40,908 nt of DNA from an uncultured Bacteroidota bacterium (lineage in GTDB: Bacteria > Bacteroidota > Bacteroidia > AKYH767-A > JABDAW01). The stretch is taken from contig CAIMUP010000002.1 in the NCBI GenBank assembly GCA_903844645.1, positions 1 to 40,908 on the forward strand, written 5' to 3'. The notes beneath the pieces were generated by a model. It was not told the origin of the DNA and searched no databases. It saw only the letters and a program-made list of their open reading frames with translations. Shown one piece after another: positions 1-40,908 of this stretch (position 1 is its first letter; the number at the start of each line of letters is the position of its first letter). The position numbers and the translations under genes are program-made.

Positions 1-1
1 A

Positions 2-106
2 GTGATTAGAAGAATACTGCCAATGTTTAGGAGAATGTTGGCAATGTTTAGAAGAATCTTGGCAGTGATTAGGAGAATACTGGCAATGTTTAGGAGAATG
101 TTGTCA
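2..106. repeat. 21-bp tandem array 1
   Basis: Five consecutive 21-bp units start at 2, 23, 44, 65 and 86. They share a core reading TTAGGAGAAT then TTGGCA, with scattered substitutions. The array probably continues left of the window. It lies in non-coding DNA and its sequence is unrelated to the other arrays of the window, but the period is the same. Confidence 0.85.
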
Positions 107-120
107 ATGTATGCTGGATT

Positions 121-149
121 CCCGACAGGTATTTTTTATTCCTGTTGGG
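121..149. other. Hairpin, CCCGACAGG / CCTGTTGGG
   Basis: The 9-bp arms at 121-129 and 141-149 pair with one G-T wobble around an AT-rich loop just after array 1. This could be a bidirectional terminator or a dispersed palindrome. It has no T-run long enough to be sure. Confidence 0.4.
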
Positions 150-208
150 TATAATCCTAATTGTATATTTAGGAACTTGTTACTATAAAATGAAACGTGA
201 ATCGAATA

Positions 209-241
209 GACCTTACAGGAATGAAAAATATCTGTAAGGTC
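209..241. terminator. Perfect 10-bp hairpin downstream of the zinc-ribbon gene
   Basis: GACCTTACAG at 209-218 pairs perfectly with CTGTAAGGTC at 232-241 around a 13-nt AT-rich loop. It lies about 50 bp past the stop codon of the minus-strand gene ending at 292. It could terminate that transcript, although a poly-U tract is weak. Confidence 0.45.
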
Positions 242-291
242 TTAAGGTCAAAAAAAGAGGCGGCTAACCTGTCAGGAATTATCGTCATATT

Positions 292-957
292 TTAATTAAT
301 AGAAGGCGGAAACGGCAAGGGTATGCATGTCTTTTTCATTTCAGAATAATTAAATATACCTGTCTTTATTAACCCATTATATTCTTCCTCCGACTTTTCA
401 TAATCCATTACAGCTTTATCCAAAATATGAACTTTTGACTTGAGGTCTTTATATCGTTCTATCATTCCACTTAATTCTTCTTCTGTAATATTTATCTTCA
501 TAGAAATGATTTTTCCTTGTTTATCTCTCTTCGCAGCATTCTTAATATAGGTATCATAATAGGAGACCAACTGATGCGGTTCATAAGGATACTCTGCTCT
601 GAATTCCTTTTCGCATTTAGAACATTTGAAAGTAAAAAATCTATAATAATTAGCATCCTTAACCATACCGATTGGCTGAAAGGATGAATGAAATTTACAA
701 TGTGTACAGGTAGCATCATAATAATCTGTCCATTCTTTTTTCTCATCCTCAATTTCATTTTGCTCGAATTCAAATCGTGTATTCGCATGTTTGATAACAA
801 ACTTTTTTAGATGATCAGATTGTTCATACATTTTCTGCCGATTATCAATATCAGTTTGAGATTGAGGGATTGCTCCCGCAAAAAAGCTGACAACGAATTC
901 GATCAACTCAAACAATTCTTTTTCGTCTGCATTATACACCTCTTCTTCCATACTCAT
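292..957 (-). CDS. Hypothetical protein with a four-cysteine zinc ribbon
   Basis: This 221-residue protein has no family I recognise. Two CxxC pairs in the middle (CTHCKF near residue 85 and CSKCEKEF near residue 112) form a classical zinc-ribbon spacing. An acidic helical N-terminus precedes it and a long charged helix (roughly 150-200, rich in E and K) follows, which could be a coiled coil. There is no signal peptide or membrane segment, so it should be cytoplasmic. The ATG at 957 has a second in-frame ATG two codons later. A TATCTTTG promoter element lies 20-27 bp upstream, which supports this start. It stands alone in accessory DNA. Nucleic-acid binding is possible but only inferred from the ribbon. 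Confidence 0.75.
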   Translation of the reverse strand: MSMEEEVYNADEKELFELIEFVVSFFAGAIPQSQTDIDNRQKMYEQSDHLKKFVIKHANTRFEFEQNEIEDEKKEWTDYYDATCTHCKFHSSFQPIGMVKDANYYRFFTFKCSKCEKEFRAEYPYEPHQLVSYYDTYIKNAAKRDKQGKIISMKINITEEELSGMIERYKDLKSKVHILDKAVMDYEKSEEEYNGLIKTGIFNYSEMKKTCIPLPFPPSIN

Positions 958-976
958 AATTATTTCTTAGGGGCTG

Positions 977-984
977 CAAAGATA
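977..984 (-). promoter_or_regulatory. Bacteroidota -7 element TATCTTTG
   Basis: Read on the minus strand the site is TATCTTTG followed by GCAGCCCC, an exact match to the Bacteroidota sigma consensus TAnnTTTG. It lies about 20 bp upstream of the ATG at 957. Confidence 0.6.
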
Positions 985-1026
985 GGGAATTAAAAGGATT
1001 GGTGGGGTTATAGGATGGTTGTTTAA

Positions 1027-1115
1027 AAGGATTACAAATCCTTGGCTCTAAGGACGCGATTGCAAATCGCGACCTGGCATACGACATCAGATTACTGAAC
1101 ATCCCGACCAGCGGG
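1027..1115. repeat. 89-bp dispersed double-hairpin element, copy 1
   Basis: Stem one is AAGGATT-ACA-AATCCTT (1027-1043). Stem two is CGCGATT-GCA-AATCGCG (1055-1071). A conserved tail then runs to GACCAGCGGG. An 89-bp copy lies at 9339-9427, with stem sequences changed in a compensatory way. It resembles REP-type palindromic elements. No transposase gene is visible in the window. Confidence 0.75.
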
Positions 1116-1147
1116 TCAGGATTATCTTTCAGGTATTTTGTTCATTT

Positions 1148-1762
1148 TTAGGAGCTGGCAAGAGTTTGTATCTTATAATACCTTGTCTTAAACTCTTCAA
1201 ATCCTTTGTAATAATCAAAAGGCATTTCCATCTCTTCATATATGTGCTTGTATTTTTTTAACCAAAGGAGGTAATTCTCCTTTGGCAGGTTCAATGAATC
1301 ATCCAAAGGCAATTCCTTTAATGCTCTGTTACATGCTTCAAGAATAGTTAGATACCAATGTGAAGCATAGAATTCTACCTTCTCATCAATACCAAAAATA
1401 AGTGACAGGCCTCCCATAGAAATTACTTCAGGGACATCAGTAATAAATTCAGAACAAGTACGAATGTCAGTAACCTCATTACCGCTTTCAAGAAAGATTA
1501 AGTTGATATACCGCCTCGAATGGTTACCCATAAAACAATAACCCTTGTTTCCAAAATTACAACTCTTTAATCCACATTCCCCATTATGAATCTCCAATTC
1601 ACTATCACCAAACTTTTTAAATTCCTCAAAAACTCCATTTACCTTCCTCAAAAAGACATCCTGCTTTACGCCATAATAAATGGTCGAATCATCAATAACC
1701 ACCTCAAGCATATCAATATCCATTTGAGAAAAGTATTTCAATATGGTTTCTTTATTGTTCAT
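1148..1762 (-). CDS. Hypothetical protein, partner of the pentapeptide-repeat gene
   Basis: About 204 residues with no family I recognise. The reading frame extends upstream to a TTG at 1789, six bases after the stop of the gene at 1796-3334. I prefer the ATG at 1762, which is 33 bases after that stop. A cysteine-rich stretch (CGLKSCNFGNKGYC) sits in the first half, and the C-terminal third is aromatic and charged. There is no signal peptide or membrane helix. The close spacing behind the pentapeptide gene on the same strand suggests one operon. The AT-rich composition of the pair differs from the core genes and suggests acquisition. An immunity or accessory role would be guesswork. Confidence 0.65.
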   Translation of the reverse strand: MNNKETILKYFSQMDIDMLEVVIDDSTIYYGVKQDVFLRKVNGVFEEFKKFGDSELEIHNGECGLKSCNFGNKGYCFMGNHSRRYINLIFLESGNEVTDIRTCSEFITDVPEVISMGGLSLIFGIDEKVEFYASHWYLTILEACNRALKELPLDDSLNLPKENYLLWLKKYKHIYEEMEMPFDYYKGFEEFKTRYYKIQTLASS

Positions 1763-1795
1763 AAATGTTTCTGATAATACTAAATCCAAAATTAT

Positions 1796-3334
1796 CTATA
1801 TAGTTTTAGATTTAAATTCTAATTCAATTTTCTGTATAATTTCACAAATATGAAGATAATAAATCCCTATCTTCGCATAATATTTTTCATCAAACTTTAT
1901 CATTATTTCATCAGATAATAATCCATAAGGATCTGGTTTATCAAATCCATTTGTAAACAACTTTATATTAACATGATTCATAATATTACTATTTATGAAA
2001 TAGTAAATAACCATTTCCTGAAACTCAATTAATGAAAGTTTAATCGTTGACTTATTGTTTTTTTGTTTGGAAAGTTTCATATCAATTGTTTGACTATATA
2101 TACCAAAATCACCACTTCCTCGTGGGTACAGTATTTCATTTCCATCAATGTCATATCTAAGTTGATTTAATGAATTATCATCATTTGGAATACCATATTC
2201 AAAATAATTACCTCCACCTGATTCACTCCATTCAAAGTAAATCATTTTAGTTTCAAGACAATAGGTTAAATTTTCAAACCCCGGATAGTTACTTCTAAAT
2301 TGATAAAACGAGATATTATTTTGAATTTGATAACATGGTTCATCAATGGTAATTTCAGTAAAATCAACATCCAAAAGTTTACAATTTTTTAATATATATG
2401 AAGCACTGAGATCTGCTTTGTAAAATGAACTACATTCTAATTCAGAATTACTGATTATACAATTAACCAAGAATGAAAATGAAAAATCACACCGAATTAG
2501 CTTTGTTGACTTTATACTTCCCCCTTTTACAATACACTCAGTAAAATTACAATTTGAGAAATTACAGCTATCAATCTTTTCAATTTTTGATTTATGAAAA
2601 TTTAAATCACTACCATTACAATTTATTAGTTGGATTTTTTTTAGTCCAACAAAACTACAATTAAAGATATTGGTACAAGAAATTGTGGCTTGTTTTTCAC
2701 ATTTGCAATTAATAAATGATAATCCTTCTATCTCGCCTCGTAGAGAAATATTGCCAATTATGCAATTAAGGAATTTGCAATTTTTAAAACTATTGTTTTG
2801 CTCTTTATGTTGGTTGTCTTTGTAAGTACCAATATCTGGTATAATACAATCTTCAAAAACACAATCCTCAAATTTATTAATATTAAAATACTGTATTTTT
2901 GAATTCTTAAATTTAACTTTTCTAAATGTACTATTTTCAAATAATGCATTGAAATCAATATTTTCAAATGTCGCACCATCAAAACAACAATTACTAATTT
3001 TTGAATTTTGAAACGACGTCTTAAAAAATCTTAAATCGCTAAAATCACAATTCATTATTTTGCATTTTGAAAAATCAACTTTAGATAAAACTTTTTCTCT
3101 CGATAATGGAATAAGCTCACCATCATTAAAGTAACTAATTTCCTCAAAATAAACAAAAGCTAAATTTTCATAGATAATCTTGGAAAAATCTAAATTTTCT
3201 AAATTATTATTTGAAAAATTTGCTTGAATCCCTTTTTCAATATTTTTAGTTTCATGACTATTAGATTTTAATAATTCATACCATAACCAATTAATATGTT
3301 TTGAAATTAATTGTAAAATTTCTTGTACTTCCAT
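1796..3334 (-). CDS. Pentapeptide-repeat protein with unknown C-terminal domain
   Basis: 512 residues. From about residue 35 to 325 the chain is built of pentapeptide-like repeats (A/N/C-x-x-F/L pattern: NLENLDFSK, CKIMNCDFSD, SKISNCCFDGATFENIDF). These should fold as a right-handed quadrilateral beta helix. The cysteine content is unusually high. The last 150 residues, with SGGGNYFEYG and an acidic aromatic C-terminus, are not repeats and I do not recognise them. There is no signal peptide, so it is likely cytoplasmic. Pentapeptide proteins include gyrase-protecting and scaffold proteins, but the repeat alone does not assign function. The gene is very AT-rich compared with the core genes of the window. 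It follows a repeated promoter-bearing element (3347-3527) and precedes a small partner gene. Confidence 0.8.
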   Translation of the reverse strand: MEVQEILQLISKHINWLWYELLKSNSHETKNIEKGIQANFSNNNLENLDFSKIIYENLAFVYFEEISYFNDGELIPLSREKVLSKVDFSKCKIMNCDFSDLRFFKTSFQNSKISNCCFDGATFENIDFNALFENSTFRKVKFKNSKIQYFNINKFEDCVFEDCIIPDIGTYKDNQHKEQNNSFKNCKFLNCIIGNISLRGEIEGLSFINCKCEKQATISCTNIFNCSFVGLKKIQLINCNGSDLNFHKSKIEKIDSCNFSNCNFTECIVKGGSIKSTKLIRCDFSFSFLVNCIISNSELECSSFYKADLSASYILKNCKLLDVDFTEITIDEPCYQIQNNISFYQFRSNYPGFENLTYCLETKMIYFEWSESGGGNYFEYGIPNDDNSLNQLRYDIDGNEILYPRGSGDFGIYSQTIDMKLSKQKNNKSTIKLSLIEFQEMVIYYFINSNIMNHVNIKLFTNGFDKPDPYGLLSDEIMIKFDEKYYAKIGIYYLHICEIIQKIELEFKSKTI

Positions 3335-3346
3335 TAACTAGTGATT

Positions 3347-3527
3347 AAACAACCGGACAGATGCCTTTTCGGCTCCTGTATGGTTGCAAGGTTATAGTAT
3401 AAGTAAAGAGAATTTTATCAAGTGTTTTTATCATTTTCAAAAAGTATATTCTGGATTCAGCGTGCGAAAGTAGTAAAACAATATCAAAGCCTCGGCAATT
3501 CCGAATATTCAAATACCGGCAACACTT
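3347..3527 (-). repeat. Dispersed ORF-tail/leader element, copy 1
   Basis: Closely similar to 11438-11612. Read on the minus strand it begins in the tail of a lost ORF (QVLPVFEYSELPRL then stop), then gives a degenerate promoter (TACTTTCG), a conserved untranslated stretch and GTCCGGTTG. It ends about 12 bp before the pentapeptide gene. It is probably a remnant left by gene replacement, now serving as that gene's leader. Confidence 0.65.
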
Positions 3528-3952
3528 GGGTACACACCTGAAAGGTAACGGAAATAATGATAACCCTTTTCTAATTTGAGGCTTAGTCTTGTACGAATGG
3601 GAATTATTAGTAGTATATGGATTTTTGAATGCAACCTGTCAGCAGCTTCGCGGCTTACAGGTTGCTTGGTGCTGGAACCTTTGTGGATAGAGGGGTTTAG
3701 CATAGCTTGCATTTCTTTTTGGAAGGAAAAATTTTGCAAAATGTTTTGTGTTTAAGGTAGTAGTAAGGTAGTGTTAATTTTGTTGAGGGTGCATTATTAA
3801 GAAATAGTTTTTATAGTTCCAAATTTTTAGTGAAAAAAGTTTTCAACATGTCTTTTTTTTCTCCGTGAATCTCTGTGACTTCTCGGTGTTAGGTTCTCCT
3901 GAAAGGATAGACGACTTAGAACTTTATACCCTTCAGGTGTTAGGTTCTATAA
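3528..3952. other. Intergenic region with one hairpin
   Basis: I see no gene. AACCTGT (near 3632) and ACAGGTT (near 3656) form a 7-bp stem around a GC-rich loop. A 76-codon open frame here is rejected as coding: it has biased, repeat-derived composition and overlaps the dispersed element. Confidence 0.5.
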
Positions 3953-4669
3953 TTACAGCTTCCTTTTTACTAATTCCACTATTTTACTGTATAATAAATT
4001 TTCGTTAATAGGCTTCGAAATATAATCATCAATTCCAAATTCTTTGCATTTGGAAACATCTGCTGTGGTTACATCTGCTGTTAAAGCAATTATTGGAATT
4101 TGAGATTTCATTGTTTTGCGTATGTATTCTGTTGCTTCAAACCCATTCATTTCAGGCATTTGTAAATCCATCAAAATAATGTCGTACTTATTTTGTCGTA
4201 GTTTTTCAATGGCAATTTTTCCGTTGTTGGCAATGTCCACCTCAAAGCCAAAGTCAGCCATTATTATTTTTATTAAAAGCTGATTCAGTGCTATGTCTTC
4301 TGCAACCAATACTTTTATGTTTTTTATTTCGGCTTGCTCGATCAATACCAATTCAGTTTCGCCCTGTATTTTTTGGTTTGTTTTCACAAAACTTAATAAG
4401 AAACTAAAGGCAGACCCTTTACCCAATTTACTTTTTACCTGTATGCTTCCTCCCTGTTGTTCTATCAATTTCTTTACGATAGAAAGCCCCAGTCCTGTGC
4501 CACCATATAGGCGGGAGTTTTCATAAGTAGCCTGTCCAAAATCGTCAAAAATATGTTCCAGCTTATTTTCATGAATGCCTATTCCTGTATCGGTTACGGT
4601 AAATTCGATGGTTACTTTCTCCGTGTCCTGTTTATGCAGGGCAACACGCATGGTTATTTTTCCTTGCAT
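3953..4669 (-). CDS. HATPase and receiver segment of the broken hybrid kinase
   Basis: 238 residues in the +1 frame relative to the upstream segment, overlapping it by 38 bp. DTGIGI is the G1 box and GGTGLGLSIVKKLIEQQGG the G2 box of the kinase ATPase. A receiver domain follows: VLVAEDIALN at its acidic pocket, the phospho-acceptor aspartate in IILMDLQMPEMNGFEAT, the conserved threonine in IIALTAD and the lysine in ISKPI. The ATG at 4669 is probably not a real start, because joining the frames at 4667 restores a continuous kinase. As a separate protein it would lack the histidine. Confidence 0.8.
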   Translation of the reverse strand: MQGKITMRVALHKQDTEKVTIEFTVTDTGIGIHENKLEHIFDDFGQATYENSRLYGGTGLGLSIVKKLIEQQGGSIQVKSKLGKGSAFSFLLSFVKTNQKIQGETELVLIEQAEIKNIKVLVAEDIALNQLLIKIIMADFGFEVDIANNGKIAIEKLRQNKYDIILMDLQMPEMNGFEATEYIRKTMKSQIPIIALTADVTTADVSKCKEFGIDDYISKPINENLLYSKIVELVKRKL

Positions 4670-7600
4670 CTGTAAACTTTACAGCGTTGCTTATCAGATT
4701 TAAAATTATCTGCCGCAACCGCAGGGAGTCGCCTGATATAATTTCGGGTATTGCTGTGTCAAAATGTTCTACCAGTTCTAAATTTTTCTCCTTTATTTTT
4801 ATATCAAACAATTGAAACATTGCGGAGAGAGAAGTAGCTAAATTGAACGGCGTTTGTTCAAAGGTCATTTTTCCGGCATCCACTTTGGCAAGGTCGAGTA
4901 TGTCGTTAATTAAAACAAGAAGGGCATCGCCCGAAACCTTGATTGCCGTTAAGTATTCTTCTTGTGCTTTGTCTAATTTCGATTTTAAGAGCACATTGGT
5001 GAACCCAATAATAGAGTTCATGGGGGTTCGTATTTCGTGGCTCATGTTTACCAAAAACTGCTGCTTTGCCTGCATGCTGTCCTCGGCTGCCAGTTGCGCA
5101 GTTTCGGCTTTGCTTTTTGCTTCTTTCTGTTCGTGAATATCGGTCGTACTGCCTATCCACATTGTTGTTTTACCGCTTTCATCTTTAATGGGAACAGCCC
5201 TGGCAATGTTCCATCTATAACCCAATTCTTTATTTAAAATGCGGCATTCCACTTCGAATATAGTTCCGGTTTTAACCGCATTTTGCCAGCTATCTGTTGT
5301 ACGCTCAAAGTCCTCTGGATGCATAACTTTTTTCGATCCCCCGTCCAACAATTCTTGCATGGAATAGCCGGTTTCATTTATCCATTGCTGGTTATAGAAA
5401 ATTACGTTGCCCTCTGCATCGGCATTGGTTATTTTTTGTGGCATTGAATCTACCAATTGTCTGAAACGCTGCTCACTTTCTTCAATTTGTTTTCGAGCAA
5501 CCAACTGTTCCGTAATATCCCGTGCTATTTTTGATGCACCGATTATTTTTCCTTCCTTGTCTTTTATCGGCGAAACGGTGATGGATATGTTCACCCTTAC
5601 TCCCTTTTTTGTTAAACGAACTGTATCATAATGCAGCACAGTCTGCCCCTTTTTAATTTTACCGATTACCATATCTTCTTCATGATCCAACTCTGGCGGT
5701 ATCAGCATGGATATGTTTTTTCCAATAGCTTGTTCGGGGCGGTAGCCAAATATTTTTTCAGCTCCCTTATTCCAGCTTGTTATAATACCATCCAGCGTTT
5801 TACTGATAATGGCATCGTAAGATGATTCAACAATAGTTGATAGTAAAGAACTAGTTCTTTCGGCTTGCCTCCGTTCTGTTATATCTGAAATAGCGAGCAG
5901 AATTAATTCTTCGTGATTCATTTTCTGAATAATGCGTCTGGCATTAAGCAGCATTGTTTTTTCGCCAATGAGCGGGAAGGTGTGTGTAATTTCAAAATCG
6001 TGGAAGTGCGTGTTTTTTGGAAGTAAGTCTTCCAACAGTTCGCGCAGGCGCGGAATATTCCATTGCTTGTTTCCTAAATCATACAACAGCACACCTTCTG
6101 TATCTTCTTCTTTAACATTAAATATTTTATAGAATGTTTTGTTGGCAGATTTTACACGAAGATTTTTATCCAACACAAGCATCGGTTCGTGTATGGTGGC
6201 AAATACGGCTTCGGAATAACCATAAGCTTCGTTGAGCAGGTCATTGCGGGTTTGCAATTCCTGGTTGGTGGTGGTGAGTTCTTCGTTAGCAGATTCTATT
6301 TCTTCTTTTGAAGTTTCGAGTTCTTCATTCACGGTTTGCAATTCTTCGTTGCTTGAAACTACTTCTTCATTAGCACTCTGCAATTCTTCGGTATATGCTT
6401 CCTGCTCCTGCGAAATGGCAAGTGCATCGGCATGTGCAGCTGCTAATTCCTGTTCTAATTTTTTTATTCTTCGGTCTTTTGCAAGCGAATTATTTTTTCC
6501 GCCTTCCGCTTGTTGTGCAAATATTTCTGTTTGTTCCTGTTCGGTGAAAAGAATTAAGATCAAGGGTTCATCCGATTCTATTTTAAGCGGAACCACTTCT
6601 ACACTTATGCTTCTTACATCTGAATTTACTTTTATTTCAATTCCGCTTTTTCGAAAACGATGTTTTGATTTAATAACTTTTGAAATGGCATTGCGCAATT
6701 CAAAAGCAATTTCGGGTCGTGCCATTTTTAAAATATTAAAAGTGGCTTTGCCTTTTGGATGGGTGAGGAATAAATCGGTAGTGCCGCGAAACTGCACAAT
6801 TTCCAATTGATGATTGATGACAACACTTGCAGGCATAAATTCAGAAACAAGCACAGCATCAATAGCGTTGTCAAGTCCGTTGTGAGTAACAGAAATAGTT
6901 TGTTTTGTTTTGTTTTTATTCGTTACCGGAATATCTTTATCGGAAGTAGTTTGTTGCGCATAGCGTGGTACTAATGCAGGAAGTGTGCGTGTGCCTGAAT
7001 TTGTTTTGCGTGAAAATATTTTATACTTTTTATTAAAGCCGGTAAAGAGGTTTGCAGACTGGCTTATGTTTTCTGATTTGCCAAGCATCAAAAATCCATC
7101 GTCGTTTAAGGCATAATGAAAAGTATTGACGGCTTTTTTTTGCGCCGGATTATCAAAATAAATAAAGAGGTTGCAGCAACTGATAAAATCGAGGCGGGAA
7201 AAAGGAGGGTCGCGTAAAATATTATGCGGAGCAAATACGCACATATCCCGCACGGCTTTGATTACACGGAAACCACCACCTACTTTGGTAAAGAAACGCT
7301 GGATACGTTTTGGCGAAACGGTTTCCAGGTCGTGCTTGGTGTAAATGCCGATACGCGCCTTGCTTATTGCCTGTTCGCTAAGGTCTGTTGCAAAAATTTG
7401 AACGGGTGTGTTAGTGGTATTGCTTTCCTGAATTTCGAGCAACATCATGGCGATGGAATATGCTTCTTCGCCTGTGGCACATGCAGGAACCCATATACGC
7501 AGCGATTCACCTGTCTTTTTTCTTTTGAGCAACTTCGGGAAAAGGGTTTCTTTTAAATATTTGTGTGTATCAGTATCACGAAAAAAACTGGTTACATTAA

Positions 7601-8009
7601 TCAATAAATCCTGGTAAAGAATATCTATTTCTTCTGCTTTTTGCGAAAGCATTTTTGCATATTCTTTGAGTGTTGTTATTTTATACAACAACATTCTGCG
7701 AATGATACGCCTCTTGATGGTATTCATTTTATAGGCACTGAAATCAACACCGGTGGCTTTGTGTAATTGGTTCAGAATAGTTTTTAAATCAGGATTGCTG
7801 TTTTCAATTAAATCTTCTTCACCGTTTTTTATGCCTATGGTTTTTATAAGAGGATGTTTACTTAGCCGCCCTAATTCGAGTGCAATTTCTTTTGGCGACA
7901 AAATAAAATCTACCATACCAGCCGCAATGGCAGAGTGAGGCATGCTCGTGAATTTTGCAGTATCGTCCTGCGCAAAAGTTAATCCACCTTCGTGCTTAAT
8001 GTCCTTCAT
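4632..8009 (-). CDS. CheB C-terminus, CheR, PAS and HisKA segment of the broken hybrid kinase
   Basis: 1125 residues if it initiated at the internal ATG 8009, which is only the first ATG after the nonsense codon. Roughly: residues 1-55 are the end of CheB (MPHSAIAAGMVDFILSP). Residues 85-345 are CheR, with WVPACATGEEAYSIAMMLLE as the SAM-binding loop and FISCCNLFIYFD. Residues 510-590 are a long coiled coil of SANEE/TTNQE type heptads. Residues 595-965 hold three PAS domains (DITERR and DITEQ linkers). Near 985 is HisKA, with NMSHEIRTPMNSIIGF carrying the phospho-accepting histidine. The frame derails just after the N-box (NLISNAVKFT) into a short foreign tail, ARKNNHACCPA. The ATP lid lies in the next frame. 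Confidence 0.85.
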   Translation of the reverse strand: MKDIKHEGGLTFAQDDTAKFTSMPHSAIAAGMVDFILSPKEIALELGRLSKHPLIKTIGIKNGEEDLIENSNPDLKTILNQLHKATGVDFSAYKMNTIKRRIIRRMLLYKITTLKEYAKMLSQKAEEIDILYQDLLINVTSFFRDTDTHKYLKETLFPKLLKRKKTGESLRIWVPACATGEEAYSIAMMLLEIQESNTTNTPVQIFATDLSEQAISKARIGIYTKHDLETVSPKRIQRFFTKVGGGFRVIKAVRDMCVFAPHNILRDPPFSRLDFISCCNLFIYFDNPAQKKAVNTFHYALNDDGFLMLGKSENISQSANLFTGFNKKYKIFSRKTNSGTRTLPALVPRYAQQTTSDKDIPVTNKNKTKQTISVTHNGLDNAIDAVLVSEFMPASVVINHQLEIVQFRGTTDLFLTHPKGKATFNILKMARPEIAFELRNAISKVIKSKHRFRKSGIEIKVNSDVRSISVEVVPLKIESDEPLILILFTEQEQTEIFAQQAEGGKNNSLAKDRRIKKLEQELAAAHADALAISQEQEAYTEELQSANEEVVSSNEELQTVNEELETSKEEIESANEELTTTNQELQTRNDLLNEAYGYSEAVFATIHEPMLVLDKNLRVKSANKTFYKIFNVKEEDTEGVLLYDLGNKQWNIPRLRELLEDLLPKNTHFHDFEITHTFPLIGEKTMLLNARRIIQKMNHEELILLAISDITERRQAERTSSLLSTIVESSYDAIISKTLDGIITSWNKGAEKIFGYRPEQAIGKNISMLIPPELDHEEDMVIGKIKKGQTVLHYDTVRLTKKGVRVNISITVSPIKDKEGKIIGASKIARDITEQLVARKQIEESEQRFRQLVDSMPQKITNADAEGNVIFYNQQWINETGYSMQELLDGGSKKVMHPEDFERTTDSWQNAVKTGTIFEVECRILNKELGYRWNIARAVPIKDESGKTTMWIGSTTDIHEQKEAKSKAETAQLAAEDSMQAKQQFLVNMSHEIRTPMNSIIGFTNVLLKSKLDKAQEEYLTAIKVSGDALLVLINDILDLAKVDAGKMTFEQTPFNLATSLSAMFQLFDIKIKEKNLELVEHFDTAIPEIISGDSLRLRQIILNLISNAVKFTDARKNNHACCPA

Positions 8010-8120
8010 TCCTTCTGTTCCATCGCTTGCGCTGCCGCTAAGAACAACACCGATAACCCTTTCTTTTTGTGCATGGGCAAGTGAGGAGAAAAGAATGTCA
8101 ATGGTAATGGCTGCACTGGT

Positions 8121-8462
8121 TTATGAACGGGGAATTAATTTTATGTGTCCGTCAGTTACTTCAATTCCTTTGTTGTATGGAATCACAAAAACATTATCGG
8201 GTTGTATTTTATCCATGTCATCAATCTCCTGCACGATCATTTTTGTCTTCTTCGACAAAATCTCCGTCAACATACTTTTATGGTCGGGACTAAGATGCTG
8301 CACATAAATAAAAGCCATGCCCGTATCAGCCGGAAGATATTTTAATAACTCCATCATAGCCTCCAATCCCCCTGCTGATGCGCCAATGGCGACTACGGGG
8401 AAAGTATTTTCTTTCACTTCTGCTTTTGCAGGCGAGTTCTTTTTGGGTGTAGTTGTTTTCAT
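8121..8462 (-). CDS. CheB methylesterase N-terminal fragment (part of the broken hybrid kinase)
   Basis: 113 residues ending at the in-frame TAA. VAIGASAGGLEAM carries the catalytic serine, and FIYVQHLSPDHKS carries the catalytic histidine of CheB methylesterases. The third catalytic residue, the aspartate of LSGSASDGT, lies after the stop codon, so this fragment alone should be inactive. The start is ATG at 8462, with a lysine-rich leader (MKTTTPKKNSPAKAEVKE). A promoter element at 8586-8593 implies a 5' leader of roughly 115 bp. Confidence 0.8.
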   Translation of the reverse strand: MKTTTPKKNSPAKAEVKENTFPVVAIGASAGGLEAMMELLKYLPADTGMAFIYVQHLSPDHKSMLTEILSKKTKMIVQEIDDMDKIQPDNVFVIPYNKGIEVTDGHIKLIPRS

Positions 8463-8585
8463 ATCAAAGAAGTATGTTGAGATTATCTGGAATCATTTTA
8501 TTCGTTTGCGGTTGGATTAACGCCACCTTGCTACCAGTTATATTGTTTTGTGTTACTTCCATTTCCATTATTTCTATTGAAGCCG

Positions 8586-8593
8586 CAAAAATA
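8586..8593 (-). promoter_or_regulatory. Bacteroidota -7 element TATTTTTG for the hybrid kinase
   Basis: On the minus strand the site reads TATTTTTG followed by CGGCTTC, matching TAnnTTTG. It is the best candidate promoter for the gene starting at 8462. Confidence 0.5.
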
Positions 8594-8635
8594 CTAAAAA
8601 AGTATTGAAAAGCATTTGTGCGATTTTATTAATCA

Positions 8636-8687
8636 TCGTTTTGTTGTAGTCCGCAAGGGCGGAACTATCACAAAACGATGGAAGAAA
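8636..8687. repeat. 52-bp hairpin repeat, copy A
   Basis: TCGTTTTGTTGTAGTCC pairs with GGAACTATCACAAAACGA around the loop GCAAGGGC, with few mismatches. The 52-bp block recurs with one visible difference at 9275-9326. The two copies bracket the aspartic protease gene in the same orientation. Confidence 0.75.
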
Positions 8688-8833
8688 TGAAAACCGGATA
8701 GGTAGGCTTTTTCAGGCTTACTGTATGGATGCAGGTTATTTTAATTTTGAAATTTGGGATGATATAATGATTATTAAACGGGCAAACATACAGGAAGCTG
8801 CGGGGGGCAGCTATCTTTCCAGTTTTATCGTCA

Positions 8834-9214
8834 CTATTTAATAGTATAGCTTGGTTTGTTTGGATGTAATGGATTAGCCATTAGTTTTTGGCTGGCGGGA
8901 TGAACAATTAAATCCATATCCTCCATTGGTACGGCTCCCAGTAAGGTTTCATCACCAATTACCAAAGCCCCTACAAAACAAAATCGGTTTTCAAAATCTA
9001 CTCTAATAGGACCTACATAAGGAACCTGATGCGAACTACCATCTGCAATTGTTACAGGGCGTTTATCTAATTCTTCAAGCTCCAATTGGTATGCAACAGA
9101 TTGAGGAATACATAGCATTAATGCGCCTGTATCCACTAAAGCATCTAATTCAACAGGCAATAGCGAAGCATTGCGCGGGTTACTAAGTTTTATCTTTGAA
9201 TATGTTAATCCCAT
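8834..9214 (-). CDS. Retropepsin-like (clan AA) aspartic protease domain protein
   Basis: 126 residues, a single domain. DALVDTGALMLCIPQSVA carries the DTGA catalytic motif followed by the usual hydrophobic segment. LLGAVPMEDMDLIVHPASQ matches the ILG-like C-terminal motif of bacterial single-domain retropepsin-like proteins. One motif per chain implies it would act as a dimer. The open frame extends upstream to 9310, but that part only translates the 52-bp hairpin repeat. The ATG at 9214 has a TATCTTTG promoter about 22 bp upstream (9236-9243), which settles the start. No signal peptide. Substrate unknown. It is flanked by repeats and may have moved in as a unit. Confidence 0.8.
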   Translation of the reverse strand: MGLTYSKIKLSNPRNASLLPVELDALVDTGALMLCIPQSVAYQLELEELDKRPVTIADGSSHQVPYVGPIRVDFENRFCFVGALVIGDETLLGAVPMEDMDLIVHPASQKLMANPLHPNKPSYTIK

Positions 9215-9235
9215 AGTTCTTTTTTTATTTGGCTG

Positions 9236-9243
9236 CAAAGATA
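9236..9243 (-). promoter_or_regulatory. Bacteroidota -7 element TATCTTTG for the aspartic protease gene
   Basis: On the minus strand the site is TATCTTTG followed by GCAGCC, 21 bp before the ATG at 9214. It excludes the longer upstream start. Confidence 0.65.
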
Positions 9244-9274
9244 CTAATCCTGCCGGGCTTAATAATTCTCCTCT

Positions 9275-9326
9275 TCGTTTTGTTGTAGTTCGCAAGGGCG
9301 GAACTATCACAAAACGATGGAAGAAA
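9275..9326. repeat. 52-bp hairpin repeat, copy B
   Basis: The second copy of the palindromic block at 8636-8687, with the same orientation and length. The copy abuts the 89-bp element that starts at 9339. Confidence 0.75.
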
Positions 9327-9338
9327 AACTTGTATGAA

Positions 9339-9427
9339 GGGATTGGAAATCCCTAACTCGGGGGACGAGATTGCAAATCTCGACCAGCGCATACGACATC
9401 AGATTACCGAACATCCCGACCAGCGGG
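9339..9427. repeat. 89-bp dispersed double-hairpin element, copy 2
   Basis: Stem one is GGGATT-GGA-AATCCC (9339-9353). Stem two is CGAGATT-GCA-AATCTCG (9366-9382). The tail GCATACGACATCAGATTA through GACCAGCGGG matches copy 1 (1027-1115). Stem bases differ from copy 1 in pairs that keep the hairpins. Confidence 0.75.
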
Positions 9428-9457
9428 GGTTATTGTATTACTGTTTTCCTGTTGTAA

Positions 9458-9886
9458 TTATTTGTCCATTATGTTAAGCAACTGTTTTATAATTTTCTTA
9501 AATGCGGCTTCTTTACTTTTAAATTCGTCAATACTTTTAAATGAGGCAACTCGTCTGCCGTCTTTGTAATCGCCTTCTAAAAGCCCTGTTGGGTCTGTTG
9601 CATCGGCTCCCCTTAAAAATATAAGTCGTATTGTGTCTTGTTTGTAAAAGTTGAAATTAACAATAAATCTTTTATATTCTTTTGGATTAAAAGGTTTCAT
9701 CTCGCCTGTGAAATAAAATGTCGGTACATTCCAATAAATTCCTTCTCCAATAGATTTGTCAATGCTTAAAATAAAAGTCCGTAAGTATTCAGCCAAGTCA
9801 AACAACGGATGTTTAAGGTTGTTCATATACGTGTCTACAATTTCAGGTTCTGTAATTCCTTTCGTTAAGTTAGTTTCTTTTTTCAT
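9458..9886 (-). CDS. DUF1801-family protein
   Basis: 142 residues from the ATG at 9886 (MKKETNLTKGITEPEIVDTY). The frame also runs back to a GTG at 9949, but that lies in the attC-like palindrome region, so the ATG is preferred. The sequence has the DUF1801 (YdhG-like) layout: a helical N-terminus, then IYWNVPTFYFTG and INFNFYK-type strands, the pair IRLIFLRGAD, and a lysine-rich C-terminal helix. Biochemical function is not established for the family; several members are annotated by similarity to small ligand-binding proteins. It is preceded on its own strand by an attC-like site, and the SDR gene lies beyond that, so this looks like a captured gene cassette. Confidence 0.8.
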   Translation of the reverse strand: MKKETNLTKGITEPEIVDTYMNNLKHPLFDLAEYLRTFILSIDKSIGEGIYWNVPTFYFTGEMKPFNPKEYKRFIVNFNFYKQDTIRLIFLRGADATDPTGLLEGDYKDGRRVASFKSIDEFKSKEAAFKKIIKQLLNIMDK

Positions 9887-9953
9887 TTCATTTCGTTTTG
9901 TTTCTAAAGTTTCGTTCGTTGCGTAAATGTTCGTTACGCGCGTTCTCACAATT

Positions 9954-10066
9954 GCTGCTAACGTTTGAAAGATTTATGAAGTAAGTATTGGGGGGATTTT
10001 CCGCAGACACTTTAAAGTTAGCGATTCTGCCCCCAATAATTATTGCATAAATCTTATGTTATCAGC
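9954..10066 (-). other. Integron attC-like palindromic recombination site
   Basis: The outer 9-mers GCTGCTAAC (9954-9962) and GTTATCAGC (10058-10066) are inverted copies with one mismatch. Inside are AAGATTTATG (9969-9978) with CATAAATCTT (10046-10055), and TATTGGGGG (9986-9994) with CCCCCAATA (10030-10038). This nested, bulged symmetry with GTT/AAC-bearing ends between two genes on the same strand is the build of attC sites. The core bases are not a perfect match to RYYYAAC/GTTRRRY. No integrase is in the window. Confidence 0.5.
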
Positions 10067-10087
10067 TGGCGTTTGTTTTCATTTGTG

Positions 10088-10810
10088 TTACCAAGCAATT
10101 TCACCTTCTTCATTGAAAAATTTTCCTGTCGCACCGTCTTTGTCAAGTGTTGCATATTTTACAATTCCACTTGCACCCTGTTCAACTGTTTTTGTGCCTC
10201 TGTGATTATTAAAGTCAGTAGCAGTAAACCCAGGGCATACACAATTCACCTTGAAATTTGTGTCTTTCAACTCAACCGCTAACATTACGGTGTATGCGTT
10301 CAAAGCGGTCTTTGATGGACAATAAGCAGCAGGTTTGAATTGTGCAAATATCCAATTTGGGTCGCTGTGATTTGTCAATGAAGACAATTCGGTGGTTACA
10401 TTTACAATTCTGGGTTGGTCTGATTTTTTCAGCAACTCAATAAACTCTTGTGTTACTTGAACTACACCGAAAAAATTAGTTTCAAATACAAGTCGCAATG
10501 TGTCAATAGTAACTTTTGTCGCTGGTTGTGGAAAACCACCACTAATGCCTGCGTTGTTAATTAAGATGTCTAACTTTTTAGTTTTCGCTTCAAGTTCTTG
10601 TCTTGCAGATTTTATTGAATTGATGTCGGTAACATCCAATTGAATACAGTCCACATTTTTTAAACCCATTGCTTTTAATTTTTCAATCGCCTCAAGTCCT
10701 TTCGTTTTGTCTCTGCTACCAATGTAAACGAAATATCCAAGTTGTGCTAATTGTCTGGCGGTTTCAAAACCGATGCTTTTGTTTGCTCCTGTTACTAATG
10801 CAATTTTCAT
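10088..10810 (-). CDS. Short-chain dehydrogenase/reductase, carbonyl-reductase-like
   Basis: 240 residues, the usual length for a classical SDR. The N-terminal Rossmann motif TGANKSIG (7-14) binds NAD(P). NNAG follows at about residue 89. The catalytic tyrosine-lysine pair is in AAYCPSKTALNAY, and CPGFTATDF follows. A basic residue in YIGSRDKTKG after the second strand suggests NADPH preference. The C-terminus (GATGKFFNEEGEIAW) matches carbonyl-reductase-like SDRs. It should be cytosolic; the substrate cannot be read from sequence. The gene is flanked by two attC-like ends: a complete palindrome follows it and a 28-bp copy of the same end precedes it. That suggests an integron-type cassette rather than core metabolism. 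Confidence 0.88.
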   Translation of the reverse strand: MKIALVTGANKSIGFETARQLAQLGYFVYIGSRDKTKGLEAIEKLKAMGLKNVDCIQLDVTDINSIKSARQELEAKTKKLDILINNAGISGGFPQPATKVTIDTLRLVFETNFFGVVQVTQEFIELLKKSDQPRIVNVTTELSSLTNHSDPNWIFAQFKPAAYCPSKTALNAYTVMLAVELKDTNFKVNCVCPGFTATDFNNHRGTKTVEQGASGIVKYATLDKDGATGKFFNEEGEIAW

Positions 10811-10856
10811 ATTTTGTTTTGTTGTTTTAAGTTATTATTCGTTTCGTTCTAAATTG

Positions 10857-10919
10857 TACGCTCGGTCTTACGCTTGCTGCTAACATATAAATATACGCAC
10901 CTTTCTTCACAAAAGGTGC
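10857..10919 (-). other. Partial attC-like end with hairpin upstream of the SDR gene
   Basis: 10857-10884 matches 9935-9962 at 23 of 28 positions, both ending in GCTGCTAAC. Next to it GCACCTTT (10897-10904) pairs perfectly with AAAGGTGC (10912-10919). The opposite outer end is not obvious, so this may be a degenerate or truncated site. Confidence 0.4.
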
Positions 10920-11158
10920 ATAAGTCTTTCCATTACGGATAGAATTTCTGCACTTGCTTAATTGGCATGTTTCGCATTTCGTAATAATTATTCGCTTTAA
11001 TCGCTGCAAATCTATAGAATTCCCCGAAACAATTCTCCCCATCAACCCAAATTTCCCGCTCTTTTGTTCCAATCCCCGCTCCCCACGCCCCTTTCCACAC
11101 TTCCACCAATCTTTGTTATTAAAGAAAAAAGGATGGATGCAGACGATAAAAATTTTTT

Positions 11159-11375
11159 ACTCAAGAATTCTTCCGGATTACTCAAGCATTCTTCCGGATT
11201 ACTCAAGAATTCTTCTGGATTACTCAAGAATTCTTCTGGATTACTCAAGCATTCTTCCGGATTACTCAAGCATTCTTCCGGATTACTCAAGCATTCTTCC
11301 GGATTACTCAAGCATTCCGCCGGATTACTCAAGCATTCCATCGGATTACTCAAGTATTCCGTCGGATTACTCAAG
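11159..11375. repeat. 21-bp tandem array 2
   Basis: Ten full 21-bp units start at 11159 and repeat every 21 bases to 11368, then a partial unit. The unit reads ACTCAAGCATTC followed by TTCCGGATT; substitutions cluster in the TTC position and in the last three units. As 21 is a multiple of three and few stops occur, several frames stay open and encode heptapeptide repeats, which are not genes. Confidence 0.92.
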
Positions 11376-11437
11376 TAATCGTCAGAAAATGGTCAGTAAC
11401 TTATAAAACAGCAGGTCTATTGATTAATTATATGAGT

Positions 11438-11671
11438 AAACAACCGGACAGTTGCCCCCTGCACCTGTATGGTTGCAAGGTTATAAGTAAAGAGAATTTT
11501 ATCAAGTGTTTTCATCATCATCAAAAAGAATATTCTGGTTTCAGCCTGCAAAAGTAGCCAAACAATATCAAAACCCTGGCAATTCCGAATATTCAAATAC
11601 CGGCAACACTTGTCCCTCCTCATGGTGTATCTTGTTGAAATCCTTTTGTACCGTATAGGCTGCCATCAGCG
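11438..11671 (-). repeat. Dispersed ORF-tail/leader element, copy 2
   Basis: Its left part (11438-11612) matches copy 1 at 3347-3527. Its right part (11539-11671, 133 bp) matches copy 3 at 12469-12601. Read on the minus strand it encodes MAAYTVQKDFNKIHHEEG, then VLPVFEYSELPGF and a stop, then a TACTTTTG promoter element. It lies just downstream of the MNT gene, with no complete gene attached. Confidence 0.75.
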
Positions 11672-11681
11672 AAATTAGATT

Positions 11682-12008
11682 TTACTTTTCATTTACTATT
11701 TGTTCTTTTCGGTCGTATAAAACAATGCCTACTCTGTTGATATGGTCTATTAAATCGGGGTTAGTAATATGGTTGAAAACGGAAATGTCAAAAGTATAGG
11801 GCAAAAGCAAATCATCCAAAAGCAAATCTATTTTACTTAAAACAGAGAGATTCAGGTTTTCGCCTTTCAATGTTAAATCAATGTCAGAACCAGGTTTGTA
11901 GTTTCCCTTTGCCCGCGAGCCATACACGATTACTTCCTCTACTTGCGGGAAGGCGGCAAATACATTTTGTATCTCTTGAACAGTTGTATCTTTAAGCCCG
12001 AATTTCAT
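11682..12008 (-). CDS. MNT-type minimal nucleotidyltransferase (HEPN/MNT antitoxin type)
   Basis: 108 residues. VIVYGSRAKGNYKPGSDIDL carries the GSRAKG loop and the D-x-D metal-binding aspartates of minimal nucleotidyltransferases. A third acidic position is in TFDISVFN. In HEPN/MNT modules the MNT partner can neutralise the HEPN RNase by adding nucleotides to it. The ATG overlaps the HEPN stop by 4 bp, so the two are translationally coupled. The pair is enclosed by 133-bp direct repeats, which suggests it moved in or could be lost by recombination. No catalytic residue appears missing. Confidence 0.88.
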   Translation of the reverse strand: MKFGLKDTTVQEIQNVFAAFPQVEEVIVYGSRAKGNYKPGSDIDLTLKGENLNLSVLSKIDLLLDDLLLPYTFDISVFNHITNPDLIDHINRVGIVLYDRKEQIVNEK

Positions 12009-12442
12009 TTCACCTCATCAGCTAAATCGTTTTCTCGGTTCATGATTTTTTCCATAGTAATATGGAGTGCTTTAAACAAATCATAATAATCGTGTTTGAT
12101 AGCCAACACAATTTTTGCAGCCGTTTCTTCATCATAAGAATGCACCGTTAAAATGCGGCTTTTAATCATGTCCATCCATTGTTCACCTTCAACAATCAAG
12201 CCCCTTCGAAATGCTAACCTGAATGCATCTCGACTCCCTTGTATTTCTGTCACACCCTGACTTTCATAATAATCTTTTATCAGATTCCAGGCAAGTTCAA
12301 AGTTATATTCAAATGCCTTTATCATCCCTTGTTCTTCCATATTGTTCATTGCATCGCCTTTCTTGATAAACTCCTCCAATTGAAGCAGTGCTTTTGAAAA
12401 ATTTGCGAACCGCTGATGCCAACGTATATCTTTATTCTCCAT
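12005..12442 (-). CDS. HEPN-like nucleotidyltransferase-partner protein (HI0074 type)
   Basis: 145 residues, all helical. FANFSKALLQLEEF and KAFEYNFELAWNLIKDYY are typical of the HI0074/nucleotidyltransferase substrate-binding family. SRILTVHSYDE supplies the R-x4-H motif of HEPN RNases. It is the first gene of the pair and overlaps the MNT gene by 4 bp (ATGA). Its promoter element (TACTTTTG, 12479-12486) lies in a copy of the dispersed ORF-tail element. It could act as the toxin of a toxin-antitoxin module. Some members only form a heterodimer with the transferase, so toxicity is an inference. Confidence 0.87.
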   Translation of the reverse strand: MENKDIRWHQRFANFSKALLQLEEFIKKGDAMNNMEEQGMIKAFEYNFELAWNLIKDYYESQGVTEIQGSRDAFRLAFRRGLIVEGEQWMDMIKSRILTVHSYDEETAAKIVLAIKHDYYDLFKALHITMEKIMNRENDLADEVK

Positions 12443-12468
12443 TTGTTATTGTGTTACGATGTTTTTAA

Positions 12469-12601
12469 TTTCAGCCTGCAAAAGTAGTAAAACAATATCA
12501 AACCTCCGGCAATTCCAGATATTTATAAGCAGGCAACATTTGCCCCTCCTCATGCAGTATCTTGTTGAAATCCTTTTGTACTGTATAAGCTGCCATCAGC
12601 G
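12469..12601 (-). repeat. Dispersed ORF-tail/leader element, copy 3, with HEPN promoter
   Basis: 133 bp matching 11539-11671. Read on the minus strand from 12624 it encodes MKPYNETLMAAYTVQKDFNK, then ILHEEGQMLPAYKYLELPEV and a stop, a 40-residue ORF tail of unknown parent. TACTTTTG then CAGGC follows at 12479-12486, about 40 bp before the HEPN gene. Confidence 0.75.
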
Positions 12602-12621
12602 TTTCATTGTACGGTTTCATA

Positions 12622-12696
12622 AGCGCAGGGGTTTATTTCTATGAAGTGAAAGCAGCACAAGAAACCTACCGAGGGAAGTTTGTGGTAGAGAAGTAA
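12622..12696 (+). pseudogene. T9SS C-terminal sorting-domain remnant
   Basis: 25 codons read SAGVYFYEVKAAQETY, then RGKFVVEK and a stop. This is the end of a type A T9SS sorting domain (G-x-Y-F-Y ... G-K-F-V-V/x-E). The rest of the gene is missing: the sequence to the left is copy 3 of the dispersed element on the other strand. The junction near 12620 therefore marks a deletion or insertion that destroyed a secreted-protein gene. Its terminator is still present at 12719-12749. Confidence 0.65.
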
Positions 12697-12718
12697 AATA
12701 CATTCAAAATGTATATAC

Positions 12719-12749
12719 AAAAAGCGGTACACCGTGTGCTGCTTTTTTG
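12719..12749 (+). terminator. Rho-independent terminator of the lost T9SS gene
   Basis: AAAAAGCGGTA pairs with TGCTGCTTTTTT, with two G-U wobbles, followed by T residues. It lies 22 bp past the remnant's stop codon. Confidence 0.6.
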
Positions 12750-12843
12750 TTATCATCAATGACCTTTGTCTTATCGTTTATCCTATCCCTAATCGCCTTT
12801 CCCTAACTTTTCGGATATTTGTCGCCTCAAAGAAAATAATACC

Positions 12844-13719
12844 ATGACTTTAACGATGAATAAATCGAAGCCTGCACATTCATTAATTGATGAAAGTCTG
12901 TTGGTGGGAAATGAATTGCCTTATGATTTATTTTTGGAGGTGGGTATGGAGCAGTTTTCGATTTGTGTGGTCGAAGTTGATGGGAAGTTTTCTTCGGCTT
13001 TGGTTCAATATCATTTTCAAAAAGTAAACTCTGTTGCTGCTTTGATTGAGAAGATACAATCCGTATTCGAGAGTGAGAATTTGTTTAAAAAGAAGTATCG
13101 GAAGGTACATTGTGCAATCATCAATCAAACATCTACCTTGGTGCCTGCACCCGTTTTTGAGAAAGAAAAAGAAAGACTTCTCTTGGGATTAAATTGTTCT
13201 TTGGAAACGGATGATGTACTCTTTTCCGAACGACTGAAACAAACCGATGCCGTGAATGTTTTTGCGATTCCTTTGGAACTGAAGAACTGCATTCAGCGAC
13301 AATTTCCTTTGGTAGAATTCCATCATTATTCTACCGCTCTATTAGAGAATAGCCTCTTGGAAAATAAAAAGAACAGCGAAACTAATGTCGTACTTAATAT
13401 CCACGTTTCGTATTTTGAAATCATCATTGCGAATCAAAAATCGCTAGTGTTTTATAATACCTTTCGCTATACTACTGCCGAGGATTTGGTGTATTATTTA
13501 CTCTTTGTGTTAGAACAATTCAACCTGAATCCTGAAACTGTTAAGATTAAAATTACCGGTGAATTGGATAAGAATTCTACGATTTATTCTTTGCTTTATA
13601 AATATATCAGGGAGCTGTCATTTGGGCAAAAACCTTCGTCGTTAAAGTACGGCAGTAAGCTGGACTCGTTGCCTAAACATTTTTTTTATTCACTTTATAG
13701 TTTGCAACTATGCGTATAG
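12844..13719 (+). CDS. DUF3822-family protein
   Basis: 291 residues. The gene precedes rsmD and coaD, as DUF3822 genes commonly do in Bacteroidota. The chain has two halves of alternating strands (LFLEVGMEQFSICVVEV at the start and VVLNIHVSYFEIIIANQKS near residue 185), consistent with the actin-like fold predicted for this family, but with no recognisable ATP-binding signature. No signal peptide. ATGs occur at 12844 and 12856; either may be used. Its last 10 bases overlap rsmD, so the three genes are one operon. Function is unknown. Confidence 0.85.
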   Translation: MTLTMNKSKPAHSLIDESLLVGNELPYDLFLEVGMEQFSICVVEVDGKFSSALVQYHFQKVNSVAALIEKIQSVFESENLFKKKYRKVHCAIINQTSTLVPAPVFEKEKERLLLGLNCSLETDDVLFSERLKQTDAVNVFAIPLELKNCIQRQFPLVEFHHYSTALLENSLLENKKNSETNVVLNIHVSYFEIIIANQKSLVFYNTFRYTTAEDLVYYLLFVLEQFNLNPETVKIKITGELDKNSTIYSLLYKYIRELSFGQKPSSLKYGSKLDSLPKHFFYSLYSLQLCV

Positions 13720-14249
13720 TTTCTGGTAAATATAAAGGGCGAACGATCAAGACTCCATTTGATTTGCAGGTGCGACCAACGACTGATTTCGCGAAGGAAA
13801 GTTTATTCAATATCTTGCATAATAAAATGGATTTCGAGGGCTTAAAGGTCTTGGATTTATTTGCCGGTACGGGGAATATCTCTTACGAATTCGCATCGAG
13901 AGGGGTAGAAGATATTACCTCGGTGGAGTTGAATAGCGAGAATGTTTTCTTTATTAAAAACACGCTTAAGATATTGAAATGCGAGCAGGTAAAGGTTCAT
14001 CGTTACGATGTATTCAGATACTTAAAGAATCATGATGAGCCTTTCGATTTAATCTTTGCCGATCCTCCGTTCGACAATGATTTCATACCGCAACTTCATG
14101 AATTAATCTTTAAAAGGAAGTTCCTTAAACCGGGTGGTATGTTCGTTCTTGAGCATGATTCGGATAATGATTTCGATTCACTGAAAGGCTTTGAGGTAAA
14201 GAGAGAATATGGCAAAGTGGCATTCAGTTTTTATAAAGAAGAAATATAG
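13710..14249 (+). CDS. rsmD: 16S rRNA (guanine966-N2)-methyltransferase RsmD
   Basis: 179 residues, normal for RsmD, which methylates G966 of 16S rRNA using SAM. MRIVSGKYKGRTI at the N-terminus and VRPTTDFAKESLFNIL are family signatures. DLFAGTGNISYEFASRG is the SAM-binding loop and LIFADPPFDND the DPPF catalytic motif. The start overlaps the DUF3822 gene by 10 bp, and the stop is 5 bp before coaD, matching the widespread rsmD-coaD pairing. Confidence 0.95.
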   Translation: MRIVSGKYKGRTIKTPFDLQVRPTTDFAKESLFNILHNKMDFEGLKVLDLFAGTGNISYEFASRGVEDITSVELNSENVFFIKNTLKILKCEQVKVHRYDVFRYLKNHDEPFDLIFADPPFDNDFIPQLHELIFKRKFLKPGGMFVLEHDSDNDFDSLKGFEVKREYGKVAFSFYKEEI

Positions 14250-14254
14250 ATACC

Positions 14255-14716
14255 ATGAAAAAAATAGCAGTCTTCCCGGGTTCGTTCGACCCTATTACGA
14301 AAGGTCATTTGGATATTATTGAACGTGCGATTCCTCTGTTTGATGAGTTGATTATCGGCGTTGGGGTGAATGCGGAGAAGAACTCTTTGTTTCCGTTAGA
14401 CCAAAGAATAAAGTGGATTGAACAGGCTTTGTATTCATTTAAAAACGTGAAAGTGGAGAGCTATACTGGCTTGACAGTGGACTTCTGTAAGAGCATGGGT
14501 GCTGATTATATTGCCCGTGGTTTGCGGAATGCTAATGACTTTGAATTCGAGAGGGCTATTGCGCAAATGAATCGGGATTTGAGTGGTGGGATTGAGACTG
14601 TTTTCTTGGTTGCGAGTCCTTCGTTGTCGCATATTGCGAGTAGTTTGGTTCGGGATATTATTAGGAATGGGGGTAATGCTGGGGGCTTTCTTCCTGAAGG
14701 TATTGTATTTGAATAG
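14255..14716 (+). CDS. coaD: Phosphopantetheine adenylyltransferase
   Basis: 153 residues. It transfers AMP from ATP to 4'-phosphopantetheine, the penultimate step of coenzyme A synthesis. FPGSFDPITKGHLDII carries the nucleotidyltransferase T/H-x-G-H motif. ARGLRNANDFEFE and HIASSLVRDII are the conserved later motifs. The length is usual for bacterial CoaD. It is the last gene of the DUF3822-rsmD-coaD operon. The sequence after the stop is G-rich, with no clear terminator. Confidence 0.96.
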   Translation: MKKIAVFPGSFDPITKGHLDIIERAIPLFDELIIGVGVNAEKNSLFPLDQRIKWIEQALYSFKNVKVESYTGLTVDFCKSMGADYIARGLRNANDFEFERAIAQMNRDLSGGIETVFLVASPSLSHIASSLVRDIIRNGGNAGGFLPEGIVFE

Positions 14717-15062
14717 TGAATAGATGATTTCATCCCGACTGGAGATCGTGATGGGGGGTTGCTTGTCCGGATGCTTAATGGGTTTGGGGAATGATTGGGC
14801 ACTACTGCGCGAGGGATGGTAGGGGCTTGGTTACCGCCTTTTGGTGGGGCTTTTTCTGGTGGCAGGCGGGAACGGAACCCCCGAACAGCCCGACCGCTGC
14901 TGCCTGTTGGTGGGGACTTTGGTGGGAGGCAGCAGGGGACGCGCCATGATAGTTTAAGATTTAAGGTTTAAAGTTTAAAGTGTGGTTGGGTGAGTGAAAA
15001 ACTGATAGTGAAAAGTGAAAAGTGGGGTCGGGTTATAAGCCTCGACTGGCAGGGATGCCAAA
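14717..15062. other. GC-rich intergenic stretch with a hairpin
   Basis: No gene is seen between convergent coaD and murB. CTGCTGCCT (14897-14905) pairs perfectly with AGGCAGCAG (14927-14935). A GTTTAAAGTTTAAAG-type string near 14966 resembles one near 39790. The base composition is richer in G than the rest of the window. Confidence 0.5.
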
Positions 15063-15313
15063 TTCGGGGGAGGATTTAGGAAATCCTCCCCCGATTTTTC
15101 CAAATCCTCCCCCGATTTTTCCAAAACTCCCCCCGAATTTTCCAAACCTCCCCCCGAATTTTCCAAACCTCCCCCCGAATTTCTGAAATTCTCCCCCGAA
15201 TTTCCGAAATCCTCCTCCGAATTTCCGAAATCCTCCTCCGAATTTCTGAAATCCTCCTCCGAATTTCTGAAATCCTCCCCCGAATTTCCGAAAACCTCCC
15301 CCGATTTTCGGGG
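15063..15313. repeat. 21-bp tandem array 3 with an inverted head unit
   Basis: Ten full 21-bp units start at 15085 and repeat to 15294, plus a partial unit. The core is CCTCCCCCGAATTTC then GAAAT. The array begins with an inverted unit (15063-15080): TTCGGGGGAGGATTT faces AAATCCTCCCCCGA, forming a strong hairpin. It ends in CCCCGATTTTCGGGG, another small palindrome. It lies between convergent genes and could end transcription from both sides. Confidence 0.9.
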
Positions 15314-15388
15314 TGACGTAGTGGCGATTGGGGTGATGGGGTGGATTTTACCGTTGCGGGTTGGGGTGGATTATGAAGGGAGGGCGAT

Positions 15389-16402
15389 TCAAACGATGTT
15401 CACTTCCATTTCGAGGAGGACGCCGAATTTTTCAAAGACTGATGTTTGGATATTGGTGGCGAGGTTGAGGATTTCGGCTCCGGTGGCATTGCCGAAACTG
15501 ACGATCACGAGGGCTTGGTGGGCATGAACGCCAACATTGCCGATGCGTTTTCCTTTCCAGCCGCATTGTTCGATGAGCCAGCCGGCTGCGAGTTTTTTAT
15601 TGCCGTCAACGGTGTCGAAGGCGATGATGTTTGGGGATGTATTTTTTAAGGAGTCGAATTGTTTTTTTGGGATTTCGGGGTTCTTGAAGAAGCTGCCGGC
15701 ATTGCCCATTTCCTTCGGGTCGGGGAGCTTGCTTTGGCGGATATGAATGACGGCATCGCTCACGGCTTTGAGGGTTATTTTCTCCACGCTCATACGTTTT
15801 AATTCCTCTTCGATGGCTCCGTACTTGGTATTGAATGTTGGTTCTTTGTTTAATCGGATGACGGTGGAGGTGATGATGTATTTTCCCTTTTCTTTCTTGA
15901 AGATGCTATCGCGATACCCGAATTTACATTCCTCATTAGTGAATTTATGGAGCTTGCCATTCGTAACTTCAATGGCTTCGACTTCTACCAATACATCTTT
16001 TAATTCGGTGCCGTACGCCCCAATGTTTTGAATAGGACCGGCACCGACACTACCGGGAATCAGGCTCATGTTTTCTATGCCTGCATAGCCATTATTCACC
16101 GCGAATAAAACGAGATGATGCCACTCTTCGCCAGCACCCGTCTTGATGTACACATGATCGGCGTCTTCGGCAATAACCTCCATGCCTAAGATAGCATTCT
16201 TCAATACCAAGCCGTCAAAATCTTTGGAGAAAAGGATATTACTGCCTCCTCCGAGAATAAACTTGTCGGCTTTTTGAAATGACGGGTTCTGTAAAATATT
16301 TTGTAATTCAGCAATAGAATTAAAGGCGACAAAATACTTGGCATGGGCTTCAATTCCAAATGTATTAAGTGATCGGAGAGAATAATTGGAGTGGATATGC
16401 AT
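15389..16402 (-). CDS. murB: UDP-N-acetylmuramate dehydrogenase MurB
   Basis: 337 residues, the length of type I (E. coli-like) MurB. It reduces UDP-GlcNAc-enolpyruvate to UDP-MurNAc with NADPH and FAD, a committed step of peptidoglycan synthesis in the cytoplasm. FILGGGSNILFS and SLIPGSVGAGPIQNIGAYG are the FAD-binding signatures. GNAGSFFKNP carries the catalytic serine. A glutamate near the C-terminus (LLEMEVNIV) completes the active site. The start MHIHSNYSLRSLNTFG is the usual N-terminus. The gene is convergent with coaD and follows the two secreted-protein genes on the same strand after 24 bp, so it may be co-transcribed. Confidence 0.96.
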   Translation of the reverse strand: MHIHSNYSLRSLNTFGIEAHAKYFVAFNSIAELQNILQNPSFQKADKFILGGGSNILFSKDFDGLVLKNAILGMEVIAEDADHVYIKTGAGEEWHHLVLFAVNNGYAGIENMSLIPGSVGAGPIQNIGAYGTELKDVLVEVEAIEVTNGKLHKFTNEECKFGYRDSIFKKEKGKYIITSTVIRLNKEPTFNTKYGAIEEELKRMSVEKITLKAVSDAVIHIRQSKLPDPKEMGNAGSFFKNPEIPKKQFDSLKNTSPNIIAFDTVDGNKKLAAGWLIEQCGWKGKRIGNVGVHAHQALVIVSFGNATGAEILNLATNIQTSVFEKFGVLLEMEVNIV

Positions 16403-16426
16403 AGGCTTCTGGGGAAAAAATAGAGG

Positions 16427-16909
16427 TTAGGGGTACATTAGGTTCGTTAATTTGGTGAAGTCTTTCACGACAAACGAGCACTGCTTGCCCTTGTATTGAA
16501 AAGTAATCATTGCTGCTCCCTTGAATTCTTTTATGGGCACAGGCTTGATGGCGGTGCTATCTTTTGATTCCTTATTTTGATTGAGGAAAGAATTTTTCGC
16601 ATCATCGTGAAACTCGGCAGCAGTGAAGATATAAGTATGCAGATGAGTGAGGCTGTCAAATTTATGGGCGTTCCGGCTTTGTCCATCATCAGAGAAGATT
16701 ATGGGATAAAAAATTCCATTTACCCACACAGTATCGGGAGTAATATTATTCATTTTTGTTTGAATAACGAAATTATAATTCGCTCCGTAGCGGCAACAAA
16801 CTCCACCTGCCCAATGTTGCGACGTGGCTGTAATCAGCTTGATTCGTTGGGCAGTAGCATCACCGTTCATTATACAAAAGATGGCGATAACAAAGATTAT
16901 TTTTTTCAT
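16427..16909 (-). CDS. Hypothetical exported protein
   Basis: 160 residues with no family I recognise. MKKIIFVIAIFCIMNGDATAQ is a clear Sec signal peptide with a cleavage site after ATA or TAQ. The mature part is a small beta-rich domain containing a CC pair (GGVCCRYG) and a third cysteine (KGKQCSFVV). There is no lipobox, so it is likely periplasmic or secreted. The ATG lies 13 bp after the stop of the GloVer/T9SS gene on the same strand, which suggests one operon and possibly a shared extracellular role. Confidence 0.78.
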   Translation of the reverse strand: MKKIIFVIAIFCIMNGDATAQRIKLITATSQHWAGGVCCRYGANYNFVIQTKMNNITPDTVWVNGIFYPIIFSDDGQSRNAHKFDSLTHLHTYIFTAAEFHDDAKNSFLNQNKESKDSTAIKPVPIKEFKGAAMITFQYKGKQCSFVVKDFTKLTNLMYP

Positions 16910-16921
16910 ATTAACGATGTA

Positions 16922-18397
16922 TTATTCAATAACGAGTTTACCAGAGGCGATTTGTTCTTGATCGCTTTGGAAGAGTTTATAAAAGTACATTCCTTGGGTT
17001 AAATATCCAAGATTAATTTTATGGGATGAACCGTTAAATCCTGTCCAATGCAAATTAAAAACTTCCTTGCCGAGGAGATTATAAACGATAAAATCGTAAC
17101 CCATATCCTTTCCATTATTAATAACAACGGTGGCTTCAGTATTAATAGGATTTGGATAAATAGCAACCGTCGTTGTTTGATGCGGCAGTTCGTTAACACC
17201 GGTATTTGCAGGCATTTCGAGGAGGTCGCCATAAGGATTTGCTCCTCCTATAGAATCGAAAACATGAAGCACTACGCATGATAAAGTGGCGATGTTTAAA
17301 CTAAAAATTACTCCTGAACTATCCGGCGTTTGATCTGAGGAATCATGACCGCATTTATAAGTCATTCCGTAAATCAAACCATCGCTTCCTTGAATAACAT
17401 TACCGTAAGGGCGACCGAAACGAGTGGTTCCAAAATTCAAAACATCTACATGCAAACCTGCGAGACTTTGGCGGAATACAGAGCCTGTATTACACCCATT
17501 CGGGTTAGCGATAATTGTTCCATAAAGTTTAGAATCGCTTGCTTGATAAAGGCTGTTGCAGGGGTATGCCCCGTTGATTCCATGGAAAGTAAATGATTGC
17601 CCGTACGAATTTATGGTGGGATCAAAGTTGAAGAGTACACCTCGGCTCGAATCGCCACCACCGTATGTCAAGCCCCAAAACTTTCCATCACTGGCTTGCA
17701 AGAGACTGCCGCGAGGATTGGCTCCGTCGCCACCGGTAAAATCCCAATGTTTGGAATAAATACTTGTCGCGGGGTCGAAATTGAAGATGACGCCGAAGCC
17801 CAGTGTGCCGCCAAGCGGAGTCATGCCGTACAATTTTCCATCAGTGCCCTTGATGAGGCTGCCTGCAGGATATTGTCCATCGGTACCATTAAAATTATAG
17901 ACTAGCGTGTAATGATTAATGGAAATATCGAATTTGAAGATAACTCCTTTTTTATTGATGCCGCCTGCATTTGTCATGCCATACACGATATTATTTCCGA
18001 CATTGAGCAGGCTGCCGGAGGGATATTTCCCGCTCAAGGTATCGAGATTATATCTTATGGTATCGAAATTATAGAGCACGGAATAATCATCGAAAGCGGG
18101 GTCGTATCGGAAAATTACTCCGCCATTATGGATGCCGCCGCTATCTGTCATGCCGAATAATTTTCCGTTAATGGCAATCAGATTTCCTTTGGGATAATTG
18201 CCGGTAGCTTTATTAAAATTATGTTTTGTTTGAAAATTAGTTCCGTCATTATTTATCTTAAAAATGATGCCTGATGAATCGGATCCTCCCTTAAAAGTCA
18301 TGCCCCAAAGTTGAAAAGTTTGGGCTTCGCAACTAAAATTAAAGAGAGAGAAGAAGAGTAGATAGAAGAGGATTTGTTTGCTTATTTTAGATTCCAT
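16922..18397 (-). CDS. GloVer-repeat secreted protein with a T9SS type A sorting domain
   Basis: 491 residues. Residues 1-24 form a signal peptide (LFYLLFFSLFNFSCEAQ). From about 28 to 385 there are about eight repeats of about 45 residues of the form GxYPxGSLLQASDGKxYGMT then GVIFxFDP, matching the choice-of-anchor GloVer repeat (TIGR03803), probably a beta propeller. The last 80 residues (IYPNPINTEATVVI to SGKLVIE) are a type A T9SS sorting domain (TIGR04183-like), so the protein should be exported and anchored outside. The open frame extends 102 codons upstream, but these only translate array 4. The ATG at 18397 with a TATTTTTG promoter 19 bp upstream is the real start. Confidence 0.9.
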   Translation of the reverse strand: MESKISKQILFYLLFFSLFNFSCEAQTFQLWGMTFKGGSDSSGIIFKINNDGTNFQTKHNFNKATGNYPKGNLIAINGKLFGMTDSGGIHNGGVIFRYDPAFDDYSVLYNFDTIRYNLDTLSGKYPSGSLLNVGNNIVYGMTNAGGINKKGVIFKFDISINHYTLVYNFNGTDGQYPAGSLIKGTDGKLYGMTPLGGTLGFGVIFNFDPATSIYSKHWDFTGGDGANPRGSLLQASDGKFWGLTYGGGDSSRGVLFNFDPTINSYGQSFTFHGINGAYPCNSLYQASDSKLYGTIIANPNGCNTGSVFRQSLAGLHVDVLNFGTTRFGRPYGNVIQGSDGLIYGMTYKCGHDSSDQTPDSSGVIFSLNIATLSCVVLHVFDSIGGANPYGDLLEMPANTGVNELPHQTTTVAIYPNPINTEATVVINNGKDMGYDFIVYNLLGKEVFNLHWTGFNGSSHKINLGYLTQGMYFYKLFQSDQEQIASGKLVIE

Positions 18398-18415
18398 GGC
18401 GATTAATTTAGGGTG

Positions 18416-18423
18416 CAAAAATA
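18416..18423 (-). promoter_or_regulatory. Bacteroidota -7 element TATTTTTG for the GloVer gene
   Basis: The minus-strand site TATTTTTG followed by CACCC lies 19 bp upstream of the ATG at 18397. It is between the array and the gene, so the array is upstream of the promoter and untranslated. Confidence 0.6.
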
Positions 18424-18501
18424 TGAAATTCGGGGATTTAGAAAGGGGGTGAATTTTTGGGCGATGTATCCTGTTAGGTCTGATTTTATATTGAGATGTA
18501 A

Positions 18502-18723
18502 AAATCCCTCGCAAGGAAATGGAAATCCCTCGCAAGGGAATTGAAATCCCTCGCAAGGGAATTGAAATCCCTCGCAAGGGAATTGAAATCCCTCGTAAGG
18601 GAATGGAAATCCCTCGCAAGGGAATGGAAATCCCTCGCAAGGGAATGGAAATCCCTCGCAAGGGAATGGAAATCCCTCGCAAGGGAATAGAAATCCCTCG
18701 CAAGGGGATGGGAATCCCTCGCA
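18502..18723. repeat. 21-bp tandem array 4, palindromic unit
   Basis: Ten full units start at 18502 and repeat every 21 bp, then a partial unit. Each contains ATCCCT-CGCA-AGGGAAT, a small hairpin in almost every unit. The units alternate in the last bases between ATGG and ATTG in blocks. The array lies between a T9SS remnant and the promoter of the GloVer gene. Confidence 0.93.
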
Positions 18724-18748
18724 GTTTATTTATGACTGAATTTTGGGG

Positions 18749-18871
18749 TTAATAAACCAGCTTCGAGGTGAGTCGTTTGGCGGTATTGCTTACCGAAATA
18801 AAGTAAACTCCTTGGGGAAGGTTTTCGGGTTTTATGTCTGGTGAATAGTGTAGTTTTGCCGCTTTAAAGGG
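18749..18871 (-). pseudogene. T9SS C-terminal sorting-domain remnant
   Basis: The minus strand reads KLHYSPDIKPENLPQGVYF, then ISVSNTAKRLTSKLVY and a stop, the end of a T9SS sorting domain (LPxGVYFI). An in-frame TAA lies immediately upstream at 18872-18874, just before the uvrD start on the other strand, so the body of the gene is gone. The uvrD promoter lies inside the remnant. Confidence 0.65.
18851..18858 (+). promoter_or_regulatory. Bacteroidota -7 element TAGTTTTG for the helicase gene
   Basis: TAGTTTTG followed by CCGC lies 22 bp upstream of the ATG at 18880. It matches TAnnTTTG. Confidence 0.55.
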
Positions 18872-18879
18872 TTATTGGT

Positions 18880-21162
18880 ATGGAAGATTATCTTGAGCAT
18901 TTGAATGAGGCGCAGCGGTTGGCTGTTTTGGCGAGTGATGGTCCGGTGATGATTATTGCGGGGGCTGGTTCGGGGAAGACGCGGGTGCTGACGTATCGGA
19001 TTGCACATTTGATTGGGAATGGGGTGGACCCGTTTAATATTTTGGCGTTGACGTTTACGAATAAGGCGGCGCGGAGTATGAAGGAGAAGATTGTGAATTT
19101 GGTTGGGAAGGATGCGACGAATATTTGGATGGGGACTTTTCACTCTATTTTTGCGAGGATTTTGCGGATTGAGGCGGAGAAATTGGGCTATACGTCTAAC
19201 TTTACGATTTATGATACAGATGATAGTAAGAGTTTGATCAGGACTATCTTGGGGGAGCAGCAATTGGATGATAAGAGGTATAAGCCGGACTCGGTTTTGA
19301 ATCGGATTTCGGGTGCGAAGAACAATCTTTATTCTGTGAAGGAGTATATGGAGGACCTCCAGTTGCAGAGCGACGACATCCAATCGGGGAAGCCGAAGAT
19401 GGGCTTGTTGTATGAGCTTTATACGAAGCGTTGTTTTAATGCTAATGCGATGGATTTTGATGATCTGTTGTATAAAACGTATGTCTTACTTCGTGATTAC
19501 CCGGAGGCGTTACATAAGTATCAGCATAAGTTCAAATATATCTTGGTGGATGAGTTTCAGGATACCAACTTTGCCCAGTATGTGGTGATAAGGAGGTTAG
19601 GGGCTGCGTTCGAGAACATCTGCGTGGTGGGAGATGATGCACAAAGCATCTATGCCTTCAGGGGGGCGAATATTCAGAACATATTAAACTTTGCAAAGGA
19701 TTATCCTGACCTTAAAACCTTCAAGTTGGAGCAGAATTACCGCTCTACCCAGAACATTGTGTCGGTGGCGAACAACATTATCATCAACAATAAGGCGCAA
19801 TTGAAGAAGGAAGTGTGGACACAGAACGGTATCGGGGAGAAAGTGCGGTTGATTAAGGCAATGTCTGACAATGAAGAGGGCAGTATGGTGGCTCATTACA
19901 TCTTTCTTTCCAAGGTTAATAACAATTTGCGGAACATTGACTTCGCTATCCTTTACAGAACGAACGCCCAGTCCAGGTCTATCGAGGAAGCCTTGCGGAA
20001 ATCGAACATTCCGTATCGGATCTTCGGCGGATTATCCTTTTATAAACGCAAAGAGATCAAGGATTTGCTCGCTTACTTCAGGCTTTCGATCAATCATAAA
20101 GACGAAGAAGCCTTAAAGCGCATCATTAATTACCCAACCCGCGGCATCGGGAAGACAACGATCGAGAAATTGCTCGTTTATGCCTCCGATGCCGATAAAA
20201 GCGTGTGGGAAATCATCAGCAATATCAAAGATTACAAGGATATTGGGTTGAGCAGCCCCGTTATGGTCAAGATTCAGGACTTTGTGACCATGATTCGGAG
20301 CTATCACTTGGCTATTAAGACTGATTCTGCTTGGGATGCCGCCAGTCATATCGCGAAATCAACCGGAATCCTCAAAGAATTGTACGATGACAAGACTCCC
20401 GAAGGCGTTTCCAGGTATGAAAACATCCAGGAGTTGCTCAATGCCATCAATGAGTTCTCGGAAAAGCCCCAAGCCGATCAAGATGGAGAGATTATCCCCA
20501 ATACTTTGGAAGAATTCGTGAAGGATGTCGCCCTTCTTACCGATGCCGATGCCGATGACCCCGAGGATAACGACAGAGTGTCGCTGATGACGGTCCATGC
20601 CGCCAAGGGATTGGAGTTTCCCGAGGTCTTCGTGGTCGGAATGGAGGAGAATTTATTCCCTTCCCAGATGGCTTTGAACAGCCGTGCTGATTTGGAGGAA
20701 GAAAGGAGGCTGTTTTACGTCGCCGTTACTCGGGCTAAGACGAAATTGACCTTGGCTTATGCCACAACCCGATACAGATGGGGCAATCTGACCTCCTGCG
20801 AGCCGAGCAGGTTCTTGGAAGAGATTAATCCTGACTTTATTGAGCAGGGATTCATCAACCCGAAGTCGAAAGACAATTTCGATTTGCTGAAAGACCGCAA
20901 TTCGTTCGCCAATCCGGGCACCGTTCCGAAGAATTTCGGGAACAATCAGGCTAAAAACATCCCGCTTACCGATGATTTTATTGGGGATGATACGAGCAAC
21001 CTCCAAGTCGGCATGGAAGTCGAGCATCAACGCTTCGGAAGGGGCAAGGTTTTGCACCTCGAGGGGAAGGGCAACGACATAAAGGCGGTGATTTTCTTCC
21101 AAACCACCGGACAAAAGCAGCTTCTCCTCAAGTTTGCGAAGCTCAAGATTCATAGTTCATAG
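18880..21162 (+). CDS. UvrD/PcrA-type superfamily 1 DNA helicase
   Basis: 760 residues. GAGSGKTRVLTYRIAHLI is motif I. TFHSIFARIL is motif Ia/Ib. DEFQDTN is motif II, GDDAQSIYAFRGA motif III, QNYRST motif IV, LMTVHAAKGLEFPEVFVVG motif V, and EERRLFYVAVTRAK motif VI. Together these give a complete 3'-to-5' helicase of the UvrD/PcrA group, active in nucleotide excision repair, mismatch repair and removal of proteins from DNA. The C-terminal domain (HQRFGRGKVLHLEG) resembles the RNA-polymerase-binding Tudor-like end of PcrA. The ATG at 18880 is supported by a promoter element 22 bp upstream. The gene is monocistronic; array 5 follows it. Confidence 0.95.
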   Translation: MEDYLEHLNEAQRLAVLASDGPVMIIAGAGSGKTRVLTYRIAHLIGNGVDPFNILALTFTNKAARSMKEKIVNLVGKDATNIWMGTFHSIFARILRIEAEKLGYTSNFTIYDTDDSKSLIRTILGEQQLDDKRYKPDSVLNRISGAKNNLYSVKEYMEDLQLQSDDIQSGKPKMGLLYELYTKRCFNANAMDFDDLLYKTYVLLRDYPEALHKYQHKFKYILVDEFQDTNFAQYVVIRRLGAAFENICVVGDDAQSIYAFRGANIQNILNFAKDYPDLKTFKLEQNYRSTQNIVSVANNIIINNKAQLKKEVWTQNGIGEKVRLIKAMSDNEEGSMVAHYIFLSKVNNNLRNIDFAILYRTNAQSRSIEEALRKSNIPYRIFGGLSFYKRKEIKDLLAYFRLSINHKDEEALKRIINYPTRGIGKTTIEKLLVYASDADKSVWEIISNIKDYKDIGLSSPVMVKIQDFVTMIRSYHLAIKTDSAWDAASHIAKSTGILKELYDDKTPEGVSRYENIQELLNAINEFSEKPQADQDGEIIPNTLEEFVKDVALLTDADADDPEDNDRVSLMTVHAAKGLEFPEVFVVGMEENLFPSQMALNSRADLEEERRLFYVAVTRAKTKLTLAYATTRYRWGNLTSCEPSRFLEEINPDFIEQGFINPKSKDNFDLLKDRNSFANPGTVPKNFGNNQAKNIPLTDDFIGDDTSNLQVGMEVEHQRFGRGKVLHLEGKGNDIKAVIFFQTTGQKQLLLKFAKLKIHSS

Positions 21163-21240
21163 AATTTCTATTTGATACCCCCGAAAGAGGGGTTTATTAT
21201 GGAGGAAAGGAGGGAAAAAGGTGCGCCAATCTCTCAAATC

Positions 21241-21602
21241 TCCTTGAAACTGTCTTAAAACTTGATTTGCAGGTGACTAATGTTTTGTTGATTTCAAAAA
21301 AACTTCTCTTACATTTCAAAAAACTTCTCCTGAATCCAAAAAACTTTTGGGATATACTATAAATCATGCCTTTATGAAAACAAAACATCGGACTCCAATT
21401 CCTAAATTTTTGACTCAAGGGGAGAATATTTCATGTTATATGACCAAAATTCACCTTATTTCAAAAAAACTTCTGTTGCATATCACTAATGTTCTTCTGA
21501 ATTCAGAAAAACTTCTCCTGAATTCAAAAAAACTTCTCCTGCATTTCAAAAAAGTTTTGTTACATTTCAAAAAAGTTTTGTTGTTTTCAAAAAAACTTTT
21601 GG
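21241..21602. repeat. 21-bp tandem array 5, in two blocks
   Basis: Block one, 21241-21345, has five loose units. Block two, 21450-21596, has seven units starting at 21450, then a partial unit. The core is TTCTCCTG then TTCAAAAAAAC. Unit 21471-21491 resembles 21262-21282 (both end CTAATG), so the two blocks seem to be copies of one older array. The open frame it creates (KLLLHFK heptads) is not considered a gene. Confidence 0.8.
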
Positions 21603-21717
21603 GGACTTTCGACTATCAAGGTCAAAAATCGAGAAGTGTTTTTACCGAATTCTCCATCCTCCATTCCCTACCCCGCCAAAAGGGGTTTATTAAGGAGGAA
21701 GGGATGGTGAAGGGGGA

Positions 21718-21900
21718 TTAATGGAAAGACTTTATCACACAAATAGCTATTATTATAGACATGAAAACAATCATACCAGTAAAATAATTTCTAAAAAGAT
21801 TATCAGAACTTAATTCATCAGAATAATTTGTTTTGAATCCCTTGAAAGCCCAAAAAACAAAAGCACCAATTGGTTTAAATATCCATCCAGAAGTAGCCAT
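21718..21900 (-). CDS. Small single-span membrane protein
   Basis: 60 residues: MATSGWIFKPIGAFVFWAFK, then GFKTNYSDEL, then a C-terminal hydrophobic helix (GMIVFMSIIIAICVI) and KSFH. The N-terminal part is also hydrophobic, so it may span the membrane once or twice. It lies 37 bp upstream of ychF's stop side, on the same strand as ychF but downstream of it. I do not recognise a named family. The compact, well-formed sequence and ATG start make it likely to be a real small gene. Confidence 0.55.
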   Translation of the reverse strand: MATSGWIFKPIGAFVFWAFKGFKTNYSDELSSDNLFRNYFTGMIVFMSIIIAICVIKSFH

Positions 21901-21937
21901 TGTATTTTAATACCAAGAATAGATATTTAATTTCCCC

Positions 21938-23047
21938 CTAAACATTAAACCGAAAGTGCATACAATCGCCGTCCTGCACGATGTATTCCTTGCCTTCGAC
22001 AGAAAGTTTTCCGGCATCGCGGCAGGCGGATTCAGAACCATAATTAATGAAGTCGGCATAGTGAATTACTTCGGCGCGGATGAAGCCTTTCTCGAAATCG
22101 GTGTGGATGATTCCGGCGGCTTGCGGGGCAGTCATGCCTTTATCTATCGTCCAGGCGCGCACTTCCTTGACGCCCGCCGTGAAGTAGGTCGAGAGATTCA
22201 AAAGACGGTAAGCAGCCTTGATTAATTTGGCAACTCCCGACTCATCCAAGCCCAAGTCTGTAAGGAAAACTTCGCGGTCTTCATAACTATCCATAGAAGC
22301 TATGTCGGCTTCCACGGCAGCAGCAATGATAAGGACTTCGGCGTTCTCATCCTTCACATATTCTCTAACCTGTTCGACATATTTATTCCCTGCTGGCAAT
22401 GATTTTTCATCCACATTACAGACATATAAAACGGGCTTGGCGGTAAGCAAGAAAATATCGGCAACATACTTGGTATCATCCTCCGAAACTTCACCAAAAG
22501 TCGTGATGCTTCGGGCAGATAAACCCTTCTCGAGATGGGTTTTGTAAAGCATACAAACTTCAATGCCTTTCTTCACATCACGATCGCCACCTTTCACTAA
22601 TTTCTGCAATCGTTGAATCTTCTTTTCCACAGATTCCAGGTCCTTTAATTGCAACTCCATGTCAATGGTATCCTTGTCTCGCAAGGGATTCACGGAGCCA
22701 TCCACATGCACCACATTATCATCATCAAAACAACGAAGGACATGAATGATAGCATTCGTCTCCCTGATATTTGAGAGGAATTGATTGCCCAAACCCTCGC
22801 CCTTTGAAGCTCCTTTCACCAAGCCCGCGATGTCCACAATCTCAATGACGGTAGGCACCACACGTTGCGGGTTGACAAGCTCTTCGAGTTTATTAAGACG
22901 TTCGTCGGGCACGGTAATAACCCCGACATTCGGTTCGATAGTACAAAAAGGAAAGTTCGCCGCCTGCGCTTTTGCATTCGATAAACAATTAAACAGAGTG
23001 GACTTCCCGACATTTGGCAAGCCTACTATTCCACATTTTAAAGCCAT
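21938..23047 (-). CDS. ychF: Redox-regulated ATPase/GTPase YchF (OLA1 family)
   Basis: 369 residues, the normal length. GLPNVGKSTLFN is the G1 P-loop and DIAGLVKGASKGEGLGNQFL holds the G3 switch. NVDE replaces the NKxD of classical GTPases, which is why this family prefers ATP. The C-terminal TGS domain follows (TAGVKEVRAWTIDKGMTAPQ, ending QDGDCMHFRFNV). YchF associates with ribosomes and is linked to translation and oxidative stress. A TTTCTTTG element (23071-23078, minus strand) lies 24 bp upstream of the ATG. The gene is well conserved, with no anomalies. Confidence 0.96.
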   Translation of the reverse strand: MALKCGIVGLPNVGKSTLFNCLSNAKAQAANFPFCTIEPNVGVITVPDERLNKLEELVNPQRVVPTVIEIVDIAGLVKGASKGEGLGNQFLSNIRETNAIIHVLRCFDDDNVVHVDGSVNPLRDKDTIDMELQLKDLESVEKKIQRLQKLVKGGDRDVKKGIEVCMLYKTHLEKGLSARSITTFGEVSEDDTKYVADIFLLTAKPVLYVCNVDEKSLPAGNKYVEQVREYVKDENAEVLIIAAAVEADIASMDSYEDREVFLTDLGLDESGVAKLIKAAYRLLNLSTYFTAGVKEVRAWTIDKGMTAPQAAGIIHTDFEKGFIRAEVIHYADFINYGSESACRDAGKLSVEGKEYIVQDGDCMHFRFNV

Positions 23048-23246
23048 AATATTATTATTTTTTGAGGGCGCAAAGAAAGGAAAAGAAGGGGAAGAGTAGA
23101 ATGAAGATAAGTTTTGTGTGAATCTTTTATCTCACAACTATCACCTTTTTTCTTTCAATAAAAGTTCCTGATATTATCTACAAATATCGGAATGTATCAA
23201 TAGTTAGCAATCACTATAAATAAAATGGTTTCGACCTCCGGCTACA

Positions 23247-23474
23247 TAACAATCGTAGTAAATCACTTGGTTTAGACCGATTGTTAAGTAACAATCGCTC
23301 CATAGTAGTTGCAATGCATCGATTGTTAAGTAACAATCGCTCCATAGTAGTTGCAATGCATCGATTGTTAAGTAACAATCGCTCCATAGTAGTTGCAATG
23401 CATCGATTGTTAAGTAACAATCGCTATAAAGCAGTTGCTTTACTACGATTGTTACTTACCGATCGCTCTAAACC
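23247..23474. repeat. 21/42-bp palindromic array 6
   Basis: Units alternate between a palindromic 21-mer (CGATTGTTAAGTAACAATCG plus one base) and a second 21-mer (CATAGTAGTTGCAATGC core). Three identical 42-bp periods run from 23278, and a fourth palindrome is at 23404. Flanking units are degenerate. AACAATCGTAGTAAA (23249-23263) faces its perfect complement TTTACTACGATTGTT (23439-23453), and GGTTTAGA (23269) faces TCTAAACC (23467), so the array as a whole can fold back on itself. It lies between divergently read ychF and nothing on the other side; no gene overlaps it. Confidence 0.9.
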
Positions 23475-23567
23475 ACTTTTTTTAATACAAAGAAAGCTTG
23501 GGGATGACTGCCAACACTTAAATATGAATCCCTCTCCACTTGGAAAAGGATTCATATTCGGGTATTT

Positions 23568-24545
23568 TTAATCCAAAGCCGTTACTGCAGCCTTGAATTT
23601 ATCCGTTGTAGTCTCGGTAAGAGTAAAGTTCACCGTCTGATTAGCACCTATAGTAATAGGAGTGAATGAGGAATAGAGTTTATGGTCTTTTATTCCCCAA
23701 GCCACAACCGTTCCTCTATAAGTAAGAGGAGCATAACTGTAATCGAAATTGTTATTTGTATAGCCATAAATGCTTACATTTGTATTGACATCCTTAAAAG
23801 TAATAAATACATTTGTGCTATAGGTATTCACATCATCTGTACCATGCAACGTCAAGGATGTTTGGGTATAATTTGCAAAACAATGATCGCAATTTGTCCA
23901 CGTGCCCGAATCTAATGGAGAACAAAGCTGATAAAGTTTAAATACATAGTTTTGGAGCGAATAGGTTAATGAATCAACAGGATGACCAAAGGTATCAACA
24001 GGTGTCGGATACCAACTAATTTTTCCACCCGTACCAACAGTATCCTGTACAGGATTCATGGCTTTCATGGCAGTATCTAATGCTAATCCATTGAGCGGCT
24101 GCTTAACAATTATTGGTGAAGCACCAGATAATTTAAGCAAAGTATTCCCTTGCTTGACGCGGATAAAGAACTCACCACCCGATTTCATTGGTTGTCCATT
24201 CAAATAACTTGTCGGCATGTTGTTCAAAAGCATATCGCTCTTCTTATAAATGTCTTTGAACTCGATAGAAACATTGCCACTGGTGATGGGATTCCAATTG
24301 TTATCAACAAAGGAATTAGCCGCAATAGTCACAACAGTTCCTTGCGGAGTGGTAAAAGTAATACCGGTTGCTGCATCCATTGTGTAAGTCTGCATTGGCA
24401 TTGCATTCTTGGAGAAGAAATCCGCCATCGAACTGTAGTTGTCGGTGTTCAGCGTGGTGGTCGCGGGTTCTGTAATGTGTTTTTCTTTGCAAGCATCAAT
24501 GGCTACGATTGATACGATGGCGAGGATTAAGAGAATCTTTTTCAT
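23568..24545 (-). CDS. Putative lipoprotein
   Basis: 325 residues. MKKILLILAIVSIVAIDACK is a signal peptide ending in a cysteine with a weak lipobox (IDAC; an aspartate at -2 is unusual). KEKHITEPATTT follows, so outer-membrane lipidation is likely but not certain. The mature protein contains regular beta motifs (FTTPQGTVVTIAANSFVDN, VSIEFKDIYKKSDMLLNN) reminiscent of carboxypeptidase-regulatory-like or surface beta-sandwich domains common in Bacteroidota. A four-cysteine patch (LCSPLDSGTWTNCDHC) is present. A promoter, TATATTTG, lies 38 bp upstream. Function is unknown. Confidence 0.8.
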   Translation of the reverse strand: MKKILLILAIVSIVAIDACKEKHITEPATTTLNTDNYSSMADFFSKNAMPMQTYTMDAATGITFTTPQGTVVTIAANSFVDNNWNPITSGNVSIEFKDIYKKSDMLLNNMPTSYLNGQPMKSGGEFFIRVKQGNTLLKLSGASPIIVKQPLNGLALDTAMKAMNPVQDTVGTGGKISWYPTPVDTFGHPVDSLTYSLQNYVFKLYQLCSPLDSGTWTNCDHCFANYTQTSLTLHGTDDVNTYSTNVFITFKDVNTNVSIYGYTNNNFDYSYAPLTYRGTVVAWGIKDHKLYSSFTPITIGANQTVNFTLTETTTDKFKAAVTALD

Positions 24546-24583
24546 GATAAATAATTTTGATTAATATTAATTTTTACGAACCG

Positions 24584-24591
24584 CAAATATA
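24584..24591 (-). promoter_or_regulatory. Bacteroidota -7 element TATATTTG for the lipoprotein gene
   Basis: The minus-strand site TATATTTG followed by CGG lies 38 bp upstream of the ATG at 24545. The lipoprotein gene therefore has its own promoter, despite following the PDZ gene by 71 bp. Confidence 0.6.
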
Positions 24592-24616
24592 CAATAATGA
24601 TATAAACAATCAACCT

Positions 24617-24991
24617 TTATTGCTTCGCCGGAATTTTTCTTCGCATAATAATATGCTCCACCAAATCCTTCAGGTTCTTCCCCCTCGCAAACGTAATCTT
24701 GACATAAGTACCCTCCGGTCCGCGTATCATTTTCACCAATTCATTTTGGTTCTTCCCCTTGATATTAATACCATCCACCGCCACAATATACCAGCCCTTC
24801 TGCACCCCGACAGAATACGCAGAAGTAGCCGAAATAACATCGGTAACCATCGGCAACAAATCGAAATCAGGATCCATCAGAAACGAAACCCCGATACCAT
24901 AAATCTGCTTGATTTGCGCATCACTATTCGGGATATTAATAATGAAACAAACAACAATCAACGCGATACTAATCTTATGAATTCTTGACAT
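24617..24991 (-). CDS. Exported single-PDZ-domain protein
   Basis: 124 residues. An N-terminal signal sequence (ISIALIVVCFIINIPNSDAQ) is followed by one PDZ domain. GIGVSFLMDPD is a carboxylate-binding-loop-like start, and SAYSVGVQKGWYIVAVDGIN is the GDxIxxVDG-type core. VKMIRGPEGTYVKITFARG matches the end of PDZ domains of C-terminal processing proteases. There is no protease domain. It should sit in the periplasm as an adaptor. The ATG lies 6 bp after the stop of the helical-repeat gene, so the two are in one operon. Confidence 0.85.
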   Translation of the reverse strand: MSRIHKISIALIVVCFIINIPNSDAQIKQIYGIGVSFLMDPDFDLLPMVTDVISATSAYSVGVQKGWYIVAVDGINIKGKNQNELVKMIRGPEGTYVKITFARGKNLKDLVEHIIMRRKIPAKQ

Positions 24992-24997
24992 AACTAA

Positions 24998-25969
24998 TTA
25001 CTTTTTCCCTTGAACGATTAAGGCAAACGGTTTAGTATGAATCTTGCTTTCGACCCAGGATATAAAATCGAAATAATCAAAAGCCCTCCGCTCAAACGGG
25101 TCCTGAATCAAGGCTTCCAAATCAATCTTCAGTTCCTGGTAATGAATAATAATCTCCTTCTCATCGGGATAGTTCGACATCTTTTTGATAAAATCTAGGA
25201 ACACATTCTCGAATTTATAAAGCTTCTTCCGCTGATCCAAAAAGCGATGGGTAGAACGGATAATATGAGGCAACAAATCGTCATTCCCCAACTCCAGATG
25301 GATAATAAGATTCAGAATTTTCGAGAAACAATAAAGCTCCTGGGTAATCTCGATACTCTTGTCATTCAAAATAAGATTCAGCCACCGTAACGCCAATGAA
25401 TATTCGCCCGCACCAAAACAAATCGTACTCAAATTGTAATATAATATCGTCTCCTGAAACCTGTTAAACTTCCCCTTGAATTGCTCCAAACCCTCCTCTA
25501 TTTCAGGGATTAATTCCATCCCTTTCCTGAATTCTCCCTTCTCAATATCCAATGCCAGTTCGATGTTGTAAGTATCTGCAAAGACTTTTATTTCCAGAAA
25601 TTCACGGTGATTGGCTGCTACCATCTTCGGAACTGTCCGTATCTTTTTCAGGTACTTATAAATCTCCTCATGCTTATTTAAAAGATGGCAAGCATTGATA
25701 ATATTCATCAAAACAGTAATGTAATTATGAGGTTCCTGCTCCACCATCTGCGAATGTTTCTCGATTAATTCGATATGCTTCTTCTGGTATTTATAACTGT
25801 TATTATAATCCCCAATGGCGAAATAATAGGAGCCATAAATCAGATAATAAAAAAACTTGCTCCGATAAGACAACGCATTACTTTCCTTCTTCAGCAGCGG
25901 ATGATCAATGATGGATTTAAACTTCTCCAAATCCTTTTTATCCCTCAACGTCCCACTTTTATTAAGCAT
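24998..25969 (-). CDS. C-terminal fragment of the helical-repeat protein
   Basis: 323 residues if it began at the first ATG after the TAG (MLNKSGTLRDKKDLEKF). TPR-like helices recur: YYLIYGSYYFAIGDYNNSYK, ETILYYNLSTICFGAGEYSL and ITQELYCFSKILNLIIHLEL, with A/G at packing positions. It has no own promoter and probably is not expressed without readthrough. The PDZ gene follows 6 bp later. Confidence 0.7.
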   Translation of the reverse strand: MLNKSGTLRDKKDLEKFKSIIDHPLLKKESNALSYRSKFFYYLIYGSYYFAIGDYNNSYKYQKKHIELIEKHSQMVEQEPHNYITVLMNIINACHLLNKHEEIYKYLKKIRTVPKMVAANHREFLEIKVFADTYNIELALDIEKGEFRKGMELIPEIEEGLEQFKGKFNRFQETILYYNLSTICFGAGEYSLALRWLNLILNDKSIEITQELYCFSKILNLIIHLELGNDDLLPHIIRSTHRFLDQRKKLYKFENVFLDFIKKMSNYPDEKEIIIHYQELKIDLEALIQDPFERRAFDYFDFISWVESKIHTKPFALIVQGKK

Positions 25970-26020
25970 TAAAAAGAAGCGACTCTTGATATTCCAATAT
26001 TCGCTTTCGTTCTCGACAAT

Positions 26021-26539
26021 CTACAAAATCCGTTTCTCTTCTTCCAAAATATTGTTTAAATCCTCCTCCGTTTTACCCGATAGCGACGAGTTGGTCAGGA
26101 TGTTTTTCTCCCAGACAAACAATTCCAGCAGAATCTTAAACTTATCGTATTGATAAGCCAGTTTCTTCACATTCATCACGATTCTCAAGCAATCATCAAA
26201 AAGGTTTTTCTTAAAATATAATTCCGCAAAATGCAGCTCCCTCCGCAATTGTGCATCCACCGAACTCTCTGAATGAAAGGCATCGAGGCTTTTCATGATT
26301 AACTCCGCCAAACGGTTCTTGGAAGTCGCCAAAGTATTCACCACCGACTGCCCCTTCAATAAATGTTTGATAACGCTTTCATCATATATATCCAAGCTTT
26401 CGATCGTATCAAACAGCAATTCACTCCCTGTTTTATCATCGCTCACATGCCGCGCGACATACATCTTGAAATACCGCTTTTCATGCGCATTCAGCGACTT
26501 TATTAACCGAAACAAACTATCCGAAGAAACTGCAGCCAT
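26021..26539 (-). CDS. N-terminal fragment of the helical-repeat protein
   Basis: 172 residues ending at the TAG. SDSLFRLIKSLNAHEKRYFK and the helices after it (KNRLAELIMKSLDAF, ELHFAELYFKKNLFDDCLRI) suit an all-helical repeat protein. No signal peptide. As a separate product it would be a truncated repeat array. Confidence 0.7.
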   Translation of the reverse strand: MAAVSSDSLFRLIKSLNAHEKRYFKMYVARHVSDDKTGSELLFDTIESLDIYDESVIKHLLKGQSVVNTLATSKNRLAELIMKSLDAFHSESSVDAQLRRELHFAELYFKKNLFDDCLRIVMNVKKLAYQYDKFKILLELFVWEKNILTNSSLSGKTEEDLNNILEEEKRIL

Positions 26540-26731
26540 ATCAATTTATTAATCCCGCGAAACTACTCATTTATGATTAATAAATAAACACCCCATGGTG
26601 TCAGTTTTGCTTCCTCCAGGTTTTAACATAAGGAATTCCAACTATCAAAACCTGTCAGGAGAAAAACCCAGACGGGTTCAGAATCGCAATATTTCCCTCT
26701 TTTTAGAGAATCTCAACGTAAATCGCCGCTC
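26540..26731. other. Intergenic, two weak palindromes
   Basis: ACACC-CCAT-GGTGT (near 26589) and a CCAGGTTTT ... AAAACCTG pair (near 26616 and 26656) are the only structures I see. No gene is seen. Confidence 0.45.
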
Positions 26732-26878
26732 GTTACCGCAATCGGTGATTGCAAGTCGAGTGAAGTGTGTACTTCGTTACGGTTTATAATTTCCGATTGC
26801 TCTCAAGTACGCACTTCAGAGCAATCGGAAATTATATATTGCTCTGAAGTACGCGCTTCAGAGGAATCGGAAAATTCG
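26732..26878. repeat. 21/42-bp palindromic array 7
   Basis: Seven 21-bp steps run from 26732. The last four form two 42-bp periods (from 26795 and 26837). TATAATTTCCGATTGCTCT (26785-26803) is perfectly complementary to AGAGCAATCGGAAATTATA (26818-26836), a 19-bp stem. CTCTGAAG / CTTCAGAG forms an 8-bp stem at 26842-26863, and GCAATC-GGT-GATTGC another at 26738-26752. It ends about 34 bp before the promoter of the PIG-L gene. Confidence 0.8.
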
Positions 26879-26911
26879 CCCTCCTCCCATTTTCATTATA
26901 ATTCTAAAAAT

Positions 26912-26919
26912 TATCTTTG
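26912..26919 (+). promoter_or_regulatory. Bacteroidota -7 element TATCTTTG for the PIG-L gene
   Basis: TATCTTTG followed by CCGCCCC lies 22 bp upstream of the ATG at 26942. It rules out the longer frame that runs back through array 7. Confidence 0.65.
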
Positions 26920-26941
26920 CCGCCCCTCAAAAATATATTCT

Positions 26942-29470
26942 ATGATGATAAATATAAACCACAAACTTAATTGCCGCTTCCGACTATTAATATTCCTATT
27001 ATTAGGTCTTATAATCTTGACCCAAAACCTCTCTGCCCAAACTCAAAAGACGATGAATGCCGCAGATATTCAGCTAGCCTTGAAGAAACTGAATACAGTC
27101 GGGTCTGTGCTGTATATTGCGGCACACCCTGACGATGAAAATACGCGGCTGCTGGGTTATTTAGCCAATGAAAAATGTTTGCGAACGGCATACCTGTCCA
27201 TGAATCGCGGCGATGGAGGACAAAATTTGGTAGGCACCGAACAAGGAGAACTGTTGGGTTTGATCCGAACGCAAGAATTGTTGGCTGCCCGGCGTATAGA
27301 TGGTGCCGAACAGTTCTTCACCCGCTCCAATGATTTTGGATTCTCCAAAGGTCCTGAAGAAACCTTGCGAATCTGGGGACATGATAGTATTTTGGCTGAT
27401 GTTGTATGGATTATCCGCCTCTTCAAACCGGATATTATCATCACCCGTTTCCCGACTACTGGCGAGGGTGGGCATGGGCATCATACTTCCTCCGCGATTC
27501 TTGCAGGGGAAGCCTTTACAGCGGCTGCCGACCCGACAAAGTTCAAAGAGCAATTAAAGTTTGTGGATGTATGGCAGGCAAAGAGTTTGTATTGGAACAC
27601 TTTTAACTTCGGCAGCGGTGCAAATACGATAGATACTTCCCAATTAAAGCTCGATGTCGGGGTCTATAATCCTATGCTGGGAAAGGGATATGGCGAATTG
27701 GCAGCCGAGAGCAGGAGTATGCACAAAAGTCAGGGATTCGGAGTGCCTAAGTCGAGAGGGAAGCAGGTAGAATACTTTAAATTTATCAAAGGCGACTCTT
27801 CATCAACCAATCTTTTTGCCGGCATAGACCAAACATGGAAACGGGTAGATGGAAGTGATAAGATAGCTTCGCTTTTAGAGCAAGCAACGAAAGACTTTCA
27901 GCCCGCTAATCCCGAGAAAAGCCTTCCGGTTTTGATCAAGATTTATAATTTGATGAAGAGCATGAAAGAGAGTATTTGGAAGACGCAAAAGATGAAAGAA
28001 TTAACCGATGTCATCCTCGCCTGTGGCGGCATTTGGTTGGAAGCTGATGCCGAAGATTTCTCAATAGCTCCCGGAAAGCAGTTAAAAATTACTGCTAATA
28101 TCATCAATCGTTCGGATGCTCCGTTTAAATTGGAAAAAATATCTTTCGGGGCTGATAAAAGCAAAAGCATAGACAGCACAATGGTCAAAAATCATCTGTT
28201 CAGCATCACCGATTCCGTCATTGTTTCACCGAAAGCAAATTACTCGACGCCTTATTGGTTGGAACGGAAACACGGTATCGGCATGTATTCGGTAAGTGAG
28301 CAAAGCGTGATTGGAAAACCCGAAAACACCCCTGCCGAAACCGTCCTCTTCGCCTTATCGTGTGGCGATTTAAAGATAGGAATCATTCGCCCCGTAATTT
28401 ATAAATGGACAGACCCGATAGATGGTGAAAAGTACCGCCCACTGGAGGTTTGCCCGCCCGTAACTGCCAACATTGAGGCGGTAAATTATATGTTCACCAA
28501 CAACCAATCGAAGCAAATAAAGGTAACCTTAAAGTCGAATATGAATGATGCGAACGGCTCGGCGAAATTAACCCTTCCCAATTCGGAATGGAAGGTAGAA
28601 CCGGCTACCATTTCATTCGCGATGAAGAAAAAAGGGGAGGAAACGACGGTTATTTTTACGGTGAAAGCTCCGGTCTTTTTCACAACCTCGATTAATGATG
28701 CGATTATCGCCAAAGCCGTGGTCGAGATTAATAATTCAAGCATCTCGAAAGGCGTGGTGAGAGTGAATTATCCGCACATCCCGATCCAAACTTTATTCCC
28801 TGAAGCAGAGGCTCGTTTCATTCCGATTTATATCGAGAAAAAAGGTAAAAATATAGGATATATTCCCGGGGCGGGTGATGAAATTCCGCAATGCTTGAAG
28901 CAAATCGGGTACGATGTTACGACGCTTACAGAGGATATGATCCTGAACCATCCGTTGAAGGACTATGATGCGATAATCGTTGGTATCAGGGCGTTTAACA
29001 CCAATGAAAGGATGCAATATGTTCATAAAACATTGATGGAATATATCTCGAACGGGGGCAACTTGGTGGTACAATATAATACGAACAATTTCTTGGCATC
29101 GTTGAAGACGGACATCGGTCCGTATCCTTTTAAAATATCTCGCGACAGGGTAACTGTGGAGGAAGCCCCGATGATTTTTGAGAACCCGAATCATGCGTTA
29201 TTAAATACACCGAATAAAATCTCTCAAAAAGATTTCGAGGGATGGATACAAGAGCGCGGATTGTATTTCGCAAGCGACTGGGATGCCCAATACGAGACGA
29301 TTTTCTCGTGCAACGACCCGAACGAAAAGCCATCGAAAGGAAGTACGATAGTGGCGAAATACGGCAAGGGGTATTTTGTTTATACAGGGCTGTCTTTCTT
29401 TCGGGAAATGCCCGCAGGAGTGCCCGGAGCGTATCGCTTATTCGTGAATATGATGAGCCTCGGGAAGTAA
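26942..29470 (+). CDS. Secreted PIG-L (LmbE) family deacetylase with a ThuA-like C-terminal domain
   Basis: 842 residues. The signal peptide is about residues 1-33 (LLIFLLLGLIILTQNLSAQ). The PIG-L domain starts near residue 50: AAHPDDEN (61-67) carries the HPDD zinc and catalytic motif, and FPTTGEGGHGHHTSSAILAG supplies further zinc histidines. This domain deacetylates N-acetyl sugar substrates. The middle part is beta-rich (immunoglobulin-like NPQ or CARDB-type strands). The end (GYIPGAGDEIPQCLKQIGYD, then DAIIVGIRAFNT and GGNLVVQYNTN) resembles the glutamine-amidotransferase-like ThuA domain. Export to the periplasm or surface suits a role in glycan breakdown. The start is set by the promoter. 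Confidence 0.9.
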   Translation: MMININHKLNCRFRLLIFLLLGLIILTQNLSAQTQKTMNAADIQLALKKLNTVGSVLYIAAHPDDENTRLLGYLANEKCLRTAYLSMNRGDGGQNLVGTEQGELLGLIRTQELLAARRIDGAEQFFTRSNDFGFSKGPEETLRIWGHDSILADVVWIIRLFKPDIIITRFPTTGEGGHGHHTSSAILAGEAFTAAADPTKFKEQLKFVDVWQAKSLYWNTFNFGSGANTIDTSQLKLDVGVYNPMLGKGYGELAAESRSMHKSQGFGVPKSRGKQVEYFKFIKGDSSSTNLFAGIDQTWKRVDGSDKIASLLEQATKDFQPANPEKSLPVLIKIYNLMKSMKESIWKTQKMKELTDVILACGGIWLEADAEDFSIAPGKQLKITANIINRSDAPFKLEKISFGADKSKSIDSTMVKNHLFSITDSVIVSPKANYSTPYWLERKHGIGMYSVSEQSVIGKPENTPAETVLFALSCGDLKIGIIRPVIYKWTDPIDGEKYRPLEVCPPVTANIEAVNYMFTNNQSKQIKVTLKSNMNDANGSAKLTLPNSEWKVEPATISFAMKKKGEETTVIFTVKAPVFFTTSINDAIIAKAVVEINNSSISKGVVRVNYPHIPIQTLFPEAEARFIPIYIEKKGKNIGYIPGAGDEIPQCLKQIGYDVTTLTEDMILNHPLKDYDAIIVGIRAFNTNERMQYVHKTLMEYISNGGNLVVQYNTNNFLASLKTDIGPYPFKISRDRVTVEEAPMIFENPNHALLNTPNKISQKDFEGWIQERGLYFASDWDAQYETIFSCNDPNEKPSKGSTIVAKYGKGYFVYTGLSFFREMPAGVPGAYRLFVNMMSLGK

Positions 29471-29739
29471 TAATTACAGGATTTGATGTCCCTGTAGTTT
29501 TTAATGAAAAGGAAATACGACTTTTGCTTTTGAGGGGGGGTTAACTTCATCGTCAGGTTGCTGCACCGAGAAAGATCTGCGCCACACGTTGATTAAAAAA
29601 TTCCAAATTCGGATTCTGACATTCCAAAGGAAGGTTAAAAGCTTCAATTTCGAGGATAATGCTCTATAAGCGACGATAATTTATTCCCTGTACTCCCCCA
29701 CATCCTGCCATAAAAATAGGCAATATAGCCGCCAATCAT
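29471..29739. other. Intergenic, possible weak terminator
   Basis: ACAGG (29476) and CCTGT (29491) flank a 10-nt loop followed by T residues just after the PIG-L stop. Nothing else recognised. Confidence 0.4.
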
Positions 29740-29844
29740 CGATAAAAACATGGCTGGCAGCGATAAAAACATGGCTGGCAGCGATAAAAACATGGCTGGC
29801 AGCGATTAAAACATCTAAATCAGAGGCAAAAACATCTAAGGTTT
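29740..29844. repeat. 21-bp tandem array 8a
   Basis: Three identical units start at 29740, 29761 and 29782 (CGATAAAAACATGGCTGGCA plus one base), and two diverged units follow at 29803 and 29824, with ACATCTAA replacing the middle. Confidence 0.88.
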
Positions 29845-29878
29845 TGCCCTCCAAATGGCAGTTTTTAATCTCCTTTTG

Positions 29879-29990
29879 GATGCTCTTATTAAAGGAGTGG
29901 AATTTTTTATTCCCTATTGGGATACTCTTATTAAAGGAGCGGAATTTTTTATTCCTTATTTTGATGCCTTTATTAATAGTGTGGAATTGG
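29879..29990. repeat. 42-bp tandem array 8b
   Basis: 42-bp units start at 29879 and 29921, and a third diverged unit at 29963. The core is TCTTATTAAAGGAG then GGAATTTTTTATTCC, the latter a palindrome (GGAAT/ATTCC). It begins 35 bp after array 8a, with an unrelated sequence but twice its period. A 14-residue repeat appears in the open frame; it is not considered a gene because the dnaX promoter and start lie inside that frame's extension. Confidence 0.85.
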
Positions 29991-30065
29991 ATAATGGAAA
30001 CGTGGCGCAGTTCTTTCTTTTTGATGGAGAATTTGAGGACTATTTTATAATGATTCTATTTTTAT

Positions 30066-30073
30066 TAGATTTG
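30066..30073 (+). promoter_or_regulatory. Bacteroidota -7 element TAGATTTG for dnaX
   Basis: TAGATTTG followed by CCGACGG lies 26 bp upstream of the ATG at 30099. Confidence 0.55.
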
Positions 30074-30098
30074 CCGACGGAAAATATAGCAATTAATC

Positions 30099-31757
30099 AT
30101 GGAAAACTTCATCGTTTCAGCAAGAAAATACCGACCCGCGACCTTCGACACGGTGGTAGGGCAAAGTTCTATTACGACGACGCTGAAAAACGCGATAAAA
30201 AGCAAGCATCTCGCCCAATCGTACCTCTTCTGTGGTCCGCGAGGCGTAGGAAAAACGACGTGTGCGAGGATTCTGGCGAAAACCATCAATTGTGAGCATA
30301 TAGACGCGAATACCGAGGCGTGTAACGTGTGCGAATCATGCGTTTCGTTCAACAATAATCAGACGCTGAACATCTTTGAATTGGATGCGGCATCGAATAA
30401 TTCGGTGGACGACATCCGCGGGTTGGTCGAACAGGTTCGGTTTGCGCCGCACCAGGGGAAATTCAAGATATATATCATTGATGAGGTTCACATGCTCACT
30501 TTAAATGCGTTTAATGCGTTCTTAAAAACGCTGGAAGAGCCGCCTCCGTATGCTATTTTCATCCTTGCCACGACGGAGAAGCATAAAATCATCCCGACCA
30601 TCCTTTCGCGATGCCAAATCTTCGATTTTAATAGGATAACGGTGGAGGATATTGCGAAACATTTGGCATTTGTAGCCACTTCAGAACATATTATCGCCGA
30701 ACCAGATGCACTTCACATCATAGCCCAGAAAGCTGATGGGGCATTGCGGGATGCATTATCTATATTTGATCAGATTGTGAGCTTCGCAGGAACCAATATA
30801 TCGTATAAAGCGGCGATTGAGAACCTAAACATCTTGGATTATGATTATTATTTCACGATAACAGATGATGTTTTGATTCATAACATAGCCGGAGCGTTGA
30901 TGACGTTTAATGAGATCCTTGCAAATGGGTTCGACGGGCATAATTTCATTGTAGGATTGAGCAGCCATTTGAGAGATTTGTTGGTTTGTCGGGATCCGGT
31001 AACCATCTCCTTGCTCGAAGTGAGTGATAACATTAAAGAGAAATATAAAAAACAGGCGGCAGCGAGTGCTCCCTCGTTTTTATTGGAAGCATTGGATATA
31101 GCGAACAAATGTGACATCAGTTATAAGCTCTCAAAGAACCAACGGCTGACGGTAGAATTGGCATTGATGAAGATGTGTTCTATAAACTCCGTCATTGAAA
31201 AAAAAACTGAAGTCGGAATCACCAAACCTGAACCAGTAAAGGCACAAGAAACAACTGCTGCACCTGTAAAAGAAGCCCCAATCAAGAAGGAAGTAGTGCA
31301 AGCCAAGGCATACAGCTCTATTCCTATGTCGTCAGCAAAACCTGTTGCCAAAGAAACGACTCCCGAAGCTAAAGTAGAGCAGGATAAATCCTTTACTTTG
31401 GAAGAATTGCTTGCTTCTTGGAATAAATTCCTGATAAAAGTGAGTAATGAAAAGCGGATGCAGCTTGCAAGTTCGCTAAGTAACACCGCCCCCTTGCTGA
31501 ATGAAGGATATAAGATAGAACATTCGGTAACTAACAAGGCGCAGGAGGAAGAATTCAAGAAGAATAAGTTGGAGTTATTGGGATTTCTGCATAAGGATTT
31601 GGGGAATACGTCTATTACTATTGAAGTTGTCGTCAAAGAAGCAGATCCATCCACGAAAAAAGCATATACCAACAAAGAAAAATTCAAGGTTATGGCAGAG
31701 AAGAACCCAGCCTTGGAAGAATTGCGGAAACAGTTGGATTTAGAGATAGATTATTAA
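30099..31757 (+). CDS. dnaX: DNA polymerase III subunit gamma/tau
   Basis: 552 residues. This is the clamp-loader ATPase of the replisome. YLFCGPRGVGKTTCARILA is the Walker A motif (from residue 46). CEHIDANTEACNVCESC forms the four-cysteine zinc module. IYIIDEVHMLTLNAFNAFLK is Walker B with the VHML signature. EEPPPYAIFILATTE and TILSRCQ carry the SRC sensor. From about 365 the chain is a low-complexity proline- and lysine-rich linker, then a short tau-like C-terminal domain. The promoter element supports the start. The M16 peptidase gene follows by 27 bp and may be co-transcribed. No frameshift signal for a gamma product is obvious. Confidence 0.95.
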   Translation: MENFIVSARKYRPATFDTVVGQSSITTTLKNAIKSKHLAQSYLFCGPRGVGKTTCARILAKTINCEHIDANTEACNVCESCVSFNNNQTLNIFELDAASNNSVDDIRGLVEQVRFAPHQGKFKIYIIDEVHMLTLNAFNAFLKTLEEPPPYAIFILATTEKHKIIPTILSRCQIFDFNRITVEDIAKHLAFVATSEHIIAEPDALHIIAQKADGALRDALSIFDQIVSFAGTNISYKAAIENLNILDYDYYFTITDDVLIHNIAGALMTFNEILANGFDGHNFIVGLSSHLRDLLVCRDPVTISLLEVSDNIKEKYKKQAAASAPSFLLEALDIANKCDISYKLSKNQRLTVELALMKMCSINSVIEKKTEVGITKPEPVKAQETTAAPVKEAPIKKEVVQAKAYSSIPMSSAKPVAKETTPEAKVEQDKSFTLEELLASWNKFLIKVSNEKRMQLASSLSNTAPLLNEGYKIEHSVTNKAQEEEFKKNKLELLGFLHKDLGNTSITIEVVVKEADPSTKKAYTNKEKFKVMAEKNPALEELRKQLDLEIDY

Positions 31758-31784
31758 CAATTTAAAGCATAAATATTAACAAAC

Positions 31785-34712
31785 ATGAAACAATTTAAAC
31801 ACAGTATTTGCATCGTCTTATTGATGATCGCCTTAGCTCCGGTTACAAACGTATCAGGACAAACGAAAAAGAAGGATTACACCTTCGTAACATTACAGAA
31901 TGATCCTTTAAAAGCAAGGATTTACACCCTTGCCAATGGCTTGACGGTGTATATGACGGTGTATAAAGATGCTCCTCGTATCCAAACCTACATCGCCGTG
32001 AAGGCAGGCAGTAAAACCGACCCGGCAGATGCTACGGGCTTGGCACATTACTTAGAACATATGCTGTTTAAAGGTACTGATAAGTTCGGGTCGAAGGATT
32101 ACACCAAAGAGAAACCAGAATTAGATAAGATTGTGGATTTATATGAAGTATATCGTTCCACTACCGATGTAGAACAAAGGAAAATCATCTATCATCAGAT
32201 TGATAGCGTTTCTGGTGTCGCAGCGAAGTTTGCCATTGCCAATGAATACGATAAAATGATGGCGACTATCGGGGCTAAAGGCACGAATGCTTACACATGG
32301 GTAGAGCAAACGGTGTATGTAAACGATATTCCATCGAATCAAATGGAGAAATGGTTGACAATAGAATCAGAGCGTTTCCGTAATCCGGTGATGCGCATAT
32401 TCCATACCGAATTAGAAGCGGTTTATGAAGAAAAAAATCGCGGTTTGGATAATGACGGAGAAAAAGAATTTGAGGCATTAATGGCGGGTTTATGGCAAAA
32501 ACATTCCTATGGAACCCAAACAACCATAGGCACCATTGATCATTTGAAGAATCCTTCAATAAAGAAGATTAAAGAATATTTAGCCAAGTATTATGTCCCG
32601 AATAATATGGCGATTTGCCTCTCCGGTGACTTCGATCCTGATGAAACAATCAAGATGATTGATGCTAAGTTTGGTGCTATGCCTTACAAAGAAGTGCCTG
32701 TCTTTAATCCTCCGGTGGAAACCCCTATTACCCAGCCTATAGTGAAAGAAGTTAACGGTCCTGAAGCGGCAACGATGATGCTGGGCTACCGTTTTGGTGG
32801 GGCTGCTACCCGTGATGCCGACATGATTACTGTTATTGACAGATTATTAGGAAATGGCACTGCGGGCTTGATTGATTTGGATTTGAATCAAAAACAAAAA
32901 GTGCTTAATTCAAGTTCTTCTACCTTAATTTTCAAAGATTATTCCGCCCATATTTTGAGTGCCGACCCCAAAGAAGGGCAGACCTTGGAGCAATTGCGTG
33001 ATTTGTTATTGGCAGAGATGGATAAAATCAAAAAAGGCGAATTCCCTGATGATTTAATGACGGCTATTATTACCGATATGCGTTTACAAGAAACCAAGAC
33101 CTATGAAGGGAATAGAGGTCGTGCGGATGCCTTCGTTGAAGCCGCTATTTTAGGATTGGATTGGAAGGATAAAGTAGGCAAGATAGACCGCTTGGCAAAG
33201 ATTACTAAGCAAGACGTGATCGAATTCGCAAACAAGAATTACAGAGAAAACTATGTCATCGTTTATAAGCGTACCGGCGAGGATAAAACCGTGAAGAAAG
33301 TAGATAAACCCGCCATTACTCCGGTGGAAGTGAACCGCGAAAGCAAGTCTCCTTTTGTGCAAGCGATCATTGACGGTAAAACGCCCGACATTCAGCCGGT
33401 GTTTATAGATTATAACAAAGACATCAAACATTTGAAATTGAAAAATGGTGTTACGATCAACTATAAATCGAACACAGAAAACAACCTTTTCGACCTTTAT
33501 TATTTAGTCAATATGGGTACCGATAACGATAAGAAATTGGGCATTGCATTAAGCTATCTTTCCTATCTCGGCACATCGAAATACACCCCTGCCGCTATCC
33601 AACAGGAGTTCTATAAATTGGGATGTTCGTTCTCTGTCGAGGCTAATGATGACCAAGTGTGGGTAAGCTTGAGCGGCTTGACGGATAACTTCTCGGCTGC
33701 CGTCCAATTATTCGAAAGTTTGCTGGCTGATGCCATGCCCAATAAAGATGCGTACAGCAGCCTCGTAAAAGACATTATTAAGAAACGGGGTGATGCTAAA
33801 TTAGATAAAAATACCATCCTCTGGTCAGCGATGTATAACTACGGCGTGTATGGTAAAAAGTCTTCCTTCACCGATATTTTATCGGAGGTACAATTAAACG
33901 AAATAAAGCCCGAAGAATTGGTTACTATTATTAAAAATGTTACCTCTTATCCGCATCATATCTTGTATTACGGACCGGCTGATACGACCGCCCTTACTAC
34001 AACCTTGAACAAATTCCACAAAGTCCCTGCGACCTACAAAACTATTCCCCCTGCCACAAAATATGTCCAGTTGCCGACCGATAGTAACCGTGTTTTCGTC
34101 ATCAATTACGATATGAAACAAGCCGAAATCATCATGCTCTCGAAGGGTGAATTATATAACAAAACGAATGTCCCGACCTTGACGGCATACAACGAATATT
34201 TCGGTGGCAATATGTCGTCCATCGTATTCCAAGACATGCGTGAATCAAAGGCTTTGGCGTATTCTGTGTTCTCAAATTTCCAATCGCCACAGCGTAAAGA
34301 AAAGGCGCATTACAATATGGCGTACATCGGTACGCAAGCCGATAAATTCCCGGAAGCAATGGTTGGGATGACGGCGTTATTAACGAATATGCCGGAGTCT
34401 CCCACGAATTTTTCGACCTCAAAAGATGCGATCTTAAAGAAAATCCAGACCGAGCGAATCACGAAAGCAAGGGTGCTGTTTAATTACGAGAATGCCCAAA
34501 AATTAGGCTTGGATTATGACATAAGAAAGGATACCTATCAGAAGGTTCCGACGATGACTTTGAATGATATCAAAACCTTCCAAAACAAATACGTGAAAGC
34601 CGATAAATATACCATCATGGTCTTGGGCGATAAAGCCAAATTAGACATTAAAGTATTGGAAAAATATGGCAAAGTATCGTTCCTGAATTTGAGTGATGTG
34701 TTCGGGTATTAA
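31785..34712 (+). CDS. M16 (insulinase-like) zinc metallopeptidase, exported
   Basis: 975 residues. An N-terminal signal peptide (HSICIVLLMIALAPVTNVSG) is followed by an M16 catalytic domain. HYLEHMLFKG carries the inverted zinc motif H-x-x-E-H (near residue 88). EAVYEEKNRGLDNDG supplies the distal zinc glutamate. The second half has the two non-catalytic M16 halves (VINYDMKQAEIIMLSKGELY, MRESKALAYSVFSNF), so the full four-domain clamshell fits one chain. It likely degrades peptides in the periplasm. A strong terminator follows at 34738-34780. The 27-bp gap to dnaX suggests a shared transcript, though the functions are unrelated. Confidence 0.93.
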   Translation: MKQFKHSICIVLLMIALAPVTNVSGQTKKKDYTFVTLQNDPLKARIYTLANGLTVYMTVYKDAPRIQTYIAVKAGSKTDPADATGLAHYLEHMLFKGTDKFGSKDYTKEKPELDKIVDLYEVYRSTTDVEQRKIIYHQIDSVSGVAAKFAIANEYDKMMATIGAKGTNAYTWVEQTVYVNDIPSNQMEKWLTIESERFRNPVMRIFHTELEAVYEEKNRGLDNDGEKEFEALMAGLWQKHSYGTQTTIGTIDHLKNPSIKKIKEYLAKYYVPNNMAICLSGDFDPDETIKMIDAKFGAMPYKEVPVFNPPVETPITQPIVKEVNGPEAATMMLGYRFGGAATRDADMITVIDRLLGNGTAGLIDLDLNQKQKVLNSSSSTLIFKDYSAHILSADPKEGQTLEQLRDLLLAEMDKIKKGEFPDDLMTAIITDMRLQETKTYEGNRGRADAFVEAAILGLDWKDKVGKIDRLAKITKQDVIEFANKNYRENYVIVYKRTGEDKTVKKVDKPAITPVEVNRESKSPFVQAIIDGKTPDIQPVFIDYNKDIKHLKLKNGVTINYKSNTENNLFDLYYLVNMGTDNDKKLGIALSYLSYLGTSKYTPAAIQQEFYKLGCSFSVEANDDQVWVSLSGLTDNFSAAVQLFESLLADAMPNKDAYSSLVKDIIKKRGDAKLDKNTILWSAMYNYGVYGKKSSFTDILSEVQLNEIKPEELVTIIKNVTSYPHHILYYGPADTTALTTTLNKFHKVPATYKTIPPATKYVQLPTDSNRVFVINYDMKQAEIIMLSKGELYNKTNVPTLTAYNEYFGGNMSSIVFQDMRESKALAYSVFSNFQSPQRKEKAHYNMAYIGTQADKFPEAMVGMTALLTNMPESPTNFSTSKDAILKKIQTERITKARVLFNYENAQKLGLDYDIRKDTYQKVPTMTLNDIKTFQNKYVKADKYTIMVLGDKAKLDIKVLEKYGKVSFLNLSDVFGY

Positions 34713-34737
34713 GGAATCTTAAAACCCTGTTCTTTAA

Positions 34738-34780
34738 TAGCCCCTGACGGATGAAAAATCGGTCAGGGGCTATCTTTTTT
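34738..34780 (+). terminator. Strong rho-independent terminator
   Basis: TAGCCCCTGAC pairs with GTCAGGGGCTA around an A-rich loop and is followed by TCTTTTTT. It is 25 bp after the M16 stop and abuts the RelE gene's stop on the other strand, so it serves both. Confidence 0.9.
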
Positions 34781-35045
34781 AAGGGAAGTACCGGTAAATT
34801 TCTTTTCTTATAAGAAACCGGGCAATTTCGATTTGATTATTATTGTTATAAATCCCAAAACGATAATCCCCAATACGAATCCTATAATGGTGTTTGTAGC
34901 CGATTAATTTTCTAAGGTTTTGTATCTCGGATAATGATTTTGCATTTTCGATTTCTTCAATAACAGAAAGGATTTTCCCCTTCAATTTTTTGTCCCTTAT
35001 TTTAGAAATATCCTTGTTGAAGGAATCGCTGAAGATGACCTCCAT
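34779..35045 (-). CDS. RelE/ParE-superfamily toxin
   Basis: 88 residues. MEVIFSDSFNKDISKIRDKK and LRKLIGYKHHYRIRIGDYRF then GIYNNNNQIEIARFLIRKEIY match the compact fold of RelE-type mRNA interferases (basic patch, RIRIGDYR, aromatic C-terminus). The ending YRYFP lies near the active site in this fold. It is second in the operon, 2 bp after the antitoxin gene. It probably cleaves mRNA at the ribosome; a gyrase (ParE) target cannot be excluded from sequence. Confidence 0.88.
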   Translation of the reverse strand: MEVIFSDSFNKDISKIRDKKLKGKILSVIEEIENAKSLSEIQNLRKLIGYKHHYRIRIGDYRFGIYNNNNQIEIARFLIRKEIYRYFP

Positions 35046-35047
35046 CC

Positions 35048-35245
35048 TTAGTTTTTCAGCTTCTTCATGATAGTTTCGCGAGAAACTTTTTTTGATTTCC
35101 TTCCCTCGTCAATAGCATTGGCAAGACCAATATCTTCCACCATTTCGAGAGTCAGTTCCGTCCCTTTAATGTTCATTCGGTGTGCAATTTCGAGGAGTAA
35201 TTTGGCTTCCCGTTGGTCTTTAGCTTCCAATAAAATGTGTGTCAT
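35048..35245 (-). CDS. Antitoxin partner of the RelE-type toxin
   Basis: 65 residues: LEAKDQREAKLLLEIAHRMN, then IKGTELTLEMVEDIGLANAI and a lysine-rich end (DEGRKSKKVSRETIMKKLKN). The length, charge pattern and first position in the operon fit an antitoxin; I do not recognise a clear ribbon-helix-helix or HTH motif. A TATCTTTG promoter lies 45 bp upstream at 35290-35297. Confidence 0.82.
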   Translation of the reverse strand: MTHILLEAKDQREAKLLLEIAHRMNIKGTELTLEMVEDIGLANAIDEGRKSKKVSRETIMKKLKN

Positions 35246-35289
35246 TTTTATTAATTATTTAATAGCAATTCGCTATGGTTTATTCGCGG

Positions 35290-35297
35290 CAAAGATA
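35290..35297 (-). promoter_or_regulatory. Bacteroidota -7 element TATCTTTG for the toxin-antitoxin operon
   Basis: The minus-strand site TATCTTTG followed by CCGCG lies 45 bp upstream of the antitoxin ATG, leaving an AT-rich leader. Confidence 0.6.
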
Positions 35298-35467
35298 AGG
35301 AAAATAGAGGTAATCATTTTACTTTTCGCCCTCTTCCGTTCTTAATTCAAGAGAATTATTCAAGGTATCTCGATAGTGTGATTTGGTATCGGTATTATCG
35401 AATTATGTACCGCATTCGGCTTATTAAATACCCCGAAAACTGGATGCAATTCCTCGATCATTAGATT

Positions 35468-35777
35468 CCAAGTCGAGACCTTCTAACCAAGTATCGTATC
35501 CATTTACCACTTTATTATAATGATATGGTCATTCATTAAAATGAATAACTATATCATTATAATGAAAAACCCGTTTACTATAATGAATAACTACATCACT
35601 ATAATGAATGACTAATTACCAGACATGAATGACCACTTCATGTGTGGTAATTAGTCTTTCATTATAGTAAAAGACTATTTCATTATACTAAAATAGTTAT
35701 TCATTATAATATAGTGGTATTTCACTTCAATAAAGTGGTAAATGGGTACGATACTTGGTTTAAAGGTCTCGACTTGG
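35468..35777. repeat. 310-bp inverted repeat built of 21-bp units (array 9)
   Basis: CCAAGTCGAGACC (35468-35480) is matched by GGTCTCGACTTGG (35765-35777). CATTTACCACTTTATT (35501-35516) is matched by AATAAAGTGGTAAATG (35729-35744). The arms are made of AATGAATAAC and ATTATA-bearing 21-mers. The left arm has three full units before AATGAATGACTAATTACC; the right arm, read as its complement, has two. The inner dyad (TAATTACCA / TGGTAATTA, centre 35633) is therefore displaced by 10.5 bp from the outer centre (35622.5). It lies between the toxin-antitoxin promoter and the gene at 36032. Confidence 0.88.
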
Positions 35778-36031
35778 CGTCAAATAGAGGCGGTATTTAT
35801 TTCCACAGATGCAGTAATTAATAGAAGAGATTCGTCATTTTGTATAGAAGTCAAGGTATTTAATCCGGTACTGACGGAATTCCTACAAATACTCTCGAAA
35901 TGGGAATAAATTCCTTTGAAAAATAGGCAGGGGATTACGAAAACTATTTCGGATAAGAAGGGATTGAATTACGATCTGTCTTCATCCATTTCAACCCCGA
36001 TGATCCGTGTTGTATTTTCGGATAGTGGTAC
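35778..36031. other. Intergenic, nothing recognised
   Basis: AT-rich non-coding DNA with no gene or clear repeat; faint resemblance to the left flank of the inverted repeat (AATACC and GACTT motifs) is not convincing. Confidence 0.4.
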
Positions 36032-36724
36032 TTAATTTACCATCTTTTGGATCACATCAGACATGCCTTGCGGTCCTTTATTGGTGATTAATTCATGCCT
36101 GAAATAGGCATATTTTCCAGGCGTCAAACCAACTATTTTGGTTTTGCATTTTACCGTTGGCTGCAACCTGATCCATGAAATTCCATCCTCGGAATACATC
36201 CAATCGTGACAGGAATAACGCCCGCCTCCGCCGGCTTTCAAATTGATAGAACCGGTCTCAATTCCATCTTTTACTTTAAAGACATTCTTCTGCTGGATAG
36301 CGATTCCTTTGACATGAAATTTTCCGGATTGAATAATAATAATCGCGTTAGTTCTGTCATTTTCAGAGGCAATTTGGAACTGATACATCACCCCTTTGAT
36401 GGCATTATGCAGACTCATCCAGGCACCCTTGCGCTCATCCCCTTTTGACTTTTTATACGCCTTCAACAAGTTGCTGATGTTGAGAATTGTGGCATCATCA
36501 ATCACCACCCATACATTGCCTGTAATGGCTTTCAGAATCTCACCACTCTGTTTGCATCTGTCGCCAAATTTCTTCCCGAATTTAGTAATCGCAGTGATGA
36601 CATGGGTGATGGAAGGCAACGCCATCATCACGATATGCACGCCGCGATACTTCTTTTTACAGTGATTCCTTTTGAACCATTCCTTGCCCGCTTCCGAATT
36701 GATAACATAAATTTTACTTCCCAT
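36032..36724 (-). CDS. Hypothetical protein with a fibronectin-III-like C-terminus
   Basis: 230 residues. The start MGSKIYVINSEAGKEWFKRN and the basic N-terminal half (KKFGDRCKQSGEILK, KAYKKSKGDERKGAWMS) have no family I recognise. The last 90 residues (WMYSEDGISWIRLQPTVKCK, then TKIVGLTPGKYAYFRHELI) look like a fibronectin type III or similar beta-sandwich strand pattern. No signal peptide. Promoter TAAATTTG (36788-36795) lies 64 bp upstream. The same build occurs in some uncharacterised Bacteroidota proteins; role unknown. Confidence 0.7.
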   Translation of the reverse strand: MGSKIYVINSEAGKEWFKRNHCKKKYRGVHIVMMALPSITHVITAITKFGKKFGDRCKQSGEILKAITGNVWVVIDDATILNISNLLKAYKKSKGDERKGAWMSLHNAIKGVMYQFQIASENDRTNAIIIIQSGKFHVKGIAIQQKNVFKVKDGIETGSINLKAGGGGRYSCHDWMYSEDGISWIRLQPTVKCKTKIVGLTPGKYAYFRHELITNKGPQGMSDVIQKMVN

Positions 36725-36787
36725 TTTCTTAGTTTTAATTTCGCTTACTCTACTCGGTTTTCGGCATACCCGTTTCGTTTAATGCCG

Positions 36788-36795
36788 CAAATTTA
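36788..36795 (-). promoter_or_regulatory. Bacteroidota -7 element TAAATTTG
   Basis: The minus-strand site TAAATTTG followed by CGGCATT lies 64 bp upstream of the ATG at 36724. Confidence 0.5.
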
Positions 36796-36814
36796 CTTTA
36801 ATTAATAAGAACCG

Positions 36815-37534
36815 TTACAGGTAATAATCCTTCGTCATCTCGATATACGCCTCCGAGTAGGCGTTATCGTCTTCGTGGATAAAAAGTTCGGTTGTAATGA
36901 CCTCGGTTTTGTGGAAAGAAAACTGCATCATCAATCGTTTTTCAGGCTTCTCTTTTCTGGATTTCACCCTCATTATTTCATTCAGAAACAAACCCTCGAC
37001 CCGCATCTTTTCAATGAAAATAGTACCCTCGGTTAATGGCAGAATGACATAGAATTTCCCGTGCTCGCTTAATAAAATTCGTACCCCATCGGCGAGATCC
37101 TCGAATGAGAGATTGTCGGTATGTCGGGCTTTATTCCTTCCCTCCTCGGCAGGTTTGAAAGTCTCATCGAAGTACGGAGGATTGCTGATGATAAGGTCGA
37201 ATTTCTGATCCGCCTCCTTGGAATAATCCTGCAAAGAAATTTTATGAATACTGATTTTATCCTTCCAAATCGAAGCATTGACGTTATCCTTCGCCTGCAT
37301 CACGGCATTGTCATCAATATCTATGGCATCAATCTTAGCCTCCGATTTTTGGGCAAGCATCATCGCGATAATTCCCGTTCCGGTACCAATATCAAGGATC
37401 GTTTTAACCGAATTCAGTTCATGCCTCGAGACCCATGAACCCAGTAGGACCGCATCGGTACCGACCTTCATGGCACATTTATCTTGCCGCACAATAAACT
37501 GTTTGAAATGGAAAGAAGAATCATTCATAAGCAT
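36815..37534 (-). CDS. tRNA1(Val) adenine37-N6-methyltransferase-like protein (TrmN6/YfiC family)
   Basis: 239 residues, normal for YfiC/TrmN6. FHFKQFIVRQDKCAMKVGTD is the family N-terminus. ILDIGTGTGIIAMMLAQKS is the SAM loop, IDAIDIDDNAVMQA the adenine-binding acidic loop, and LIISNPPYFDE the NPPY catalytic motif for exocyclic amino methylation. It methylates N6 of A37 in tRNA. ATGs at 37534 and 37528 are both possible starts. The gene is alone on its strand; the rnr stop is 100 bp upstream. Confidence 0.9.
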   Translation of the reverse strand: MLMNDSSFHFKQFIVRQDKCAMKVGTDAVLLGSWVSRHELNSVKTILDIGTGTGIIAMMLAQKSEAKIDAIDIDDNAVMQAKDNVNASIWKDKISIHKISLQDYSKEADQKFDLIISNPPYFDETFKPAEEGRNKARHTDNLSFEDLADGVRILLSEHGKFYVILPLTEGTIFIEKMRVEGLFLNEIMRVKSRKEKPEKRLMMQFSFHKTEVITTELFIHEDDNAYSEAYIEMTKDYYL

Positions 37535-37633
37535 CCAAAATTAGTTTTTCGTCGGGAATATGTGGTGATTTCTTTGGATAAAATTCCGAACATAAAACCT
37601 ATCCCTGCAAAAGAGAATTAGTAGAAACGAGAA

Positions 37634-39772
37634 CTACTTCTTGAGCAAGAAAAAATCAATTTGTTTCCTTGCCAAGTCCGTTGATTTTATCTTCACGAAA
37701 ACGGTATCGCCAAGCTGATACCGCTTCTTTTTCCGGGTACCGATGAGACAGAAATTCTTTTCATCGAACTCGTAAAAGTCATCATCAATATCGCGCAGCC
37801 TTACCATGCCTTCGCATTTGTTTTCAATGATCTCGACATACATTCCCCACTCTGATACTCCTGATATTAAGCCTTCAAAAACAATCCCGGTCTTCTTCTG
37901 CATGAACTGAACTTGTTTGAATTTAATGGAATTCCGTTCCGCTTTGGTAGCCTTCATTTCCTTGTCAGATGCATGCTTGCAAGCGTTCTCATACAAGGTA
38001 GCATCTACAGGTTTACCACCTTTTAGGTAATGCTCCAACAAGCGATGCACCATCACATCAGGATAGCGGCGAATGGGCGAAGTGAAGTGTGTATAATACT
38101 CGAAAGCCAAGCCGTAATGCCCAATATTGTTGGTGGTATAGACAGCTTTACTCATCGTACGAATAGCAAGTTGTTCCAATACATTCTGTTCCTTTTTGCC
38201 ATGCACATCACTCATCAATTTGTTTAAGGAATGAGATATTTCTTTATGCGTTTTGGTATTAATTTTATAACCAAACTTATTTGCGAAAGCAGCAAACGAA
38301 TTCAACTTATCAGTTACAGGAACATCGTGCACACGATAGACAAAAGGTTGTTTCTCGCCATCCTTACTTTTATTCTTTCCGATGAATTCAGCAACGCGTT
38401 TATTCGCCAAGAGCATGTATTCTTCAATCAGTTTATTGGAATCTTTATTCTCTTTTACATACACTTCCAGGGGCATACCTTTGTCATCCAAACGAAACTT
38501 TACTTCTTCTTTTTCAAAGCCAATAGCACCATTCTTGAAGCGTTCTTTACGCATCTTCACAGCTATCTTATTCATGATATTTATCTCAATAGATAAGTCG
38601 CCTTTGCCAGTCTCTATCACGGTTTGAGCTTCCTCGTAAGTGAATCTTCTTATCGAATGAATCACCGTCTTTCCAAACCATTCATTCAATACTTTCCCTT
38701 CTTCATTCAATTCAAAGACTGCCGAGAAACAAAGTTTATCTTCATTGGGGCGTAGGGAACAAAGATTATTACTCAACTTCTCCGGCAGCATCGGAATGAC
38801 CCTATCCACAAGGTACACAGATGTTCCTCGATACTCGGATTCATCATCCAAAGCCGTCTGTGGTTTCATATAATGCGATACATCGGCGATGTGAACTCCC
38901 ACTTCTATATTTCCATTATCCAACCGCTGAAAAGACAGCGCATCATCAAAGTCCTTGGCATCGTAAGGGTCAATGGTGAAGGTGGTTATCTTCCTGAAAT
39001 CTTTCCTTCCTGCCAAATCTTTCTTCGTAATCTTATCCGAAATCTGTTCACTCTCCGCCAAAGCTTCCTTTGTAAATTGCAATGGAAATCCTATCTCTGC
39101 AAGGATGCCATCCATCTCGGCATCATTCTCTCCGGGCCATCCGAGTACCTTCTTTATTTTCCCTATCGGATTTTTCATTCCCTCTGCCCAATCGGTGATT
39201 TCGGCAATGGCTTTTTGTCCGTTTTGCGCCTTGTTAAGATCCTTCATCGGGATGAAAATATCGACATGAATCTTATCGCTATCAGGGACGAGGAAGGCAA
39301 GTTTAGGGGTCATTTGCACGATACCTACGAACTCTGTCTTTGCCCGTTTGATGATCTGTACCACTTCGCCTTCCATCTTTTCTTTCTTGCGCTTTGCGAA
39401 TAAAGAAATCTTGATGCGGTCGCCATCCAAAGCATTCTTCACATTGCGAGGCGAGATAAAGATGTCGTCATCATATCCATCAACAGAGAGATATGCCGCA
39501 CCGCGAGAGGTGAAATCAATGATCCCTTCCACGAAAGAATGTACCGGTTTGAGCTTATATTTCCCTCTGTCCACATCTATTATCTTCCCCGAAATCATGA
39601 GGGCTTCCAGCGAATCAGCAATAATCTTCCGGTCATTTTTCTTGTGGAGATGCAGTGCATGAGCCACTTGTTTATAATTGAAAGTCTTGCTCGGATTCTT
39701 CCTGAAGATGTCTATCAACACGCCTTCCAAAGCGGCTTGGAGGGCGGGTGCTTTTGTTTTTTTATCTGCCAT
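37634..39772 (-). CDS. rnr: Ribonuclease R
   Basis: 712 residues, typical of a compact RNase R. A winged-helix N-terminus (LIDIFRKNPSKTFNYKQVAH) is followed by cold-shock domains. The RNB catalytic domain has DPYDAKDFDDALSF with its metal-binding aspartates, then HIADVSHYM and YLVDRVIPMLPEKLSNNLCS. A C-terminal S1 domain (VFEGLISGVSEWGMYVEI) completes it. It is a 3'-to-5' exoribonuclease for structured RNA decay and rRNA quality control. The promoter (TAATTTTG at 39815-39822) shares a palindrome with the divergent methyltransferase gene. Confidence 0.96.
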   Translation of the reverse strand: MADKKTKAPALQAALEGVLIDIFRKNPSKTFNYKQVAHALHLHKKNDRKIIADSLEALMISGKIIDVDRGKYKLKPVHSFVEGIIDFTSRGAAYLSVDGYDDDIFISPRNVKNALDGDRIKISLFAKRKKEKMEGEVVQIIKRAKTEFVGIVQMTPKLAFLVPDSDKIHVDIFIPMKDLNKAQNGQKAIAEITDWAEGMKNPIGKIKKVLGWPGENDAEMDGILAEIGFPLQFTKEALAESEQISDKITKKDLAGRKDFRKITTFTIDPYDAKDFDDALSFQRLDNGNIEVGVHIADVSHYMKPQTALDDESEYRGTSVYLVDRVIPMLPEKLSNNLCSLRPNEDKLCFSAVFELNEEGKVLNEWFGKTVIHSIRRFTYEEAQTVIETGKGDLSIEINIMNKIAVKMRKERFKNGAIGFEKEEVKFRLDDKGMPLEVYVKENKDSNKLIEEYMLLANKRVAEFIGKNKSKDGEKQPFVYRVHDVPVTDKLNSFAAFANKFGYKINTKTHKEISHSLNKLMSDVHGKKEQNVLEQLAIRTMSKAVYTTNNIGHYGLAFEYYTHFTSPIRRYPDVMVHRLLEHYLKGGKPVDATLYENACKHASDKEMKATKAERNSIKFKQVQFMQKKTGIVFEGLISGVSEWGMYVEIIENKCEGMVRLRDIDDDFYEFDEKNFCLIGTRKKKRYQLGDTVFVKIKSTDLARKQIDFFLLKK

Positions 39773-39808
39773 AGTTAAAAGTGTTTAGGGTTTAAAGTTT
39801 GAGGTATT

Positions 39809-39854
39809 AGGATGCAAAATTATAAAACTTTAAACTTTAATAGCTTTGCATCCT
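39809..39854. promoter_or_regulatory. Palindromic divergent promoter pair
   Basis: AGGATGCAAA (39809-39818) and TTTGCATCCT (39845-39854) are perfect inverted copies. On the minus strand this gives TAATTTTG-CATCCT for rnr (39815-39822). On the plus strand it gives TAGCTTTG-CATCCT (39841-39848) for the gene at 39870. Both -7 elements and both probable start sites are symmetrical. Confidence 0.6.
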
Positions 39855-39869
39855 GAAATCAAATACCAA

Positions 39870-40673
39870 ATGTCTGCAATACCTTATTCCCAATTCTTAT
39901 TCCGTGCCAAGAGTTACCTGAAATACTTCCTCCATGCCAAAAGCAAGCACCGCATCCATTCTCCCTTCGTCTTTGATTTATTCACCAATGTTATTACGAA
40001 TGAGGGTGAATATTATGCTTATGAAAGATTGGAACGGTTGCGGCAGCGGCTATTGAATAATCATGCTGAAATTGTAGTAACAGATTTCGGTGCCGGCTCA
40101 TCCATTAATAATTCTACGAAGAGAAAAATTTCCAATATTGCCCATCATTCCCTGCAACCGGAGAAGTATGCCAAGCTCCTCTTTCGATTGATTAATAATT
40201 TCCAGCCAAAGCAGGTGCTTGAATTGGGTACTTCCCTCGGGCTTACGACATTATACCAAAGCATTCCCGTTCCCAATGCCCAATTCATCACCCTCGAAGG
40301 TTGTCCCACGACTGCCGAAATTGCTCAAGAGAATTTCAATCATTTCAAACAAGAGAACATCAAAATCATAGTCGGCAATTTCGATGAAACATTGGCGAAA
40401 GCCCTTATAGATATGCCGCTGCTCGACTATGTTTTCTTTGATGGCAACCATCGCTACGAACCCACGATGTGGTATTTCAATCAATGTATTGAAAACATTC
40501 ATGAAGATACCGTTTTTATCTTCGATGATATTCATTGGAGCAAAGAAATGGAACAGGCTTGGAATGAAATCAGGCAAGATTCGAGAGTAACGATCACCAT
40601 TGATTTATTCAAAATAGGTATTGTTTTCTTCCGCAAGGGGCAGGTGAAACAGGATTTTGTTTTGCGATATTAA
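39870..40673 (+). CDS. Class I SAM-dependent methyltransferase
   Basis: 267 residues from the ATG at 39870 (MSAIPYSQFLFRAKSYLKYF). The longer frame begins at a TTG inside the promoter palindrome and is rejected. VLELGTSLGLTTLYQSI is the SAM-binding loop. FITLEGCPTTAEIAQENF follows as the acidic loop, and LLDYVFFDGNHRYEPTMWYF resembles O-methyltransferases. The N-terminal KSKHRIHSPFVFDLFTNVI is typical of a Bacteroidota subgroup. The substrate is unknown. Array 10 starts at its stop codon. Confidence 0.88.
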   Translation: MSAIPYSQFLFRAKSYLKYFLHAKSKHRIHSPFVFDLFTNVITNEGEYYAYERLERLRQRLLNNHAEIVVTDFGAGSSINNSTKRKISNIAHHSLQPEKYAKLLFRLINNFQPKQVLELGTSLGLTTLYQSIPVPNAQFITLEGCPTTAEIAQENFNHFKQENIKIIVGNFDETLAKALIDMPLLDYVFFDGNHRYEPTMWYFNQCIENIHEDTVFIFDDIHWSKEMEQAWNEIRQDSRVTITIDLFKIGIVFFRKGQVKQDFVLRY

Positions 40674-40847
40674 GGGGTACGAAAGTGATTTGAAGGGGTA
40701 GGAAGGCATTATGAAGGGGTGGGAAAGCGTTTTGAGGGTATCGGAACACGATTTGAAGGGGTGGGAAGGCATTTTGAAGGTATCGGAAGGCGATTTGAAG
40801 GGGTGGGAAAGCGTTTTGAAGGGGTGGGAAAGCGTTTTGAAGGGGTG
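40672..40847. repeat. 21-bp tandem array 10
   Basis: Eight 21-bp units start at 40672 and repeat to 40839, then a partial unit. The core is AAGGGGTGGGAAAGCGTTTTG, shortened here as AAGGGGTGGGAA then GCGTTTTG. The first unit begins inside the methyltransferase stop codon TAA. Two units carry GGTATCGG in place of GGGTGGG. Confidence 0.9.
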
Positions 40848-40908
40848 ACGCGCGGCGCTTGAAACTGAGGTCCTTTGGTATTGATGTGCTCAGGCGATGG
40901 AGAGATTC

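Follow-up and report, generated by a model that had tools for sequence, protein, structure and literature searches.

The 310-bp inverted repeat located at positions 35468-35777 of the window (the whole stretch analysed, 40,908 nt from one contig of an uncultured Bacteroidota bacterium) is probably an intergenic array of the constant-length, variable-sequence class of 21-bp tandem repeats that has been turned back on itself. We favour replication template switching in a quasi-palindromic 21-bp array as the process that produced the folded array. No selected function is proposed for the window copy, where a hairpin transcript or a cruciform would rather be a by-product.

The array was delimited by repeat search, folding, arm alignment and dyad computation. 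The inverted repeat is present where the earlier note had placed it, and the repeat search resolved it into two pairs of arms. The outer arms (35460-35593 and 35652-35785, 134 nt) are 80% complementary with a dyad centre at 35622.5, and the inner arms (35532-35629 and 35637-35734) are 76% complementary with a centre at 35633.0. The long pairing blocks described in the outer arms are thus real but imperfect, about 80% of the positions being complementary. The 310 bp are divided exactly into 46 + 5x21 + 29 + 4x21 + 46. A non-tandem left outer arm of 46 nt (35468-35513, plus strand), whose partner in the repeat search and the arm alignment is the right outer arm of 46 nt (35732-35777, minus strand), is followed by a left tandem block (35514-35618, plus strand) of five 21-bp units: ATTATAATGATATGGTCATTC, ATTAAAATGAATAACTATATC, ATTATAATGAAAAACCCGTTT, ACTATAATGAATAACTACATC and ACTATAATGAATGACTAATTA. 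Then come the apex hairpin CCAGACATGAATGACCACTTCATGTGTGG of 29 nt (35619-35647), on which the inner dyad is centred at 35633, and a right tandem block (35648-35731, minus strand) with four inverted 21-bp units, against five in the left block. From this exact division it follows that the arms are unequal by one 21-bp unit and that a distance of 10.5 bp separates the outer dyad from the inner one. Direct computation confirmed the 10.5-bp shift between the dyad centres, and the best arm-to-arm alignment contains a single gap of 21 nt. The inequality of exactly one unit and the displacement of the inner dyad had both been claimed on first inspection, together with change in whole 21-bp units, and all three agree with these data; the count of three full 21-mers versus two is corrected here to five versus four. 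The loop GACC of the apex is strand-specific and common to the other genomic copies described below.

The RNA fold of the repeat has an energy of -159.8 kcal/mol, against a mean of -54.7 for shuffled sequences (z = -23), and the DNA fold gives z = -21.6. In the minimum-energy fold, a part of the longer arm is bulged out as a side hairpin. A cruciform or an RNA hairpin may be formed by this repeat. A reading as a transcription terminator was rejected (one plus-strand match versus 0.6 expected by chance), as was a CRISPR array, the 21-mers being arranged head-to-tail without unique spacers. A plasmid or phage origin was also rejected, DNA searches having given no match.

Arrays of this type are found throughout the genus, and the window array is not a local singularity. 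Tandem Repeats Finder, applied to up to 1.09 Mb of the 3.84-Mb genome (a draft of 143 contigs), detected 248 arrays with a period of 21 or a multiple of 21; these correspond to 22.8 arrays per 100 kb, cover 4.1% of bases and would extrapolate to about 870 arrays per genome. Densities of 18.6 and 14.3 per 100 kb were obtained for two genomes of the same genus, against 2.2 per 100 kb for one further genus of the family; two other families of the order, sampled over 77 kb, yielded none, and the 21/42-bp arrays are nearly absent from the other genera sampled. In 711 kb searched for periods of 10 or more, period 21 accounts for 174 rows, period 42 for 75 and period 63 for 28. The same survey contains 106 distinct units, so many arrays share one length while the unit sequence varies by locus. 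Within the arrays, the base match is 0.80 at lag 42 and 0.70 at lag 21 versus 0.29 (near background) at lags 20 and 22, and nothing stands out at lags 10 or 11. ORFs of at least 150 aa hold 21% of array bases versus 81% of all bases and, with genes called by a simple hexamer score rather than by a published gene finder, 134 of 158 arrays are not mainly within a called gene; the arrays are thus mostly noncoding and intergenic. They occupy 78 of the 119 gaps of at least 400 bp, and whether the gap is convergent, divergent or tandem makes no clear difference. All the long inverted repeats detected in the samples of the genus (15 of 15) overlap 21-bp arrays, and none was found in the comparison samples.

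Other arrays of the window with a period of 21 or 42 have their own units (6-110, 11157-11375, 15080-15309, 18502-18723, 21497-21601, 23247-23468, 29740-29988 and 40664-40847). The first and last of these illustrate that contigs often begin or end in 21-bp arrays, which is also seen at the starts of L098, L104, L105, L106, L108 and L110. One array unit is common to the end of C9 and the start of C13, and another to the starts of C1 and C8, which suggests adjacent contigs with truncated arrays. Since many contigs of this draft end in arrays, longer arrays are probably missing from it. In G001, a genome of the same genus, three loci (L119 19-493, L172 9540-10113 and L173 13046-13597) display the common inverted flanks AAGCAGCGGGCTGCCGCTACTATCGGGGCTA around unrelated array units, and these flanks look like a repeated element or a gene end beside the arrays. 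The arrays present in other Bacteroidota loci are short, again most often with a period of 21 or 22. In gut and rumen Bacteroidaceae or Bacteroidales (L070 5799-5865 and 10514-10613, L071, L073, L075, L083 12897-12984), they have the period 22 rather than 21.

Subirana and Messeguer reportedly published an earlier bacterial survey of such repeats in J. Bacteriol. in 2020. Constant-length repeats of 20-21 nt and variable sequence have been described in Bacillus and other bacteria, where they remain unexplained; their length was equated with two helical turns, and nucleoid proteins or small RNAs were suggested (Subirana and Messeguer, PMC8161180). By the features tested, the window array belongs to this class: at least four regular repeats are present in each block (five on the left, four on the right), and the noncoding location, the 20-21-nt unit, the many arrays of unrelated sequences, the species-specific families and the related double-size units are all shared. 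It differs from the published class by the number of arrays (about 870 per genome by extrapolation), by lengths of strictly 21 or 42 bp and by its occurrence in a genus of Bacteroidota. Moreover, the window copy is turned back on itself and its arms are homogenised, and a text search of PMC8161180 finds no mention of palindromes or hairpins.

A search of the genome itself detected two further full-length copies, C13:63361-63668 (78% identical to the window copy, hereafter C2) and C101:17803-18053 (71% identical), as well as a weak match at C8. At C8, there is a more distant inverted 21-bp array (L010 1887-2054) with 46-nt arms that are 91% complementary. In 60 related genomes, two of which belong to the same genus, the element was not found, except for one match of 24 bases in a distant genome. 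All three copies are intergenic. Judging by sequence knowledge, we take the flanking genes to be ribBA and a gene resembling SPOR-domain proteins for C13, and rlmD and clpS for C101. The 10.5-bp offset between outer and inner dyads was computed in all three copies, with the longer arm always on the same side of the interior. The 21-bp register permits only offsets in multiples of 10.5, and the identity of both value and side argues for a common, older origin of the one-unit difference, which probably predates the spread of the copies. The earlier note had proposed that change happened in whole 21-bp units after, or together with, the inversion; the whole units stand, and the step was probably not made at this locus, the offset being shared by three copies. 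Between rlmD and clpS, this genome has a gap of about 0.8 kb containing the element; in two genomes of the same genus, the gap measures about 75 bp, lacks the element and comprises only the clpS promoter region. A promoter-like sequence beside clpS is kept in this genome. The remainder of the inserted stretch appears as if made of decayed arrays, because its self-match is highest at lags 42 and 21.

The two arms of each copy have changed together. In the outer arm, two copies differ from one another at 5 to 7 of 37 columns, in each case with matching changes in both arms, including a cluster of three bases (CCC/GTG), so that the outer arms are homogenised within each of the three copies. The arms of C13 are 88% identical to each other versus 74-77% to the C2 arms. 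The C2 arms are 77% alike overall, no more than the arms of C2 and C13 (74-77%); a within-copy excess of identity is evident for the outer arms, as well as for C13 and C101. The flanks record a second type of event. A flank F (35355-35458, minus strand), located to the left of the window copy, is homologous to the right flank of C13 (76%, z = 25 over shuffles), and the left flank of C101 matches this same C13 flank (z = 7.9). The opposite flanks (C2 right and C13 left) match weakly (z = 6). Flank F is therefore on the left in C2 and C101 and on the right in C13, whereas the orientation of the interior, judged by the apex loop and the side of the longer arm, is the same in all three; for C101 this orientation is weakly determined (129 versus 116 bits). 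This swap indicates that the interior was inverted relative to its flanks in one lineage. A comparable inversion distinguishes the single orthologous intergenic region where two species both carry an array (L142 5778-6224 in C14 of G000 versus L123 from 9968 in C4 of G002). One species has this 42-bp array inverted, the scaffold ACGGTCGT is conserved in both, and the palindrome CCTGAARTTTCAGG replaces CCAGAATTCTGG in most units of the sister species. Strand flips were rejected as a general property of the arrays, only three of 150 arrays with non-palindromic units showing both strands, from which fold-back is also considered uncommon.

Matched arms, inversion of the interior and an inverted ortholog with a replaced palindrome together point to template switching between inverted arms. 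Since the 21-mers of the window array carry a short palindromic core (about CATTATAATG), either strand could form a fold of its own, and a nascent strand that has stalled could switch template inside the array. Such a switch would copy one arm onto the other, giving homogenised arms, and would flip the interior between the arms, giving spacer inversion. Re-annealing out of register by one whole repeat would leave the arms unequal by 21 bp and the dyads 10.5 bp apart. The element would then have reached at least three loci of the genome already folded and already unequal. Homogenised arms and inverted spacers are products of template switching at inverted repeats in yeast (PMC8604942), and quasipalindromes become more perfect by this process in E. 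coli (PMC7202029). Arm homogenisation, spacer inversion and clustered matched changes are common to the present repeat and to quasipalindrome mutations (PMC7202029, PMC8604942, PMC8794818). Contrary to those short inverted repeats, the present one consists of 310 bp of tandem units and therefore slips in whole 21-bp registers. Template switching as the agent, and two helical turns as the basis of the 21-bp length, are inferred.

Template switching alone leaves the dispersal to three loci and the strict 21-bp length unexplained. It is conceivable, if rather unlikely, that some replication or repair activity, either dedicated or deregulated, operates in the genus, generating and turning over arrays in any intergenic sequence by increments of exactly two (or four) helical turns, and folding and flipping them at palindromes. 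If so, the inverted repeat of the window would be a trapped product of such an activity. The loss of a hairpin-processing nuclease was not retained on the basis of SbcD, which is uninformative because it lies below the cut-off in all 41 genomes. The large subunit of ExoVII (TIGR00237) was not found in G000, G001 and G002, the array-rich genus (one of these genomes being 58% complete), whereas the sister genus G003, poor in arrays, has it. About half of the order lacks this subunit as well, and the correlation with its absence is considered as a lead only.

Apart from replication, the repeat could be a non-autonomous MITE-like element, the 46-nt outer arms acting as terminal inverted repeats and the 21-mers as filler. 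Three dispersed copies, the empty orthologous rlmD-clpS site and the presence of flanking inverted repeats of 60-100 bp around some other arrays of the genus are in line with this, but an excess of such flanks is seen in only about 10% of arrays. Furthermore, no target-site duplication was seen by eye in the three copies, homology continues past the ends on one side, into flank F, and the copies share 71-78% identity without any recent group of near-identical members; we judge this origin unlikely. REP/BIME and MITE elements are dispersed intergenic palindromes, a character shared by the present repeat, which nevertheless differs from them by its few copies, by the target duplication not seen by eye and by the lack of a high-copy tagged palindrome. 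REP/BIME proper, a high-copy palindrome of 20-40 nt, is rejected, since, besides this copy, the genome search gave just two full-length ones and a single weak match.

Somewhat less probable still is a structured RNA or regulatory hairpin maintained by selection, transcribed with a stem of some 150 bp and kept by compensatory changes. The very stable fold would agree with it, as would the paired changes in both arms between copies and the over-representation of stems of at least 6 pairs in the array units (15 of 106 versus 2.6 expected). However, an Rfam search of the window gave no match, the three copies adjoin unrelated genes, the element is missing from the 60 other genomes searched apart from the 24-base match, and the arrays have no clear orientation preference relative to genes. 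Neither does a hairpin need an asymmetric half-register offset, and template switching mimics compensation, producing multibase compensatory changes in RNA genes (PMC8794818). With only three copies, selection for a hairpin is inseparable from template-switch copying as the cause of arm matching.

An array serving a DNA-binding nucleoid protein, with sites spaced by two turns on one face of the helix, appears quite improbable. A comparable proposal exists for the Bacillus repeats (PMC8161180), and the strict 21/42 spacing, with lags 20 and 22 near background, would suit it. Against it, no common motif was noticed among the 106 different unit sequences, lags 10 or 11 give no signal, and the inverted arms are left unexplained. 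As for an assembly artefact in which a read or contig end was duplicated in inverted orientation, many contigs of the genome do end in 21-bp arrays, but about 20% of positions differ between the arms and the same architecture recurs in two diverged copies at other loci, which argues strongly against it; the repeat also lies well inside the contig with genes on both sides, and this origin is hardly credible.

The repeat lies between a toxin-antitoxin pair and a hypothetical gene, as first described. On the left are a RelB-like antitoxin gene (35048-35245, minus strand; weak Pfam match, under the gathering score) and a ParE-type toxin gene (34779-35045, minus strand). On the right, a 230-aa gene without Pfam match (36032-36724, minus strand) ends towards the repeat at a distance of 254 bp. 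The neighbouring toxin-antitoxin genes are considered incidental, since 21-bp arrays fill the intergenic DNA genus-wide and the remaining copies adjoin unrelated genes; a tie to this operon is thus rejected. A defence system was also discarded, the neighbours having given no PADLOC match.

The Borg tandem repeats (PMC9879509) are also independently arising, scattered arrays, partly intergenic and gained or lost between relatives; their units are perfect, A-enriched and of variable length, unlike the diverged units of fixed length described here. What appears to be new is the folded-back form, the half-register offset conserved between copies and the record of inversions: no description was found in the literature searched, which is not proof of novelty. 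These observations also caution against taking covariation between the arms of a long inverted repeat, by itself, as evidence for a functional RNA. The reason for the existence of fixed-length bacterial tandem repeats of arbitrary sequence is an open question (PMC8161180). In this genus of very high array density, the fold-back copies and the inverted ortholog record whole-unit steps, arm copying and flipping, and this record points to a testable origin of the arrays in replication slippage and template switching.
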